A stretch of 64,000 bases of DNA from Tahibacter soli (GTDB lineage: Bacteria; Pseudomonadota; Gammaproteobacteria; Xanthomonadales; Rhodanobacteraceae). The notes under the pieces were generated by a model that saw only the letters and a program-made list of their open reading frames with translations, was not told the origin of the DNA and made no database searches. The stretch spans positions 62,001-126,000 of the forward strand of contig NZ_JAOVZO020000023.1 in the NCBI RefSeq assembly GCF_025717065.2. Reading direction: 5' to 3'. This document shows, in pieces, positions 1-64,000 of the stretch. Position 1 is the first letter of the stretch, and each line of letters begins with the position of its first letter. A program made the translations under genes and the position numbers.

Positions 1-1
1 G

Positions 2-580
2 CAGGTCGCCGAGAAGATGGACCCGATCCTGTACTGGAAGGACTACCAGTCGCAGACCTACAAGCCGCGCCTGACGAAGCTTTCGCAGGCGAACAACGCC
101 GAGTACGTCAAGAACACCGAGAACAACGAGAAGGTGCCCGGCGTCGCCGGCAACGGCGTCGACGCGACGATCGACGTGCTCAAGGGACTCACCGGCTTCA
201 GCGTGCAGACCAACGGCCTGTACCGCTCCAAGGTGACGATGGACCTGACCGACATCGACTGGATCAAGGAATTCAAGGGCCAGAACAACCAGGCGCTCGA
301 TCTGCGCGTCGACCGCTCGGTACAGAACAACGTGTCGAACAAGGAACGCCAGCTGATGCTGCTGGCCGACGGCTGGAACATGGGCGGCCGCGAATCGACG
401 AAGTCGCAGGTCAAGTCGCTCGTGCTGACCTCGCTGCTCGACAACGCCGCGATCCGCACGGCGCAGTCGATCGCCGGCTGGATTCCGTTCGCCAAGGAGC
501 TCGGTCCGAGCTATCTCGAACTCGGCAAGGTCGATCCCGACGTCGTACCGAGCCATCGACTGGGGAATTTTCCGCGATGA
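2..580 (+). CDS. C-terminal part of an uncharacterised protein of the Tad pilus locus (5'-truncated)
   Basis: The reading frame is open from the first complete codon at base 2 and ends in TGA at 578-580, so the window edge removes the real start. An internal ATG lies at 17, but the codons before it are also open. The visible ~192 residues are mostly hydrophilic and asparagine-rich, then become more hydrophobic near the end (SIAGWIPFAKELG). No catalytic motif is recognisable. The stop overlaps the next start as ATGA, so it is translationally coupled to the pilus genes downstream. A TadG-like or pseudopilin-like role would fit that position, but this is inference from context only. Confidence 0.7.
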   Translation, partial: QVAEKMDPILYWKDYQSQTYKPRLTKLSQANNAEYVKNTENNEKVPGVAGNGVDATIDVLKGLTGFSVQTNGLYRSKVTMDLTDIDWIKEFKGQNNQALDLRVDRSVQNNVSNKERQLMLLADGWNMGGRESTKSQVKSLVLTSLLDNAAIRTAQSIAGWIPFAKELGPSYLELGKVDPDVVPSHRLGNFPR

Positions 581-1275
581 ATACGCGCACGATGGCAAGA
601 CTGCTCGGCGCCGCGCTGGCCCTGTTCGCGTCGGTCGCCGGCGCGAAGACCACGTTTCCCGCACCTGACGACGCGGTGCTGACGTCGGTCGGCGACAACA
701 TGGAACTCAACGGCGTCACGATGTCGGCGTGGGAACTGCGCAGCGAGAACCCGCCGAACGAAGTGCTGGAGTTCTACCGGCGCTACTGGGCCAAGGGCGG
801 TCCCGACGGCGGCAAGGCCTATGTCGAGAACAAGCTCGGCAACTGGACCATCATTACCCATGTGGAAGGCGGCAACGTGTATACCGCGCAGGTGCAGGCC
901 GACGAAGCCGGCAAGGGCGCGGTCGGGCTGCTCGGCATCAGCAACCTGCTCAAGCGCGCCGACGTCGCTGGCAAGAAACTCGGCGAAGACTTTCCCAAGC
1001 CCGCCGGCAGCACGGTGCAGAACGATCTCGTCGCGCAGGACCAGGGCGTGCAAAGCCGCACGATCCTGTTGCAGAACCCGACGTCGGTCAAACAGAACAT
1101 CCAGTTCTACATCGACTACTTCGAACGCAACGGCTGGGTGATCGAGGAAGGCGCGCGCATCGTCGACGGCGACGTCGGCGTGGTGATCGCCTCGCGCGGC
1201 TCCGATCGCTGGCAGCTGACGTTTTCGCCGTCCGAGCGGTCGACGGCGATGGTCGCGGTGCTGGAGGAACGATGA
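577..1275 (+). CDS. Exported protein of unknown function in the Tad locus
   Basis: The 232-residue product begins with a clear signal peptide: basic n-region, leucine/alanine-rich core and a likely cut after residue 22 or 23 (VAGA). The mature part seems to contain two related alpha/beta units. One is around residues 45-105 (NPPNEVLEFYRRYW followed by a W-T-I-I-T strand). The other is around 165-225 (NPTSVKQNIQFYIDYF followed by strands). This suggests an internal duplication of a small fold. The ATG overlaps the previous stop, and the next gene starts inside its own stop codon region. The family is not recognised. Its position suggests a periplasmic accessory of Flp pilus assembly, which is inference. 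Confidence 0.75.
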   Translation: MNTRTMARLLGAALALFASVAGAKTTFPAPDDAVLTSVGDNMELNGVTMSAWELRSENPPNEVLEFYRRYWAKGGPDGGKAYVENKLGNWTIITHVEGGNVYTAQVQADEAGKGAVGLLGISNLLKRADVAGKKLGEDFPKPAGSTVQNDLVAQDQGVQSRTILLQNPTSVKQNIQFYIDYFERNGWVIEEGARIVDGDVGVVIASRGSDRWQLTFSPSERSTAMVAVLEER

Positions 1276-1466
1276 ACAGGCGCACGCAGAGAGGCGCGGT
1301 GATGTTCGAGTACTACGTGCTCGCCGCGTTCGTGGTCATTGCGGTGCTGACGCCGGTGTACGACAACAAGACCGCGCCGGTGCTGCTGATGGAAGCGATC
1401 AAGGAGGTCTACGCCAGCTTCAGCTACGCGGTGAGCCTGTCGCGCCTGCCGGTGAATTTCTGGTGA
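1272..1466 (+). CDS. Small class IVb prepilin-like protein (Flp/TadE type)
   Basis: This 64-residue protein starts with a short basic leader (MNRRTQRG). The sequence GAVMFEYY that follows matches the Flp prepilin cleavage motif: Gly at -1, Glu at +5 and Tyr at +6. A hydrophobic stretch follows (VLAAFVVIAVLTPVY). Flp pilins and TadE/TadF pseudopilins are cleaved at this motif by the TadV/CpaA peptidase and inserted through the hydrophobic helix. Its length matches a major Flp pilin, though the C-terminal part is unusual. The ATG overlaps the preceding stop region by 4 bp. It could be the pilin or a minor pseudopilin. No prepilin peptidase gene lies in the window. Confidence 0.65.
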   Translation: MNRRTQRGAVMFEYYVLAAFVVIAVLTPVYDNKTAPVLLMEAIKEVYASFSYAVSLSRLPVNFW

Positions 1467-1475
1467 TGCCGTCAA

Positions 1476-1498
1476 CGCCGCGCCCGACGGGCGCGGCG
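1476..1498 (+). terminator. GC-rich stem-loop between the prepilin-like gene and cpaB
   Basis: A perfect 10-bp inverted repeat (CGCCGCGCCC / GGGCGCGGCG) with a 3-base loop starts 10 bases after the stop at 1466. There is no T-run, so full intrinsic termination is doubtful. It may instead be a processing or attenuation hairpin giving the small upstream gene a different transcript level from cpaB, as often occurs after pilin genes. Confidence 0.45.
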
Positions 1499-1599
1499 CG
1501 GGCGAGGGGGTCGTACGCGATTCTTCGGAAGGCGTCGCGTCGATGTGAAGTGCAATGCGGTGCGCGCACGAGCGCGCGCCGGAACGTGTCGAGGTCGGT

Positions 1600-2601
1600 A
1601 TGAGCGGTTTGGTCGATAAAGTCCGCGCGGGCGCGCGCAGTTGGGGTCTTCTGGCCGGCGCGCTCGTGCTCGGCCTCATGGCGTTCGCGATGAGCGCCTG
1701 GTATCTGCAGCGGCGGCAGGTCGCGATCGAGAACGAGCTGATGGGGCAGCAGGGCGAGCGCCGCCAGGTGGTCGTCGCGCTGACCGACCTCAAGCCCGGC
1801 GTCGTCATCAGCTCGCAGAACATGGCGGTCGGCGAAGTGCCGGTCAAGCACCTGTCGGCGGCCGCGGTGACGCCCGAAGAATTCAAGATGTTCGACGGCA
1901 AGGTGCTCACCTCGGCGATGAGCGAGGGCGAAATCCTGCTCAATCATTTCGTCTCCGGCATCGGCGCCGAGCGTTTCTCCGACCTTCTGACCGAAGGCGA
2001 GCGCGCGGTCACGATCCAGGTCGACGAGGTCAAGTCGAACGAGAACATGCTGATCTTCGGCGATCGCGTCGACCTGCTGCTGTTGACCGAGCAGGCCGAC
2101 GAAAACGATTCGCTGAAGAAGAACAAGGTGCTCAACCCGCTCGTCGAGAACGTGCGCGTGCTCGCGGTGGGCCGCCATGCGCTGGCGACGCGCGACGCGG
2201 ACCTCGCCAGTGCGCAGAGCCTCGATGGCCTGGCCTACAGCACGCTGACGGTCGGCGTAACGGTCGACGACGCATCGCGCCTCCTGCTCGGCCGCGACCT
2301 CGGCACGATCGTCGTGATGATGCGCAATCGCGCCGACACCAAGGCGCTCGACGGCCGTCTGCTCGATCGCGCGGGCCTCCTCGCCGGCGGATCGAGCGGG
2401 CGTCGCGGCGGCTTCGAATTCTTCAGCGGCTCGCAATTGGAAAGCGGAACCCTGCGCGCGCAGATCCGCCCGTACGTGCGTGCGCGTGCGCCCGCGCCGG
2501 AGTCCGGCACGGCGCCCGCGAACGGCGAGACGAGCGGGCCGCCGGTACCGGCGCCGACCGCGGCGGTAGCGCCGCCGGCGCCGCCGACCGGCGCGCCGTA
2601 A
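1600..2601 (+). CDS. cpaB: Flp pilus assembly protein CpaB/RcpC
   Basis: CpaB (RcpC) is a periplasmic protein of Tad pilus secretion that works with the outer-membrane secretin. The 333-residue product has one N-terminal membrane helix (about residues 14-36, LLAGALVLGLMAFAMSAWYL). It is followed by the SAF-like region typical of the family: VVVALTDLKPGVVISSQNM, then the LTEGERAVTIQVDEV and GDRVDLLLL stretches. The tail after residue 285 is rich in Ala, Pro and Gly. I chose ATG 1600 because GAGG lies just upstream and the hydrophobic segment follows directly. The upstream in-frame start at 1555 would add a charged, non-conserved extension. The next gene is the secretin cpaC. Confidence 0.9.
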   Translation: MSGLVDKVRAGARSWGLLAGALVLGLMAFAMSAWYLQRRQVAIENELMGQQGERRQVVVALTDLKPGVVISSQNMAVGEVPVKHLSAAAVTPEEFKMFDGKVLTSAMSEGEILLNHFVSGIGAERFSDLLTEGERAVTIQVDEVKSNENMLIFGDRVDLLLLTEQADENDSLKKNKVLNPLVENVRVLAVGRHALATRDADLASAQSLDGLAYSTLTVGVTVDDASRLLLGRDLGTIVVMMRNRADTKALDGRLLDRAGLLAGGSSGRRGGFEFFSGSQLESGTLRAQIRPYVRARAPAPESGTAPANGETSGPPVPAPTAAVAPPAPPTGAP

Positions 2602-2645
2602 GACAAAAACAACAACAAGTGTAAATAACGCAGCAGGGGTTTCGG

Positions 2646-4109
2646 ATGTTTCGATCGTTGGGTGGTTGGTTGGCAGGTGCGGTAATGACGATGCTGGCGA
2701 TGATCGCGACGGTACAGGCGCAGTCGGTGGAGACGCTCGATCTCCACGCCGGCGCCGTGCGCGTGATCGACACCGGCCCGATCGAGCGCGTCGCGGTCGG
2801 TCGCGACACCGTGCTCGGCACGAGTGCGCTGGAGAAGGGACAATTGCTGCTGATCGGCCTCGCGCCCGGCGAAACCGATCTGCGCGTGTGGCTCAAAGAC
2901 GGCACGTCGCGCGTTTGGCAGGTGACGGTGACCGACAAGAACATTCCGGCGACGGTCGCGACGCTCTCGTCGCTGCTCGCCGAGTTTCCGAAGCTGCAGG
3001 TGCGCGCGATCAACGGCATCGTCGTCGTCGAAGGCGACGTGCCGCCCGATCGCCTGCAGTCGGTCAACGCGCTGATCGGCAAGGTGCCCGGCGTGGTGTC
3101 GCTGCTGGTGGCCAAGTCGGTGACCATCGAGACGCTGGTGAAGAACTTTCCCGGCACGCGCTGGCACGACGAAGGCGGCACGCCGGTGATCGAAGGCGAA
3201 GTGTCGGCCGAGGATTTCGAACGCTACAAGAAGGCGCTCGAGGCGTTTCCGAACGTGCTGTCGCTCGTGCGGCAGACGAACGTGAAGCTCGCGCCGATGG
3301 TGCGCGTGTCGATGCGCCTGCTCGAAGTGAACCGCGAGGCGACGCAGCGCTACGGCATCAACTGGGACGACGCGTTCGCCGGCCCGTCGGTCGGCAGCAC
3401 CGGCGCGTTCCGCACGAATCCGTTCTATCGCGTCGTGCCGCAGAACCTGACCAATCGCATCGCCGACACGATTCCCGTTACCGACTACCGCTGGCACGCG
3501 TACGCGGGCTGGACGACCGAGGTGTTCTCGATCGTCGAGCTGCTGGAGCAGGAAAACAAGGCGACCGTGCTCGCCGAGCCGAACCTGTCCACGCGCAGCG
3601 GTTCTCCGGCGAAATTCCTCGCCGGCGGCGAACTGCCGTATCCGGTGATCGGCCAGTTCGGCCAGCCGGGCGTCGCCTTCAAGGAATACGGCATCAAGTT
3701 CGAGATCGCGCCGAGCGTCGACTACGACAACAACATCCAGACGCAGATTCTCGTCGACGTCTCGACGATCGACCGCGCCAACGCGATCGACAACGTGCCG
3801 GGCCTGCTGATCCGCCGCACCGAGTCGGCGATCACCGTGCGGCCGGGCGAAACGATCATCCTGTCCGGCCTCGTCAGCGCCGAGGAACTGCGCAACATCC
3901 AGGGCGTGCCGGGCCTGTCGAAGATTCCGATCCTTGGGGAATTGTTCAAATCGCGCAATTTCCAGAATCGCAAGACCGAACTGATCGTGCTGGTGACGCC
4001 CGACCTCATCAGCGAGCCGCGCGCGATCGACAAGGAGACTGCGGACGAAATCGAACGCATGCGCCATTCGATCCACCAGAAGATTCTCGACGGCGCGATC
4101 GCGGAATAG
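2646..4109 (+). CDS. cpaC: Flp pilus secretin CpaC/RcpA
   Basis: The 487-residue protein is the outer-membrane secretin of the Tad apparatus, which forms the channel for the pilus. It has a signal peptide ending near VQAQS (residues 1-25). Next come the N-terminal pilus/BON-like domains (from LDLHAGAVRVIDTG, with NGIVVVEGDV). The C-terminal secretin domain includes VLAEPNLSTRSGSPAKFLAGGELPYP and the terminal block VPGLSKIPILGELFKSRNFQNRKTELIVLVTP, shown here only in part by its key words. The length is normal for RcpA/CpaC. An AGGGG ribosome site precedes the ATG. The tadA fusion gene starts 11 bases after its stop. Confidence 0.93.
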   Translation: MFRSLGGWLAGAVMTMLAMIATVQAQSVETLDLHAGAVRVIDTGPIERVAVGRDTVLGTSALEKGQLLLIGLAPGETDLRVWLKDGTSRVWQVTVTDKNIPATVATLSSLLAEFPKLQVRAINGIVVVEGDVPPDRLQSVNALIGKVPGVVSLLVAKSVTIETLVKNFPGTRWHDEGGTPVIEGEVSAEDFERYKKALEAFPNVLSLVRQTNVKLAPMVRVSMRLLEVNREATQRYGINWDDAFAGPSVGSTGAFRTNPFYRVVPQNLTNRIADTIPVTDYRWHAYAGWTTEVFSIVELLEQENKATVLAEPNLSTRSGSPAKFLAGGELPYPVIGQFGQPGVAFKEYGIKFEIAPSVDYDNNIQTQILVDVSTIDRANAIDNVPGLLIRRTESAITVRPGETIILSGLVSAEELRNIQGVPGLSKIPILGELFKSRNFQNRKTELIVLVTPDLISEPRAIDKETADEIERMRHSIHQKILDGAIAE

Positions 4110-4120
4110 CAGGAGTACCC

Positions 4121-5908
4121 ATGTATCACGTACACGTAACGACGACCAAGGGCACCGTCATCGCGAGCGAGATGGTCAGCGAGCTCGTCTGCCGCATCGG
4201 CAAGACGAACGACAACAACATCGTGCTGCACGGCTGGCAGATCGGCCAGCGTCACGCGCAGTTGAAGCTCGAAGGCGCCGACGTGTTCGTCGAGGACCTC
4301 GGCGCCGGCAGCGGCACGCAGGTCAACGGCAAGCGCATCGACCGCTACGGTCCGCTCTCGGCCGACGACGTGATCGAGATCCAGGGCTATCGCGTGCGCA
4401 TCAAGCCGCCGACGAACCGCGCGATCGCGGCGCAGCCGAGCGCGGCCGACGTCGCGGCGAACGCCGCGCTGGTGCCGCCGGCGAAACCCGCGCCGATCGC
4501 GCCGCCCGTCGCGCCCGTCGCCGCGGCGCCGCCGGCAGCCGCACCCGTAGCCGCCGCGCCCGCCGCTGCGCCGGCGCCTGCCGCCGCGAGCGCGCATGCG
4601 GCGGCCGCGCCCGAGGAACCGGTCAACGCCGAGCTGCTGGCGCTGACGCTCGAGTGGCGCAAGCGCCTGCACAAGGCGCTGATCATGCACATGGACCTGC
4701 GCCGCATCGCCGTCAACAAGATGAGCGACGAGCAGCTGCGCCAGACGACGAGCGAGGCGCTCGACCAGATCATCGCGAACGTCAACGACTTTCCGGCCGA
4801 GCTGTCGAAAGAGGCGATCAAGAAACAGCTGCTCGACGAAGCGGTGGGCCTGGGGCCGCTCGAAGAACTGATCGCCGACTCGGACGTCAGCGAAATCATG
4901 GTCAACGCGGCCGACATGATCTTCTTCGAACGCAAGGGCCGGCTGACCAAGTCGACCATCACGTTCACCGACGACCAGGCCGTGATCGCCGCGATCGAAC
5001 GCATCGTCACGCCGATCGGCCGCCGCATCGACGAAAGCTCGCCGATGGTCGACGCGCGCCTGAAGGACGGTTCGCGCGTCAACGCCGTGATCCCGCCGCT
5101 CGCGTTGCGCGGGCCGTGCATCACGATTCGTAAGTTCATGAAGGAACGCCTGAACGCGAGCCACCTCGTCGGCTTCGGGTCGATGAGCCCGCAGATGGCG
5201 ACGTTCCTGCAGATCGCCGTGACCTGCAAGCGCAACGTCGTGATCTCCGGCGGTACCGGTTCGGGCAAGACGACGCTGCTCAACGTGCTGTCGGGCTTCA
5301 TTCCGTTCAACGAACGCGTCGTGACGGTGGAAGACGCCGCCGAACTGCAGCTGCCGCAGCCCAACCTCGTCGCGCTCGAAGCGCGCCCGCCGAACCAGGA
5401 AGGCCGCGGCGAAGTGAAGATCCGCGACCTCGTCAAGAACTGCCTGCGTATGCGACCCGACCGCATCGTCGTCGGCGAGTGCCGCGGCGGCGAAGCGCTC
5501 GACATGCTGCAGGCGATGAACACGGGCCACGACGGTTCGCTCACGACGGCGCACTCGAACTCGCCGCGCGACTGCGTGTCGCGCCTCGAAGTGATGGTGA
5601 TGATGGCCGGCATGGACCTGCCGTCGATCGCGATTCGCGAACAGATCGCGTCGGCCGTCAACATCATCGTGCAGCAGACGCGCTTCTCGTGCGGCGCGCG
5701 CAAGGTGACGTCGATCTGCGAGGTGACCGGCATCGAAGGCGGTCGCGTGCAGCTCGCGGAAATCTTCAAGTTCGTGCAGACCGGCTACAACGAGGAAGGC
5801 CGCGTGCAGGGCAAGTTCGAGCCGACCGGCCTCGTGCCCGAGTTCTACGAAAAGCTGCGCGCGCGCGGCGAACGCGTCGACCTCACGATCTTCGGGCAGG
5901 CGGCATGA
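4121..5908 (+). CDS. tadA: FHA domain fused to Tad pilus ATPase TadA/CpaF
   Basis: The 595-residue protein joins two modules. Residues 1-95 form an FHA domain with CRIGKTNDNNIVL, the G-W-Q-I-G-Q-R-H turn and NGKRI, a fold that binds phosphothreonine peptides. An Ala/Pro-rich linker covers about 105-165. Residues from about 175 are a VirB11/PilT-type secretion ATPase with Walker A GGTGSGKTT at 377-385, the Glu-rich region VTVEDAAEL, and the VVGECRGGEALDMLQAMNTGHDG and TTAHSN blocks. The ATPase powers pilus assembly at the inner membrane. AGGAG lies 6 bases before the ATG. The upstream reading frame in this phase is a shadow of cpaC. The tadB start overlaps its stop (ATGA). Confidence 0.93.
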   Translation: MYHVHVTTTKGTVIASEMVSELVCRIGKTNDNNIVLHGWQIGQRHAQLKLEGADVFVEDLGAGSGTQVNGKRIDRYGPLSADDVIEIQGYRVRIKPPTNRAIAAQPSAADVAANAALVPPAKPAPIAPPVAPVAAAPPAAAPVAAAPAAAPAPAAASAHAAAAPEEPVNAELLALTLEWRKRLHKALIMHMDLRRIAVNKMSDEQLRQTTSEALDQIIANVNDFPAELSKEAIKKQLLDEAVGLGPLEELIADSDVSEIMVNAADMIFFERKGRLTKSTITFTDDQAVIAAIERIVTPIGRRIDESSPMVDARLKDGSRVNAVIPPLALRGPCITIRKFMKERLNASHLVGFGSMSPQMATFLQIAVTCKRNVVISGGTGSGKTTLLNVLSGFIPFNERVVTVEDAAELQLPQPNLVALEARPPNQEGRGEVKIRDLVKNCLRMRPDRIVVGECRGGEALDMLQAMNTGHDGSLTTAHSNSPRDCVSRLEVMVMMAGMDLPSIAIREQIASAVNIIVQQTRFSCGARKVTSICEVTGIEGGRVQLAEIFKFVQTGYNEEGRVQGKFEPTGLVPEFYEKLRARGERVDLTIFGQAA

Positions 5909-6759
5909 ACGCGGCCATCCTTATCGTCAGCCTGCTGTTCGCCGTCTGCGTCGGCTTCCTCGCGGTCGTCGCGCAGCGCATGCTCTCGCGCGCGACGCAG
6001 GACTACCACAGCCGCTTCACGGCCGAGGCGAGCGCGTCGCTCGCGGACATGTTCCTGTTCGTCGACCTCGAACGCCTGTTCCGCATGAACATCGTCATCA
6101 TGCTGCTGATGGCGCTGCTGACGTGGGTGTTCACCGAAAACCTGTTCGTCGTCGGACTCGTCGCGGTCGCGGTCATGCTGATGCCGCGCTTCGTCTACGC
6201 GTTCATGCGCAACCGGCGCCAGCAGCAGTTCACGCAGGGCCTGCCCGACGCGCTGCTGTCGATGTCCGGCGCGATGAAGGCGGGTTCGAGCCTCGTGCAG
6301 GCGATGGAAACCGTCGTCGCCGAAACGAAGGGACCGATCGGCCAGGAGTTCGGCCTGCTGCTGCGCGAGCTGCGCGTCGGCGTGCTGTACGACGACGCGC
6401 TGCAGAACCTCATCACGCGCATGCCGGGCGAGGAACTGCGCCTCGTCGTCGCCGGCATGCGCATTTCGCGAGAGATCGGCGGCAACCTCGCGGAAATTCT
6501 CGAACGCCTGTCCGAAACGCTGCGCAAGAAGATCGAGATGGAAGGCAAGATCAAGGCGCTGACGTCGCAGGGCCGCCTGCAGGGCATCGTCATGACCGCG
6601 CTGCCGGGGTTCCTCGCGCTCGTGCTGTTCCAGATGGAACCGAAGTACATGCGCATGCTGTTCACCGACTACATCGGCTGGGCCTTCGTCGCGGCGATCA
6701 TCATCATGGAATCGATCGGATACTTCTTCATTCGTAAAATCGTGAACATCGATGTCTAG
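5905..6759 (+). CDS. tadB: Tad pilus inner-membrane platform protein TadB
   Basis: TadB is one of two GspF-like integral membrane proteins that anchor the Tad ATPase. The 284-residue product has an N-terminal helix (residues 3-22), a pair of helices near 55-90, the cytoplasmic T2SSF domain (LPDALLSMSGAMKAGSSLVQAME, with PIGQEFGLLLRELRVG and GEELRLVVAGMRISREIGGNLAEILE), and a C-terminal pair of helices after 225. This is standard for the family. The ATG overlaps the tadA stop by 4 bp. Its last 8 bp overlap tadC, so tadA, tadB and tadC are likely translated as a coupled unit. Confidence 0.92.
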   Translation: MNAAILIVSLLFAVCVGFLAVVAQRMLSRATQDYHSRFTAEASASLADMFLFVDLERLFRMNIVIMLLMALLTWVFTENLFVVGLVAVAVMLMPRFVYAFMRNRRQQQFTQGLPDALLSMSGAMKAGSSLVQAMETVVAETKGPIGQEFGLLLRELRVGVLYDDALQNLITRMPGEELRLVVAGMRISREIGGNLAEILERLSETLRKKIEMEGKIKALTSQGRLQGIVMTALPGFLALVLFQMEPKYMRMLFTDYIGWAFVAAIIIMESIGYFFIRKIVNIDV

Positions 6760-7642
6760 CCTCTCGACCCTCATTCCCACGCTGCTGATCTCGGGGCTCG
6801 TCGCGTTCGCCGTCGGCGCGCTGTTCGTGTCGCTCGGCAACATCAAGAGCGAGATCCGCGAAGACGACCGCACGTACATGGACCCGCTGCCCGGTCCGCT
6901 GCGCAAGATATGGCCGCTGGTCAACCTGCTCGTGCAGCACTTCGGCGACTTCCTGCCGGTGGAGCAGGTCGAATCGGTGCGTCTGCAGCTGCGCAAGGCG
7001 GGCGTCGAATACCTGATGACGCCGGTACAGTTCATCGCGACGCGCTTCGTCGCCGCGGTGATCTTCGGGCTCGTCGGCCTTCTCGTCATGCTGATGCTCA
7101 AGGAGAAGGGCACGATCCTGATTCCGCTCGGCGCCGCGCTGCTCGGTTCGGTGTTTCCGCTGATGAAGGTCAACGACCTGCGCCGCGGCCGCGAAAAGCA
7201 GATCGTGCGCTTCCTGCCGACCTATCTCGACTTCATCACGATGGCGGTCGAGGCGGGCATGAACCTCTCGGGCGCGATCGCGCAGGGCGTCGAGAAGGGC
7301 CCGGACGGCCCGCTGCGCATGGAACTGCAGCGCGTGATGCGCGACATCAAGGCCGGCATGGGCCGCATGGACGCGATCCGCGCGATGTCCGACCGTCTCA
7401 ACGTGCGCGAGATCACCTCGCTGACGTCCGCGCTCGCGCAGGCCGAGAAGAGCGGCGCGCGCCTGGGTCCCACGCTCAAGATCCAGGCCGACCAGCGCCG
7501 TTCCGAACGCTTCCAGCGCGCCGAAAAACTCGCGCTCGAAGCGCCGGTGAAGCTGATCTTTCCGCTCGTCGCTTTCATCTTTCCGACCACGTTCCTCGTG
7601 CTCGGCTTTCCGATCCTGATGAAGTTCCTGCATGAAGTCTGA
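6752..7642 (+). CDS. tadC: Tad pilus inner-membrane platform protein TadC
   Basis: The 296-residue protein is the second GspF-like platform subunit. It has an N-terminal helix (residues 8-28), two central helices around 95-130, a T2SSF domain (FLPTYLDFITMAVEAGMNLSGA, with GPLRMELQRVMRDIKAGMGR and LTSALAQAEKSGARLGPTL), and a C-terminal helix (LIFPLVAFIFPTTFLVL). Residue order and spacing match TadC. The start codon lies inside the end of tadB, and the end overlaps the DUF192 gene by 11 bp. The apparent subunit order TadA-TadB-TadC is the canonical one. Confidence 0.92.
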   Translation: MSSLSTLIPTLLISGLVAFAVGALFVSLGNIKSEIREDDRTYMDPLPGPLRKIWPLVNLLVQHFGDFLPVEQVESVRLQLRKAGVEYLMTPVQFIATRFVAAVIFGLVGLLVMLMLKEKGTILIPLGAALLGSVFPLMKVNDLRRGREKQIVRFLPTYLDFITMAVEAGMNLSGAIAQGVEKGPDGPLRMELQRVMRDIKAGMGRMDAIRAMSDRLNVREITSLTSALAQAEKSGARLGPTLKIQADQRRSERFQRAEKLALEAPVKLIFPLVAFIFPTTFLVLGFPILMKFLHEV

Positions 7643-7988
7643 TCACGGCCAGGTGGTGACGCACGACGGACGCACGATCGCGAGCGCGGTGGGGCGTCCG
7701 CGCGGCTTCTTCGGCCGCGCGCGCGGCCTGCTCGGCCGCCGCGGCCTCGCCGAACACGAAGGCCTGTGGATCGACCGTTGCGACAGTATCCACATGTTCG
7801 GCATGTTGTTTTCCATCGATGTCGTGTTCCTGCGCGACGGCGCGATCGAGCGGCTGTGTCCGCGCGTGCGCCCGTTCCAGGCGCGCTGGTGCCGCCGCGC
7901 GAACGCCGCGCTCGAACTCGCCGGCGGCAGCATCGAACGGCTGCGCCTCGAACCCTCGCTCAAACTCGAATTCCGGAGTGCCGCATGA
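7632..7988 (+). CDS. DUF192 family protein within the tad operon
   Basis: The 118-residue product matches the DUF192 family. Signatures are the R-A-R-G-L-L-G-R block, GLWIDRCDSIHMFGMLFSIDVVFL (only partly needed for recognition: HMFGM and IDVVFL), and the end block ANAALELAGGSIERLRL. The role of the family is not established. Usual members are exported, but no signal peptide is evident here. The gene overlaps tadC by 11 bp and the following TPR gene by 4 bp, so it belongs to the pilus operon. DUF192 proteins are known as neighbours of Tad genes in other Proteobacteria as far as I recall. A function in pilus biogenesis remains inference. Confidence 0.85.
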   Translation: MKSDHGQVVTHDGRTIASAVGRPRGFFGRARGLLGRRGLAEHEGLWIDRCDSIHMFGMLFSIDVVFLRDGAIERLCPRVRPFQARWCRRANAALELAGGSIERLRLEPSLKLEFRSAA

Positions 7989-8449
7989 CCGTCGTTCTCG
8001 CCCGTGTCACGGCCGCCGCGCTCGCGTTCTGTCTCGGCGCCTGCCAGGCCGCGTCGCGCCGCGACGGCGGCGGCAGCGAGCTGCTGTCGATCAAGCAGAA
8101 GGCCGACACCGCCTACGACGAAGGCCGCCTGCTCGACGCCGAGCAGGGCTATCAGAAGATCATCGAACAGGCGCCGTCGACGCCGCAGGCGTGGCTGCGC
8201 CTGGGCAACATCAACCTGCGGCGCGATCGTCTCGAGGCCGCGGTGCACGCGTACCGGCAGTGCCTCACGTTCGACCGCAACGAAGTGCGCTGCTGGAACA
8301 ACCTGTCGGTCACGTACATCCAGATGGCGGCCTCGACGCTCGAGCAGGGCGGCGAGGAAGTCAGCGATCCGGTGAAAAAGGAACAGCTCGAAGCGATGCG
8401 TCGCCGCGTCGTCGAGAGCCTCAACCGCGAGAAATCGGAGGCCCCATGA
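7985..8449 (+). CDS. TPR-repeat lipoprotein, TadD-like
   Basis: The 154-residue product has a lipoprotein signal with lipobox L-G-A-C, the acylated cysteine being residue 20. The mature part holds about two to three tetratricopeptide units: ADTAYDEGRLLDAEQGYQKI, AWLRLGNINLRRDRLEAAVHAYRQ, and CWNNLSVTYIQMA. TadD of Tad systems is a TPR outer-membrane lipoprotein thought to help the secretin assemble, and position and architecture agree. It is shorter than many TadD proteins. ATG 7985 overlaps the previous stop as ATGA. Its own stop overlaps the TadE-like gene. The longer upstream frame is a shadow of DUF192. Confidence 0.82.
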   Translation: MTVVLARVTAAALAFCLGACQAASRRDGGGSELLSIKQKADTAYDEGRLLDAEQGYQKIIEQAPSTPQAWLRLGNINLRRDRLEAAVHAYRQCLTFDRNEVRCWNNLSVTYIQMAASTLEQGGEEVSDPVKKEQLEAMRRRVVESLNREKSEAP

Positions 8450-9207
8450 ACCGTCCGAAGTTGCGTAGTGCAGGCCGCGAACGCGGCGCCGCGTTGTTCG
8501 AGTTCGTCGTGGTGATACCGCTGTTCGGCGTGCTCGTTTTCGGGCTGTTCGAGATGGCGCTGATGTACCGCACGAAGGCGACGCTGAGCGCCGCGACGTT
8601 CGAAGCGGCGCAGGCGGGCTCGCTGTACAACGCGCAGATCGATCCGATCCGCAAGGGATTCGCGCAGGGCATGATGCCGCTGTACGTCAAGAGCCGCACG
8701 CCGGGCGCGGTGGCGACGGCGTTCGCCGAAACCTACGCGAAGCTGCGGCTCGGCCTGATCGGTTCTGTCGACATCGTCAGCCCGTCGCGCAGCGTTTTCA
8801 ACCAGTTCAAAAAGCGGCAGCCCACGACGCTCGGCGGCGAGTCGACCGAGCGCAACATCGAGGTGATCCCGAACGACAATCTGATGTGGCGCAGCGCCGA
8901 CGTGCGCACCGTGCGCGTGGACAACCAGAACGTGCAGATGACGGTGCAGGACGCGAACGTGCTGAAGGTCAAGACGTTCTGGTGTCATCGCCTGCTCACG
9001 CCGGTGCTCGACAAGTGGCTGTACCAGGCGATCACGGGGCTGACGGCGGTCTCCGCGGTGCAGTATCGGCGCGACGTGCCCGAGCAGGTGAAATGCGACC
9101 TGCTGCCGGGCGACGGCCTCGCCGGCGACGCGTACTACATCGCGCTGACCGACAGCGCGGTAGCCCGGATGCAGTCGGCGACGGTCGCGAACAATCTGCC
9201 GAATTGA
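8446..9207 (+). CDS. TadE-family pseudopilin-like protein
   Basis: The 253-residue protein starts with a basic leader (RSAGRERG), then AALFEFVVVIPLFGVLVFGLFE. This is the TadE N-terminal pattern: a Gly before the hydrophobic helix, Glu at +5 and F instead of Y at +6. The rest is a long soluble domain with a Cys in KTFWCHRLL and another in QVKCDLL, which could form a disulphide. TadE-like proteins are processed by the prepilin peptidase and help assemble the pilus. ATG 8446 overlaps the preceding stop, making it the last gene of the visible tad operon. A hairpin follows immediately. Confidence 0.85.
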   Translation: MNRPKLRSAGRERGAALFEFVVVIPLFGVLVFGLFEMALMYRTKATLSAATFEAAQAGSLYNAQIDPIRKGFAQGMMPLYVKSRTPGAVATAFAETYAKLRLGLIGSVDIVSPSRSVFNQFKKRQPTTLGGESTERNIEVIPNDNLMWRSADVRTVRVDNQNVQMTVQDANVLKVKTFWCHRLLTPVLDKWLYQAITGLTAVSAVQYRRDVPEQVKCDLLPGDGLAGDAYYIALTDSAVARMQSATVANNLPN

Positions 9208-9248
9208 CGGATTGACCCGCGGCTTCGCCGCGGCTTTGTCAATCCGTC
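9206..9248 (+). terminator. Nested stem-loop after the tad operon
   Basis: An 11-bp outer stem (GACGGATTGAC with GTCAATCCGTC) encloses an inner CCGCGG...CCGCGG hairpin and starts inside the stop codon at 9205-9207. It sits where the operon should terminate. There is no downstream T-run, so termination efficiency is uncertain. The same architecture recurs twice within the next 650 bases. Confidence 0.5.
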
Positions 9249-9264
9249 ATCCCGGCGCAGGCCG

Positions 9265-9344
9265 GATCCAAGACAGATACTGCGCGCGCAGGGCGGCATC
9301 TCGACAAACCGGCCCGCGCTTCGGCGTGGCTTTGCCGGTTCGTC
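9265..9344. repeat. Direct repeat, copy 1 (about 80 bp)
   Basis: It begins GATCCAAGACAGATAC, continues through a GCGCGCGCAG stretch, and ends in a hairpin with stems GACAAACCGGC and GCCGGTTCGTC. It differs from copy 2 at about six positions. The hairpin uses the same inner loop as the stem-loop at 9206-9248. Confidence 0.7.
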
Positions 9345-9428
9345 ATCCTGGCGCAAGCTCACTGCCGTCCTGAATAAATGTTCACAGTGACGATTAGTGT
9401 ATTTTTCTGCAAGAACAACGAAGACCTC

Positions 9429-9556
9429 GGCGTCGCCCCCTCTCCCAACCCTCTCCCCCAAGCAAGCTTGGAGGAGAGGGCTCAAGCGGCGCAACGCATG
9501 AACCTTCGACTCCTTCTCCCCCAACCACGTTGGGGGAGAAGGCTGAGATGAGGGGG
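9429..9556. repeat. MITE-like intergenic element, copy A
   Basis: It starts with GGCGTCGCCCCCTC and contains two strong hairpins (CCCTCTCCCCCAAGC... and CCTTCTCCCCCAAC...). It ends with GATGAGGGGG followed by a diverged terminal repeat. It is related to the elements at 32596-32724, 55256-55436 and 58142-58327. Confidence 0.7.
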
Positions 9557-9774
9557 TAACGATCTGGCGCGACCGGGAAAATCACCGCGAAACAACTTAC
9601 AAGGGGGCGATGCGCAGGATCTCGTCGAGTCTTGGTTTTCGTCGCTACTGCCGTGAGGCCCAGTGAGGGTCGCAGGACAAGTCGCGACCCGTCGTATAGG
9701 CCGATAAATCAAACGGGACACCGGTTTTCCGCTGTCCTTCAAAAATATTCCGGACTGCAGTGGGCGAAGCCCGA

Positions 9775-9853
9775 GATCCAAGACAGATACCGCGCGCGCA
9801 GCGCGGCATCTCGACGAACCGGCCCGCGTTCGGCGCGGCTTTGCCGGTTCGTC
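9775..9853. repeat. Direct repeat, copy 2 (about 79 bp)
   Basis: This is the same unit as 9265-9344. Its hairpin stems are GACGAACCGGC and GCCGGTTCGTC, here perfectly paired. It lies just before the end of the convergent ridA gene at 9870, so it may serve as a terminator for ridA on the minus strand. Confidence 0.7.
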
Positions 9854-9869
9854 GTCCCGGCGAACCGCG

Positions 9870-10250
9870 TCAACGCGTCCTGGCGATCAACCCGATCTCC
9901 ACATTTGCCCCAAGCGGCAGGCTTGCGACACCGATCGTGGTGCGCGCCGGATACGGCGCCGCGAAGCGCGTGGCGTAAGCCTCGTTCATCGCCGTGAAAT
10001 CGCGCATGTCGACGAGATACACCTGCACGTTGATCACGTCGTCAGGTCCGAGCCCGGCCGCGTCGAGCACCGCGAACAGGTTGTCGAGACACTGCTGCGT
10101 CTGCGCCTGTATCGAACCCGTGACGAGCGCGCCGGTCGAGGGATCGATCGGCGTCTGCCCCGACAGATAGAGCAGGCCGCCGCCGGCGCAGGCGTGCGAA
10201 TACGGCCCGACGGTGGCGGCGCCGGCGGCGTTGAAGACTTGGCGTGACAT
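9870..10250 (-). CDS. ridA: RidA family enamine/imine deaminase
   Basis: RidA proteins are cytoplasmic trimers that hydrolyse reactive 2-aminoacrylate and similar enamines or imines made by PLP enzymes. The 126-residue product has the family length and signatures: GPYSHA near residue 16, YLSGQTPIDP, and the C-terminal block PARTTIGVASLPLGANVEIGLIA. The Arg in PART is the conserved residue that binds the substrate carboxylate. A GAGGAA ribosome site lies 5 bases before the ATG. It is a single-gene unit, pointing away from the LysR remnant at 10357. Confidence 0.92.
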   Translation of the reverse strand: MSRQVFNAAGAATVGPYSHACAGGGLLYLSGQTPIDPSTGALVTGSIQAQTQQCLDNLFAVLDAAGLGPDDVINVQVYLVDMRDFTAMNEAYATRFAAPYPARTTIGVASLPLGANVEIGLIARTR

Positions 10251-10356
10251 GGCGTTCCTCGGTATGCGGATGGAACGCGCATGATGCCGCAGCGGGCTTC
10301 CGGAAAGCCGACTCGGGCGGGCGCCTGCGAAAGCGCCGCCCTATTGCTGTTTCCCT

Positions 10357-10557
10357 ATGTCAACGATCGCCAAGCCCGCGCCCGACCTCGCCGGCCTGAT
10401 CGCGTTCGTGCGCGTCGCCGAACTCGGCAGCCTCGATCTGTCGAAAGCCGCCGTCAGCAAACAGATGTCGCTGCTCGAAAAGCGCCTCGGCGCGCAGCTC
10501 TTGCACCGGACCGTAATTTCTTCAACGTACTCACGAATCACCACACCAGGCGTCTAG
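10357..10557 (+). pseudogene. Remnant of a LysR-type regulator (N-terminal HTH only)
   Basis: The first ~50 codons read as the start of a LysR regulator: LIAFVRVAELGS, then LSKAAVSKQMSLLEKRLGAQLLHRT, the recognition-helix region. Compared with the family, about eight residues are missing between GS and LSKAA. The homology stops abruptly at HRT near 10512. The remaining codons to the stop at 10557 are unrelated and run into the end of the opposite yciI-like gene. The effector-binding domain is absent. It looks like a deletion scar. A functional short HTH peptide cannot be excluded but is unlikely. Confidence 0.75.
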
Positions 10558-10892
10558 ACCGCCGCCGTCGTCGCCGCCGCCGCGACGCCCGGCGGCGACC
10601 AGGGCCGCACTTCGAGCGCGAAGCCGTAGCGCGTGCCCGGATGCGTCGCGGCGATACGTGCCGCTTCGTCGAGGTCGCGCGCCTTGAGCAGCAGCAGCGC
10701 GGTGACGGGCGTCGCGTCGGCAATGGGCTCGCCGCAACGCGCGCTCTGCGCCGCGAGGATATGCGGCACGAGTTCGTGACCGGCGGCGTTCAACGCTTGC
10801 GCCCATGGTGCGACTTCCGCGCCGACCTGCCTGCGCTCGGCGTCGGTCGGCGCTGGCCCGGTCTTGCGAAACAGGATGACGAACGTGTTCAT
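10554..10892 (-). CDS. YciI-like protein
   Basis: The 112-residue product resembles the YCII/DGPF family of small alpha-beta ferredoxin-fold proteins. It opens MNTFVILFRKTG, has a central strand-rich region (VTALLLLKARDLDEAARIAATHPG), and ends with the strand FALEVRPW. Such proteins are often found beside ECF sigma or antibiotic-monooxygenase-like genes, but their reactions are mostly unknown. I chose the internal start at 10892 because family members begin directly with the MxxFxxLF strand. The upstream ATG adds ten basic residues. The tail after PW is Ala/Thr-rich and unconserved. Its 3' end touches the LysR remnant. Confidence 0.75.
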   Translation of the reverse strand: MNTFVILFRKTGPAPTDAERRQVGAEVAPWAQALNAAGHELVPHILAAQSARCGEPIADATPVTALLLLKARDLDEAARIAATHPGTRYGFALEVRPWSPPGVAAAATTAAV

Positions 10893-10976
10893 GGCGCGGC
10901 CCGCGGGTTGTCGATGCGCCATGTTGCCGCGTCGCCGCCGCGCCGTATTGGAAAAATTCGGCGTCGTGCGGCGGCG

Positions 10977-11783
10977 CTACGTCCGATGCGTGCAGACCAT
11001 CATGCCGGCGATTTCCTTGAGGAGTTTCGCGGCGACGATGGCGGTCTGGTTCGAAATGTCGCAGCGCGGGTTGTACTCGACGATGTCGGCGCCGACGATC
11101 GGCCGGTCGATCGACTGCACGAGATCGAGCACCTGCCGCACCGTCAGGCCGCCCGGCTCGCGGTGCGACACGCCCGGCGCGTGCGCCGGATCGAGCGCGT
11201 CGAGGTCGAGCGACACGTAGACCGGCGTGTCGAACGCGAACCGCAGGCCGTCGCGGCAATGGCGCGCCTCGACGACCTCGACGCCGAACCGCGCGAACTG
11301 CGCGCGATGATGGTCGTTGACGGTGCGCAGGCCGACCTGGATCAGCCGGTCGGCGAGTCGTTCTTCCATGATCCGCGCGAACGGCGACGCGTGCGAGCGC
11401 GGGTTGCCCTGGTACGCGTCGTAGATGTCGGCATGCGCATCGATGTGCAGTATCGTCAGCCGCGCGTGGCGTCGTCGGAAGGCGCGCAGGATAGGGTGCG
11501 TGATCGCGTGGTCGCCGCCGAGCGCGACCAGCGGCGCATCGAAGTCGAGCGCTCGCGCAACGCCGCGCTCGATCGCGTCCCACGCGTCGGTTGCATCGTC
11601 GAAGCGCACGTCGCCGTGGTCGACGATGCGGCCCGGCGCACCGAGGTCGATGCCGGTTTCGCTCCATGCGCTGTAGGCGTCGTTGCGAAACTCGCGGCGG
11701 ATCAGGTCCGGCGCCTCGGCAGCGCCGCGCGTCGCCGACGAATTCTCGTCGTTCGGTATTCCCAGAAGGGAAACGGGGATCAT
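10977..11783 (-). CDS. Ureohydrolase (agmatinase/arginase superfamily)
   Basis: Ureohydrolases use two Mn (or Ni) ions to hydrolyse guanidino groups. The 268-residue product keeps the metal-binding signatures: GGDHAITHP (D91, H92), HIDAHADIYD (D115, H117, D119), and SLDLDALDPAHAPG (D193, D195). The loop NPRSHASPF resembles the agmatinase SHGTPF motif more than the arginase one. The closing part EYNPRCD also fits agmatinase-type enzymes. The exact substrate (agmatine, guanidinobutyrate, formiminoglutamate or guanidine) cannot be read from the sequence. Its start overlaps the stop of the DUF1989 gene (ATGA), so the two form an operon. Confidence 0.88.
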   Translation of the reverse strand: MIPVSLLGIPNDENSSATRGAAEAPDLIRREFRNDAYSAWSETGIDLGAPGRIVDHGDVRFDDATDAWDAIERGVARALDFDAPLVALGGDHAITHPILRAFRRRHARLTILHIDAHADIYDAYQGNPRSHASPFARIMEERLADRLIQVGLRTVNDHHRAQFARFGVEVVEARHCRDGLRFAFDTPVYVSLDLDALDPAHAPGVSHREPGGLTVRQVLDLVQSIDRPIVGADIVEYNPRCDISNQTAIVAAKLLKEIAGMMVCTHRT

Positions 11784-12388
11784 GCGGCGTCCCCCGTCGC
11801 CGCGCCGAGGATTTCGATCGCGAGCGGCCGCGTCGGCGCGCCGCCGTTGCAGGTCGCCGCGGGACGCGCCGACACCGCGATCACGAGATCCATCTCCGCG
11901 CGCAGCACGAGCGCGTCGCCGGCGCGCGACTGCGGCGGCCGGAACACGAGCCGGCCGTCGGCCGCGACGTCAACGCACATGAACAGATTGAACGGCGTCG
12001 GCAGCGGCTCGGGCGCGATGCCGCACTCGCGCAGCGCGGCCGACAGGTTGTCGTGGCAGTTCGCGTGACCGGCCTCGATGCCGTACTGGATCCGATACAT
12101 CTCCGGCGTGCAGGCGCCGTACAGAAAATCGTGCCGGCCGACGTCGTCGGCCTCGACGGTCAACATCGGCGTGCTACGGTCCGACCACAGCACGTCGCCG
12201 GTGGACAGGTATATTTTTCCGCAATAGTCGAACGTGCGCCCGTTCGACAGGCGCTCGCGGCCGTCGGCGGAAAACGCGACGAGATCGCCGCTCTGGCCGC
12301 CGGCGGGGTCGATCACGCGCAGGCGCTCGCCGCACCGGAGCCTGAGCCCCGTGCCGCCTCCTGCGGGAATGGTCCGTCGTTCGATCAT
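11780..12388 (-). CDS. DUF1989 (urea carboxylase-associated) family protein
   Basis: The 202-residue protein matches the DUF1989 family: IPAGGGTGLRLRCGERLRVID, GGQSGDLVAFSADG, SNGRTFDYCGKIYLSTGD and NLFMCVDVAADG. Some members form the carboxyguanidine deiminase of guanidine catabolism, and others accompany urea carboxylase, so a role in guanidino-nitrogen metabolism is plausible. Only one DUF1989 gene is present, and urea carboxylase and allophanate hydrolase are not in the window. ATG 12388 has GGAGA 6 bases upstream. An upstream ATG at 12445 would run into the regulator promoter. It is first in a two-gene unit with the ureohydrolase. Confidence 0.82.
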   Translation of the reverse strand: MIERRTIPAGGGTGLRLRCGERLRVIDPAGGQSGDLVAFSADGRERLSNGRTFDYCGKIYLSTGDVLWSDRSTPMLTVEADDVGRHDFLYGACTPEMYRIQYGIEAGHANCHDNLSAALRECGIAPEPLPTPFNLFMCVDVAADGRLVFRPPQSRAGDALVLRAEMDLVIAVSARPAATCNGGAPTRPLAIEILGAATGDAA

Positions 12389-12442
12389 CGTCGTCTCCGC
12401 GTGGTTCGAGGCGGCTTTGTACTGCGTCGCCTTGCGCAGGTC

Positions 12443-12460
12443 CACTTCATTAAAGTGAAG
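12443..12460. promoter_or_regulatory. Dyad between DUF1989 and lysR genes, candidate LysR operator
   Basis: The sequence CACTTCATTAAAGTGAAG holds two overlapping inverted repeats: CACTT-N5-AAGTG and CTTCA-N6-TGAAG. It lies in the 92-base divergent promoter region and is notably AT-rich against its surroundings. LysR regulators usually bind such dyads between themselves and their target, so this is the likely site. Confidence 0.5.
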
Positions 12461-12480
12461 ATCATTGTTAGATTTGCTTC

Positions 12481-13371
12481 ATGATCGATCTTGCGCGTCT
12501 GCGCCTGCTGCAGGAACTGGCCCGTCGCGGCACGATGACGTCGGTCGCCGAGGCGCTCGGCCTGACGTCGTCCGCGGTGTCGCAGCAACTGGCGACGCTG
12601 GAACGCGAAACGGGCGCGATGCTGCTCGAACGCGTCGGCCGGCGCGTGCGCCTGACCGCCGAGGGCGCGCGCCTCGTGTCGCATGCCGAGGGCATTTTCG
12701 AGGCGGTGGAGGCGGCCGAACTCGATCTGCGCGCGGGGCGCGAGCGGCCGCAGGGCACGCTCGAAGTCGCGACGTTCGCGACGTATGCGAAGGCGCATCT
12801 GCTGCCGGCGATCGTGCGCGCGCGCGACCGTTTTCCCGACCTGCGCGTGATCGTGCACGAACTGGAACCGGCCGATTCGATCGCGGCGGTGCGCGACGGC
12901 CGCTGCCACCTCGCGGTGACCTTCGCGTACAACCTCGCGCCGCGGCCGGACGCGGGCGACCTCGCGGCGCATCCGCTGCTGGAAGAACCCGTGCTGCTCG
13001 CGCTGCCGCAGCGTTGGCGCCGGCAGCGCGCGCCGATCGACCTGGCGCGTTTCGCACAGGAGGACTGGATCGTCGGCTCCCGCCAGACGGACGACCGGCT
13101 GCTGGCCGAGCGCGCGTGCGCCGCCGCGGGGTTCGCGCCGCGGATCGCGCACACGGTCGACGATTACGACTTGCTGCTGCGCATGGTCGCGGCGGGACTC
13201 GGCGTGGGCTTCGTGCCGGAACTCGGCCTGCGCTTTCCGAGTGCCGACGGCGTCGCGCGGCGCGCGGTCGGCGGCATGTCGCTGAGCCGACGCATCGGCG
13301 CGCTGACGCGGCGCGCGCTGGCCGATTCGCCGCGCGTGCGCGCGCTGCTGTCGGTCTTGGGCGGCGCGTAG
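12481..13371 (+). CDS. LysR-type transcriptional regulator
   Basis: The 296-residue protein has the LysR HTH at residues 4-65 (LRLLQELARRGTMTSVAEALGLTSSAVSQQLATLE, only key words needed) and a type 2 periplasmic-binding-like effector domain from about residue 90. Its length is typical. It diverges from the DUF1989/ureohydrolase pair with 92 bases between the start codons, the usual arrangement when a LysR protein controls the neighbouring catabolic operon in response to a substrate. A guanidino compound or its product would be the expected inducer, by inference. The end is 4 bases from the convergent AraC gene. Confidence 0.9.
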   Translation: MIDLARLRLLQELARRGTMTSVAEALGLTSSAVSQQLATLERETGAMLLERVGRRVRLTAEGARLVSHAEGIFEAVEAAELDLRAGRERPQGTLEVATFATYAKAHLLPAIVRARDRFPDLRVIVHELEPADSIAAVRDGRCHLAVTFAYNLAPRPDAGDLAAHPLLEEPVLLALPQRWRRQRAPIDLARFAQEDWIVGSRQTDDRLLAERACAAAGFAPRIAHTVDDYDLLLRMVAAGLGVGFVPELGLRFPSADGVARRAVGGMSLSRRIGALTRRALADSPRVRALLSVLGGA

Positions 13372-13375
13372 CGCG

Positions 13376-14164
13376 TCAGCCGGCGGCGCGGTAGTACGTC
13401 TCCGGCGCGCTGCCGGTCGCGCGGCGAAAATCGTTGATGTAGTGCGACTGGTCGTAGTAGCCGGCCGCGTGCGCGATCGTCGCGGCATCGGCGCCGCTCG
13501 CGTGCAGCGCCCGCGCGTGCCGCAGGCGCGCGATCGCCGCGAACGCTTTCGGCGCAACGCCGACGACGCGCTTGAAGCGGCGTTCGAGCGCGCTTTGGCT
13601 CAAGCCCGCATCGCGTGCGAGATCGGCGATGCGCAATGCGCCATGCGTGCGTTCGAGCGTGGCGGTTGCCGCGGCGATCAGGCGATCGGGCCGCGCGTCG
13701 CGCAGCCGCTCGACGAGAAAACGTTCGACGAGCGCGATGCGCTCGCGGCGATCGGCCGCGGCGCTCAGCGCGTCGTGCAGGCGGTCGAGTTCGCCGCGAC
13801 GGTCGAGCACGTCTGCCAGATCGCTCGTCGCACCCGAGAACCCGGCGAGCGGCGCGCGCAGCAACGCCGCCGCGCCGATCGGCGTGAACGCGACGAGCAC
13901 GACGCCGTGGCGGTCGCGATGTTCGTGTGCGCGCACGGTACCGCGCAGCGCGGTAAACGCGGACGCCGGCGCCCAGCGCTCGCCGTCGAGCCGCACGCGG
14001 CCGCGGAACGAGAACGCGGCGGTCGCGCTCGTGTCGGGCCAGTGCGCGTCGCGCAGATCGCTTGAAAATTCTACGACGATAAAACGACGTACGAACGCGC
14101 GCAGCGCGGCCGTGGGCGCGAGAGTCGTCACCTGCGGAGGCGTTTCCCCGGCGCTTGCGATCAA
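13376..14164 (-). CDS. AraC-family transcriptional regulator
   Basis: The C-terminal ~100 residues form an AraC double-HTH domain: [27 protein letters not shown], then [25 protein letters not shown]. The N-terminal ~150 residues resemble the sensing domain of DUF6597-type AraC proteins ([23 protein letters not shown]). No ATG is available. I propose TTG at 14164: GGAGG lies 6 bases upstream and the codon overlaps the lhr stop as TTGA. That gives 262 residues and translational coupling. A GTG at 14131 is the alternative. Its regulatory target is unknown. Confidence 0.82.
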
Positions 14165-17100
14165 CCGACGCCTCCGAGCGCGCCGGGAATCGTTCCCGTG
14201 CGCGGATCGCGCAGCAGCTGCTGGCGCAGCGGCCAGGTGTCGGGCGTGTCGCCGAGCATTTCCACCTTGCCGGCGACCAGCGTCGCCACCGGTACGCCGT
14301 CGCGGTAGGCGAGGCGCGTGCCGGTCACGGCGGGTACCTTCGCGCCCGCGACGACGCCGCCGACGAGGTTCAGCGGATCGGCGCCCGACACCGTCACGAC
14401 GTCGCCGGTGTCCGGGCCCTTGGCGATCTTGCGCAGCAGGCCTACCGCTTCGGGCAGCGCGAACTGCTCGCCGGTGAGTCCCGCGACGAAGCGTCCGCCG
14501 CGAATTTCGCCGCGCGCTTCGAGCCGGTGCAGCACGCGCACGATGTCGCGCCACGGCGGCAGCCACGCCGCTTCGCGTTCGATCAGCCGCCAGCACACGA
14601 CGCCGTAGCGCGCGAGCAGGGTGCGCGCGACGTGTTCGATCGACTCGGGCGCGGGCTTCGCATCGGCCGCGCCGCGCCGCACGAGCGCCCAGCGGCCCGC
14701 GTCGGCGACGCCCTGCACCGGCCGGCGGCGACCGCGGAATGCCGTGACGCGCTTGGACGACGGCACGAGCAGCGCGCGCAGGCCGGCGAAGCTGTCGGCG
14801 TTGGCGAGACCCGCGGCGACCAGTTCGCCGAGCGCGTCTTCGAGTTCGGCGGGCAGCAGCCGCGCCGACGATACCAGCTCGTCGAAGAACGTCGCGCCGT
14901 GCGCGGCGAGTTCGTCGGCGACGGCTTGCGCGCGCGACGACAGCGCGGGCGCTTCGCGTCCGGCCGCGAGCGGCGTCCACAAAGACAGATTTTTACGTTG
15001 CAGCAGCACGATGGGCGTCGAGCGTACGGGACCCGCGCCGCCGTTGCCGCGCAGACGCGTCCACACGACGCGGCCGGCGCGGCACGCGTCGTCGAGCCAG
15101 TCGCTGCGGTAGTCGGCGATGCGCGCCGGCAGGATTTCCGACTCCCAGGCGCTCGCCGGCGCTTCGAAGCCTTCGAGCTGTTCGAGCACCTGCGCCAGCG
15201 ACTCGGGGCCGGACAACCGCGTCGCGGCCGATACGCGCTGCCAGTCGGCGAGGAAGCGCACGAAGTCGTGCGGCTGCACGGGCTCTATCTCGCGACGCAG
15301 GCGATGTACGGTGTAGCGGTGGATGCGCGCGAGCAGGTGCCGTTCGCACCACTCCTCCTCGCCGTCGGCCACGCTGAAACGGCCGCGCATGACGTAGCCT
15401 TCGCCTTCCAGGCGCAGCAGGGCGAGACCGATCGCGCCGACATCGGCGCCGAGCGGCGCGGCGAGATCGGTCGCGCGCGCGGGGCCGAGGCCGGTCAGCC
15501 GGCCGCGCACGATCTCGACCGCGGCGTCTTCGGCGCTCCAGACGACGTCGTAGTCGGCCGGTATTGAAATCCCTTGCGGTACTTGTTCAGTTTGCAGCAA
15601 CGCGCGCAGCAGCGGCAGGCGTTCGGCCGCGGTCCACACGTCGCCGCCCGGCGTCGGCATGCGCACGGCGCGGCGCGCGACGACGAGGCGCTCGAGATGA
15701 TCGTTCCAACCGGGCTCGGCGTCGACTTCGGCGGCGGAAAGAAACGTCAGGCCCATCAGCGCGTCGTGCAGCTCGTCGGCGTCGCGCGCCTCGGGCCATG
15801 CCTCGAGGCGCACCGCGGCGATCGCGTCGGGATCGAGCCGGCCGAGATCGTCGACCGCGGCGGCCTCGCCGCCGTAGCGGCGCGCCATGACGGCCTGTGT
15901 GCGTCGTTCTTCGAGCGGCGCGTCGTCGAGAAACGCGTACGGCCGCGCGCTCAGCACTTCGGCCGCGAGCGGGGAAGGGCCGGTGAGATCCTTCGCGACG
16001 ATGCGCGCGTCGCCGCTTTCGAGCGCCTGCAGCAATGCGACCAGGCCGTCGATGTCCATCGCCTCGTGCAGGCAGTCGCGAATCGTCTGCGCGACGAGCG
16101 GATGGTCGGGAATCTCGCGTTCGCCGGCGAGGTTTTCGGCGCAGGCCACCTGATCCGGGAATACGCTCGCGAGCAGGTCTTCCGACTTCATGCGCTGCAG
16201 CTGCGGCGCCACGCGCACGCCGCCGACGGTGCGCGGCAGCGCGAGCGCGGTCGTCGCGTTCCAGCGCCAGCGCACGCCGAACAGCGGCGCGTCGAGCAGC
16301 GCCTGGATCAGCACGTCGCGCACGCTGGTCGAATGCAGATAGCGCGCGACGTCGTCGAGCGGAAAACTGTGGCTCGTCGACAGCGACAGCACGATCGCGT
16401 CCTCGGTCGCCGCGGCCTGCAGTTCGAAATTGAACTTGCGGCAGAAGCGCTTGCGCAGCGCGAGGCCCCAGGCGCGGTTCACGCGGCTGCCGAACGGCGA
16501 ATGGATGACGAGCTGCGTGCCGCCCGATTCGTCGAAGAAGCGTTCCATCACGAGCTCGTGCCGCGTCGGCAAGGTGCCGAGCGCGGCCTGCGCGGCGCCG
16601 AGATAGTCGGCGATCTGGCGCGCGCCGGAAGCATCGAGGCCGACTTCGCGCTCGAGCCACGGCAGCGCTCCGCCGCCGCGGATCGCCGCCCCGACGTCGG
16701 CGCGCAGACGCGACACCGCGACGGAGAGCTCGTCGCTGCGCCCCGGCGCTTCGCCGAGCCAGAACGGGATGTTCGGCGGCTGGCCTTTCGCGTCTTCCAC
16801 GCGCAGGCGGCCGCGTTCGACGCGCAGGATGCGATACGCGTGATTGCCGAGCTGGAACACGTCGCCCTGCAGGCTTTCGACCGCGAAGTCTTCGTGCACG
16901 CTGCCGATGCGCACGGCTTCGGGCTCGAGCATCACGTCGTAGTCGGCGGTGTCGGGGATCGCGCCGCCCGACGTGACGGCGGTCAGCCGCGCGCCGCGCC
17001 GGCCGCGCAGCACGCCGTTGACGGCGTCGCGGTGCAGGTAGGCCGAGCGCGGGCCGCGCCGCGTCGTGAAACCGTCGGCGAGCATGCGTACGACCGCGTT

Positions 17101-18447
17101 GAATTCGTCGCGCGCGAGCGTCGAGTACGGTTGTGCGCGTGTGAACAATGTGAATAGTTCATCTTCGTTCCATTCGCGGCTCGCGACCTCGGCCGTGATC
17201 TGCTGCGCCAGCACGTCGAGCGGGGCGGGCGGCACGGCGAGGCGGTCGAGTTCGCCGCGGCGCACCGCGTCGAGCAATGCGGCGCATTCGACGAGATCGT
17301 CGCGCGACTGCGGAAACAGCCGGCCCTTCGGCGTCGCGCCGACGGCGTGGCCGGAGCGGCCGACGCGCTGCAGGAACGCGGCGATCGCGCGCGGCGAGCC
17401 GAGCTGGCAGACGAGGTCGACGTCGCCGATGTCGATGCCGAGTTCGAGCGAGGCGGTCGCGACGAGTACGCGCAGCTCGCCGTTCTTGAGGCGCCGCTCG
17501 GCGTCGAGGCGGATTTCGCGCGACAGGCTGCCGTGATGCGCGGCGACGGCTTCGATGCCGAGACGCTGCCCGAGATGCCGCGCCGCGCGTTCGGCCATGC
17601 GGCGGGTATTGACGAAGACGAGCGTCGTGCGATGCGTTTCGACGAGTTCGGTGAGACGCACGTAGACCTGTTCCCACGCGTCGCCGGACATCACCGCTTC
17701 GAGCGGCGCTTGCGGCAGTTCGAGCGCGAGATCGCGCTCGCGCGTGTAGCCGACGTCGACGATCGCGCAGTCGCGCGGGGCGGTGCGATCGTGGGCGCCG
17801 ACGAGAAACGCGGCGACGTCCTCGATGGGCTTCTGCGTCGCCGACAGACCGATGCGGATCGGCGGCCTCGAACACAGCGCGTCGAGCCGCTGCAGCGACA
17901 GCGCGAGATGGCTGCCGCGCTTGTTCGGCGCGAGCGCGTGGATTTCGTCGACGATCACGCTGCGCGTGGTCGAAAGCATGCGCCGGCCCGATTCGGAGCC
18001 GAGCAGGATGTAGAGCGACTCGGGCGTCGTGACGACGATATGCGGCGGTCGCCGGCGCATGCGGTCGCGCTCGGCGGTCGGTGTATCGCCGGTGCGCACG
18101 GCGGTGGTGATGTCGACGTCGGGCAGGCCGAGACGTTCGAGCTGCGCGCGAATGCCGGCGAGCGGATTTTCCAGATTGATACGAATATCGTTCGACAGTG
18201 CCTTGAGCGGCGAGACGTAGACGACGGCGGTTTCGTCCGGCAACGGCAGTTCGACGCCGCGCCGCACGAGTTCGTCGATGGCGGCAAGAAACGCGGCGAG
18301 CGTCTTGCCCGAACCGGTAGGGGCGGCGATCAGCGCGTCGCGGCCGGACTGGATCGCCTGCCACGCTTGCAGCTGCGGCGGCGTCGGTGCCGGAAACGTC
18401 GCGGAAAACCAGGCGGCGACGGCGGGATGGAAGGCTTGCAGGGACAC
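14161..18447 (-). CDS. lhr: Large Lhr-type DEAD/DEAH helicase
   Basis: Lhr proteins are superfamily 2 ATP-dependent 3'-5' DNA/RNA helicases linked to repair. The 1,428-residue product has the Q-like segment [12 protein letters not shown], Walker A APTGSGKT at residues 42-49, and a DEIH box ([21 protein letters not shown]). Helicase motifs V and VI are [24 protein letters not shown] and QRVGRSGH. After the Lhr core (winged helix and beta-barrel, up to about 890) comes the long C-terminal extension found in long Lhr proteins such as that of E. coli (about 1,540 residues). The start is GTG at 18447 without an obvious Shine-Dalgarno site. The end overlaps the AraC gene. Confidence 0.92.
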
Positions 18448-18982
18448 GGCGAGGATGTGGGCCCGAAACGCGGCGAAGGCAAGGCATCGTACGACCGGGC
18501 GGCGGTCGCGTCACGTCTTTGCGGTCAGGTTCGGTCCTGGGTGTTTGGGTGCCGGGCGGAGTGCGATCGTGGGCGGTCCTTCCTGATCGTGGACACCCCA
18601 GCTTTCCGGTCAGGGACCCCTCTGATAGCGGACGCCCTGATAGTGGACTCCCTGAAGCTGCCCCGCCTCTCCGGAGCCCAAGAAGCGATCGCCCTGATCG
18701 TGGACACCCGAACTTCCCGGTGGACTTGATCCTGATAGTGGACACCCGAACTTTCTGGTCGCGCGTGGATATGGACAGCCAAACTTTCTGATCGTGGACA
18801 CCCAAGCTATCCGGTCATGGATACGCGAAGATCTCGACAAGGCCCGGAGCGTGCCGAGCCGACTGCGGCGCGCAGCACGACCGAGGTCGATGCCGGCTGG
18901 CGTGGCATCAAGAGGCAGTGGTCGGTCGGAATGAGACAGCAGATGGCCCTGCTTGGGCGGTTGCGGACGTATCCAGAGCGCG
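18448..18982. other. Intergenic region holding the left repeat array
   Basis: No gene is supported in these 535 bases. They carry the 5' flank of lhr, the GGACACCC repeat array (18583-18820), and the 3' flank of the transposase. A half-unit in opposite orientation (TGTTTGGGTGCC) lies at 18541-18555. Confidence 0.6.
18583..18820 (+). repeat. Array of about seven GTGGACACCC repeats, left of the RAYT gene
   Basis: Units begin near 18583, 18622, 18637, 18694, 18732, 18765 and 18788. The consensus is CTGATnGTGGACACCC followed by a variable base and AACTTTCCGGTC. Spacing is irregular (15 to 57 bases) and units are imperfect. Units in the opposite orientation flank the other side of the transposase gene. 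Confidence 0.75.
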
Positions 18983-19954
18983 TCAGATTGCGGGATCCGA
19001 CGCAGCTCGGACTTGCCTTGCAAAGACGACTCCCTGCAGCCAGCGTTGTCGCAGCTCCGTCGCCTTGTCGATAAACGATTCGAGTTGCCCAATCACTCGA
19101 CGATATCGCGACTGTGTGCCTTGCACTTGGCGCAGCCACGCGTTTTCAGAGAGGCCCAGTCGCCGCGCCAGGGCGGGCAATGAGCGATCAATGGATCCGG
19201 GCTTGTCGGCGCGAATCAAACGGCCCGTTTCGTCGACCAGCTTCAAGTATTCCCATTCGCTGACGTTGCGCGAAGGGCCGTCGCCTGCGATCGGCAACAA
19301 CGCGTGATCGATCGCCTTTTCGGTGCTGATCCGGTCGATGCGACGACGGAACGAGACATGGTCCGACGACTCCGGGGCCACGACGAGGCGGGCTCTGACC
19401 GGATTCAAGTCGACGTAGGTCATCGCGCTCAATATCGCCGATTCGTCGAGCAACGCTTGGCAGTAGAAACGCCCCTCCCAGAATCGCCCTTTGCATCCGT
19501 CTTCGGCGTTTGCCGCGCGCGCGATGGATTCGTTCAACGACCGCATGAACCAGCTGAGGCTGCCCAGGCGAGATCGGTATTCGGCGACGAGCGCGTCGTT
19601 GCTTGCGCAAACCGCGACGCGCTGCCGGACGACTTCTTCCGTCTCGCCTCTCCTCGGCGACACGGCGAACCAGCGGTGCAATACGGTTTCCGGCGCCCAG
19701 TGACGTGGCGCGTCGGGGTCGACCTGCACAACGAGATGGACGTGGTTGTTCATGACGGCGTACGCGTATACCGCGACCGCGTACAGAGCGGCAAGCGCAA
19801 AGATGCGTGTCTCTATCCAATGCTTGCGATGGGAGAAATCGTTGCCGGTCAACGGGTCCCGGCCGCAGAGCCACGCGCGTCGAACGCACCGTGATACGAC
19901 GTGATAAGTGCCGGCGGTATCGGCGGAAACGATGTGCATGCGAGCGATCGTCAT
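18983..19954 (-). CDS. REP-associated tyrosine transposase (RAYT, Y1 family)
   Basis: The 323-residue product is a single-strand HUH-type Y1 transposase of the IS200/REP-associated group. It has YHVVSRCVRRAWLCG at residues 17-31, the HUH motif in AVMNNHVHLVV (about residue 69), KGRFWEGRFYCQALLD, and the block with the likely catalytic tyrosine, ILSAMTYVDLNPVRARL. RAYT proteins are domesticated single-copy enzymes that act on short palindromic REP repeats rather than on their own ends. Here the gene sits between two inverted arrays of a shared repeat, which fits. No terminal IS structure or target duplication is visible. Confidence 0.9.
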   Translation of the reverse strand: MTIARMHIVSADTAGTYHVVSRCVRRAWLCGRDPLTGNDFSHRKHWIETRIFALAALYAVAVYAYAVMNNHVHLVVQVDPDAPRHWAPETVLHRWFAVSPRRGETEEVVRQRVAVCASNDALVAEYRSRLGSLSWFMRSLNESIARAANAEDGCKGRFWEGRFYCQALLDESAILSAMTYVDLNPVRARLVVAPESSDHVSFRRRIDRISTEKAIDHALLPIAGDGPSRNVSEWEYLKLVDETGRLIRADKPGSIDRSLPALARRLGLSENAWLRQVQGTQSRYRRVIGQLESFIDKATELRQRWLQGVVFARQVRAASDPAI

Positions 19955-20030
19955 ACGTATAGCTTGGTGGCGATCGGACTGTTGTGGATCAGGCGAATAC
20001 TTAAATTTTCATCGGAATTTTCAGAGGTTG

Positions 20031-20215
20031 AGCGGAGTTTGGATGTCCGCAGAAAAGAAGAAGAGATGTGGGCGCCCGGCACGGCCCGAACCCATGTTTC
20101 CGCAGACCGCGGAGTTTGGGTGTCCAGAAGCGTGCCGCGGAGTTTGGGTGTCCAGAAGTGTGCGGGGTGTCCGGAAGCGGAAGCGTGGACCGGAGAGTTT
20201 GGGTGTCCGAAAACG
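20031..20215 (-). repeat. Array of about five inverted GGGTGTCC repeats, right of the RAYT gene
   Basis: Units lie near 20031, 20109, 20137, 20162 and 20193, with consensus GCGGAGTTTGGGTGTCCAGAAG. They share the core AGTTTGGGTGTCC with the reverse complement of the left array. The two central copies are identical over 23 bases. The array fills the gap between the transposase start and the rhodanese gene. Confidence 0.75.
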
Positions 20216-20242
20216 AGGAAATGCCCCTGTCGCGCCGCGCCG

Positions 20243-20641
20243 CTACGCCCCGCTCGCCAGCGCAAACCCCTCGTCGAGCCATCCGGTCACGCCGCCCGTC
20301 ATGATCTTGACCGGCCGGCCCAGCCGCGAGAGGCGGATCGCCCCGCGCAGCGCGCCGTTGCAGTGCGGCCCGGCGCAGTAGGTGACGAATACCGTCTCCA
20401 GCGGGTAGGCCGCGAGTTTCGATTCGATGATCTTGCCGTGCGGCAGAAGCTTCGCACCCGGCACATGTCCCTGCGCATACAGCGCAGGGCTGCGCACGTC
20501 GAGCAGCACGAAATCGACATTGCCCGACGCGAACGCCTGGTGCACGTCGGCGCAATCGGTTTCGAACGCGAGCAGCGCTTCGTAGTGCGCCAGCGCGCGG
20601 AACGATTCGGCGGCGGCGACGGCGGTGACGGCGGATTTCAT
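20243..20641 (-). CDS. Rhodanese-like sulfurtransferase
   Basis: The 132-residue protein is a single rhodanese domain: FVLLDVRSPALYAQGHVPGA, then the active-site loop YCAGPHCNGA with Cys89 as the presumed persulfide-carrying residue (Cys94 is a second cysteine), and GGVTGWLDEGF at the end. Rhodaneses move sulfane sulfur to acceptors. The role here is not known. The start at 20641 has AGGAG 6 bases upstream. The longer upstream frame would overlap the divergent regulator. It is divergent from the GlxA/FtrA-like gene with 91 bases between start codons, which suggests joint control. Confidence 0.87.
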   Translation of the reverse strand: MKSAVTAVAAAESFRALAHYEALLAFETDCADVHQAFASGNVDFVLLDVRSPALYAQGHVPGAKLLPHGKIIESKLAAYPLETVFVTYCAGPHCNGALRGAIRLSRLGRPVKIMTGGVTGWLDEGFALASGA

Positions 20642-20732
20642 GGCGACTCCTGCAGTGAAGGTGCCGTCATTGTCGATCGCTCGCGATCGCGAAGGTAGTG
20701 GCGTGATCGTCAGGTTTCGGTAATATCGCGCC

Positions 20733-21686
20733 ATGCCTGCCCATCTCGTCTGCGCGCTCGCCTACGATCGTCTGTGCACGTTCGAATTCGGCTGCACGGT
20801 GGAACTGTTTTCGCTCGATCGGCCCGAACTCGACGTGCCGTGGTACCGCTTCGCTGTGTGCGCGGTCGAACCGGGGCCGCTCGCCGCCGCCGGCGGCGTC
20901 GTCGTGACCGCGCCGTACACGCTCGCGATGCTCGATCGCGCCGATACGATCGTCGTGCCGGGCTGGCGCGGCGTCGACGCGCCGCCGCCGGAGCCGCTGC
21001 TGCGCAAGCTGCGCGCCGCACACGCGCGCGGTGCGCGGCTCGCTTCGATCTGCTCGGGCGTGTTCGTTCTCGCGGCGGCCGGCGTGCTCGACGGCCGCGC
21101 GGCGACCACGCACTGGCGCTACGCCGACGCGCTCGCACGCCGCCATCCGGCGATCGCGGTGCGGCCCGACGAACTCTACGTGGAGGACGGCAACGTCGTG
21201 ACGTCGGCCGGTTCGGCCGCGGGTCTGGACATGCTGCTGCATCTCGTGCGCACCGACTACGGCGCGCGCATCGCGAACCGGGTCGCGCAGCGGCTCGTGC
21301 TGGCGCCGCATCGCGAAGGCGGGCAGGCCCAGTTCGTGCCGCGGCCGGTCGCGCCGGACGAGGCCGGGCGCGTGGCGAAGCTGATCGATCGCCTGCGCGC
21401 GGCGCCCGCGCGCGAACACACGCTCGCGTCGATGGCGGCGGACGCCGCGATGAGCGTGCGCACGCTGCAGCGGCGATTTCGCGAAACCACGGGTCTTGCG
21501 CCGTACGAATGGCTGATCCGCGAACGCGTCGCGCTCGCCAAGGATCTGCTCGAAACGCCCGCGACATCGATCGGCCGCGTGGCCGAGCTCGCCGGCTTCG
21601 GTTCGGAGGAATCGCTGCGCCGGCACTTTCGCCGCGTGGCCGCGACGAGTCCCGCCGCGTACCGCCGGCGCTTCGCCGCGCGTTGA
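20733..21686 (+). CDS. GlxA/FtrA-like AraC regulator with DJ-1/PfpI domain
   Basis: The 317-residue regulator joins an N-terminal DJ-1/PfpI (class I amidotransferase-like) domain with a C-terminal AraC double HTH. The first runs to about residue 190 and contains the nucleophile-elbow-like SICSGVFVLAAAGVLDG (Cys near residue 108). The second has LASMAADAAMSVRTLQRRFRETTGL, then IGRVAELAGFGSEESLRRHF. This is the architecture of FtrA/GlxA/CdhR regulators of small-molecule catabolism. In this family the N-terminal domain usually senses a ligand rather than acting as an enzyme. I recall FtrA next to rhodanese genes in other Proteobacteria, which supports a functional link. The ligand is unknown. 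Confidence 0.88.
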   Translation: MPAHLVCALAYDRLCTFEFGCTVELFSLDRPELDVPWYRFAVCAVEPGPLAAAGGVVVTAPYTLAMLDRADTIVVPGWRGVDAPPPEPLLRKLRAAHARGARLASICSGVFVLAAAGVLDGRAATTHWRYADALARRHPAIAVRPDELYVEDGNVVTSAGSAAGLDMLLHLVRTDYGARIANRVAQRLVLAPHREGGQAQFVPRPVAPDEAGRVAKLIDRLRAAPAREHTLASMAADAAMSVRTLQRRFRETTGLAPYEWLIRERVALAKDLLETPATSIGRVAELAGFGSEESLRRHFRRVAATSPAAYRRRFAAR

Positions 21687-21701
21687 AGAATCGCCGCGGA
21701 A

Positions 21702-21890
21702 TTAACCGGGCTTCGGGGCGCCTTCGCTGCCCGGGTGATCGCCGCCGAGCTGTTCGGCCCAGGTTTTTTCGACGCCCTTGCGGTGTCCCTTCTGCACGAT
21801 CTTGAAACCCGTGGCGTCGATGGTGAGCGTGTAGGCGACGTCGCCGATGGTGATTTCGCGGCGTACCGGACGATCGAGCTTCGTGGTCAT
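21702..21890 (-). CDS. Small protein of unknown function (62 residues)
   Basis: ATG 21890 has GGAG a few bases upstream and yields a 62-residue soluble protein with strands (REITIGDVAYTLTIDATGFKIV) and a basic stretch (KGHRKGVEKTWAEQL), ending in Gly/Pro. The frame is compact and its composition is like a real protein. The longer in-frame start at 22034 would include a low-quality Arg/Pro-rich leader, so I reject it. No family is recognised. It is convergent with the regulator upstream (15 bases apart). Confidence 0.65.
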   Translation of the reverse strand: MTTKLDRPVRREITIGDVAYTLTIDATGFKIVQKGHRKGVEKTWAEQLGGDHPGSEGAPKPG

Positions 21891-22043
21891 CGCAATCTCC
21901 TGGAAGCGATTTGAACGGAGCGGGCGCGGCGTGGCGCCCGGTTCAACACCTGCCTGGCTGGGATCTCGCGGCCGATGGTACATCAACCCGCCGCGGAAGG
22001 GATCGCGGCGGCAGAGCCCGCCGCCCGACGGCACGGCTCGCAG

Positions 22044-22068
22044 GCCCTCTCCCGTTGCGGGAGAGGGC
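22044..22068. terminator. Strong GCCCTCTCCCG hairpin
   Basis: A perfect 11-bp inverted repeat (GCCCTCTCCCG / CGGGAGAGGGC) has a 3-base loop. It lies between the end of the protease gene (22134) and the start of the small gene at 21890, both on the minus strand. No T-run follows. It resembles the hairpin arm of the repeat elements elsewhere in the window. Confidence 0.5.
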
Positions 22069-22133
22069 GTGGTGCAAAGTCAACGTTTAGTGAAGTATCA
22101 ATCGCAGGGTTGCGACGCGGTCACAGCATCGTC

Positions 22134-25100
22134 TCACTCGAACCCGTCGCGGAAGATCGCGTCGGCCGCGCCGTCGTTGACTGAGACGGGCACGACGGTC
22201 GGCTTGCCGCCGTCGGCCGCGACGCACAGCGAGCCGCGCTGCGCAGTGCCGCCCGATGCCGTGAGCGACGCCGCGACCGGCGCCGCCGCGTCGCCCGCGA
22301 GCGACCCGGATGCCGGCGACATCGACAGCCACGACGCCGCCGTCGCGCGCGGATGGCACGGGTCGCTGCCGACGACGTCGAGTTCGAGCAGCAGGGCGAA
22401 CCCGCGCAAGCCCGGGAAGATCGCGCTGAACGGCGTCGGTTCGTCGCTGCCGCAGGTCGCCGCCATGAGATAGCCGTCGGCCGACTGTCCGAGCGTGTTG
22501 AAGCCCGGGAAGAAGCTGTTGCCGTCGCGGATGCCGTCGGGGGAATAGACGGCCGCGACGAGCGTCGTCTCGCGCGCGACGATCAGCGGCTCGTCGAACG
22601 TCGCCTGCACGCGCGCGAGTTGACCGTCGGCGACCGTCACCGCCTTCTCGCGCAACAGCTCGAGGTTCGCCGCGACGAAATCGTTGCCGCGCAACTTGTA
22701 CACACGGGCGTAGACCGTCTGCGTTCCCGATCCGGACGTGGCGCTGCCGATCGCGAACTCGAGGCCGGTGATCGTCGCGATCTGCGCCGGGTCGTCGCGT
22801 TCGGCGAGGTCGAACACGCGCAGGAACGTGTTGTCGGTCGTGATGCCGTCGTTGTAGACGCACGCGGTGTACATGTCCTGCTCGGGGTCCGGCGCGTTCG
22901 ACTGCGACAGCGGCATCGGGAATTGCGCCGCGGGATCGCCGCCGGCGCGCGCGCTCCACAGCGTCGCGGCGGCGCCGCCGTTCATCAGCGAGAACGGCAG
23001 GTTCAGCGTCTGGCCCGGCGCGACGGTCGCCGCGAGCGTCGCGGGGTCGGCGAGGAGGCACGGCAGCTGCGCGCGCAGGTCGACGTCGGCGCGTGTCTCC
23101 ACGCCGGCGGCGAGGTTCGCCGCGGCCGGCGTCGACGCGACGTGATCCGGCGCGCTCGCCTCGACGGTGAACGGCCCGCTCGCGGCCGGCAGCCAGTAGC
23201 GGTACGCGCCGTCGGCGTCGGTCGTCGTCTCGAACGCGGCGCCGCTGCCGTCGCGGATGCGCACGATCGCGCCCGGCAGCGCCGTCGGGTCGGCGTCGCA
23301 GGCGCCGAGGCCGCGCACCGTGCCCGCGAACCAGCCGTAGTTCGCCGGCGCGGTCACGTGCACGGTCGCGTTGACCGTGCCGTCGAACGGCCATTCGTAC
23401 GGTGTGTTCTCGGCCACGCGGATCGATTCGACGTAGGTGCCGGGCTGCGCGTAGCGCGTGCCGTCGAACGTGGCGGAAAGTTCCGTCGACGCGCCGGCCG
23501 CGAGCGTGCCGTGCTCGGGCGCGAGGTCGACGACGGGCGACATCGAGAGGCCGTTGAACACGTGGATCTGGTCGACGACGATCCAGCCCCACGGCGGCGT
23601 CTGACGGTAGCGCAGCCGCACGCGCGTGTTCGCCGAGCCCACGTAGGGCGACAGGTCGATCTCGACGAGCGTGCCGGGACCGACGCCGCTCTCGTCGTGC
23701 GTGAGCGACCACGCGGTCGTCCACGTCGCGCCGCCGTCGGTCGAGACGTCGGCGTCCAGACGCGGAAACGCGCCGGCGCCGTCGAGCAGCGAAACGAAGA
23801 AGCCCATCGAGGCGCTGTGGCTCGTCGACAGGTCGATCGCGGGCGACACGATGCTCGAATCGATCGGCAGGTCGGATTCGAAGCACTGGAACGGATAGAT
23901 CGCCGCGGCGTCGCCGTCGCCGCCGGCGTAGTTGCCGATCTGCGGCGGCAGCGCGCCCCATTCGCACGGGCTGCCGCTCGCGTTGACCTGCGTCCAGCCG
24001 TCGGGCGGGAACGCGCTTTCGAAATGTTCTTCGAGCGTCGTGCCTTCGAACGCGAACGTCAGCGGCGCGGTGCCGCTGTTGCTGACGACGAATGGCACCG
24101 TCGCGTTCTGGCCCATGACGAGATTCGCGGTCGGCCCGCCCGACGGATACAGCCGCAGGCGGCCGGCCGGCAGCGCGACGTCGGTCACGGTGACTTCGGC
24201 GTTCGCGACCGAGGCGGTCGCCGTGCCGTCGGCATAGCCGGCCGGCTGCGTGCCGCGCGTGGCGGCGATCGTCGCGGCGCCCGGCGCCGCGTAGGCGACG
24301 TAGAACCCGGCGCCGACGTTCGCGTCGCGGCTCGTCGCGGTCGCGACCGCCGCGCCGCCGTTGACGCTGACCTGCGCGCCGTCGAGCGCGATGCCGCTGT
24401 TCGCGTCGCGCACGCGGCCGACGACGAGGCCGCCCTGCGTCGGCGCGACGCAGCCGGCGCGCACGGCGACGTTGTCGACGGCGAACGCGGGGCCGGTCGT
24501 CGGGAACAGCGCCGAGCCGTCGTCGATGTGGAAGCGCACGCGCGCGCCGTTCTGCGCGATCGGCGTCAGGTCGACGATCGCGGACGTCCAGACCACCGCG
24601 TAGTCGGTGCCGGCGACCGGCGCGAGCGGCGTCCAGGTCGCGCCGCCGTCGGTGCTGCCTTCGACGCGCGCGCCGCCCATGCCGCCGCCGGGATAGACGT
24701 AGTCGTAGCGCAGCACCGGTTGAACGAGGCCTGCGAGATTCAACGGCGGCAACGTGAGGTAGTCGCGGCTGCCGTCGTTCTCCTCGCCGCCGTTCGGCGC
24801 GCGTTCCTCGTTGCTCGCGGCGAAGCGGCCGTGTTCGGGGATCGCATAGTTCAGGCTGCTCGTGTCGGCGCTCGTGCCGAAGATCCAGCCGAAGCCGTTG
24901 CTCGTCGCGGTCCAGCCGGCCGGCGCCGCGCTGCCGTTGGTTTCGAACGCCTGCGACAGCGGCTGGTTCGCGTAGCGGTAGCCCGGCGCCGAGCAGGCGA
25001 TCGGGTCGGCGGCGAGTGCGAAGTTCTGTTCGATCGCCGACGCGTCCGGCACGTCGCGCGAGAGCGCGCGATAGCCGGGAATGTCGGTCGTGAGGTCGAA

Positions 25101-27143
25101 CCGGAACGCGGTGCCCTCGGGCAGGCGGATCGCGTAGAAGCCGTTCTGCGGATCGGTCCAGATCGCATCGCCCGGATAGCCCGCGATCGCGATGCGCGCG
25201 TGCAGCGGCCAGCCGGTCGCGGCATCGGTCACGCGGCCGTTGATCTTGTGCATCGCCGCGGCGGCGAGGGTCACGTCGTGGCGCGTGGTCTGATCGTCGA
25301 CGACGAGCAGGCCGCTCTCGGACGACGGCAGGTAGCCGTACGCCGACACGCGCACGGTGTAGCCGCCGCTGGTGAGCTGCGGCAGGCGGCGCACGTAGCT
25401 GCCGTCGACGTCGCTCGTCACCTGTGCGACTTCGCCCACCGACGTGGAAATGTCAACGATGGCGCCGGCGACCGGACGGCCGTCCTGCGCGAGCACGCGG
25501 CCGCGCACGAAGCCTTGCGGTCCGCACGCGTCGGCGGCGGCGTTCACCGCGGCGACGGTGTCGATCTCGCCCCAGCCGGTCGCGTAGTTCGGCACGTTGC
25601 CGGGACCGGGCGTGGGCGTGCCGCCGCTGTCGTACGGCACGCCGCGCGCGGTCTGCATGAGGAGGGTGCCGAGCCGCGCGTAGTCGCCGCGCAGGCATTG
25701 TCCGGCTTCGATCATCAGCGCGAACGCGCCGGCGACGTGCGGCGCCGACATCGACGTGCCGGTCATCGTGATGTACGGATCGATGCCGACACCGACGGAG
25801 CGGATCGCGACGCCCGGCGCGACGACCTGCGGCTTCAACTGCGGCCAGCCGCGCGGATCGGGCAGGGCCGGCAGGCCCGCGCTGATGGCGCTCGTCGGGC
25901 CCCACAGCGAATGCGGCGCGTACCGGCCGTCGTGGTTGCCGGTCGAGCCGACCGTGAACGACGCGGCGAGCGAGCCGGGCGCGGCGACGGTTGAAAGGCC
26001 CGGCGTCGGCGGCAGTCCGCAGTTCGACGTGTTGCCGGTCGCGAACACCGGCACGACGCCGGCCGCGGCCCAGGCTTCGACCGCGCCCTGGTGCGTCGGA
26101 TCGGCCTCGCCGTTGCAGGTGTCGCCGGTCATCCACGAGTTGTTGACGATTTCGGGGCGGCGGTCGGGATCGGGCTCGCTGCCGTCGGTGCGCGTCGGCG
26201 CGAGCATGAACTGCATGCACTCGATCATGTACTCGGGGGCGCCGAGTTCGGTGCCGAGCGCGGCGCAGGCGATCCACTTCGCGCCGGGCGCGACGCCGAC
26301 GCGTTCGCGCTTCGCCGGATCGGCGTTGCGGTTGTCGCCGAGCACGATGCCCGCGACGTGGCTGCCGTGTTCGCCGGTGATGTACGGGTCGGGCGCGTGG
26401 CCTTCCGGCGCGAGCCAGTTGTAGTCGTTGTCGCGCGCGCCGCCGCGCCAGCCGCGGTACTGCTGGCGCAGCGCCTCGTGATCGGGCAGCACGCCGGTGT
26501 CGATGATGCCGACCGTCACGCCGCTGCCGGTCGTGCCCTGCGCCCACACCTGGTCGACGCCGATCTGGCGCAGATTGTCCGTGACGCCGGCAGCCGGCGT
26601 CGGACCCGCGGGCGCGCGCTGCGCGGGTTCCACGGGCAGCGCGCGCGGCAGCACGCCGATGTGCCGCACTTCGCCGAAGCCGGCGGCGCGCATGAGGCTC
26701 GCAAGATCGCCGTTCTTCACGACGATGCCGTTGGCGATCCAGTACGGCTTGAACGCGACGCCCTGCGCGGTCAGCGCGCGGCGCAGCGCGGCCTGCGTGC
26801 GGTCGGCGTGGTCGGTCAGCGCGCGGTGGACGTAGCGGCCGCGCTCGATCCAGTTCATCGCGTAGGCCGCCGACAGATCGGCCTGCGAGTCGAGCGCGAT
26901 GTAGTAGTCGCGGCGTTCGCCGCGGCCGAGCGTGGCGAGCAGCGACGCGTCGGTGATCGCCGCGGCGCGCGCGGCGTTCTGCGCCGGTACCGGGTGTGCG
27001 GACGACCCGGGCGCGAGCACCCGGGCCTGCGGCGCCGGCGCGGCGGAAGCGCCGGCGGCGAAGACCGCCGCCGCGACGAGCGCGGCGACGGTCGGAAAAC
27101 GGCGGCTCGGCCGTGCGGCCGGCCGTTGGCGTGTGACACCCAT
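22134..27143 (-). CDS. Large secreted subtilisin-like (S8) serine protease, paralog 1
   Basis: The 1,669-residue product has a signal peptide (residues 1-35, ending in GASAAP) and a pro-region with an inhibitor-like domain. The S8 catalytic domain carries D215 (VGIIDTG), H259 (EHGSHVAG) and S466 (GTSMSAPHVAG). It is followed by carboxypeptidase-regulatory-like units (GFVRGRVLAQDGRPVAGA and KINGRVTDAATGWPLHA), beta-sandwich 'choice-of-anchor' type regions, and a C-terminal DAIFRDGFE tail. It is probably an extracellular peptidase. Start 27143 has GAGGA upstream and fits the signal peptide. The upstream ATG at 27233 lacks this. It is closely related along its whole length to the next gene. Confidence 0.9.
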   Translation of the reverse strand: MGVTRQRPAARPSRRFPTVAALVAAAVFAAGASAAPAPQARVLAPGSSAHPVPAQNAARAAAITDASLLATLGRGERRDYYIALDSQADLSAAYAMNWIERGRYVHRALTDHADRTQAALRRALTAQGVAFKPYWIANGIVVKNGDLASLMRAAGFGEVRHIGVLPRALPVEPAQRAPAGPTPAAGVTDNLRQIGVDQVWAQGTTGSGVTVGIIDTGVLPDHEALRQQYRGWRGGARDNDYNWLAPEGHAPDPYITGEHGSHVAGIVLGDNRNADPAKRERVGVAPGAKWIACAALGTELGAPEYMIECMQFMLAPTRTDGSEPDPDRRPEIVNNSWMTGDTCNGEADPTHQGAVEAWAAAGVVPVFATGNTSNCGLPPTPGLSTVAAPGSLAASFTVGSTGNHDGRYAPHSLWGPTSAISAGLPALPDPRGWPQLKPQVVAPGVAIRSVGVGIDPYITMTGTSMSAPHVAGAFALMIEAGQCLRGDYARLGTLLMQTARGVPYDSGGTPTPGPGNVPNYATGWGEIDTVAAVNAAADACGPQGFVRGRVLAQDGRPVAGAIVDISTSVGEVAQVTSDVDGSYVRRLPQLTSGGYTVRVSAYGYLPSSESGLLVVDDQTTRHDVTLAAAAMHKINGRVTDAATGWPLHARIAIAGYPGDAIWTDPQNGFYAIRLPEGTAFRFDLTTDIPGYRALSRDVPDASAIEQNFALAADPIACSAPGYRYANQPLSQAFETNGSAAPAGWTATSNGFGWIFGTSADTSSLNYAIPEHGRFAASNEERAPNGGEENDGSRDYLTLPPLNLAGLVQPVLRYDYVYPGGGMGGARVEGSTDGGATWTPLAPVAGTDYAVVWTSAIVDLTPIAQNGARVRFHIDDGSALFPTTGPAFAVDNVAVRAGCVAPTQGGLVVGRVRDANSGIALDGAQVSVNGGAAVATATSRDANVGAGFYVAYAAPGAATIAATRGTQPAGYADGTATASVANAEVTVTDVALPAGRLRLYPSGGPTANLVMGQNATVPFVVSNSGTAPLTFAFEGTTLEEHFESAFPPDGWTQVNASGSPCEWGALPPQIGNYAGGDGDAAAIYPFQCFESDLPIDSSIVSPAIDLSTSHSASMGFFVSLLDGAGAFPRLDADVSTDGGATWTTAWSLTHDESGVGPGTLVEIDLSPYVGSANTRVRLRYRQTPPWGWIVVDQIHVFNGLSMSPVVDLAPEHGTLAAGASTELSATFDGTRYAQPGTYVESIRVAENTPYEWPFDGTVNATVHVTAPANYGWFAGTVRGLGACDADPTALPGAIVRIRDGSGAAFETTTDADGAYRYWLPAASGPFTVEASAPDHVASTPAAANLAAGVETRADVDLRAQLPCLLADPATLAATVAPGQTLNLPFSLMNGGAAATLWSARAGGDPAAQFPMPLSQSNAPDPEQDMYTACVYNDGITTDNTFLRVFDLAERDDPAQIATITGLEFAIGSATSGSGTQTVYARVYKLRGNDFVAANLELLREKAVTVADGQLARVQATFDEPLIVARETTLVAAVYSPDGIRDGNSFFPGFNTLGQSADGYLMAATCGSDEPTPFSAIFPGLRGFALLLELDVVGSDPCHPRATAASWLSMSPASGSLAGDAAAPVAASLTASGGTAQRGSLCVAADGGKPTVVPVSVNDGAADAIFRDGFE

Positions 27144-27330
27144 GACGATTCCTCGCTTGCGATAGGGAAGCTGCCGGCCTCGTGATGCTTCCCTGCGAGT
27201 CGGCACGCCGAGGCTAGGTGCCGGGCAGGGCATCGCGCATTCGTAGCCGCTGACCGGCGCCTGTCATTGAACTGTCCCGGCGTTTTCGGCGGAACTACAG
27301 GCCGCGTTCAGCGCCGCGCCAGGAAAGAGG

Positions 27331-27354
27331 GCCCGCCGCCGGACGGCGGCGGGC
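27331..27354 (-). terminator. Terminator after protease paralog 2
   Basis: A perfect 10-bp stem (GCCCGCCGCC / GGCGGCGGGC) with loop GGAC lies 9 bases after the stop of the protease ending at 27363. On the minus strand it is followed by a pyrimidine-rich CCCTCTTTCC run. It separates the two protease genes, suggesting independent transcripts. Confidence 0.7.
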
Positions 27355-27362
27355 TCCCGAGT

Positions 27363-30300
27363 TCACTCGAACCCGTTCCTGAAGATCGCGTCGTTGCCGA
27401 CGTTCAGGCGCACCGGCACCGCGACCGGCGCCTCGCCGTTCGACGTCAGGCACAGCGTGCCGCCGTGCGCGCCGTTCGCGAGGCCCGCGCCCGACAACTG
27501 CGCGGTCGCTGGTGCCGAGGCGTCGGCGGCGAGCGTGCCGCCGGCCGGCGTGAACGCGGCCCACGGCACCGGCGTCGCGCGCGCGTGGCACGGCGCCGAA
27601 TCGAGCATCGTCAGTTCGACGAGCATCGCGACGCCGCCGAGGCGCGGGTCGATCTCCGCGAGCGGCGTCGGCTCGTTCGTCTCGCACTGCGGCGACGCGA
27701 GATAGCCCGGCGCGGTTTCGCCGAACGTATTGAAGCCGAGCGCGAACAGATTGCCGTCGGCCGAGCCGTCCGGCGCGTGCACCGACACGACGACGGTTTC
27801 GTCGCGTGCGAGCGTCAGCGGCGCGTCGAACGTCGCACGCACGCGGCCGTTGGTCGTGTCGGCGATCGTCAGGGTCTTTTCGCGCAGCAGTTCGAGATTC
27901 GCGAAACGCATCGCGCCGTCGCCGCGCAGCGCGTACAGCCGCGCGTGCACCGTCTGCTGTCCCGCGGGCGCGAGCGCCGTGTCGATCGCGAACTCGATGC
28001 CGGTGACGTCGACGGTCAACGCGCCGGGCGCGATGTCGCGCAGCACGTAGCGGCGCATGTAGTGGTTCTCGAGCGTCACGTCGGGGCCGGCCGAGCAGCC
28101 GGTCCACATGTTCGGCGATACGTCGAGCCGCGTCGTCTGCGCGACGGGCACCGGCACGCGTTCGGCCGGATCGCCGCCGGTGCGCGCGCTCCACAGCGTC
28201 GTGGCGGCGCCGCGATTGACCAGCGAGAACGGCACCGCCGCCGAACCGCCGGGCGCGACGTTCGCCGCGAGCGTGCCCGGATCGGCCGCGAGGCACGCGA
28301 GCCGCGCGCGCAGATCGAAATCGGCGGCGGTCGCGGTGCCGGCGGTCAGCGTCACCGTGCGCGCGCCAGCGTCGGCGTGGTCGGCCGCGCTCGCGGTCAC
28401 CGTGAACGGGCCGTCGGCCGGCGACGCCCAGTACTGCCAGCGGCCGTCGGCGTCGCTCGTCGTTTCGAACGTGTCGCCGCGCGCGTTGCGCACGCGCACC
28501 GTCGCGCCGGGCAGGGTCGCGGGCGAGGCGTCGCACGCGCCCAGGCCGCGCACGACGCCGCCGACCGAGCCGTAGCTCGCCGGCGCGGTGACGACGAGCG
28601 TCGCGTTGAGCGTGCCGTCGAACGGCCATTCGTACGGCGTGTTTTCGGCGACGCGGATCGGCACCTGGTAGGTGCCGGGCTGACCGATGCGCGTCGCGTC
28701 GAGCGTCGCGGTCAGCGTCTGCGTCGCGCCCGGCGCGAGCGTGCCGCGCGCGGGCGCAAGGTCGATCCACTCGTGCATCGACACGCCGTCGAACAGGTGC
28801 AGCTGGTCGACGATGACCCAGCTGTTCGGCGGAATCGACCGGTAGCGCAGGCGCATGCGCGTGTTCGCCGAACCGACGTGCGGCGTGAGGTCGATTTCGA
28901 TCAGCGTGCCGGGACCCTGCGCGCTCGCGTTGCTCGTCTGCGACCAGACGGTCGTCCACGTCGCGCCGCCGTCGCGCGACACGTCGGCGTCGAGCTGCGG
29001 CGTGTCTTCGCCGCCGATCGCGAACGACAGGAAGAAGCCGATCGACGCGCTCTGGCTCGCCGACAGGTCGAACGCCGGCGAGACGAGGCTCGTGTCGGTC
29101 GGGTCGGGCGTGCCGGGACAGTCGTAGCCGTAGACGATCGCGGCCTTGCCGTCGCCGCCCGCGTAGTTCGAGAAGCGGTTCGTGTCGAGCGCGCGCCACG
29201 TGCACGACGAGGCGCCGTCGTGCGTGACGTTCCAGCCGGCCGGCGGAAACGCGCCTTCGAAATGCTGTTCGGTCGCGACGCGTTCGAACGCGTAGGCGAG
29301 CGGCAGCGTACCGCTGTTGCTCGCCGTGAACGCGACGTTCGCGGTCGTGCCGAGCGTGAGGTTCGCCGACGGACCGCCGCCGGGGTACAGCCGCAGGCGG
29401 CCGGCCGGCAGCGTGACGTCGGCGGCCACGACCTCGTGGGCGACGACGCTCGCGCTCGCCGTGCCGTCGCCGTAGCCGGCGGGCAGGCTGCCGCGCGTCG
29501 CGGTCACGGTCGTCGCGCCCGACGCGGCATACAGCACGTAATGGCCGGCGCCGACCGCCGGGTCGGGATTCGTCGCGCTCGTCGTCGTCGCACCGCCGAT
29601 CGATACGACGGCGCCGTCGAGCGCCGCGCCGGTGTTCGCATCGCGCACGCGGCCGTAGACGAGGCCGCCCTGCGTCGGGGCGACGCAGTTGCCGTTCACC
29701 GCGACGTCGTCGAGCGCGAACGCGGCGCCGAGGATTTCGGGATTTTCCGCGTCGGTGCCGTCGTCGACGTGAAATCGCACGCGCGCGTTCGCGGCGCCGG
29801 CGAGCGGCGCGAGGCTGATCGTCGCGTCGGTCCACGCCGGCCAGAATTCGTGCGTCGCGAGCGCGCCGAGCGGCTGCCACGTCGCGCCGCCGTCGGTGCT
29901 GCCCTGCACCGACGCCGTCGACAGAAATCCCGCCGGAAACGCATACGCGAAACGCAGCGTCGGTTCGATCGCGCCGGCGAGCGGCAGCGGCGGCAGCGTC
30001 AGGTACTCGGCGCTGCCGTCGTTCGTCCAGCCCATGTTGTCGCCGTGTTCCTCGTTCGTCGCGGCGAAGCGCCCGTGCGCGGGAATGCGGAAGATCGAGC
30101 CGCTGATGTCCTGCGTCGTGCCGAAGCGCCAGCCGATGCCGTTGCTCGCCGCGGTCCAGCCTTGCGGCGGCTGGCCGTTCGACGTTTCGAAGCCTTCGTC
30201 GACGAAGTGCTGCAGGTAGCGATAGCCCGGCGCCGTGCACGTCGTGCGGTCGGCGTCGAGCGTGAAGTCCTGCGTCGCGACCGCGGCGTCGGGCACCTCG

Positions 30301-32390
30301 CGCGACGCGGGGCCGTAGCCGCCGATCGCGCTCGTCAGATCGAAGCGGTACGCCGTGCCTTCGGGCAGGCGCACGGCGTACATGCCGGTCGCGGGATCGG
30401 TCCACACCGCGTCGCCGGGGTAGCCCGCGATCGTCACGCGCACGTGCAGCGGCCAGCCGGTCGCGCCGTCGGTCACGCGGCCGGTGATCTTGTGCAGCGG
30501 CGCCACGGCGAGCGTCACGTCGTGCCGCGTCGTGCCGCCGTCCTTGACCATCAGGCCGCTTTCCGAATCGCCGAGAAAGCCGTAGGCCGACACGCGCACG
30601 GTATAGCCGCCCGAGAGCGCTTCGGGCACGCGGCGCACGTACGTGCCGTCGACGTCGGTCGTCACCGTGTGCACCGGCGTTCCGTCATTTTTCAATATTT
30701 CAACTTTTGCATTCGCGACGGCCTGGCCGTTCGCGCCCGCGACCTTGCCGCGCAGAAAACCCTGCGGGCCGCACGCGTCGGCCGCGGCCTGCACCGCGGC
30801 GAACGCGTCGATCTCGCCCCAGCCGGTGGCGTAGTTCGGCACGTTGCCGGGACCGGGCGGGGGCGTGCCGCCGCTGTCGTACGGCACCGGTTTTGCGGTC
30901 TGCATGAGGATCGTGCCGAGTCGCGCGTAGTCGCCGCGCAGGCATTCGCCGGCCTCGATCATCAGCGCGAACGCGCCGGCGACGTGCGGCGCGGACATTG
31001 AAGTACCGGTCATCGTCGCGTAGCCGCCGCTCGCCATCGACGAGCGGATCGACACGCCCGGCGCGACCACCTGGGGCTTCAGCTGCGGATAGCCGCGCGG
31101 ATCGGGCAGCGCCGGGCCGCCCGGGCTGACCGCGACGGTCGGACCCCACAGCGAATGCGACGCGTACAGGCCGTCGTGGTTGCCGGTCGAGCCGACCGCG
31201 AAGGACGCGGCGAGCGACGCGGGCGCCGCGACGGTCGAGAGGCCCGGCGGCGAGGGCAGTTCGCAGTTCGACGTGTTGCCGGCCGCGAACACCGGCAGCA
31301 CGCCGGCGGCGACCCAGGCGTCGACGGCGTCGGCATAGGCCGACTCGGCCTGGCCGTTGCAGCTGCCGAACGACATCCACGAGTTGTTGACGATGTCGGG
31401 ACGCTTGTCCGGATCGGGCAGCGTGCCGTCGGTGCGCGTCGGCGCGAGCATGAATTCGAGGCAGTCGAGCATGATGTGCGGCGCGCCGCTCTCGGTACCG
31501 AGCGCGAGGCAGCCGACCCATTGCGCGCCGGGCGCGACGCCGATGCGTTCGCGCAGCGCGGGATCGGCGTTCGCGTCGTCGCCGAGCACGGTACCGGCGA
31601 CGTGGCTGCCGTGTTCGTCGGTCGCGCGCGGATTGCTCGAATGCACTTCGGGGTCGAGCCAGTTGTAGTCGTTGTCGAGCGCGCCGGCGCGGGCGCCGCG
31701 GTACTGGCGGCGCAGCGCCGGATGATCGGCGGCGACGCCGGTGTCGACGATGCCGACCGTCACGCCGCTGCCCGACGTGCCCTGCGCCCAGACGCGGTCG
31801 GCGCCGATGCGCGCGATGTTCTCGGCGATGCCGCCGGCGCGCTTGTTCGCCGCGGCGTCGCGGCGCACGGGTTCGATCGGGCGGATGCCCGGCAGCGTCG
31901 CGATGCGCTTGACGCCGGCCGTCGCCGCGGCGCGTTCGAGCGTCGCCAGATCGCCGTCGCGCACGACGATGCCGTTGACGATCCAGTGCGGCTTGAAACT
32001 CGCGCCGCGCGCGGCGAGATCGGCGCGCAGTTTTTGCTGGCTGCGCTCGGCCGTGTCGCGCAGCGTTCTGAAGACGTAGCGGCCGCGGTCGCGCCAGTTC
32101 ATCGCGTAGGCGGGCTTGAGGTCGGCGCGTTCGTCGAACTCGACGAAGAAATCGCGCCTGGCGCCGGTTTCCAGGCGCTGCAGCAGCGTCGATTCGGTGA
32201 GCGCCGCGGCGCGCGGCGATGCGGGCCGCGACGTGCCGGTGCCGACCGGCGCGCCGGGAATGCGCAGCGAGTCGGGCGTCGGCGGCGCGGCGCCGGCGAT
32301 GCCGGCGCTCGCGACGACGGCGGCCGTCAGCAGCAACAGGGTGGGAAACCGGGCGTGCCGCCGAGGCGGCGGTGGAGTTGCGACAACCAT
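27363..32390 (-). CDS. Large secreted subtilisin-like (S8) serine protease, paralog 2
   Basis: The 1,675-residue protein has a signal peptide (basic RRHARF, hydrophobic core, GIAGAAP) and an N-terminal pro-region. The S8 domain has D216 (VGIVDTG), H260 (EHGSHVAG) and S466 (GTSMSAPHVAG). It then has the same series of regulatory-like and beta-sandwich modules as paralog 1 and ends in NDAIFRNGFE. The domain order and many blocks (NDYNWL, FMLAPTRTDG, YATGWGEID) are shared, so a tandem duplication is clear. Start 32390 has AAAGGA upstream. The longer upstream frame (to 32585) enters a repeat element. No accessory or inhibitor gene is seen nearby. Confidence 0.9.
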   Translation of the reverse strand: MVVATPPPPRRHARFPTLLLLTAAVVASAGIAGAAPPTPDSLRIPGAPVGTGTSRPASPRAAALTESTLLQRLETGARRDFFVEFDERADLKPAYAMNWRDRGRYVFRTLRDTAERSQQKLRADLAARGASFKPHWIVNGIVVRDGDLATLERAAATAGVKRIATLPGIRPIEPVRRDAAANKRAGGIAENIARIGADRVWAQGTSGSGVTVGIVDTGVAADHPALRRQYRGARAGALDNDYNWLDPEVHSSNPRATDEHGSHVAGTVLGDDANADPALRERIGVAPGAQWVGCLALGTESGAPHIMLDCLEFMLAPTRTDGTLPDPDKRPDIVNNSWMSFGSCNGQAESAYADAVDAWVAAGVLPVFAAGNTSNCELPSPPGLSTVAAPASLAASFAVGSTGNHDGLYASHSLWGPTVAVSPGGPALPDPRGYPQLKPQVVAPGVSIRSSMASGGYATMTGTSMSAPHVAGAFALMIEAGECLRGDYARLGTILMQTAKPVPYDSGGTPPPGPGNVPNYATGWGEIDAFAAVQAAADACGPQGFLRGKVAGANGQAVANAKVEILKNDGTPVHTVTTDVDGTYVRRVPEALSGGYTVRVSAYGFLGDSESGLMVKDGGTTRHDVTLAVAPLHKITGRVTDGATGWPLHVRVTIAGYPGDAVWTDPATGMYAVRLPEGTAYRFDLTSAIGGYGPASREVPDAAVATQDFTLDADRTTCTAPGYRYLQHFVDEGFETSNGQPPQGWTAASNGIGWRFGTTQDISGSIFRIPAHGRFAATNEEHGDNMGWTNDGSAEYLTLPPLPLAGAIEPTLRFAYAFPAGFLSTASVQGSTDGGATWQPLGALATHEFWPAWTDATISLAPLAGAANARVRFHVDDGTDAENPEILGAAFALDDVAVNGNCVAPTQGGLVYGRVRDANTGAALDGAVVSIGGATTTSATNPDPAVGAGHYVLYAASGATTVTATRGSLPAGYGDGTASASVVAHEVVAADVTLPAGRLRLYPGGGPSANLTLGTTANVAFTASNSGTLPLAYAFERVATEQHFEGAFPPAGWNVTHDGASSCTWRALDTNRFSNYAGGDGKAAIVYGYDCPGTPDPTDTSLVSPAFDLSASQSASIGFFLSFAIGGEDTPQLDADVSRDGGATWTTVWSQTSNASAQGPGTLIEIDLTPHVGSANTRMRLRYRSIPPNSWVIVDQLHLFDGVSMHEWIDLAPARGTLAPGATQTLTATLDATRIGQPGTYQVPIRVAENTPYEWPFDGTLNATLVVTAPASYGSVGGVVRGLGACDASPATLPGATVRVRNARGDTFETTSDADGRWQYWASPADGPFTVTASAADHADAGARTVTLTAGTATAADFDLRARLACLAADPGTLAANVAPGGSAAVPFSLVNRGAATTLWSARTGGDPAERVPVPVAQTTRLDVSPNMWTGCSAGPDVTLENHYMRRYVLRDIAPGALTVDVTGIEFAIDTALAPAGQQTVHARLYALRGDGAMRFANLELLREKTLTIADTTNGRVRATFDAPLTLARDETVVVSVHAPDGSADGNLFALGFNTFGETAPGYLASPQCETNEPTPLAEIDPRLGGVAMLVELTMLDSAPCHARATPVPWAAFTPAGGTLAADASAPATAQLSGAGLANGAHGGTLCLTSNGEAPVAVPVRLNVGNDAIFRNGFE

Positions 32391-32772
32391 GATCGTTTCC
32401 TTTGCGGTGCGTGGTGGCCGCCCGCACGCGGCGACGGCGCCGCGGGAGGACTGGCGATCCGATGCTGGAAGCGGAATGCGAGCGGTGCATTCGATGGGGC
32501 TGATCGCGTGCTGTGCGTCGCCTGATGCGGTGGTGAAAGACTTGCGAGGGCGCCCCGGGCGTTGCCGTTGTTGCTGTCGCGGCAACGAGGATTTCGGCGT
32601 CGCCCCCTCGCCCGACCCTCTCCCCCAAGCGAGCTTGAGGGAGAGGGCTCAGGCGGCGCGGCGTTTGAATCCTCTGCTCCTTCTCCTCCAACCGTGTTGG
32701 GGGAGAAGGATGGGAAGAGGGGGCTGCGCGAACGATCGCCTCGTGCTTACGGTCGTTGCCCGACCGGCAGGT
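32391..32772. other. Intergenic region with a repeat element
   Basis: No gene is seen in these 382 bases. The right half carries MITE-like element copy B (32596-32724). The left half is the upstream region of the second protease and probably holds its promoter, but no clear -35/-10 pair could be assigned. Confidence 0.6.
32596..32724. repeat. MITE-like intergenic element, copy B
   Basis: It begins GGCGTCGCCCCCTC, then carries the CCCTCTCCCCCAAGC-type and CCTTCTCCTCCAAC-type hairpins and ends near GGGAAGAGGGGG. It is collinear with copy A (9429-9556) with scattered substitutions. It lies between two minus-strand genes. Confidence 0.7.
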
Positions 32773-35163
32773 TCACGGCCTCGCGGCCGTCGCCTCCGGC
32801 GCCGCGTCGGTCGGCACGAGCGCCGGCGGCAGTTCGCGTTCGCCGGCGAGGCGGCCGGCGCGTGCGAGCGCGTTCTGCCACGGCGTGCGCTGATCGAGCG
32901 CGGCGTACAGGCGTACCTGCAGCAGCGCCGCGTCGTAGCTCGTTTCGGCCCAGCCGGCCGTGCGCGCGGCGACCGTCGTCGCGCGCGCGAGATCGCCCTG
33001 CGCGATCAGCCAGTTCGTATACGCGACCGAGACGGTCAGCACGTCGTCGGGCACGCGCGCGGCCTCGGCCTGGGCCAGCGCATCTTCGAACGCTGCACGC
33101 GCGCTGTGGTTTTCCTGTGCGGCGGCTGAACTCTCGGCCGCGACGAGGCCCGCGTACAGGCGCGCCGCGGGCGAATCGTTGCCGCGCGCCCACGCGTCGG
33201 CCGCCTTCGCGGTGGCGGCGGCGGCCTTCGCGTCGCCCGTGCCGGCCTGCGCGCGTACGAGCGTCAGCCACAGGCTCGCGTACTCGCGCGGGCTTTCGGC
33301 GTTCCACGGCGAGGCGACCACCGCCGCCGCTTCGCGCGCCGCCTCGTCGTAGCGGCCGGCCGCGAGCGCGCGCCGCGCCGCGACGACGCGCATCGATGCG
33401 AGCAGCGATTCGTCCTTGCCCGCGCGCGCGTCGGCCACGGCCTCGTCGAGTACGCGCCGCGCGTCGGCGAGACGGCCGTTCGCCGCGAGCACTTCGCTGC
33501 GCGCGAGATTGGCGTAGCGCTTCCATTGCGGATTCGGTTCGCGCTCGACGAGTTCGGCGAGGCGCCGCTCGTCGGCGAGCGCGGCGGCCGGCTGCAGCAG
33601 CAGCAGGCGGCTGCCCGCCGCGGCGACGCGCACGAACACTTCGCTGGTCAGATCGTGGAAGCTCGCCAGACCCTCGGCGGCGCGGTCGAGCACCGGCAGC
33701 GCCTCGGCGTAGCGGTCGCGGCGCGCGTCGAGGATGCCGAGGTTCGCGTCGACGCGCGCGAGGCCCAGGCGGTCGCCGACGCTTTCGAGCACGGCGCGCG
33801 CACGGGCGAAGTCCGGCAGCGCCGCGTCGAACTGCGACGCCGCGCTGCGCGCGATCGCGCGGCCGGTGTACGCGCGGCCGAGTTCGAGGCTCGGCGCGCC
33901 GTCGCCGAGCGCGGCGATCGCGGCGTCCGAACGGCTGGCCGACAGCACGTAGTCGTCGCGTCGCAGCGCGATGTTGCCGAGCGCGTTGTAGAGGCGCGCG
34001 CGAAACTGCGGCTCTTCGGTGCTCGTCTCGGCGAGCAGCGCCTGATACGCCGTTTCGGACGCGTCGAGCTTGCCCGCGCGAAAGTCGAGCCGTGCGAGGC
34101 GATAGCGCACCTCGGGCAGCGCGCGCTGGTCGGGATCGAGGCTTTCGAGCAGCGCGCGCGAAGCCGCGAGCTGGTCGGCGAGCAACGCCGCCTCCGACTG
34201 CGCGAGCACGCCGGCGAGCGCGCGCTCGCGCGGCGCCAGCTGATCGTTGCGCGGCGGCGGCGTGCGGCCGAGCTGCACCGCGAACCGGTCGGCCGCGGCG
34301 CGCGCGGCGTCCATCAGGTCCTGCGATTCGGCTTCGGCGTGCGGCGCGGGATCGCGGCCGTGCACGCCGTGCAGCGACACGCGCCAGTAGCCGGCCGTCA
34401 GCTCGCCTTTGGCGGCGATCACGAGCCCCGCGCCGGCGGCGTCGGCGAGCGCGCGCAACTGCGCGGCGTCGGGCGCGCGGCCGTCGAGCTCGCGCGCGAG
34501 CGCCACGACGTTGTCGCTCGGCACGATCGCCTGGCCCGCGGCGCGCAGGCGTTCGGCGACGAGATCCATGACGCCCAGGCGCGCCCACGCGTAGCTTTCG
34601 TCGGCGGCGATCGACAGCGGCAGCACGAGGCCGATGCCGCTCGTCGCGGCGACGCCGGCCGCCGGTTTCGGCGCGGGCCAGAAGCGCCACGCGAGCGCGG
34701 CGAGCGCCGCTGCGGCGACGAGTACAGCGACGCGCCACGGCAGGCGCGCGGCACGGCGCGGCGGTGCGGCGGGCGATGCGGGTTCCGGATCGAGGGCAGC
34801 CGGCACCGGAGCGGTTGCCGGCGCGGCATCGTCGGGCGGTGCGTCGACCACCTGCGTCGGCGCCGCCCAGGCGTAGCCGAAGCGCGGCACGGTGCGCAGC
34901 ATGCGCCGCGTTTCGTCGTTGTCGCCCAGCACGCGCCGCACGCGCGTGATCGCCTGGTCGAGCAGGTTGTCGTCGATCTCGGTGCGGCCCCACACCGCGG
35001 CGATCAGCTCGTCGCGGCCGACGGCGCGCGCGCGGTGCTCGACGAGATAGGCGAGGCAGTCGAACGCCTTCGGCGGCAGGCGCAGCGCCTCGCCGGCGCG
35101 CGAGATTTCGCGCCGCGCGGGGTCGAGCAGGAAGTCGCCGAAACGCAGTTTGTCTGGACTCAT
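32773..35163 (-). CDS. CadC-like membrane regulator with winged helix and TPR-type repeats
   Basis: The 796-residue protein has an OmpR/PhoB-type winged-helix DNA-binding domain at residues 1-105 (FGDFLLDPARREI, LPPKAFDCLAYLVEHRARAVGRDELIAAVWG, ITRVRRVLGDN). A Pro/Ala-rich linker follows, then one membrane helix at about 142-160. A large periplasmic region of TPR-like helical pairs (SETAYQALLAE, RLYNALGNIALRRDDY, LGLARVDANLGILDARRDRYAEALPVLDRA) makes up the rest. One-component membrane-bound regulators such as CadC and ToxR have this plan. The signal is unknown. It lies next to the surface-protein gene at 35373, which could be a target, but this is inference. Confidence 0.87.
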   Translation of the reverse strand: MSPDKLRFGDFLLDPARREISRAGEALRLPPKAFDCLAYLVEHRARAVGRDELIAAVWGRTEIDDNLLDQAITRVRRVLGDNDETRRMLRTVPRFGYAWAAPTQVVDAPPDDAAPATAPVPAALDPEPASPAAPPRRAARLPWRVAVLVAAAALAALAWRFWPAPKPAAGVAATSGIGLVLPLSIAADESYAWARLGVMDLVAERLRAAGQAIVPSDNVVALARELDGRAPDAAQLRALADAAGAGLVIAAKGELTAGYWRVSLHGVHGRDPAPHAEAESQDLMDAARAAADRFAVQLGRTPPPRNDQLAPRERALAGVLAQSEAALLADQLAASRALLESLDPDQRALPEVRYRLARLDFRAGKLDASETAYQALLAETSTEEPQFRARLYNALGNIALRRDDYVLSASRSDAAIAALGDGAPSLELGRAYTGRAIARSAASQFDAALPDFARARAVLESVGDRLGLARVDANLGILDARRDRYAEALPVLDRAAEGLASFHDLTSEVFVRVAAAGSRLLLLQPAAALADERRLAELVEREPNPQWKRYANLARSEVLAANGRLADARRVLDEAVADARAGKDESLLASMRVVAARRALAAGRYDEAAREAAAVVASPWNAESPREYASLWLTLVRAQAGTGDAKAAAATAKAADAWARGNDSPAARLYAGLVAAESSAAAQENHSARAAFEDALAQAEAARVPDDVLTVSVAYTNWLIAQGDLARATTVAARTAGWAETSYDAALLQVRLYAALDQRTPWQNALARAGRLAGERELPPALVPTDAAPEATAARP

Positions 35164-35315
35164 GCAAATAGGATGTCGGTCGCGCCGTGCGGACGATCGC
35201 CGACCATACGCGCGGGAAGGCGGCGTGACCAGGACTCCGCACGGGCGCGCATCGTCGCACCTGGAAATAAACCGGCGCGTTCAACCGGATCGTGCGGCTC
35301 GCGTACCGGTCGCGC

Positions 35316-35346
35316 AAAAAAAGCGGCGCACCCGAAGATGCGCCGC
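35316..35346 (-). terminator. Rho-independent terminator after the Ig-like protein gene
   Basis: On the minus strand an 8-bp stem (GCGGCGCA / TGCGCCGC) with an 8-base loop is followed directly by seven T residues (A-run at 35316-35322 on the plus strand). It starts 27 bases past the stop codon at 35373. This is the most canonical terminator in the window. Confidence 0.88.
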
Positions 35347-35372
35347 CTCTTACCCTGAACTGCCGAACGTCG

Positions 35373-37409
35373 TTACGGCACGCAGACCGGCACGTCGCCG
35401 AAACCGTCGCGGAAGATCGTCTCGATCGGATCGATATTGCGCAGGTTGAACGCGATCGGCGGATTGCCGCTGCCGACCATCGTCGCCGTCGCGGCGTAGT
35501 CGCCCGCGTTTTCGTTCGCCGTGGCGGCGACCTCGACATAGCCGTTCGCATCCGTGAACTCGATGAAGCTCGTCGGACCGCCGCTGCCCGTCGGACCGAC
35601 CAGCACCGCGGAGGCACCGGTGGACGGCGAGGCGAACGAGATGGCGACGCCTTGCCTCGGCGCACCGCCGGCCTCGGTTGCCCGAACGCGCAGCACGCAC
35701 AGGAACGGCTGGGTGAGATACGCGCTCTGGTTCGACGCGCCGCTCGCGCTGGCCGGGTTGAGCGACACCGTCGAATCGGCCGAGTTGGTCAGGGCGAAGC
35801 TCGTCGGCGTGCCGACGCCCGTTGCCGTCGCGGTGATCGCGTAGTTGCCCGGATAGCCGTTCGCCGTCGCGTTCGTCGTGGCCACGCCGTTCGCATCGGT
35901 CGTCACCGTCGTCGGCGAGATCGTCGCGCTCGGGCCCGAGCCCGGCGGCGGCGCGAACGTCACCGGCACGCCGGACACCGGATTGCCGTAGGCGTCGGCG
36001 ACCGTCACCTGCAGCGGGCCGGAGAACGGCTGGTAGACGTTGGCCGTCTGACCCGAACCCGAGCTCGGCAGCACTTGCGCGGCGGGGCCCGCGGCGTTGG
36101 TCATGTTGTAGGTCGCCGTGTCGGCGGTGCCGTTGACGCTCGCGGTGATCGGATACGTGCCGGCGATCGTGTTCGCCGTCGCGTTCGTCGTGGCCACGCC
36201 GTTCGCGTCGGTCGTCACCGTGGTCGGCGACAGCGATGCGCTCGGGCCGCTCGACGGCGCGGTGAACGTGACCGTCACGCCCGGCACCGGATTGCCGCCG
36301 GCATCCCTGACGATGACCGACAGCGGCGACGAGAACGGCTGCGCCACCGTTGCGCTCTGCGGCGTGCCGCCGCCCGGATCGAGCGACGCCGGTACGCCGG
36401 CGATATTGCTGAGCGGGAAGCTCGCGACGCCGCCGACGCCGGAAACGGTCGCCTGCACGGTGTACGAGCCGACGGTGCTGTTCGATGTCGCGGTGACCTG
36501 CGCGATGCCGTTCGCATCGGTCGTCGCGGTGACGCTCGACAGCGTCGCGCCGGCGCCGGTGCCGCTGACGACGGTGAACGTCACGACGGCGCCGGGCACC
36601 GGGTCGCCGTCGGGATCGAGCACCTGCACCTGCAGCGGCGCCGGGAACTGCGTGTTGATCGGCACGCCCTGCGGCGAGCTGTTGAACGGCGTGATGCTCG
36701 CCGGCACCGGATTGAGCGCGGTCGCCGACAGCGCGACGTTGTCGAAGCGCACCGTATTGGCGAGATTGACGGTCAGGAGATTCGTCGGCTCGGCCAGGAG
36801 CTGCACCGTGATCGGACCGCTCGCGGTCGGGCCGGTCGTGTAGGTCAGCGTCACGCGGAACACGGTGCCGCTGACCGGCGAGATCGTGATGAGGCTCGCG
36901 GGCGCGGTAACGGTGGACGCCACGCGCGTCGCGCCGCTCGCCAGCGCGAGACCCGCGTTGCCGGTACCGAGCAGCGACAGGCCGATCGTGCCGCCGGTAT
37001 CGACGTCGGCGCTGATCAGATAGCGTTTGTTCGGCAGGAAGTTCGTCGACAGCGTCTGGCTGTAGTACGCGCCGTTGTTGAGGAGGCCCAGCACGTTGAC
37101 GCCGGCGAGACCGCTGACCGACCCGCTGCCCATGCCGATCGTCAGGGTCGGCGGCGCCAGCAGCGCCAGCACGCCCGTATACGAACCCTGCCACGGGCCG
37201 GACCCGACCGGGCCGGAACCCGAGCCGCCGATCAGCCCTCCGCCGATCGCGCCGTTGTTGGCCGCCGTCGCGAAATCGGCGTTCGGCACCGTGACGGGCG
37301 CGGCCGACGCCGCGCCGCAGAGCGCGAGCGCGCAGGCCATCGCAGAAGTTCGCAAAAGATATTCAAGATTCGTCCGTTTGACGGGACGTTGGTCGTGCAG
37401 GCGGTTCAT
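35373..37409 (-). CDS. Secreted protein with four bacterial Ig-like (Big1-type) repeats
   Basis: The 678-residue protein has an N-terminal signal sequence (core MACALALCGAASAAP around residue 25-37) and a ~200-residue N-terminal beta-rich domain. About four tandem Ig-like repeats of ~95 residues follow, each with the pattern PLxVxVxDxxGNPVxGVxVTF...TTDANGxAxTxATxN...GxYxITAxxxG. The tail is IFRDGFGDVPVCVP. Such repeats occur in invasins/intimins and other surface or secreted proteins. A GGGAG ribosome site precedes the ATG at 37409. The gene is followed by a clear terminator. The function is unknown; adhesion or a structural role is likely. Confidence 0.82.
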   Translation of the reverse strand: MNRLHDQRPVKRTNLEYLLRTSAMACALALCGAASAAPVTVPNADFATAANNGAIGGGLIGGSGSGPVGSGPWQGSYTGVLALLAPPTLTIGMGSGSVSGLAGVNVLGLLNNGAYYSQTLSTNFLPNKRYLISADVDTGGTIGLSLLGTGNAGLALASGATRVASTVTAPASLITISPVSGTVFRVTLTYTTGPTASGPITVQLLAEPTNLLTVNLANTVRFDNVALSATALNPVPASITPFNSSPQGVPINTQFPAPLQVQVLDPDGDPVPGAVVTFTVVSGTGAGATLSSVTATTDANGIAQVTATSNSTVGSYTVQATVSGVGGVASFPLSNIAGVPASLDPGGGTPQSATVAQPFSSPLSVIVRDAGGNPVPGVTVTFTAPSSGPSASLSPTTVTTDANGVATTNATANTIAGTYPITASVNGTADTATYNMTNAAGPAAQVLPSSGSGQTANVYQPFSGPLQVTVADAYGNPVSGVPVTFAPPPGSGPSATISPTTVTTDANGVATTNATANGYPGNYAITATATGVGTPTSFALTNSADSTVSLNPASASGASNQSAYLTQPFLCVLRVRATEAGGAPRQGVAISFASPSTGASAVLVGPTGSGGPTSFIEFTDANGYVEVAATANENAGDYAATATMVGSGNPPIAFNLRNIDPIETIFRDGFGDVPVCVP

Positions 37410-37936
37410 GATGGCTCCCTAAAGGTGTCGATCGCGGGATGATCGGTGTGTTCCGTCCAAGGCCGCTTCGCATCGGAACGTCGGGAGCGTCCGTTCTCCG
37501 GCGCGCCGAGTCGGCAGGCGCGACCGAGAGTAGAGCGGCATTGTACAAAATCTCTACCTGTAAAAAGATATAGGTAAGTGTCTGCGATTCGTGAACGCGC
37601 GCGCGGGTTTTGCGTGCGACGTGAAAGCCGTGTGAGTGCCGATGCGCGCGCTCGTCTTTCGACACGTGCATGCGAACGTGCGCGAAACCGTGCCCGGCGT
37701 TGGCGCGGCGCGATGCGAGGCCCAGATGTGCCGCATCGCGCGTACGTTGTCGCAAGGGCGTCGCGCGATCGCCTGCGGCGCGTGCGTGTCTTCACCCGTC
37801 GTTGACGCCGGCGTGAAATTTTTTTTGCGCGTTCGCGTCGATGGGGGAGAAAGCCGGTGAAATCCCTGTAAGGTTTTCCTTTCGCCCGACGACTAAGCTT
37901 CCGAAAGGCGCGATTGCGCCGCCCGACGGGAACCCG
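37410..37936. other. Divergent intergenic region between Ig-like protein and ECF sigma genes
   Basis: No gene is supported in these 527 bases. An AT-richer stretch around 37545-37580 (CTGTAAAAAGATATAGGTAAG) is the likeliest promoter area for the minus-strand gene. A small GGCGC/GCGCC hairpin lies at 37907-37920, just before the sigma-factor start. Open frames here have an Arg-rich shadow composition. Confidence 0.5.
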
Positions 37937-38434
37937 ATGCAGCACACGCCAGCGCCGACCCTCGAAGCCGTGCTCGCGCAGTACGGCGCGTCGCTCGCGC
38001 GCGTGGCGCGCACGTACGAGGCGACCGCGGCGGGCCGCGAGGACCTGCTGCAGGATGTCGCGCTCGCGCTGCTCAAGGCGCTGCCGCGCTATCGCGGCGA
38101 CAGCGCGCTCGGCACGTTCGTCTATCGCGTCGCGACGAACGTCGCGATCGACCGGCTGGCGCGGCGACCGCCCGACGCGCTCGATCTGGCGGCGATCGAA
38201 GACCGGCCCGACCCCGGGCCGACGCCCGAATCGCTGCACGCCGACGAGCATCGGCGCGAACGCCTCGCGCGCGCGTTGCGGCGCCTGCCGCTGACCCAGC
38301 GGCAGGTCATGAGCCTCGTGCTCGAAGGGTTGTCGCACGGACAGATCGCCGCCGTGCTCGGACTGACCGAGAACAACGTCGCCGTGCGCGCGAACCGTGC
38401 GCGCACGCAACTGCGGCAATGGCTGGAGGAATGA
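37937..38434 (+). CDS. ECF-type sigma factor
   Basis: The 165-residue protein has sigma region 2 (DLLQDVALALLKALPRYRGDSALGTFVYRVATNVAIDRLAR, key words LPRYRGDSALGTFVYR) and region 4 (ARALRRLPLTQRQVMSLVLEGLSHGQIAAVLGLTENNVAVRANRARTQLRQWL, key words GLSHGQIAAVLGLTENNVAVRA). It lacks regions 1 and 3, as ECF sigmas do. I chose ATG 37937 because homologues begin near the MQHTPAPTLE segment. An in-frame start at 37841 exists but adds an atypical basic leader. The next gene, a membrane protein, starts two bases past the stop and may be its anti-sigma factor. Confidence 0.87.
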   Translation: MQHTPAPTLEAVLAQYGASLARVARTYEATAAGREDLLQDVALALLKALPRYRGDSALGTFVYRVATNVAIDRLARRPPDALDLAAIEDRPDPGPTPESLHADEHRRERLARALRRLPLTQRQVMSLVLEGLSHGQIAAVLGLTENNVAVRANRARTQLRQWLEE

Positions 38435-38435
38435 C

Positions 38436-38996
38436 ATGAACGAACGCGACGACGAACTCGAGGCCTGGCAGCGCCAGTGGCGGGACGGCGCGCCGCCGCC
38501 GCGCGTCGAGGCGCGCGCGATCGCCGACGATCGCCGCTACCGGCGCTTCGCGATCGCCGAATACGCGCTGTCGGCGCTGCTGCTCACCGCCTCGCTGGCC
38601 TACGTGCTGTACTCGGACACGATCGTCGCGCGGCTGCTGTTCGCCGGCTTCTGGGGCATCGGCGTACCGACGCTCGCCTTCGCGATATGGAACCGGCGCG
38701 GCCTGTGGCGCGCGACCGACGAGAGCGGCCGCGCGTTCGTCGCACTCGCGCTGCGGCGCTGCCGGCGCGGGCTGCGCGCGGTGCACGCAAGCTACGTCGT
38801 GCTCGCCGCCGTGGTCGCGTTCAACGTCGCGACGTTCAGCGGCGCGTTCGCGGCGATGCCGTCGGACGGCCGCGACGGCATCGCCCTGACGATCGCGGTC
38901 GCCGCGGTCTATCTCATCGTGCTGATGGCCGCGCACCGGCGCGTGCGCCGGCGCCTCGCCGCGTACGAAGCGATCGCGCGCGAACTCGACGCGTAA
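38436..38996 (+). CDS. Membrane protein paired with the ECF sigma factor, probable anti-sigma or regulator
   Basis: The 186-residue protein begins MNERDDELEAWQRQWRDG, a soluble cytoplasmic segment. It then has about four membrane helices: AEYALSALLLTASLAYVLYS, LLFAGFWGIGVPTLAFAIW, SYVVLAAVVAFNVATF and ALTIAVAAVYLIVLMA. GGAGGA ends 5 bases before the ATG, and the preceding sigma gene stops two bases upstream. The layout (acidic N-terminus plus membrane helices immediately after an ECF sigma) suggests an anti-sigma factor, though no zinc-binding HxxxCxxC motif is visible. The family is not firmly recognised. Confidence 0.75.
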   Translation: MNERDDELEAWQRQWRDGAPPPRVEARAIADDRRYRRFAIAEYALSALLLTASLAYVLYSDTIVARLLFAGFWGIGVPTLAFAIWNRRGLWRATDESGRAFVALALRRCRRGLRAVHASYVVLAAVVAFNVATFSGAFAAMPSDGRDGIALTIAVAAVYLIVLMAAHRRVRRRLAAYEAIARELDA

Positions 38997-39065
38997 GGTT
39001 TCGCGGTGGGCGCCGACTAATGCAGGCACACGCGTCCGATCGTCGGACGCTTCACGGAGCCTGCC

Positions 39066-41042
39066 ATGACCGCAAGATCGCAAACTTCCCTTCGTCGCAA
39101 AGCGCTCGCGCTGTCGCTGCATGCCGTCGCCTGCGTCGCGCTCGGCGGCGCGCTGTTCGTGCCGCCGGCCTTGCACGCGCGCGAAGCGGCGATGCCCGCG
39201 GCGCGCGAGGACTGGCTCGAGCTGCGCCTGGCCGGCGTGCCGGCCGGCTACATCCTCGAACGCGCCGACGGCGCGAAGACCCACGTCGAATCGAAGATGG
39301 TGCTCAACCGCATGGGATCGAAGGTCGAGATCTCGAGCGCGACGACGTTCGACGAAGACGCCGACGGCCGCCTGCGCAGCCTCACGACGCAGGCCAGCAC
39401 GTCGCGCGACAAGAGCACGCTGACGTTGACCGTCGGCAAGGACGAGCTGACGCTCGAGTCGCAGGCCGGCGGCAAATCGTATACGACGAAGCAGCCTTTG
39501 ACGGCGCCGCTCTACGGGCCGCGCGGCGCACGCGCGCTGTCGCGCGCGCGGCTCGCCGCACCGGGCGACGTTCTGAAATATTCCACTTTCGTTCCGGAAG
39601 CCGGTTCGGTCGCGCAGGTGACGCGCACGATGCTCCGGCGCGAGACGATCAAGGTCGGCGCGCGCGACGTCGATGCGCGCGTCGTCACCGAAATATCGAG
39701 TGCGATGCCGGTGCCGTCGACGCTGTGGCTCGACGCCGACGCGCGCGTCGTCAGGCAGGAGCAGCGCAGTCCGTTCGGCCTCGTGGAACTTTCGCCCGGC
39801 ACCGCCGCGCTGCGCGCGGTGGTCGAAGCGGGCGCCGAACTTCCGGACGACACCTACAGCAACGCCGTCGCGCGTTCGAACGTGCGGCTGCCGCGACCGC
39901 GCGACGTCGAACGCGTCGTGCTGCGGCTGGAGCTGAAGAACCCCGAAGCCGGCCTGCCGGACCTGTCGGGCCCGAACCAGCGGGTCATCGAGAAATCGGA
40001 CAGGCACGTCGTGTTCGAAGTGACGCGTCCGAATACGCCGGACGACGCGCAGTCGCCGCGCGAGGACGCGCAGTACGTCAATCCCACCGCCGTGCTGCAA
40101 TCGGATCATGCCGATGTAGCCCGGCTCGCGGCGCAGCTCAAGCGCCCCGGCGCGAGCCGCTGGCAGCAGGCGCGCGTGCTGCAGGACTGGGTCAGCGAGA
40201 ACATGCAGTTCGACGCGGGCGTCGCGATGGTCTCGGCGTCGGAAGTCGTGCGCGATCGCCGCGGCACGTGCGTCGCGTACGCGGTGCTGCTGACGTCGCT
40301 CGCGCGCGCGCTCGAGATTCCGTCGCGCATGGTGTTCGGCTACGTCTATGCCGCGAACATGTGGGGCGGCCACGCGTGGACCGAGATCCGCATCGGCGAC
40401 GACTGGGTGCCGATCGACGCGGCGATGTACGCGCCGGGCGTCGCCGACGCGGCGCGATTCGCCATCGTGCGCCTCGCCGAGAAGCAGGGCGCCGGCACCG
40501 ACCAGGCCGCGCTCGCGCAGCTGTTCGGCAACGAACGCATCCGCGTGCTGAGCTACGCGATCGACGGCCGCACGATCGACGTCGCCGACGGCGCGAAGGC
40601 GTATGCGATCGACGGCGACGTCTATCGCAACGCGCCGCTCGGCCTCGTCGTGCGCAAGAGCGCGGACGCGAGCTTCGTCAAGCTCGACGCGATGTATCCC
40701 GACACGACGGTGGTCGGCGTGCGCGATGCGCAGGGCAGGGAAACGACGCTGCACCAGGGTGCGGCGTCGGTCGTCGAACTGCGCGAGGACGGTCTGGCCG
40801 CGTACCTGAAAGAAAAGGGCTACGCCGCGCCGATGCAAGCGCTGCGCGTCGCCGGTCGACCCGCGCTGCTGGCGACGAAGGTCGACGCCGGCAAGAAAAC
40901 CGCGACGACCGCGATCGCGTTCCGCGACGGCGAAGACCTGTGGCTCGTGCGCACCGACGGCGACGACGGCGAACGGCGCGTGCGCGCGGCGGCGCAGGGC
41001 GTCGAACTCGCGGCGCCGGCGGCGGCGGTCGTCGCGCGCTGA
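39066..41042 (+). CDS. Exported transglutaminase-like cysteine-protease-fold protein
   Basis: The 658-residue product has an N-terminal signal sequence with hydrophobic core ALSLHAVACVALGGALFV. A large beta-rich region follows. The transglutaminase-like core lies near residues 370-470, with the triad pattern RRGTCVAYAVLLTSLARALEIPSRMVFGYVY (Cys), GGHAWTEIRIGDDWVPIDA (His and Asp). A beta-rich C-terminal part completes it. Family members act as proteases or transglutaminases, but the reaction is not predictable here. It lies 69 bases after the putative anti-sigma gene on the same strand and may share its transcript. Confidence 0.83.
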   Translation: MTARSQTSLRRKALALSLHAVACVALGGALFVPPALHAREAAMPAAREDWLELRLAGVPAGYILERADGAKTHVESKMVLNRMGSKVEISSATTFDEDADGRLRSLTTQASTSRDKSTLTLTVGKDELTLESQAGGKSYTTKQPLTAPLYGPRGARALSRARLAAPGDVLKYSTFVPEAGSVAQVTRTMLRRETIKVGARDVDARVVTEISSAMPVPSTLWLDADARVVRQEQRSPFGLVELSPGTAALRAVVEAGAELPDDTYSNAVARSNVRLPRPRDVERVVLRLELKNPEAGLPDLSGPNQRVIEKSDRHVVFEVTRPNTPDDAQSPREDAQYVNPTAVLQSDHADVARLAAQLKRPGASRWQQARVLQDWVSENMQFDAGVAMVSASEVVRDRRGTCVAYAVLLTSLARALEIPSRMVFGYVYAANMWGGHAWTEIRIGDDWVPIDAAMYAPGVADAARFAIVRLAEKQGAGTDQAALAQLFGNERIRVLSYAIDGRTIDVADGAKAYAIDGDVYRNAPLGLVVRKSADASFVKLDAMYPDTTVVGVRDAQGRETTLHQGAASVVELREDGLAAYLKEKGYAAPMQALRVAGRPALLATKVDAGKKTATTAIAFRDGEDLWLVRTDGDDGERRVRAAAQGVELAAPAAAVVAR

Positions 41043-41205
41043 GCCGCAGACGTCCCGCGACGCAGCACCCCTGGACGGCACGATGAAGCTTCGCAGGAAA
41101 CTGGCCGATGCCGCGTCCGCCTCGTCGAACATAGAATTCGGCATCCGGCGCTGCGCACCGCTCACGCCGCCGACGGTGCGGCAGTAGTCGCACGCGCCCG
41201 AACGC

Positions 41206-41240
41206 CGTCGCGGCAACCGGCATTGCCCGTTGCCGCGACG
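41206..41240. terminator. Long perfect stem-loop upstream of the epimerase gene
   Basis: The inverted repeat CGTCGCGGCAA / TTGCCGCGACG has 11-bp arms and a 13-base loop. It lies 164 bases after the transglutaminase-like gene and 51 bases before the epimerase start. It could be a terminator for the former or an element in the latter's leader. No T-run follows. Confidence 0.4.
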
Positions 41241-41290
41241 TATCGTCGGGACGCTAGACTCCGCGAATCGTCCTGCCGCGGAGCGTGCGC

Positions 41291-42187
41291 ATGAAGATCG
41301 TCGTCACCGGCGCGAGCGGCCGCATCGGCCGCGCGATCCACGTGCGCCTGTCGCGCGAGCACGACGTCGTCGGCTTCGATCGCGCGCCGTCGTCGACGGC
41401 CGACGTCGTCGGCGATCTGGACGACGCCGTGCTCTTGCGCCGCGTCTGCGACGGTGCCGACGCGATCGTGCATACCGCAGCGCTGCACGCGCCGCACGTC
41501 GGCCTCGTCGCCGACGCGCAGTTCGAACGCGTCAACGTCGACGGTACGCGCCGCGTGCTCGACGCGGCCGTCGCGGCGAACGTGCCGCGCTTCGTGTTCA
41601 CGAGTTCCACCGCGGTGTTCGGCGACGCCGCGACGCCGCGCGAACGCGCCGGCTGGGTCGACGAGGCGCTCGCGCCGCAACCGGTCACGATCTATCACCG
41701 CACCAAGCTCGCCGCAGAAGCACTGTTGCGCGACGCGGCCGGCGCCGGCGGGCCGGTCGTGCGCATCTTGCGCATGTCGCGCTGCTTTCCGGAACCCGCG
41801 CCGCTCATGGCGGCGTATCGCCTGCATCGCGGCATCGACGCGCGCGACGTTGCCGACGCGCACGCGCTCGCCCTCGCCGACACGGCGGGCCCGCAGGCGA
41901 CGTACGTCATTTCCGGCGCGACGCCGTTCCTGCCCGATGACGCCGACGCGCTGCTGCGCGACGCGCCGTCGGTGCTGCGCGCACGCTGCCCCGAGCTCGT
42001 CGAAGAATTCGAACTGCGCGACTGGCCGCTGCCGGCGTCGATCGACCGTGTCTACGATGCGGCCCTCGCGATGCGCGAGCTGCGCTGGCGACCGCACTAC
42101 GGGTTCGACGAACCGCTCGCGATGTTCGACGCGGGCTGGTCGGAAGTGCTGCCGCCCCGGCGCGGCGCATGGACGGCGAACGAATAG
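41291..42187 (+). CDS. NAD(P)-dependent epimerase/dehydratase (extended SDR)
   Basis: The 298-residue protein opens with a Rossmann motif MKIVVTGASGRIGRAI. It has the adenine-side Asp (DVVGDLDD) and the central VFTSSTAVFGD strand. The catalytic Tyr-Lys pair appears as YHRTKLAAE. These are typical of extended short-chain dehydrogenases that modify nucleotide sugars or other carbonyls. The substrate is not predictable. ATG 41291 is preferred over GTG 41285 because the Rossmann motif starts immediately. The gene meets soxR tail to tail with no gap (stops at 42185-42187 and 42188-42190). Its own control signals were not identified. Confidence 0.88.
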   Translation: MKIVVTGASGRIGRAIHVRLSREHDVVGFDRAPSSTADVVGDLDDAVLLRRVCDGADAIVHTAALHAPHVGLVADAQFERVNVDGTRRVLDAAVAANVPRFVFTSSTAVFGDAATPRERAGWVDEALAPQPVTIYHRTKLAAEALLRDAAGAGGPVVRILRMSRCFPEPAPLMAAYRLHRGIDARDVADAHALALADTAGPQATYVISGATPFLPDDADALLRDAPSVLRARCPELVEEFELRDWPLPASIDRVYDAALAMRELRWRPHYGFDEPLAMFDAGWSEVLPPRRGAWTANE

Positions 42188-42625
42188 TCATTCGTCGGGC
42201 AGCAGCTTGCGCGGCCCCGCGCCGAACCGCGCCAGCGCGTCGCCGGGATTGCTCAGGCGGCAGCGTTTGAGCGACAGGCAGCCGCAGCCGATGCAGCCGG
42301 TCAGTTCGTCGCGCAGGCGTGACAGCGCGGCGATGCGCGCGTCGAGTTCGGCGCGCCACGACGCCGACAGGCGCTGCCAGTCGGCGCGCGTCGGCGTGCG
42401 GCCGTCGGGCAGCGCCGCGAGCGCGGCGCCGATCGCCTCGAGCGGCAAGCCCACGCGCTGCGCGACGCGGATCACCGCGATGCGGCGCAACACGTCGCGC
42501 GCGTAGCGCCGCTGGTTGCCGGCGCTGCGGCGGCTCGCGATCAGGCCCTTGCTCTCGTAGAAATGCAGCGCCGAAACCGCCACGCCGCTGCGCGAGGCGA
42601 CCTCGCCGATCGACAGCTCGCTCAT
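42188..42625 (-). CDS. soxR: Redox-sensing MerR-family regulator SoxR
   Basis: SoxR is a homodimeric [2Fe-2S] regulator that is activated when its cluster is oxidised by redox-cycling compounds. The 145-residue protein has the MerR HTH ([26 protein letters not shown]) and the dimerisation helix. The cluster motif [12 protein letters not shown] gives ligands C111, C114, C116 and C122, the exact spacing of the E. coli cluster (C-x2-C-x-C-x5-C). Length also matches. It is divergent from a quinone oxidoreductase and MFS operon, and a near-canonical SoxR box lies between, so the operon is the predicted target. No soxS gene is visible, as is usual outside enterics. Confidence 0.95.
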
Positions 42626-42628
42626 CGC

Positions 42629-42659
42629 TTGACCTCAAGTTAAGTTGAGGTTCTATCCT
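42629..42659 (+). promoter_or_regulatory. SoxR box within a 19-bp-spaced promoter
   Basis: The box CCTCAAGTTAAGTTGAGG (42633-42650) differs from the palindromic E. coli soxS operator by one base pair. It is embedded in a promoter with -35 TTGACC (42629-42634) and -10 TATCCT (42654-42659) separated by 19 bp. This overlong spacer is typical of MerR-family promoters, where the regulator untwists the DNA. The box also lies just upstream of soxR on the other strand. Confidence 0.85.
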
Positions 42660-42686
42660 CGACGGCCTCTTGCCAGGAGGTCAAGC

Positions 42687-43658
42687 ATGAAGATCGTTCG
42701 TTGGAACAGCGATACCGCCGCGGGAACGCCGGAGGCGACGGCCTGCGCCGTCGCGTTCGACGCGTTCGGCCCGCCCGAGGTCCTGCGTGCGGTGCGCGTC
42801 GCCGTGCCGCTGCCCGGCGCCGGCGAAGTGCGCGTGCGCGTCAAGGCGGCCGGCGTGCGGCCGTTCGACGCGGCGCTGCGCGCGGGCCGCGTGCCCGCAC
42901 TGCCGGTGACGTTTCCGCAGTGTCCCGGCAACGAGTTTGCGGGTATCGTCGATGCCGTCGGCGAAGGCGTCGCCGGCGTCGCGCCGGGCGACGAATTGAT
43001 CGGATGGAACGTGATGGGCTGTTACGCGGAACGCGTCGCGGTGAGTGCGAACCAGATCGCCGGCAAGCCGCGCGCGATGCCGTGGGACGAGGCCGGCGGC
43101 CTTTCCGCGTCGGGCCAGACCGCGCACACCGCGCTGCGCGCGCTCGGCGTCGGACTCGGCGATACGCTGCTCGTGCACGGCGCCGCCGGCGGCGTCGGCA
43201 GCCTCGCCGTGCAGCTCGCGCGGACGTGGGGCGCGCGCGTGATCGGCACCGCGAGCCCCGGCAATCACGACTATTTGCGCGAACTCGGCGCCGAGCCGGT
43301 CGCCTACGGGCCGGGGCTCGTCGAACGCGTGCGCCGGTTGGCGGCACACGACGTCAGCGCGGTGCTCGACACGCGCGGCGGCGACGCGTTCGACGCGTCG
43401 CTCAAGCTCGTCGGCGACTGGCGCCGCATCGCGACGCTGGTGGAGTTCGACCGCGCGAAAAAACTCGGCGCGCTCGCCGTGCGCAGCGAGCGCTCGGCCG
43501 CGCGCCTGGCCGAACTCGTCGCGCTGTGGGAACGCGGCGCGCTGCGCGTGCCGATTCGCGCCCGCTACGCGCTGCACAACGCGGCGCAGGCGCATCGCGA
43601 CATCGAATACGGCCACGGCCGCGGCAAGGTCGTGCTGATGGTGGAGGTCGCCGCTTGA
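42687..43658 (+). CDS. MDR-type quinone oxidoreductase/zinc-independent alcohol dehydrogenase
   Basis: The 323-residue protein is a medium-chain reductase of the quinone oxidoreductase type: EVRVRVKAAGVRPFDAALRAG, PGNEFAGIVDAVGEGV, and the nucleotide-binding loop VHGAAGGVGSLAVQLA. It lacks the zinc-binding cysteines of true alcohol dehydrogenases. AGGAGG precedes the ATG by 6 bases. It is the first gene after the SoxR-box promoter and likely reduces quinones or redox-cycling drugs with NAD(P)H. It overlaps the following MFS gene by 4 bp, which suggests joint detoxification, by inference. Confidence 0.88.
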   Translation: MKIVRWNSDTAAGTPEATACAVAFDAFGPPEVLRAVRVAVPLPGAGEVRVRVKAAGVRPFDAALRAGRVPALPVTFPQCPGNEFAGIVDAVGEGVAGVAPGDELIGWNVMGCYAERVAVSANQIAGKPRAMPWDEAGGLSASGQTAHTALRALGVGLGDTLLVHGAAGGVGSLAVQLARTWGARVIGTASPGNHDYLRELGAEPVAYGPGLVERVRRLAAHDVSAVLDTRGGDAFDASLKLVGDWRRIATLVEFDRAKKLGALAVRSERSAARLAELVALWERGALRVPIRARYALHNAAQAHRDIEYGHGRGKVVLMVEVAA

Positions 43659-45025
43659 GCGTCGCCGAACACGCGCTGCCCGCGGCCGAGCCCGGCATCC
43701 TGTCGCCGCAGCGGCGGGCGATGACGATCGGGCTCGTCTCGCTCGTCTCGCTCGTCGCGTTCGAGGCGCTGGCGGTGGCCACCGCGATGCCGACCGCCGC
43801 GCAGGCGCTCGACGGACTGTCGCTGTACGCGCTCGCGTTCGGCGGCGTGATCGCCGCGAGCGTCGTCGGCCTCGTGGCCGCCGGGCGCTGGTGCGACGTG
43901 CGCGGCGCGGCCGTGCCGCTGCAGGCCGGCGTCGTCGCGTTCGTCGTCGGCCTCGCGCTCGCGGGGCTCGCGCCGAACATGCCGTTGTTCGTCGCCGGCC
44001 GCATCGCGCAGGGGTTCGGGCAGGGCCTGCTGCTCGTCGCGACGTACGTCGTCGTCGCGAAGGTGTATCCGTCGCCGCTGCGGCCGCGGTTGTTCGCCGC
44101 GTTCTCGGCCGCGTGGGTCGTGCCGTCGCTCGTGGGGCCCACGATCAGCGGCCTCGTCGTCGAGCACGCCGGCTGGCGCTGGGTGTTCCTCGCGGTTCCT
44201 TTTTTGGCATTGCCCGCATTGTGGATGTTGCGGCCGGGCCTGCGCGCGCTGCCGCCGCCGGCACCGAGCGACGCGTCGGTGGGATTCGCGCACCGGCGCA
44301 TGGCCTGGTCGCTCGTCGGTGCGGCCGGCGCGTGCGCGCTGCACTACGCCGGGCAGCGTCACGACGCGGCCGGCTTCGCGCTGATCGCCGCCGCGACGGT
44401 CGCCGTCGCCGTGTGCGCGTGGCGGTTGCTGCCGGCCGGCGTGCTCGTCGCGCGGCGCGGCCTGCCGGCCGTGATCGCGCTGCGCGGCATCGCCGCGGCA
44501 GCGTTCTTCAGCACCGAAGTATTCGTGCCGCTGATGCTGTCGCGCGAACGCGGGCTGTCGCCGGTCTGGGCGGGGCTGGCGCTGACGGTCGGCGCGCTCG
44601 GCTGGTCGGCGGGCTCGTGGTACCAGGGCACGATGAGCAGAAAGGGCCCGCGCCCGAGCGTGCTGCGGCTCGGCATGACGTTGATCGGCGGCGGTGTCGC
44701 GACCGTCGCGGCAACCGCGTGGGCGCACGTGCCCGCGGCGGTCGGCATCGCCGGCTGGACGATCGCGGGGCTCGGCATGGGCCTGGCGTACCCGATCCTC
44801 GCGGCGCTCGCGCTGGACCTGTCGGCGCCGGGCGAGGAGGGCGTCAACAGCTCGGCGTTGCAGCTGTCCGAAGCGCTGACGGTGGCGACGGTGCTCGCGC
44901 TCGGCGGCTCGCTGTTCGCGACGCTGCTGGAAACGTCGCCGACGCTGGCGTTCGTCGCGAGCTATGCGGTGAGCGTGGCGTTGGCGCTGCTCGGGATGGT
45001 GGTGGCGGGGCGGTGCAGGCGCTAG
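43655..45025 (+). CDS. MFS efflux transporter in the SoxR-controlled operon
   Basis: The ~456-residue product is a major facilitator with about 12 or more hydrophobic helices. It begins LVSLVSLVAFEALAVATAMPTAA and has the motif A-like loop GRWCDVRGA, then RIAQGFGQGLLLVATYVVV. It resembles drug-exporting DHA-type permeases. I propose TTG 43655, which overlaps the previous stop as TTGA with GGAGG 8 bases upstream. GTG 43661 and ATG 43721 are alternatives, the last of which cuts the N-terminus short. The gene ends convergently, sharing its last bases with the flavoprotein gene at 45022. Confidence 0.85.
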   Translation: MSVAEHALPAAEPGILSPQRRAMTIGLVSLVSLVAFEALAVATAMPTAAQALDGLSLYALAFGGVIAASVVGLVAAGRWCDVRGAAVPLQAGVVAFVVGLALAGLAPNMPLFVAGRIAQGFGQGLLLVATYVVVAKVYPSPLRPRLFAAFSAAWVVPSLVGPTISGLVVEHAGWRWVFLAVPFLALPALWMLRPGLRALPPPAPSDASVGFAHRRMAWSLVGAAGACALHYAGQRHDAAGFALIAAATVAVAVCAWRLLPAGVLVARRGLPAVIALRGIAAAAFFSTEVFVPLMLSRERGLSPVWAGLALTVGALGWSAGSWYQGTMSRKGPRPSVLRLGMTLIGGGVATVAATAWAHVPAAVGIAGWTIAGLGMGLAYPILAALALDLSAPGEEGVNSSALQLSEALTVATVLALGGSLFATLLETSPTLAFVASYAVSVALALLGMVVAGRCRR

Positions 45026-46458
45026 CCTGCGTGAACGATGCCTTTCTGCAGCAGCCACCCCGCAATCCGCGCCGCCTCGCGACGCGGCATGCGCTGCGAC
45101 CAGCGCTCGATCAGCTGCGCGAGGTTCGCCGCGTCGGCGATGCCGGCCAGCAGCGGCGCGAGTTCGACGCCCGAGAGCCACGCCAGCGGACGCGCGAGCG
45201 CCGGGTGGTCGAGCGCGGCGCGCAGCTCCACCACATCGTCGACGACGCACGGCAGTTCGACGAGTCGCGATTCGCGCGCGAGCGTGATTTTCGCGCGCAG
45301 CGCCGCATCGACGTCGGTCGGCGCGAGCGCTGCGTCCGGCACCGGTTCGCGCTCGTCGGCGGGCGGCGCTTCCGCGTCGGGCCACGCGAACGGTGCGGCC
45401 TGCGCCTGCCAGAACGCGTGTTCGCGCGCCGGCCACGCCTGCGCGTAGTAGTCGCGCGCCCAGCGGCCGTGCCGGGCGATCGATTCGACGCGGCGCGCGT
45501 CGTAGAACGTCCGCGCGAGCGCCGCGCGTTCCGGATGCCGCATCGACGTATGAAATGCCGTTACGGCCTGCAATGAAAATCGCATCGCCTTTTCGACACC
45601 GCTCGCCGACAGCGGATCGAGCGCGAACGCCGCGTCGCCGAGGCGCACCCGGCCCGGCTGCCACGCGTCGCGCACGAGACACGCGCCGGCCGCGCACCCG
45701 TTCAGTGCGGTCACGGCCGGCGCCGTCGCGAGCGCCGTCATGAGCCCGCTCGCCGCGAACGTCGTGCGCAGCCACATCTCGCGCGACCGTGCCTGCGCGT
45801 GGCGCGGCGTGTCCGGGTCGCACAGCGCCATCGCGCGATAGCGGCCGTCCGGCAGCGGCGAACCCCACAGCCAGGCGTCGGTCAGCGCTTCGATGCGTGT
45901 TTCGGCGGGTGCGAGCGCGCCGTCGTAGTCGAGCCACAGGGCAACGAGCGGCGGCGCCGTCGCGACGACGCCGTCGCGGCCGGCCGGCGGCCGGCCGCCC
46001 GCGTCGAACACCGTGTGCGCGACGATGCGCTCGTGCGCGGCGCCGGTCTGCACGACCGCGCGCCAGTGTTCGCCGTCGCGTTCGAGCACCGCCACTTGCG
46101 CCGACGCGAAGCACCGCACGCCGCGTTCGCGCGCGAGATCGAACAGCGCGCCGTCGAACGCCGCGCGGTCGACGATGGCATTGCCGCCGGCGTGGAAGAC
46201 GGCGTCGCGCGACGTCCACGCGACGCGCGCGGCGAGGCCCGCGCGCCGAGGTACGCGCGCGAGCGCGTCGTTCGCGTCGAGCAGGCCGACGATGTTGCCG
46301 ATGCCCGGCGTCAGCGATTCGCCGACGTTGCCGCGCGGCGCCGCGTTGCGTTCGACCACCGCCGTGCGATAGCCGAACTGCGCCAGACGCAGCGCGGCGG
46401 TGAGGCCGGCCGGCCCCGCGCCGACGATCAGCGCGTCGACCGCGAGCGCCGCGTTCAC
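45022..46458 (-). CDS. LodB/QhpG-like FAD-dependent monooxygenase
   Basis: The 478-residue protein has an N-terminal FAD-binding motif (ALIVGAGPAGLTAALRLA, Gly13-Gly15-Gly18) and the GxGESLTPGIG region seen in tryptophan halogenase/LodB-type flavoproteins. It continues with the RLGDAAFALDPLSASGVEKA block. LodB is required to form the cysteine tryptophylquinone cofactor of LodA, and QhpG is a similar flavin monooxygenase for a related cofactor. It starts with GTG overlapping the radical SAM gene stop (GTGA), so it closes a five-gene operon. Membership of this class rather than a halogenase is inferred from context. Confidence 0.78.
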   Translation of the reverse strand: MNAALAVDALIVGAGPAGLTAALRLAQFGYRTAVVERNAAPRGNVGESLTPGIGNIVGLLDANDALARVPRRAGLAARVAWTSRDAVFHAGGNAIVDRAAFDGALFDLARERGVRCFASAQVAVLERDGEHWRAVVQTGAAHERIVAHTVFDAGGRPPAGRDGVVATAPPLVALWLDYDGALAPAETRIEALTDAWLWGSPLPDGRYRAMALCDPDTPRHAQARSREMWLRTTFAASGLMTALATAPAVTALNGCAAGACLVRDAWQPGRVRLGDAAFALDPLSASGVEKAMRFSLQAVTAFHTSMRHPERAALARTFYDARRVESIARHGRWARDYYAQAWPAREHAFWQAQAAPFAWPDAEAPPADEREPVPDAALAPTDVDAALRAKITLARESRLVELPCVVDDVVELRAALDHPALARPLAWLSGVELAPLLAGIADAANLAQLIERWSQRMPRREAARIAGWLLQKGIVHAG

Positions 46459-47813
46459 GGCGCGTCGCCGAACCAGTGCGGCGCGAGCCGCGCGAGCCGG
46501 CCGTGCGCCTGGATCGTGTAGTGCAGCCAGCCGCGGATGTAGTCACACGCGCTGCGGCCGCGCGCGAGCACTTCGTGGTGACAGCCGCCGCCGCACAGAT
46601 AGCGCGCCCAGCAGCCGCCGCACGGGCTTTGCGCGTGCACGTGGCGCGCGGCGAGCCACGCGCGCTGCCGCTCGACGTCGATGCCGGTCGACACATGCCC
46701 GAACTGCGCTTTCTCGTCGCCGACGAAACGATGGCACGCGGCGAGTTCGCCGTCGGCCGACACGCCGAAATAACCCGCGCCGGCGCCGCAGGGGTAGGGC
46801 CGGTGCGTGCCGCGATGCAGCTCGCGCAGCGCGTTGATCATGTTGAGGAACGGATAGCGCCGGCCGGCGACCACGTGTTCCTCGAACGCCAGGCCGCACG
46901 CGATCATGGCTTCGAGCATCGCGTCGAGATCGTACGTCGCCATTTCGTCGCGGCCGTTCGGCGCGCGCAGCAGCGGCGAGAAGCCGACGCTGTGAAAGCC
47001 CATGTCGACGAAGAGATCGAGCGTTTCGGGCAGGTTCGCGTTCGACGGCGTGACGGTGACGCGCGCCGACACCTGCATCTTGCGCTGGCGTTCGACGAGC
47101 GGCGCGATCTGCTTGACGATGAGGTCGAACGAGCCGCGGCCGTTCTTGAGCGGGCGCAGGCGATCGTGCTGTTCGGCCGGGCCGTCGAGGCTCACCGTCA
47201 CCGCGAAGCCGTGCTCTTCGAAGAAATCGGCGTCGTGCGGTTTGACGAGCGTGCCGTTCGTCGTGATCGAAAACCCGATGCGCACGCCGCGCCCGGCCGC
47301 CGCGCGCACGGCGTACTCCGTCGCCTCGCGCAGCACGTGCCGGTTCTGCAGCGGTTCGCCGCCGAGAAACGCGAGATTGACCTTCGCCCCGGGTTCCGCG
47401 CCGCCGACCAGGAGATCGATCGACTGTTTCGCGACGTCGAACGACATCTGCCGTTGCGGTCCGCCGAACGCGCCCTGCTGCGCGTAGCAATAGGTGCAGC
47501 CGAGGTTGCACTTCTGCGCGATGGCGAGCGACAGCGCGTGCGCCGGCATCGGCGCGAGCGGCGCGTCGTCGATCGCGTGCCGCGCGTCGATGCCGCTCGA
47601 CGCGACCAGCCGCGCGACGGCGTCGTCGCCGCGATCGAGCGCGGCGCGAAACGCGTCGGCGACGGCGTCGGGCAGGTCGTACAGGCGGCTGCCGTCGACG
47701 ACGAACAACTGCGCGCCGTGCGGCGCATTCAACAAATGCACCTGTGCACTGCGCGGCACGGCGCCGGCGCGCACCTGCGCGGTCATCGGAGCGGCGATCG
47801 CCGCGGCGCTCAT
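46455..47813 (-). CDS. Radical SAM/SPASM maturase
   Basis: The 452-residue enzyme has the radical SAM cluster motif CNLGCTYC (near residue 103) followed by Y-A. It also has GGEPLQNRHVLREA and a SPASM-type C-terminal auxiliary-cluster region with CGGCWARYLCGGGC and a later Cys (SACDYIRG). Similar enzymes (anaerobic sulfatase maturases, QhpD) modify protein or peptide substrates, for example by forming thioether bonds. The substrate here is presumably one of the LodA-like products encoded upstream. ATG 47813 overlaps the previous stop as ATGA. The longer upstream frame is a shadow. Confidence 0.85.
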   Translation of the reverse strand: MSAAAIAAPMTAQVRAGAVPRSAQVHLLNAPHGAQLFVVDGSRLYDLPDAVADAFRAALDRGDDAVARLVASSGIDARHAIDDAPLAPMPAHALSLAIAQKCNLGCTYCYAQQGAFGGPQRQMSFDVAKQSIDLLVGGAEPGAKVNLAFLGGEPLQNRHVLREATEYAVRAAAGRGVRIGFSITTNGTLVKPHDADFFEEHGFAVTVSLDGPAEQHDRLRPLKNGRGSFDLIVKQIAPLVERQRKMQVSARVTVTPSNANLPETLDLFVDMGFHSVGFSPLLRAPNGRDEMATYDLDAMLEAMIACGLAFEEHVVAGRRYPFLNMINALRELHRGTHRPYPCGAGAGYFGVSADGELAACHRFVGDEKAQFGHVSTGIDVERQRAWLAARHVHAQSPCGGCWARYLCGGGCHHEVLARGRSACDYIRGWLHYTIQAHGRLARLAPHWFGDAP

Positions 47814-48619
47814 GAGCTTTCCGCGTCCTTGCCGCGCACGATGAAGCTGAGCAGGCCCTGCCAGTCCTTGAACAGGTCGTCGTACGAGTACAGGCGCGTG
47901 TCGGTGCGGTTGTCCGGCACGTAGCTGCCGGTGCGCTTCTTCGCGAGCCACATGTCGCCGTGCGAGAGGCCGTCCTTCGACGGTTCGACGTTGACGTAGT
48001 CGGGCCGGCTCGCGGCCCAGTAGTAGCACGCGCATTCGCGGTAGTCGTTCTGCCACGGCGCGCACAGGCCCTGCGTGAGTTCGCCGGGCTTGAGAAGATC
48101 GTTCGCGATCGCGGCGGTGTCGCCGTCGAAGAATCGGCGCACGCGCAGCGTCACCGGCAGCGTTTCGGCGCCGGCCGCGATCACTTCGGTCGTCGCGTTC
48201 TTGTGCGTCGTGAATTCGCACACGACGTCCTGGCCCTGCTTGGCCATGATGCGCGCGAGCGAGTTCGACCACTCCATGAACGACACGGCGTTCGGGTTGG
48301 CCGTGCTGCCGAGCGTGCCGCTGTCGCCGCCGGGAAACACCGGGCCCTGCGTCAGCACGTTCGTGTCGAAGCCGTCGACGCGCAGCAGGCGGCGCGTGAC
48401 GAGATCGTCGTACTTCGGATCTTCGGCGGCGACGACGTAGTTGTTGTTTTCGACCAGCACGATGCCTTCGAACGTGCGCCGCCACAGGTTGCGGAAGTCG
48501 AATTCGAGGCCGGGAAAGCAGTTGGAAATCGCCGAGCGCGGCAGCACCGACGCGGGATTGCCGGTACCGCGATAGTGCAGCTGCGCGGCGAGATTGCCGG
48601 GTTTGAGTTTCTCGGTCAT
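47810..48619 (-). CDS. LodA-like C-terminal domain protein with candidate quinone-cofactor site
   Basis: The 269-residue protein carries segments resembling the C-terminal part of LodA/GoxA-type quinoprotein oxidases. These are AISNCFPGLEF, LTQGLCAPWQNDYRECACYYWAASRPDYVN, with Cys186, Cys196, Cys198 and Trp201. In LodA a Cys and Trp in the corresponding area form cysteine tryptophylquinone. Here C196 or C198 and W201 are the candidates, by inference. No signal peptide is present. ATG overlaps the stop of the preceding LodA-N-like gene. In known LodA proteins N- and C-terminal parts are one chain, so this is a split version. Confidence 0.7.
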   Translation of the reverse strand: MTEKLKPGNLAAQLHYRGTGNPASVLPRSAISNCFPGLEFDFRNLWRRTFEGIVLVENNNYVVAAEDPKYDDLVTRRLLRVDGFDTNVLTQGPVFPGGDSGTLGSTANPNAVSFMEWSNSLARIMAKQGQDVVCEFTTHKNATTEVIAAGAETLPVTLRVRRFFDGDTAAIANDLLKPGELTQGLCAPWQNDYRECACYYWAASRPDYVNVEPSKDGLSHGDMWLAKKRTGSYVPDNRTDTRLYSYDDLFKDWQGLLSFIVRGKDAESS

Positions 48620-50040
48620 GGCTTGCGCTCCCCGTGCACGACGGCGGGTGCGGCGTACGCGCCGCCGCGGAACATCGCCTGCGTCGCGGCCTTGATCACC
48701 ATGTCGATGTGGCGCCGCGTCAGGCACAGGCCGCGGCCGTCGGCGCCGCGCATCAGCGCCGGCATCTTGCGCCGCGCGGTATCCGACAGGTCGCCGATCT
48801 CCTCGGGCCGGCGCAGCACGTCGGAGAACCACGGCGCGGAACCGGCCGACAGCGCGCTGAACACGCGTTCGTGCAGCGCGCGCAGCGCGAGGTTGTCGAC
48901 GATCGACGGCGCCGCGAGCGGTTCGTAGTAGCGTTCGAAGTCGTTCGTGTCCTGGCGCGCCATCGTGCTCGCGACGTTCCAGCGGCCGTTCAGCGCGTTG
49001 CCGTTCATCACGGCGGTGTTCATCAGGCGCACGGTTTCGAGCGCGCGGCGCACGAGTTCCTCCGCTTCGTCGATCGGCACCGGCGCGTCGTCGTCGTACG
49101 CCGGGCCATACAGGATTTGCTCGAGTTCGTCGGAGATCACGCGCACCGGCAGCGTATCGGGCGCGAACGCGGGCGGGCCCGCGCCGATATGCGCCTGCGC
49201 GGTCAGCGTCGAACCGTCGCCGAGCGCGAGCGTCACGCGCGCGTAGCCGTCGCATTCGTCGTCGAGATAGCCCCAGCTCACCTGGTACGCGCCGTCGGCG
49301 TAGCCGGCGTAGATCTGCGCGGGATTGGTCAGGGTCGGGCCGACGCTTTCTTTATAACCGCGCCATTTTCCTTTTTTATCGTCGTACAGGATCAGCGCGT
49401 CGTCGTCGATGATCGGGTCGGGTTCGACCTGCGTCGGGCTCGTATGGCGTTCGAGCGCCGAGCCGTAGACGTGGCCGCCGGCAGGTGTGAAGCGCAGGCG
49501 AATCTGCGGGAATGCGGCGGTCGGCTTGACGAACTGCACCCAGCCGAGCGGCAGCGTGCGGTTCTCGACGAAGTTCGGACAGGTGCCGACGAGCGCGCGG
49601 CGCTTGTGGTCGGTCAGCGGGTCGACGCACGCGTGAATCTGGTCGTTCTCGTCGTTCGTGCGGCGATAGAGCTTGATGTTGCCGACCTCGACGCGCCATT
49701 GCACGGCGTCGACGCCGAGGCCTTCACGCGCGAGCAGCGCAAGGTCGAGCGGCACGAGCTCGTCCGGCGCCTCGCTCGTGCGCGCGAACACTTCGAGAAA
49801 CGGCGCGACCGGCCGTATGCGGCGGTTCGCGTCCTTGAAGCGGATCGTCTCGGGCACGTAGGCGTTCGTGATCTCGCCGGTGTTTTCGTCCACGACGAGC
49901 GTCGTCTGCGGCACGATGCGGCGGTAGTCGAGCGGCTGCTCGGGATCGACGACGAGGTCGAACGCCTCGAGCGGTTCGCTCGCGGCGCCCAGCCGCCCGA
50001 CCGCGAGCGGCGGCAGGATACGCAACTCGATGATGGGCAT
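48616..50040 (-). CDS. LodA-like N-terminal domain protein
   Basis: The 474-residue product resembles the N-terminal region of LodA-type oxidases. These are PPLAVGRLG (compare the PxIGIARVG start), IRFKDANRRIRPVAPFLEVF, and VQWRVEVGNIKLYRR. The C-terminal third contains GRGLCLTRRHIDMVIKAA. No signal peptide or CXXCH motif is visible. It lies 10 bases after the ferritin-like gene, and its end overlaps the LodA C-terminal-like gene by 4 bp. The assignment rests on motif likeness read by eye and needs profile confirmation. It is otherwise a protein of unknown function. Confidence 0.6.
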   Translation of the reverse strand: MPIIELRILPPLAVGRLGAASEPLEAFDLVVDPEQPLDYRRIVPQTTLVVDENTGEITNAYVPETIRFKDANRRIRPVAPFLEVFARTSEAPDELVPLDLALLAREGLGVDAVQWRVEVGNIKLYRRTNDENDQIHACVDPLTDHKRRALVGTCPNFVENRTLPLGWVQFVKPTAAFPQIRLRFTPAGGHVYGSALERHTSPTQVEPDPIIDDDALILYDDKKGKWRGYKESVGPTLTNPAQIYAGYADGAYQVSWGYLDDECDGYARVTLALGDGSTLTAQAHIGAGPPAFAPDTLPVRVISDELEQILYGPAYDDDAPVPIDEAEELVRRALETVRLMNTAVMNGNALNGRWNVASTMARQDTNDFERYYEPLAAPSIVDNLALRALHERVFSALSAGSAPWFSDVLRRPEEIGDLSDTARRKMPALMRGADGRGLCLTRRHIDMVIKAATQAMFRGGAYAAPAVVHGERKP

Positions 50041-50050
50041 GTCGACGGTC

Positions 50051-51490
50051 CTAAGTGAGTGAAAGGTTCACGTCGCCGGCGAGGATGCGCAGCGCGGTCT
50101 GGCGCATCGCGCGGTCGGCTTCGTGCAGCGACAGCAGGTACGTGTGCCGTTCGGGCGGCGAGGCGACGAGCAGCGCGTCGACCAGCCGGTCGGCGGCGTC
50201 GATCAGGTCGACGTGCAGGCGCCAGCGGTTCGGCTCGCCGAGCGGCGAATCGAGCGTGTAGGGCATCTGGAACGGCGGCCCGGCGCAGACGCCGGGGCGC
50301 GAGCCGAGCGGCAGCTGCATCAGGATTTCCGAGATCGCGCGCAAATTGTACATTTCTCCGAAAGTGGCGTTGATGATCGCGCCGCGCGGCGTATACGCGC
50401 CGGCCGCGGCGAGGCCGCCGGCGAGCGTGAAGCTGTGCGTGAGATACGTCAGCAGCATGCGGTAGCGCAGATTGTGCAGTGTCGCCCACAGCCGCGATTC
50501 CGGATGCGTGATCGCGCTCGTCGTCTCGTCTTCGGCGAGACCTTCGGCCGGGTCCATCCCCGGATCGAGCGACACGTAAGGGTTGATTGCGACCGGCCGC
50601 GACGCCGACCAGCCCTGGCCGGCGCAGGCCTTCATCTCGACGTACACCTTGAGAAATCGCGCGAAGTGCGACGGCGCGTCGGGATCGGCCGACACCGGCG
50701 CTTCGCCCTGCTGCGCGATCTGCGTCATCGCGTTGACCGCGTCGTCGCGGCTGGCGAGCGGAACGACGAGCACGTCGGGCGTCGGCTTCGGGTTCGCGCC
50801 GGTCGAATTGCCGCGCGCGCCGCCGGCGTAGCCGCGGCCCCATTCGTCCCAGCTCGCCTGGAACGGATAGGTGTCGGCCTGGAACGCGGCGTCGGGTACG
50901 TAGTCCGGGTCCTGCAGCAGCGAGATCAGCAGCGTAAACAGTTCGCCGACGCGGTGCGGGTCGTCGACTTCCTGATGCACCTTCTCGCGGATCTCGTCGG
51001 CGAGCGGGCCGGTCCAGTCGGCCGGCGATTCGGCGTAGACGTATTTGGCGAGCGAGTCGAGCGTCAGCGGCTCGAGCGTGAACGGGAACGGATAGAACGG
51101 CACGTCCCACGGATAGTCTTCGCGCCCGAGGTTCAGCGGCGATCCGATCAGGCGCAGCGCGTTCTGCACGCTGATGAGATGGCCCATTTCCTCCTTGGCG
51201 ATGCCGAGGATCACTTCCTGCCAGCCGCGCACCGTCGCGCGGTGCGGCGCCGGCACCTGCGGGCCGCCGAGCGAGTACGCGGCGTACAGGTACTGCACCA
51301 TCAGCGCGTGTTCGATTTCGGCGTCGACGTGGAGCAGGTAGCTCACGTAGTCGCGCGGCGAGAATTCCGATTCGTAGGGGCCGGTCGCCGGCGCGGCTGC
51401 GCCGCCGACGAACAGGCGTTTGCGCGCCGCGGCGGTTTTCCCGGGCGCGAGCCCGAGCACCCCGAGGTGGCGCCTGAGCGAAGAACGCAT
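50051..51490 (-). CDS. VioB-type ferritin-like domain protein
   Basis: The 479-residue protein contains a ferritin-like fold of the kind at the C-terminus of VioB/RebD iminophenyl-pyruvate dimer synthases. Its helices are VDAEIEHALMVQYLYAAYSL and ILGIAKEEMGHLISVQNALRLIG, with Glu and ExxH ligands for a di-metal centre. The N-terminal VioB portion is absent. It starts at 51490 with GGGGGA 5 bases upstream. It is the first gene of the minus-strand arm, and the intergenic palindromes lie just upstream. The role is unknown, but oxygen-dependent chemistry on a metal centre is likely. No violacein-type partner set is visible. Confidence 0.78.
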   Translation of the reverse strand: MRSSLRRHLGVLGLAPGKTAAARKRLFVGGAAAPATGPYESEFSPRDYVSYLLHVDAEIEHALMVQYLYAAYSLGGPQVPAPHRATVRGWQEVILGIAKEEMGHLISVQNALRLIGSPLNLGREDYPWDVPFYPFPFTLEPLTLDSLAKYVYAESPADWTGPLADEIREKVHQEVDDPHRVGELFTLLISLLQDPDYVPDAAFQADTYPFQASWDEWGRGYAGGARGNSTGANPKPTPDVLVVPLASRDDAVNAMTQIAQQGEAPVSADPDAPSHFARFLKVYVEMKACAGQGWSASRPVAINPYVSLDPGMDPAEGLAEDETTSAITHPESRLWATLHNLRYRMLLTYLTHSFTLAGGLAAAGAYTPRGAIINATFGEMYNLRAISEILMQLPLGSRPGVCAGPPFQMPYTLDSPLGEPNRWRLHVDLIDAADRLVDALLVASPPERHTYLLSLHEADRAMRQTALRILAGDVNLSLT

Positions 51491-51618
51491 AGTTCCCCCG
51501 GGCGAGCTGCCTTGGTCGAATGTGTATTTGTGGGCATTGCGATTTGTACGGACCGAGTATTGCAGTTGCGCGGCGGTCTGCGCCCTGTCGGATCGCGCAG
51601 GGTAGGTCGCGGCGCGTA

Positions 51619-51636
51619 CCTGTAAAATCTTACAGG
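51619..51636. promoter_or_regulatory. Perfect 7+7 palindrome in the divergent intergenic region
   Basis: CCTGTAAAATCTTACAGG has 7-bp arms (CCTGTAA and TTACAGG) around AATC. It lies between the two divergent arms of the redox locus, 129 bases from the minus-strand start and 110 from the plus-strand start. It is a good candidate for a regulator's operator. Confidence 0.55.
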
Positions 51637-51676
51637 CCCACGCGGACCCGGTCGCGGCGTACCATCCGGTCGCGTT

Positions 51677-51690
51677 GTACATGTGTACAC
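51677..51690. promoter_or_regulatory. TGTACA-TG-TGTACA palindrome in the divergent intergenic region
   Basis: TGTACATGTGTACA contains two TGTACA hexamers separated by two bases, which make a near-perfect dyad. It lies 55 bases upstream of the di-heme protein start. A binding site is plausible. No regulator gene sits in the locus. Confidence 0.45.
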
Positions 51691-51745
51691 GTATCAAACC
51701 CACGCTAATTGCCCGGCGCGCGGCCGGTTGTAGAGGGGATGGCGA

Positions 51746-53515
51746 ATGAACGGCAATAACCGCTCGACGGCGCGTCGCGCGCCGATGTTCTGTGCGCTCG
51801 CGCTCACGATGTCCGCGGCGCTGGCGCAGGATCCGGCGATCACGCCGGCCGTGACCATCGATCAGAACAAGATCCATGACTATCCGCTCGCGAAGATCCT
51901 CGAGTCCGGCGGCGACTTCCACACCACGCCGTTCACGCCGGAGGACGGCCACGGCGAAGGCCAGGACGGACCGCGGTCGAAGCAGCGGCAGCTGTTCTAC
52001 GCGCAGGCGTTTCCGAACTTTCCGTTCCTGCGTCTGAACGGCATCGACTCGCAGAGCTGCTACGAGTGCCACAACACGATCGGCAGCTACGTGCCGCCCG
52101 ACTACACGCCGGGTTCGAAGGCGCTCCTGCGCAAGCCCAGCCCCGTCGGCGGTTCGGCCGGCGTCGCGAGCAACGCGTTCATCAATCCGAATTTTCCGAC
52201 CAACCTGACGCAGCTCGTGCGCAATCCGCCGCACGTGTTCGGCACGGGCTACGGCCAGTCGCTCGCCGCCGAGATGTCGACGCTGCTCGGCCTGCAGGCG
52301 GCGATCGCCACGCAGGTCGCGCAGGCCAAGGCGCAGCAGAGCGGCAAGTCGTCCACGCAGTCCTGGGCGCTGTCGGCGAAGGGCCTGTCGTTCGGCACGT
52401 ACGCGGTGACCTGCATACCGCAGGGCGATTGCACGCCCGACGCGAGCAAGGTCACCGGCGTGCAGTCCGACCTCATCGTGCGTCCGTTCCAGTGGAAGGG
52501 CATCGCCTCGTCGGTGCGCCACTTCGTGCGCGACGCGATGGACTTCCATTTCAGTATGCAGGCGGTTGAGAAGGTCGGGCACTTCGACTGCGACCGCGAC
52601 GGCAAGGTCGACGAAATGACGGTCGGCAACGTCACGGCGCTGGCCTCGTTCGTCGCGATGACGCGTCCGCCGTACGTCGCGATCCCGACCGACCCCGCCG
52701 GCAAGAAGAGTTTCGAGCGCGGCAAGGCGATCTTCGAAGGCACCGCGGCCGACCTCAAGGGCACGCTGTCGGGCAGCATGTGCGCCACGTGCCACGTGCC
52801 GCAGATGACGCTCGCCGCGCCGCTGCTCGTCATCGAGAATCCGCCGGTACCGAACGTGACCGATCCGTCGGGCTGTCCGACCGAGACGACGCTGATCAAC
52901 GCCGTGCCGCCCGAGCAGCATGCGACGACGAAGCAGGTCAAGGCGCGCGTCGCGGCGATCCTCGCCAAGCAGGCGAGCCTGAAGTCCGCCGTGTCGGCCG
53001 AGGCGGTCGAGTCGGTCGCGGCTTCGGCGCGGTCCGACGCGGTGCTCGCGTCCGCGCCGCCCTCGAAGCTCGATCCGCTCGACCTTCTCGTCGACCTCAC
53101 CAAGCCTGGCGACGCGCCCGCCTATGTGTATCCGCGCCTTCAGGCGCAGGGTGACGGCCAGGTGGTGGTGCCGATCCTGTCCGACCTGCGCCTGCACAAC
53201 ATGGGCTCGGGCCTCGCCGACAGCGTGTCGCAGGGCGTCGACGTGTCGACCACGCCGCCGGTGCCGCCGCCGCTGTTCCTCACGCGTCCGCTGTGGGGCG
53301 TGGCCGACACCGGTCCGTGGCTGCACGACGGCCGCGCGCGCACGTTGAAGGAAGCGATCGGCTTTCACAACAGCACGGGCAGCGAGGCGACGCCGATCAT
53401 CCAGGCGTTCGACAAGCTCTCCAAGGAAGACCAGCAGGCCGTCGTGAACTTCCTGCTCGCGCAGCGCCTGCCGATCGCGCAGGACATCACGCAGGGCGCG
53501 ACGGCGTCGAAGTGA
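51746..53515 (+). CDS. Exported di-heme cytochrome c oxidoreductase (DHOR/MauG-like)
   Basis: The 589-residue product has a signal sequence (ending near SAALAQ) and two c-type heme motifs, C105-x2-C108-H and C346-x2-C349-H. The C-terminal block PILSDLRLHNMGSGLAD and GVADTGPWLHDGRARTLKEAIGFHN is the di-heme peroxidase/DHOR signature. Members of this class either reduce peroxide or, like MauG, form tryptophan-derived cofactors in a partner protein. It lies periplasmically. AGAGGGG precedes the ATG. It starts the plus-strand arm, divergent from the ferritin-like gene. Electron exchange with the split LodA-like protein is inferred. Confidence 0.85.
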   Translation: MNGNNRSTARRAPMFCALALTMSAALAQDPAITPAVTIDQNKIHDYPLAKILESGGDFHTTPFTPEDGHGEGQDGPRSKQRQLFYAQAFPNFPFLRLNGIDSQSCYECHNTIGSYVPPDYTPGSKALLRKPSPVGGSAGVASNAFINPNFPTNLTQLVRNPPHVFGTGYGQSLAAEMSTLLGLQAAIATQVAQAKAQQSGKSSTQSWALSAKGLSFGTYAVTCIPQGDCTPDASKVTGVQSDLIVRPFQWKGIASSVRHFVRDAMDFHFSMQAVEKVGHFDCDRDGKVDEMTVGNVTALASFVAMTRPPYVAIPTDPAGKKSFERGKAIFEGTAADLKGTLSGSMCATCHVPQMTLAAPLLVIENPPVPNVTDPSGCPTETTLINAVPPEQHATTKQVKARVAAILAKQASLKSAVSAEAVESVAASARSDAVLASAPPSKLDPLDLLVDLTKPGDAPAYVYPRLQAQGDGQVVVPILSDLRLHNMGSGLADSVSQGVDVSTTPPVPPPLFLTRPLWGVADTGPWLHDGRARTLKEAIGFHNSTGSEATPIIQAFDKLSKEDQQAVVNFLLAQRLPIAQDITQGATASK

Positions 53516-53525
53516 GGAGCCGCTC

Positions 53526-55247
53526 ATGACCACCACGGCATCATCCAATACCTTGGCGCTGAACCGTCCGCCGGATACGGCGGACGTCCTCATCGTCGGC
53601 GCGGGCGTTTCCGGCCTGTACTGCGCCTGGCGGCTGTTGAACCGGGATCCGAACCTCAAGATCGCCATCGTGGAGAAGATCGGCCGCATCGGCGGCCGGC
53701 TCGACACCGATCGCGTGATCATCCTCGACGACGCCGGCAAGCCGGTCGAAGTCAAGGACGAGGAAGGCGGCATGCGCTTCAACTTCGGCATGCAGGAGCT
53801 CATCGAGACCGCGCACGACCTCGGCCTCGACAAGCGCATCGTGCCGTTCGGCATGGGCAACGACAACAACCGCTACTACGTGCGCGGCCGTGCCTTCACG
53901 GTCGGCGAGTCGAAGGCCGACGGCAACGCGATCTGGAGCGAGCTGTACAACCTCGACGTGCGCGAGCAGGGCCTGTCGCCCGGCGATCTCATCGACAGCG
54001 CGTATCGCGCGATTCTCGCCGAGAACCGCTGCGACGCGCCGTCCGATCCGACGCCGCAGTTCTGGCAGACGTTCCGCAACACGTTCACCTACGACGGCAT
54101 CAAGCTCAACGAGTGGGGGCTTTGGAGCCTCCTCATGCGCTTCGGCTATTCGCAGGAATGCGTCACGATGCTGTCGGACGTCGTCGGCTTCGCCGGCCCG
54201 TTCCACTCGTCGTCGAACGCGGGCGACGCGCTGCAGATCCTGCTCGATTTTCCGAACGACCCGAAGTTCCACGCGTTCGACCAGGGCTTCTCGACGCTGA
54301 TCGACGCGCTCGCCGCGAAGATCAAGGGCAAGGCGACGACGACGATCGGCACGACGGTGACGTCGCTCGAAGCCGGCGAGGGCGGCGCGATCCGCGCGTG
54401 CTGGGCGTCGACGCCGGGCGTGTTCCCGGGCGACGGCGAACGCGGCACGGTCACTGCGGCCAAGGTGATCCTCGCGCTGCCGAAGAACGCGATCGAAACG
54501 CTCGCGGCGGCGTCGCCGCTCTTGACGTCGGACACCGCGCAGTACGAACGCTTCACGCGCAACCTCGGCGGTTCGGTCGGCATGGTGCTGGCGAAGATGA
54601 ACCTGTACTACCACAACGCGTGGTGGCGCGACGGCAGCACGAACCGCGCGCCGATCGCCGACGGCCCGTCGTTCACCGACCTGCCGGCCGATTCGTTCTA
54701 CGTGTTCGATCCGATCACGGGCGAATCGGAAACCGGCCCGGCCGCGTTGACGCTGTATTGCGATTTCAACAACGCGGACTTCTGGGAAGAGCTGCAGGAG
54801 ATCGGACCGAAGTTCACCTCGCCGCTGCAGGAGCACTACAACCGGCAGTCGCCGCAGGTGCTGTTCGCGGCGTCGCAGGCGGTGGTGGACGAGATGACGC
54901 GTCAGCTCACCGACGTGTTCGCGACGTTCGCGATCCCGAAGCCCGTGCTGACGAGCTACCGGCGCTGGGGCGACAGCGAATACTTCGGCTATGCCTACCA
55001 CCAGTGGGGCCGCGGCGCGAACGACATCGAGATCATTCCGGCGCTGGCGAAGCCGTATGAAAAATTGGATCTGTACACCTGCGGCGAATCGTGTTCGGAC
55101 CAGCAGGGCTGGGTCAACGGCGCGCTGCGCTCGGCGGAGATCGTGTTGACGCAATACTTCGGACTGGCGCCGCTGATTCCCGATGCGGCGAACTGGGTCA
55201 ATCCGCTCGACACGTCAGGGCAGCCGGAGGTTCTGGCGGTCGCTTAG
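53526..55247 (+). CDS. FAD-dependent amine oxidase family protein
   Basis: The 573-residue flavoprotein has an N-terminal dinucleotide-binding motif (ADVLIVGAGVSGLYCAWRL) and GGRLDTDRV. The C-terminal FAD block is YTCGESCSDQQGWVNGALRSAE. It is of the flavin amine oxidase/amino acid oxidase class. No signal peptide is seen. GAGGAG precedes the ATG, and it starts 10 bases after the di-heme gene stop, so the two form an operon. Amino acid oxidases of this kind (VioA, RebO) act with VioB-type enzymes in bisindole pathways, which makes the nearby ferritin-like protein notable. The substrate is unknown. Confidence 0.83.
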   Translation: MTTTASSNTLALNRPPDTADVLIVGAGVSGLYCAWRLLNRDPNLKIAIVEKIGRIGGRLDTDRVIILDDAGKPVEVKDEEGGMRFNFGMQELIETAHDLGLDKRIVPFGMGNDNNRYYVRGRAFTVGESKADGNAIWSELYNLDVREQGLSPGDLIDSAYRAILAENRCDAPSDPTPQFWQTFRNTFTYDGIKLNEWGLWSLLMRFGYSQECVTMLSDVVGFAGPFHSSSNAGDALQILLDFPNDPKFHAFDQGFSTLIDALAAKIKGKATTTIGTTVTSLEAGEGGAIRACWASTPGVFPGDGERGTVTAAKVILALPKNAIETLAAASPLLTSDTAQYERFTRNLGGSVGMVLAKMNLYYHNAWWRDGSTNRAPIADGPSFTDLPADSFYVFDPITGESETGPAALTLYCDFNNADFWEELQEIGPKFTSPLQEHYNRQSPQVLFAASQAVVDEMTRQLTDVFATFAIPKPVLTSYRRWGDSEYFGYAYHQWGRGANDIEIIPALAKPYEKLDLYTCGESCSDQQGWVNGALRSAEIVLTQYFGLAPLIPDAANWVNPLDTSGQPEVLAVA

Positions 55248-55255
55248 TCTTGCTC

Positions 55256-55436
55256 CCTCTCGCCCCACGCCGTGGGGGAGAGGGCCGGGGCGGCCGCTCC
55301 AGTTTCACCTGCACCCGCGGCATTAGTACATCCGTGTATGTCAAGGGGGCGACGCATCGTACTTCGTCGACGAAGATTCCGGCGTCGCCCCCTCACCCAA
55401 ACCCTCTCCCCCAAGCAAGCTTGGGGGAGAGGGCTT
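55256..55436. repeat. Inverted pair of MITE-like half-elements (copies E and C)
   Basis: The left half (55256-55355) is a reverse-complement element: CCCTCTCGCCCCAC hairpin, a module with CATTAGTACATCC, then the terminal repeat AGGGGGCGACGC. The right half (55381-55436) is direct: GGCGTCGCCCCCTC, then a perfect 15-bp hairpin CCCTCTCCCCCAAGC-AA-GCTTGGGGGAGAGGG. Their terminal repeats face each other 25 bases apart. The last base abuts the stop codon of the LytTR gene, so the hairpin may terminate it. Confidence 0.7.
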
Positions 55437-56171
55437 TCAGCGCGCCAACACCTTCCGCAACCCCTCGCTATACGTCCGGCTCACCTTCAGCACCGTCCCG
55501 TCGTGCAACCGCGCGACGGCATCGCGGTTCGTCGCCGCGCGCAGGTCGGCCACGCGATCGATGCGCACGATCGTCGAGCGGTGCACGCGCATGAACACGC
55601 GCGGGTCGAGCCGGCCTTCGAGCGCGTGCAGCGGCTCGCGCAAGAGGTGCACCTTGCTCGCCGTGTGCAGGCCGCAGTAGTCGCCGATCGCTTCGATCCA
55701 GTCGATGTCGCTCACGTGCGCGACCACGACGCGGCGGCCGACGCGCACCGCGAAGCGCGCCGGATACTCAACGCCGCCCGATTCCTTCGCCTCGAGTTCG
55801 GCGCTGCGACGCGCGGCGCGCACGCGTTCGAGCGCGCGCGCGAAGCGGTCGTCGTCGATCGGCTTCAACAGATAGTCGACCGCCTCGGCGTCGAACGCGC
55901 GCAGCGCGAAGCGGTCGTATGCGGTGAGAAAAACGACGTGCGGCCGGCGCGCCGGCGCGAGGCGTTCGAGCAGGCCGAAGCCGTCGACGCCGGGCATGCG
56001 CACGTCGAGAAACACGACGTCGGGCGACAGTTCGGCGATCGCGCGCGCGGCGTCGTCGGCGTTCGCGCATTCGCCGACGACCATGAAGTCGGCGCGGCCG
56101 GCCAGGCGCGCGACGACGCCTTCGCGCGCGAGCGGTTCGTCGTCGACCACGAGGACGCGCAGGGCCGTCAT
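55437..56171 (-). CDS. LytTR-family response regulator
   Basis: The 244-residue protein has a receiver domain (VLVVDDEPLAREGV, phosphoacceptor Asp in PDVVFLDVRMPGVDGF, Thr/Lys in LTAYDRFALRAF and LLKPIDD) and a C-terminal LytTR DNA-binding domain (VSDIDWIEAIGDYCGLHT, EGRLDPRVFMRVHRSTIVRID). LytTR regulators often control virulence factors, autolysis or competence genes. ATG 56171 overlaps the histidine kinase stop by 4 bp, so the pair is co-transcribed from the minus strand. The target is unknown. It is the second of two genes. Confidence 0.92.
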   Translation of the reverse strand: MTALRVLVVDDEPLAREGVVARLAGRADFMVVGECANADDAARAIAELSPDVVFLDVRMPGVDGFGLLERLAPARRPHVVFLTAYDRFALRAFDAEAVDYLLKPIDDDRFARALERVRAARRSAELEAKESGGVEYPARFAVRVGRRVVVAHVSDIDWIEAIGDYCGLHTASKVHLLREPLHALEGRLDPRVFMRVHRSTIVRIDRVADLRAATNRDAVARLHDGTVLKVSRTYSEGLRKVLAR

Positions 56172-57244
56172 GCGTCGCGCTCCGCCGCGATCGGACGGGC
56201 CGGCAGTTCGACGCGCGCCGCGCCGCCGCCGCCGGGCGGTCGCGACAGAACGAGCCGGAAGTCGTCGTCGTACAGATGCCGCAGCCGGCCCGCGACGTTG
56301 CTGAGGCCAACGCCGTAGCGCACGGGTTCGACGAGATCGACGCCGTCGTTCGCGACGGTCAGCACGAGCCGCTCGCCGTCGCGGCGTATCGCGATGTCGA
56401 GCCGGCACGCGCGCCGGCTCGGCGCGATGCCGTGACGGATCGCGTTCTCGACGAGCGGCTGCAGAAGCAGCGGCGGCATGCCGAGATCGAGCGATGCGGG
56501 ATCGACGTCCGGGCGCACGTCGAGCCGGTCGCCCAGGCGTACGCGTTCGATGTCGAGATAGCCGAGCGTCAGTTCCAGTTCCTCGGCGACGCGCACCTCG
56601 CGCGTGACGTCGGCGTCGAGCGTCAGACGCAGGAAATCGCCGAAGCGCGCGATCATGCGCGTCGCGTGCGCGGTCTGCTGGGTATACACGAGCGTCGAGA
56701 TCGCGTTCAGCGTGTTGAAGATGAAATGCGGCTGGATCTGGTAGCGCAGCGCGCGCAGTTCGGCTTCGCGCGCGAGCGCGGTCGCGGCGATCAGGCGCTC
56801 GCGCGCTTCCTGCGCCGCGGTGTAGTAGCGAAATCCGAAGTACAGGCCGACGATGCCGCCGAGCAGCGCCCAGGCGCCGATCGCGCCGGAAAGACTCTCG
56901 AACCAGAGCGATTTCGCGCCCATGCCGGGCGGGTCGAGCCAGCGGTCGAACGCCTCGGAGCCGGCGGCGCACAGGTACGCGAGCACGTAGGCGAACGTCA
57001 GCGCCGCGGCGAGCGCGCGGCCGATCGCGGCGTGCGCGTACAGCCAGCGGCAGACGATGAGCAGCGGCAGGCTGCACGCGAGGCACGCGATGGTCAGCAC
57101 TACGCGATACAGCACGTACGTCGGGTACGCGAAATTCGGCAGCGTGCCGAGCGCGGAAACGAGCACGCACGCGCCCCAGCTGGCGACGAGCAGCGTGGCG
57201 AAACTGCGGTCGGGGTTCTCTCGCGGTGCGGTCGGCGTGTTCAC
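56168..57244 (-). CDS. LytS/AlgZ-type sensor histidine kinase
   Basis: The ~358-residue kinase has an N-terminal region with about four to five membrane helices (LLVASWGACVLVSALGTL, LYRVVLTIACLACSLPLLIV, LAAALTFAYVLAYLC, WALLGGIVGLYFGF). The His_kinase domain has the H-box RYQIQPHFIFNTLNAIS, and the HATPase has LLLQPLVENAIRHG and GVGLSNVAGRLRHLY. This is the LytS/FimS-type histidine kinase class. No ATG fits well. I propose GTG at 57244 because it directly precedes the helices. A longer frame exists to 57424 but runs over the start of the divergent gene. The stimulus is unknown. Confidence 0.85.
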   Translation of the reverse strand: MNTPTAPRENPDRSFATLLVASWGACVLVSALGTLPNFAYPTYVLYRVVLTIACLACSLPLLIVCRWLYAHAAIGRALAAALTFAYVLAYLCAAGSEAFDRWLDPPGMGAKSLWFESLSGAIGAWALLGGIVGLYFGFRYYTAAQEARERLIAATALAREAELRALRYQIQPHFIFNTLNAISTLVYTQQTAHATRMIARFGDFLRLTLDADVTREVRVAEELELTLGYLDIERVRLGDRLDVRPDVDPASLDLGMPPLLLQPLVENAIRHGIAPSRRACRLDIAIRRDGERLVLTVANDGVDLVEPVRYGVGLSNVAGRLRHLYDDDFRLVLSRPPGGGGAARVELPARPIAAERDA

Positions 57245-57377
57245 GGCGGCAGGATAGCCCGTTGCGCCGCGCTCGCGTAACGCTTCGTCGCGGGCGCGGC
57301 ACGGCTCGTTGCGCGGCGCTTGAGGCGCGCACGGCGCCCGGTCGAAGCTCGCGTCCCCGATCCGTCGAGAGAACGCC

Positions 57378-58106
57378 ATGATGATTTTTCGACCGCTGCT
57401 GGCTGCCGCGTTCGCGTTGGCCATGTTCGCCGCGCACGCCGCGAAGCCTGAGGTCTATGTGCTCGGCACGCTGTACAAGAAGCACGAGACGGTCGGCAGC
57501 TACGATCTTGCGGCGCTGTCGCGCGTGATCGAGGCGATCGCGCCGGACGTCGTCGTGCTCGACGTCAACCCGACGGAGCTGGCCGAACGCAAGGTGTTTC
57601 CCGGCAAGGTCGAATACACGCAGGTGATCTTTCCGTACGTCGACAAGCGCGGCGTCAAGGCCTACGCGGGCGAGCCGCCGGAGCCGACGTTCGGCGAAAT
57701 CGTCGCGGCCGTGATCAAGGCGCGCGAGGATCTCAAGGCGCGCAATCCGGCCGGCGCCGCGGCGATGGAGGCCTACCGCAAGGCGACATACGAAGCGTTG
57801 GCGGCATTGTGGAAAGATGCGGCCGACCCGAACGGCGCGGCGAGCGAGGCGGTGATCGAAGGACTCAAGCGCTACGAGGCGCGCATGATCGGGCCGGTGG
57901 AGGCCGACTCGAACCGGCGCTGGGACACGCATGCGGCGAGCGTGACGCTCACGGCGGTCAGGGAAAATCCCGGCAAGCGCGTGCTGCAGATCGCGGGCGT
58001 CGAAAACCTGCCGCTGATCCGCGCGACGCTGCGCGCAAGCGGCGAGGTGGAGCTCGTCGACATGGAGGCGTGGATACGCGCGAACGCGTCAGCGCCGGCG
58101 CGTTGA
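57378..58106 (+). CDS. Exported protein of unknown function, TraB/GumN-like in part
   Basis: The 242-residue protein has a signal peptide (LLAAAFALAMFAAHAA, cleavage near residue 22). Its mature part begins KPEVYVLGTLYKKHETVGSYDLAALSRVIEAIAPDVVVLDVNPTEL. This alternation (VLGTxY, then an alpha-helix and PDVVxLD) faintly recalls TraB/GumN or related proteins, but the HxxH-type residues are not clear. It is divergent from the LytTR two-component operon with a 133-base gap. A MITE-like element starts 36 bases after its stop. I do not assign a function. Confidence 0.7.
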   Translation: MMIFRPLLAAAFALAMFAAHAAKPEVYVLGTLYKKHETVGSYDLAALSRVIEAIAPDVVVLDVNPTELAERKVFPGKVEYTQVIFPYVDKRGVKAYAGEPPEPTFGEIVAAVIKAREDLKARNPAGAAAMEAYRKATYEALAALWKDAADPNGAASEAVIEGLKRYEARMIGPVEADSNRRWDTHAASVTLTAVRENPGKRVLQIAGVENLPLIRATLRASGEVELVDMEAWIRANASAPAR

Positions 58107-58141
58107 GTCGTCGCGACCGCCGATGTGTCGACGAAGATCGT

Positions 58142-58327
58142 GGCGTCGCCCCCTCACCTGACGTACATGGATGTACTAATGCCGCGGGCGCTGGATGCGC
58201 ACGAGCGGCCAACCCTCTCCCCCAAGCGAGCCTGGAGGAGAGGGCTAAAGCGTCGCAGCGCGGAAATCCTCGGCTCCTTCTCCCTCAACCGTGTTGGGGG
58301 AGAAGGCTGGGATGAGGGGGCGACGCC
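58142..58327. repeat. MITE-like element with 14-bp terminal inverted repeats, copy D
   Basis: This is the best-preserved copy, about 186 bp. It starts GGCGTCGCCCCCTC and ends GAGGGGGCGACGCC, which are exact inverted repeats. Inside are a module with the palindrome GTACAT-GG-ATGTAC (58163-58176), a CCCTCTCCCCCAAGC-type hairpin and a CCTTCTCCCTCAACC-type hairpin. No open frame for a transposase is present. Confidence 0.78.
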
Positions 58328-58387
58328 CGATACGACCTCGGTCTTGAATTCGCCGACAGTTTTTCAGTTGCGATCCGTTCGCGCGGT

Positions 58388-60838
58388 TCACTGAAATCCG
58401 TTCGCGAAAATAACATCTCCGCCGACGCGAAACGTGCGCACTTCGCCCGGATACAGGTCGAAGCGCAGCCGCGTCGACGCGAGCGCCGCGCCCGAGAGCA
58501 GGTCGCGCACGGCGCCCGTGCCGCCGAGCGTCACGGTCACCGCGCTCCGCGTCGTCAGTGCCGTGTTGATCGCGGCGTAATAGTTGCCCTGCGCCGTCGC
58601 GATCTCGCGCACGACGACCGCGGCGTCGCTCGCCGCGCCCGCGCGCGTCGTCGCGGCGAGCGCCGGCAGCGTCAGCAGCGCGCGGTTGTAGCGGCGCACG
58701 TACGCCGGTTCTCCGCGCGAGAAGCTCGACGATTCGAGGTAGCCGATGTTGAGCGGATTGCCGTTCGCGAGCGCGCGCGCCTCGGCCATGGTCACGTAGG
58801 GGCCCGCGCGATCGACCGCGACCGCGATGTAGCCGACGCGCCCCTGGAACGGTTCGGTCGCGCTGACCGCGTAGTGCGTCGTGCACGCGTTGTCTTCGAA
58901 CGACTGGCCGTTGTCTTCGTTGAGCGGGTAGTAGTGCGTCAGCGTCTGGCCGTCCGCGTTCGAGAACTCGGCGAACAGCTGCGCATCGTCGACCGTGTAC
59001 AGACTCGTGCCGACCGGCAGCGTCATCGCGACGCCGTCGGTCGTCGCATAGCGCGCGGGGTCGGGCGGCGGCGTGCCGTGCGTCTCCTCGGCGCGTTCGG
59101 TGCCGGTCGTGGCGATCGGCCAGGTCTTGAACACGCCGTTGTAGTGCTGCCGCTGCGACAGCATCTGCGCCGGCGTGAAGCCGCCCCATTGCCAGCGATA
59201 CCAGTTCGCGACGTCGGGATCGGGATTGCCGTTCAGCGTCGCGGCGTAGGTGTTCCACCACGTCACGTCGTCGGTCACGAGATTCGTCAGGTTGGCCTCG
59301 CCCGGCGTCGTGTACGCCGGCGGCACCGGTTCGCCGGGATATGCGGTGAAGTGGATTTGTGCATCGTTGTCGCCGAGGCCGGCGCGCACGTAGTCGCGCA
59401 GATTGACGAGCAGATCGCGACGCTCGCCGTACCACCAGTCGTAGTAGCTCGCGCGCGACGCCTCGTCGCTGCGCAGCTGCGCGATCGTGCGCGGCTGCGC
59501 CGGCCGGTCGGCGTTGTAGCGCGCGAGCGCCGCCGGCGAAAAGCTGACCGGCAGCTTCGTCTGGCGCGTGCGCAGCCACACGCCGACGAAATCGGCGACG
59601 TCGCGGTGCGCGATCACGGTCTTGTCGACGAGGTGCTGGAGATCGACCAGCGTGTCGGGGTCGGTCACGTCGGCGGAGACGTTTTCGGTCCACCACACGC
59701 ACGTGTAGTAGCTCGTATTGCCGCAGGTCGTGTAGACGCCGTCCCACAGCTTTTTCGTGCGGCGCTGCGCGCCGAGCGAGCGGTAGCCGCAGCTTGCACC
59801 GGTGCAGGCGCCGACGCTGCCGCCGTATTCGAAGTAGGGCAGCACGGAGAGGCCCGCCGCGCCGGCGCGCGCGACGATCTGCGTCCAGATGTCCACGAGC
59901 GGCGGCTGCGCGTTCCAGATCCACTGCGCGTCGCCGCCGTCGAAACCCTGGTTGTGGCCCCATTCCATGAGGTCCTTGCCGAACGTATTGAAGCCGTAGA
60001 ACTTCGCCAGCGTCATCTTCGCGGCGAACCAGTCGATCGGCTGCGCGAACGCGCGCTGCGCGGCGTTGTTCGACGACACCGCCTCGTCGGCCATTTCCTC
60101 GCGCCAGAACAGATGGCGGCGCGGCAGCGGCGCCGGCGGATATTCGACCGGCGCGGGCAGCGCGGCGGCGTTCGTCACCTCGTACAGACGGATCTTGCCG
60201 ATAGCCGCGCCGCTGCCGGCCGGATCGTCCCACTGCTTGTTCTGGAAGATCACGACGTCGAAGCCGTTCGCCGGCACGAGATTGCGGTTCGCGCAGACGG
60301 CGTTGCGTTCGGCCTTGAGCGTCGAGAAGCGTTCGTGCAGGACGAACAGGCTGCGATACGACGTCCACGTTTGCGACTGCGGATAGTTCAGCGATTCGAG
60401 CGTCGAACGCGTGAACTGGCGCCGCGCGTCGCCGACCGACCTGCCGGTGGCGAAGCCGCGCACGAAGTCGGCGCCGCGGTTGGCGACGAAGATCGTGCGC
60501 GGCACGTCGTCGGGATATTCGACGTCGAGCACGTAGGCGCGGCCGGCGACGAGGCCGCGCCCGGCGCCGATGCGATAGCCGAACGCCTTGGAATCCGGCG
60601 ACATCGCCATGACGCGCGCGTTGCGGCCCAGGCGCGACGCGACGCCCGATGCGCCGCTCGGGCTTTCGAAGGTCGGCGCGGCGACGGCGGTGTCGATTTC
60701 GTCGACGAGCGTCAGCGCGCCGAACGGCTGGGTTTCGAGCGGCAGCGGCGCGTCGACGACGGCCTGCGCCGGCGCGTCGGTCGCGGCGAGGAGCGCCAGC
60801 GCGCAGCCGGCGAGGCACTGCACGAGATTGCGTTTCAC
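58388..60838 (-). CDS. Secreted protein with a possible TIM-barrel (glycoside hydrolase-like) domain
   Basis: The 816-residue product has a signal sequence (core LAGCALALLAATDAPAQA). A middle region looks like a TIM-barrel with repeated strands and acidic ends (FYGFNTFGKDLMEWGHNQGFDGG, LSVLPYFEYGG, ADFVGVWLRTR). It also contains several paired Cys (ACTGASC, TTCGNTSYYTC). The C-terminus ends in a beta-rich domain and the tail GDVIFANGFQ. The layout suggests a secreted carbohydrate-active enzyme, but no family or catalytic residues can be named with confidence. A possible Shine-Dalgarno site is weak, and ATG 60838 gives the best signal peptide. No terminator was clear downstream. Confidence 0.78.
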   Translation of the reverse strand: MKRNLVQCLAGCALALLAATDAPAQAVVDAPLPLETQPFGALTLVDEIDTAVAAPTFESPSGASGVASRLGRNARVMAMSPDSKAFGYRIGAGRGLVAGRAYVLDVEYPDDVPRTIFVANRGADFVRGFATGRSVGDARRQFTRSTLESLNYPQSQTWTSYRSLFVLHERFSTLKAERNAVCANRNLVPANGFDVVIFQNKQWDDPAGSGAAIGKIRLYEVTNAAALPAPVEYPPAPLPRRHLFWREEMADEAVSSNNAAQRAFAQPIDWFAAKMTLAKFYGFNTFGKDLMEWGHNQGFDGGDAQWIWNAQPPLVDIWTQIVARAGAAGLSVLPYFEYGGSVGACTGASCGYRSLGAQRRTKKLWDGVYTTCGNTSYYTCVWWTENVSADVTDPDTLVDLQHLVDKTVIAHRDVADFVGVWLRTRQTKLPVSFSPAALARYNADRPAQPRTIAQLRSDEASRASYYDWWYGERRDLLVNLRDYVRAGLGDNDAQIHFTAYPGEPVPPAYTTPGEANLTNLVTDDVTWWNTYAATLNGNPDPDVANWYRWQWGGFTPAQMLSQRQHYNGVFKTWPIATTGTERAEETHGTPPPDPARYATTDGVAMTLPVGTSLYTVDDAQLFAEFSNADGQTLTHYYPLNEDNGQSFEDNACTTHYAVSATEPFQGRVGYIAVAVDRAGPYVTMAEARALANGNPLNIGYLESSSFSRGEPAYVRRYNRALLTLPALAATTRAGAASDAAVVVREIATAQGNYYAAINTALTTRSAVTVTLGGTGAVRDLLSGAALASTRLRFDLYPGEVRTFRVGGDVIFANGFQ

Positions 60839-61053
60839 GGTCGTCTCCGGGAGGGCGGGGAGCCGGCGTCGACGCTATCACGCCTGCACAAAGGGAAAAC
60901 TGGACCGGATTCGGATTTCCTGACGGCGCCCTGACGAATGCGCGGGCTGCGAACGCGCGGTTAAGCGGGTTTAACGAGCGCCGCCGCAACGGCGACGGTC
61001 GCTACGACTTTCGTCTCATGCAAGTTGACGCCGTCCGCACGACACTCGATCGC

Positions 61054-61707
61054 ATGAGCACGACGATCCTGATTGCCGACGACCACGCCGTCGTTCGCGA
61101 AGGCATCCGCGGCCTGTTGCGCCTCGATCCGCGCTTCGTGATCGTCGGCGAGGCCGCCGACGGCGAAACCGCGACCGACATCGCGCGCGAGCATGCGCCC
61201 GACGTGGTGCTGCTCGATCTGATGATGCCCGGCATCGGCGGCGTCGCGGCGACGCGCGCGATCAAGGCCGCGAGCCCGCGCACGCACATCATGATCCTCA
61301 CGTCGTCGAACGACGACGAACTCGCGTTCGCGGCGATCGAAGCCGGCGCGCAGTCGTTCCTGCTCAAGTCGATGCGCGGCGAAAACCTGCTGCAGGCGAT
61401 CCACTACGCGAGCATCGGCGAATCGACGATGCATCCGTCGATCGCGCGGCGCATCCTGTCGGCGGTGCAGCAGCGCAACCAGCCGGCGGCCGATCCGTTC
61501 GGCGAACTGACCGAGCGCGAACTCGACGTGCTGCGCCGGCTCGCCGAAGGCGGCAGCAACGCGAAGATCGCGGCGCACCTCGGCATCACCGAGAAAACGG
61601 TGAAGGCGCACCTCGGTAACGTGATGTCGAAGCTGCAGCTCTCGGACCGCACGGCGGCGGTCGCCTTCGCGTGGCGCGAGGGATTGATGGCGCGCCGCGC
61701 GAGCTGA
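61054..61707 (+). CDS. NarL/FixJ-type response regulator
   Basis: The 217-residue protein has a receiver domain (TTILIADDHAVVREGIRGLL, Asp in PDVVLLDLMMPGIGGV, and Lys in FLLKSMRGE) and a C-terminal LuxR-type HTH (LTERELDVLRRLAEGGSNAKIAAHLGITEKTVKAHL). Its partner kinase is not in the window, so it is an orphan here. I selected ATG 61054 because the receiver strand begins immediately. ATG 61018 would add twelve residues without homology. Its end lies 11 bases from the convergent lpxO gene. Confidence 0.88.
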   Translation: MSTTILIADDHAVVREGIRGLLRLDPRFVIVGEAADGETATDIAREHAPDVVLLDLMMPGIGGVAATRAIKAASPRTHIMILTSSNDDELAFAAIEAGAQSFLLKSMRGENLLQAIHYASIGESTMHPSIARRILSAVQQRNQPAADPFGELTERELDVLRRLAEGGSNAKIAAHLGITEKTVKAHLGNVMSKLQLSDRTAAVAFAWREGLMARRAS

Positions 61708-61718
61708 GGTTCAGCAGG

Positions 61719-62621
61719 CTACGGCCAGAAAATCCACGCGAGAATGCCGCCGAAGATCGCGAACTTGAGCACGTAGTAGAGCGGCTTGTTCCATTCGCGC
61801 AGCGCCTTGGCCTTGAGGCGGATCGCGTAGAACGACGCGAACACGCGATTGAGGCCGCCGGTCTTGTCGCCTTCCTGGTTCGGCGACGCGCCCGCCGCGA
61901 CGAGATGGCGCGCGATGAAGCGGTTGAGCGCGCCGGCCCAGCGCCAGCGCATCGGGCGCTCGACGTCGCAGAACAGGATGATGCGGTCGCGGTCGGTGCC
62001 GTTCTCGGCGCGGTGGATGTAGGTTTCGTCGAACATCACGGCTTCGCCGTCGCGCCAGCTGTAACGCTCGCCGTCGACTTCGATGTAGCAGCGATCGTCG
62101 CCCGGCGTGACGAGGCCGAGGTGATAGCGGATCGATCCGGCGTACGGATCGCGGTGCTTGCGCAGTTCGCTGCCGGGCGGCAGCTCGGCGAACATCGCGG
62201 CCTTGACGCTCGGAATCGTGTTGAGAATTTCCGTGGTCTTCGGGCACAGCTCCCGCGCGGACGGATGCGCGTCGTCGTACCACTTGAGATAGAAGCGCTT
62301 CCAGCCGCGGCGGAAGAACGAATTGAAACCGACGTCGTTGTACGACGAGGCCGCCTTGATCTGCTGCGCGTCGCGCAGCGCGAGCGCCTCGGCGCGGATT
62401 TCCTGCCAGCTCGCGGTCAGCGGTTTGAGATCGTCGAAGAACTCGGTCGAGACGTAAGGCTTCGTCGGCACGCGCGAACAGGCGTACATGAACACGTTGA
62501 CCGGCGCCATGAACATCGAGTGGTCGGTGAGCTGGCGGAAGAATTTCAGACGCACGCGCCCGCGAAAATGCACGTACAGCGTGCTGCCGACGAAGACGGC
62601 CAGGATCACCCACTTCAACAT
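61719..62621 (-). CDS. lpxO: Lipid A 2-hydroxylase LpxO (aspartyl/asparaginyl beta-hydroxylase family)
   Basis: LpxO is an inner-membrane Fe(II)/2-oxoglutarate-dependent enzyme that adds a 2-OH group to a secondary acyl chain of lipid A. The 300-residue protein has an N-terminal membrane helix (LKWVILAVFVGSTLYVHF), the beta-hydroxylase core with HRDPYAGSIRYHLGL (His-x-Asp) and the distal His in YIHRAENGTDRDRIIL, and a C-terminal helix (AIFGGILAWIF). ATG 62621 gives the normal length. The upstream start at 62744 adds an Arg-rich leader. It is a single gene on the minus strand. Confidence 0.88.
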   Translation of the reverse strand: MLKWVILAVFVGSTLYVHFRGRVRLKFFRQLTDHSMFMAPVNVFMYACSRVPTKPYVSTEFFDDLKPLTASWQEIRAEALALRDAQQIKAASSYNDVGFNSFFRRGWKRFYLKWYDDAHPSARELCPKTTEILNTIPSVKAAMFAELPPGSELRKHRDPYAGSIRYHLGLVTPGDDRCYIEVDGERYSWRDGEAVMFDETYIHRAENGTDRDRIILFCDVERPMRWRWAGALNRFIARHLVAAGASPNQEGDKTGGLNRVFASFYAIRLKAKALREWNKPLYYVLKFAIFGGILAWIFWP

Positions 62622-62784
62622 GTGCTGCAGACTCCACCGGAACGGCCGGCGCGTACGGGCGCGCATTATCCGCCATCGGCGCGCGGCTGGCACGGGACGT
62701 TGGTCGGTGTTTCGGCGCGTGGGGGCGCGAGGCGTCTTTTGCAAGGGCGCGGGGTCGTCGATTCGACGCCCCCGCGCCGCGCGG

Positions 62785-63648
62785 TCACCGGTTCTGGATG
62801 TAGCAGGCGCCGTCGACGCAGACGATGCCGCCGCCGCCCAGGCCCCCTCGCATGTCGATCACCGGCACGCCGAACGATTCCGCGAGCCAGCGGAACCAGT
62901 CGATGTCGGCGGCCGGGCCGGTATCGACGCCGAAATCGAAAAACGTATTGTTGTAGAGCTGTTCCTTCTGCTCGGGAATCGGATTGTCGCGCGCGTCGCG
63001 CGACGCGTCCTTGAGACGTCTCCACCGGTTGACGTTCAGGTCGAAGAAGTAGATCGAGGTCGAACCGTCGCGAAAGCGGAACGTCACCTGGACCGGAACG
63101 CCGTTTTCGTTGAAGTGCGTGAATCGATAGTTCTGGGCGGCGAAGAACGCGATGCGCGCTTCGATGTCCTGGGCGTGCATGCGCACCATTTCCGCGACGC
63201 GCGCTTCGAGGTTCGGGTCCATCACGTTTTCGTACGCGTTGACCGGCAGGCGTTCTCCCGATGTCGTCTGCGCCGACGATTTCGATACGAGGGCCTGCTG
63301 CGCGGCCGGGGCGTCGACGACGCGCGTATTGCCGTTCGTCAGCACCGAGAGGTCGTAGATGAGGGTCGCGATTTCCGGCTCGACCGGCACGGCGATGATG
63401 TTGGGTTCGTACGGCGGCGGCTCGGGATCGTACGGATCGGGAATGTTCGCGATATTCGCGTATTTCGCGACCGTGCCGTTGGCGAGGTTGACGATGTAGC
63501 CTGGCTGCACGCCGGGCGAGTAGAGCTCGCTCCACGCGACGTCGTACATCTGCTGCGGCGTGCAGCCGTCGCAGCCGAAGATCGAAGCGAAAGCGACGGT
63601 CGGCAGGGCCAGGGCGCCCGCGACCGCGACGGCGAAAATTTTCTTCAT
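62785..63648 (-). CDS. Exported protein of unknown function with a CDGC motif
   Basis: The 287-residue protein has a signal peptide (residues 1-22, AGALALPTVAFA). Immediately after comes SIFGCDGCTPQQM, a CxxC motif that might hold a metal or disulphide. The rest has helices (ARVAEMVRMHAQDIEARIAFFAAQNY), a strand region (VQVTFRFRDGSTSIYFFDL), and a Cys-containing end (GIVCVDGACYIQNR). It lies between lpxO and the divergent gene at the window end. No family is recognised, and I do not infer a function. Confidence 0.7.
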   Translation of the reverse strand: MKKIFAVAVAGALALPTVAFASIFGCDGCTPQQMYDVAWSELYSPGVQPGYIVNLANGTVAKYANIANIPDPYDPEPPPYEPNIIAVPVEPEIATLIYDLSVLTNGNTRVVDAPAAQQALVSKSSAQTTSGERLPVNAYENVMDPNLEARVAEMVRMHAQDIEARIAFFAAQNYRFTHFNENGVPVQVTFRFRDGSTSIYFFDLNVNRWRRLKDASRDARDNPIPEQKEQLYNNTFFDFGVDTGPAADIDWFRWLAESFGVPVIDMRGGLGGGGIVCVDGACYIQNR

Positions 63649-63871
63649 GCAAAACTCCGGAATGGGATGTACATGGTTTCGCCGCGACCGGCGAGACGGC
63701 GCGGCGAAACCACGCTAGCGGCGAGTGACGCTGCGCGCGTTCGGACTTCGTTAGCGAAGGGACGAACCGCACGGCCATGTGGACGAGTGCGCGGCGATAG
63801 GTCTGCGGTCCGCTTTGCGCAAGCACATGGACCGAACCCCTCGTAGACCGATCACCTCACGGAGACGCCGA

Positions 63872-64000
63872 TGACGCTGCAACTGACGCTGGTCAACAAC
63901 TCGGGCAAGCCGGGCAACCTGTTCGCGTTTCAACGCTACGGCGGTCTGCGGCAGTCGCTGGCGTGGCTGTCGAAGTACGCCTATCCCGGCACGCAGGTCG
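63872..64000 (+). CDS. 5' end of an unidentified gene (3'-truncated)
   Basis: ATG 63872 has CGGAGA about 6 bases upstream. It is followed by 43 in-frame codons to the window edge: LTLVNNSGKPGNLFAFQRYG, then a further segment with WLSKYAYPGTQV. No signal peptide or recognised family. The start is convincing but the product cannot be named. It is divergent from the exported protein at 62785, with a 223-base gap. Confidence 0.5.

Follow-up and report, generated by a model that had tools for sequence, protein, structure and literature searches.

The 64,000-nucleotide stretch of Tahibacter soli DNA that we analyzed (hereafter, the window) contains a five-gene operon which, with a probability that we put at about 70%, makes a cysteine tryptophylquinone (CTQ) enzyme of the LodA/GoxA fold that would be stapled by a radical SAM enzyme, oxidize an amine or amino acid and work with a ferritin-like partner, as judged by analogy with characterized systems. 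Two CTQ systems, LodA/GoxA and QHNDH, are described in the literature that we searched. CTQ enzymes as such are already known; the new part is the radical SAM-stapled LodA, of which no description was found in that literature, and the word radical is absent from the main text of a survey of lodA-like genes (PMC4417212). With somewhat less assurance, we lean toward the wider reading that radical SAM-stapled LodA-fold oxidases are widespread in bacteria and make up a third tryptophylquinone enzyme class, and that LodA and QHNDH inherited their CTQ modules from one ancestor, stapling having been lost or gained in between.

The five genes form a tight operon on the minus strand (45022-51490) that faces two genes on the plus strand (51746-55247):

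45022..46458, minus strand: QhpG-like FAD monooxygenase, 478 aa (NF049967 QhpG, 281.4 bits, cut-off 240)
46455..47813, minus strand: QhpD-like radical SAM/SPASM enzyme, 452 aa (TIGR03906, 321.9 bits, 6e-96)
47810..48619, minus strand: LodA-C-like chain carrying the predicted CTQ site, 269 aa (LodA_C, 24.3 bits, cut-off 25)
47999..48064, minus strand: core motif C186-A-P-W-Q-N-D192-Y-R-E-C196-A-C198-Y-Y-W201-A-A-S-R-P-D207 in LodA-C (pattern in 80/80 kept loci, best 80 of 199)
48503..48520, minus strand: C34-F-P-G-L-E39 in LodA-C, possible optional third Cys-Glu pair (compare QhpC C7-E16)
48616..50040, minus strand: LodA-N-like chain, N-terminal part of the LodA fold, 474 aa (hhalign against canonical LodA, P 1.9e-10)
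50051..51490, minus strand: PF12902 ferritin-like protein, putative di-iron partner, 479 aa (PF12902, 1.9e-26)
51746..53515, plus strand: di-heme cytochrome with DHOR-like C-terminus, accessory (DHOR, 1.6e-11; CYECH and CATCH)
53526..55247, plus strand: FAD amine-oxidase family protein, accessory (PF01593, 7.3e-23)

From the flavoprotein through the radical SAM enzyme and LodA-C to LodA-N, the genes overlap by 4 bp at every junction, and LodA-N and the ferritin-like gene are 10 bp apart, as are the cytochrome and amine oxidase genes; the coordinates agree with the divergent locus of five minus-strand and two plus-strand genes described in a first-pass annotation of this DNA. QHNDH alpha and beta subunits gave no match among the seven locus genes (Pfam, NCBIfam) or seven flanking genes (Pfam), and QhpE, QhpF and a heme subunit are absent from the five-gene set. 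Just past the amine oxidase gene, a histidine kinase and a response regulator, forming a two-component system of the LytTR type, are encoded on the minus strand of the window at 55437-57424.

The LodA assignment is not obvious from single sequences, since the LodA-N-like protein (Pfam LodA_N, 14.0 bits vs. a cut-off of 26.3) and the LodA-C-like protein (24.3 vs. 25) both stay below the gathering scores. It is supported by profile and structure comparison, which find the LodA fold across the full length; hhalign against canonical LodA gives P 2.1e-8 for LodA-C, beside the value listed above for LodA-N. The two genes are therefore related to LodA, as the earlier claim of a split LodA-like protein had it, and profiles and models support LodA-N and LodA-C as the two halves of a single LodA-fold protein, the Foldseek superpositions being loose (TM 0.21-0.40, rmsd 9-21 Å). 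Within LodA-C, D192 and C196 align with the Asp and Cys of the LodA segment EPGDLTKRMACPWQADFFNC (2ymw), the last Cys of which we take to be Cys516, and the candidate CTQ Cys thereby falls four residues after a conserved Asp (PWQxD...C). In LodA itself, Cys516 is joined to Trp581 to form the CTQ, according to the survey of lodA-like genes (PMC4417212). The place of the LodA motif WWPAQRP is held by YYWAASRP in LodA-C, with the Trp kept and the motif changed. The two extra cysteines of LodA-C, C186 and C198, are both absent from canonical LodA in 12 of the 12 readable motifs (15 loci); in one of these motifs, that of L128, a Cys sits one position further on, and the same is true of LodA itself. 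In the canonical LodA-like proteins of L122, L128 and L131, the CTQ Cys lies a few residues from WW (e.g., ECNTAWWP), near the QhpC spacing. The genome of the window also carries two canonical LodA genes with flavoprotein neighbors (L114 and L115, on contigs C8 and C14), one of which has an upstream ferritin-like gene with a weak profile match.

The key evidence for stapling, which had escaped the first-pass annotation, lies in what appear, from the sequence, to be QhpC-type Cys-Asp pairs within LodA-C. The published pairs of QhpC are Cys7-Glu16, Cys27-Asp33, Cys37-Trp43 (CTQ) and Cys41-Asp49 (PMC8172795). We fetched six genuine QHNDH loci and read the QhpC motif in all six; in the Paracoccus kondratievae QhpC, counted by hand minus the 28-residue leader given in PMC7876137, the residues coincide with the published pairs. 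The spacing is 6 both in C186-D192 of LodA-C and in C27-D33 of QhpC, 5 in C196-W201 vs. 6 in C37-W43, and 9 in C198-D207 vs. 8 in C41-D49, and the neighboring cysteines are 2 apart in LodA-C (C196, C198) vs. 4 in QhpC (C37, C41). C34-E39 may be the counterpart of C7-E16; the Cys is present in 88 of the 92 readable homologs and replaced by A, S or F in 4, 1 of 93 being unreadable. Across 14 diverse sequences, the invariant residues of LodA-C include L185, C186, P188, W189, D192, C196, C198, Y200, W201, A202, P206 and D207, and the pattern C.PW..D...C.C..W.....D occurs in 83/83 ORF matches from all 80 kept loci (best 80 of 199).

A joint LodA-C/QhpC pattern matched 102 times in 2.05 million ORF residues, three matches being copies of the window locus; all fell in loci bearing LodA-C or QhpC, with one match per kept locus (best 80 of 199) and always within LodA-C. 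This shows specificity and is not independent proof, because the pattern was derived from the same sequences. In profile comparisons, LodA-C against QhpC gives P 0.02 (26 columns, Prob 2.3%) and LodA against QhpC P 4e-4, with controls against QhpC at 0.81 and 0.54. At so weak a score, shared descent of the LodA-C motif and QhpC is likely, not proven, and the small spacing shifts together with the weak match make convergence possible. The QH_gamma model NF037958 reaches 13.7 bits on LodA-C (E 0.044), below its 50-bit cut-off, and the core motif falls where the structure model is least confident (pLDDT 42-55).

The maturation genes point in the same direction as the earlier note, which had likened them to those of QHNDH. 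The best model of the radical SAM enzyme is that of QhpD, at a score below the cut-off of 453, followed by PapB (NF047865, 265.3 bits), which makes it related to QhpD but a separate family. Its CX3CX2C motif is present in 79 of 79 radical SAM enzymes (best 80 of 199 loci), and the SPASM cysteines fit a strict pattern in 61/79 and a looser one in 78/79 of these, the exception being the frameshifted L097. The same radical SAM profile matches 6/6 QHNDH loci and 0/15 canonical LodA loci, the latter compared over stretches of 8 to 17 kb with several LodA genes near a contig end; the flavoprotein profile matches 14 of those 15. Radical SAM enzyme and extra cysteines are therefore present together (QHNDH and here) and absent together (LodA). 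QhpD forms Cys-Asp and Cys-Glu thioethers and PapB forms Cys-Asp ones (PMC11002830; PMC9413430), and by analogy the enzyme of the window would introduce Cys-Asp thioethers into LodA-C. The flavoprotein passes the QhpG cut-off, with 101.8 bits for GoxB and 83.2 bits for LodB, so that, by score, of its earlier description as LodB/QhpG-like the QhpG part stands and the LodB part falls away. According to PMC7876137, QhpG forms a ternary complex with QhpD and adds two hydroxyl groups to the CTQ Trp once QhpC has been crosslinked, and the substrate of LodB and GoxB is a Trp already mono-hydroxylated. The flavoprotein is likewise predicted to dihydroxylate Trp201 of LodA-C en route to CTQ.

A scan of a genome collection yielded 214 pattern matches, of which 199 were confirmed and the best 80 kept for locus counts. 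Among these best 80 of 199, LodA-C is present in 80, LodA-N in 79, the radical SAM enzyme in 79, the flavoprotein in 78 and the ferritin-like protein in 76; LodA-N is fused to LodA-C in 44. All five genes stand in order on one strand in 75/80, which argues that the grouping is not due to chance and confirms the earlier expectation that the set recurs in other genomes. The exceptions are L094 and L099, interrupted at contig ends; L091, without a ferritin-like gene though about 2 kb of upstream sequence is present; L029, with a 64-residue fragment of LodA-N only and no ferritin-like gene; and L078, which lacks the radical SAM and flavoprotein genes within a 16.8 kb stretch and is one locus against the stapling scheme. 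By record title, we take the best 80 of 199 loci to belong to Pseudomonadota, Bacteroidota, Planctomycetota, Acidobacteriota, Myxococcota, Actinomycetota, Verrucomicrobiota and Gemmatimonadota. Cyanobacteriota are also represented, via plasmid loci outside the 80. The distribution is patchy, since only 2 of 61 close genomes (the window's own, which is counted, and one of the same genus) have the operon. A tblastn search of plasmids with LodA-C returned 19 records, of which 13 were opened and 12 analyzed for gene content; LodA-N, LodA-C and the radical SAM enzyme are each found in 12/12, as is the flavoprotein, in four cases by weaker profile matches alone (25 to 101 bits). In several genomes a canonical LodA-like gene adjoins the new operon or lies within about 10 kb of it, as in L039:11771-14854, L058:11894-16110 and L077:2-2985, where it is accompanied by a flavoprotein, and on plasmids NZ_CP132742, NZ_CP062180, NZ_CP141049 and NZ_CP088279; it is distant from the operon in Embleya NBC_00896 and NZ_CP132745.

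The ferritin-like gene, near-constant among the best 80 of 199 loci (76/80), lies directly upstream in five plasmid loci (L008-L012), is divergent and not collinear in L013 and L014, and in L015 is neither annotated nor matched by profile. In a distant branch (Microvirga, Streptomyces, Nostoc and Rhizobium sophoriradicis) it is fused to LodA-C (17 to 36 bits), the Nostoc domain being PF12902; Dyp-type peroxidase genes lie near two such distant loci (L017:3700-4968 and L019:12630-14168). The residues invariant in 36 aligned sequences (E60, E100, E101, H104, E263, H275, H352 and E379) are compatible with a di-iron site, and EE[MQ]GH occurs in 73/76 and QGE[AGS] in 66/76 of the ferritin-like proteins (best 80 of 199 loci). 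The structure model (pLDDT 82.5) has a single PDB match with E no higher than 0.001, which is also its best, the Caulobacter ferritin-like protein 3hl1 (E 3.3e-4). Some canonical LodA loci also have a ferritin-like gene: a profile finds it in L131 (138.8 bits) and, as a weak match, in L114 (16.5 bits), and in L127 it is known by annotation only; the survey notes one alongside a LodA-like gene in fungi (PMC4417212).

Other readings of the locus have to be weighed against a stapled CTQ enzyme. Given the firm relationship to LodA and the absence of a radical SAM gene from all 15 canonical LodA loci, the operon could encode an ordinary LodA-type CTQ enzyme that is finished by the flavoprotein, with a different target for the radical SAM enzyme, be it the ferritin-like protein or some peptide that escaped view; we consider this improbable, since the residues that separate LodA-C from canonical LodA are the QhpC crosslink cysteines and the radical SAM enzyme is QhpD/PapB-like. 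Just as improbable, in our estimate, is a thioether-stapled protein whose Trp is not converted to CTQ and is hydroxylated or halogenated by the flavoprotein to another product: several neighboring flavoproteins are annotated as tryptophan 7-halogenase, and the Cys-Trp spacing departs from that of QhpC, but the flavoprotein of the window scores above the QhpG cut-off, and C196 and D192 align with Cys and Asp of PWQADFFNC of LodA in 2ymw.

Far less credible is a single seven-gene pathway in which a MauG-like di-heme cytochrome and the FAD amine oxidase help to make the cofactor, as the first-pass annotation had proposed. The divergent arrangement in the window speaks for it, as does an Azospirillum di-heme oxidoreductase that is likewise divergent to ferritin-like and canonical LodA genes. 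By iterated profile, however, a cytochrome relative occurs in 1/80 (L032, full-length, 46% identity by BLASTP) and amine oxidase relatives, mostly distant, in 10/80 (22-29% identity by BLASTP) of the best 80 of 199 loci; L095 has a 98-residue partial match to the cytochrome (BLASTP), and L078 alone of 4 amine oxidase relatives tested passes the Pfam model. The TTQ_mauG model gives the window cytochrome 16.1 bits vs. a cut-off of 443.85, which argues against a MauG-type maturase. Both genes are neighbors and not part of the core, and because they are rare among the loci MauG-type chemistry is not needed; in the window, the di-heme cytochrome might serve as the electron acceptor in place of O2, a role that would be local to this strain. 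The Azospirillum brasilense locus (L127:2338-9037), in which the oxidoreductase faces ferritin-like, canonical LodA and flavoprotein genes, has the layout of the window without a radical SAM gene.

From the observed gene set, gene order, homology, fold similarity and conserved residues, we infer the chemistry, substrate, acceptor and ferritin-like role of the stapled CTQ enzyme, its maturation by analogy with QHNDH and its reaction by analogy with LodA/GoxA. In the manner of QhpD acting on QhpC, the radical SAM enzyme would first staple LodA-C through two Cys-Asp thioethers (C186-D192 and C198-D207), with C34-E39 perhaps as a further staple. The QhpG-like flavoprotein would next hydroxylate W201 twice, and closure of W201 with C196 would yield the CTQ. 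The mature enzyme would oxidize an amine or amino acid with O2 as the most likely acceptor, an oxidase like LodA/GoxA, because a conserved heme subunit is lacking. The ferritin-like protein might help with assembly, handle iron or peroxide, or take part in Trp oxidation. Such an enzyme, whose apparent cofactor source is its own cysteine and tryptophan and whose operon spans many bacterial phyla, would offer a naturally occurring intermediate for studying the evolution of protein-derived quinones. The gene set is small enough for testing whether a radical SAM enzyme staples a large protein, and a likely role emerges for genes annotated in many genomes as hypothetical, tryptophan 7-halogenase, radical SAM or ferritin-like.

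Altogether, the operon joins the LodA/GoxA scaffold with the QHNDH maturation kit and thereby links systems that are usually handled separately. Compared with LodA/GoxA and their LodB/GoxB partners, the protein is made as two chains in the window and as one chain in 44/80 loci (best 80 of 199), adds two cysteines with Asp partners and has YYWAASRPD around the Trp in place of WWPAQRP; a radical SAM gene accompanies it in 79/80 loci (best 80 of 199) vs. 0/15 canonical LodA loci, and its flavoprotein is by score nearer to QhpG than to LodB. With QHNDH it shares the order Cys-Asp pair, CTQ Cys, Cys, Trp, Asp, a QhpD-type radical SAM/SPASM enzyme and a flavoprotein that matches the QhpG model over its whole length, whereas the CTQ segment of QHNDH sits in the QhpC subunit of about 9 kDa and here is embedded in a LodA-fold protein, and the alpha and beta subunits, the QhpE protease and the QhpF exporter are absent from the new five genes. 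The PapB-type ranthipeptide maturases resemble the radical SAM enzyme as its second-best match and in their Cys-Asp thioether chemistry, but act on a small Cys-rich peptide, whereas a 269-aa protein chain is the expected substrate of the window's enzyme.
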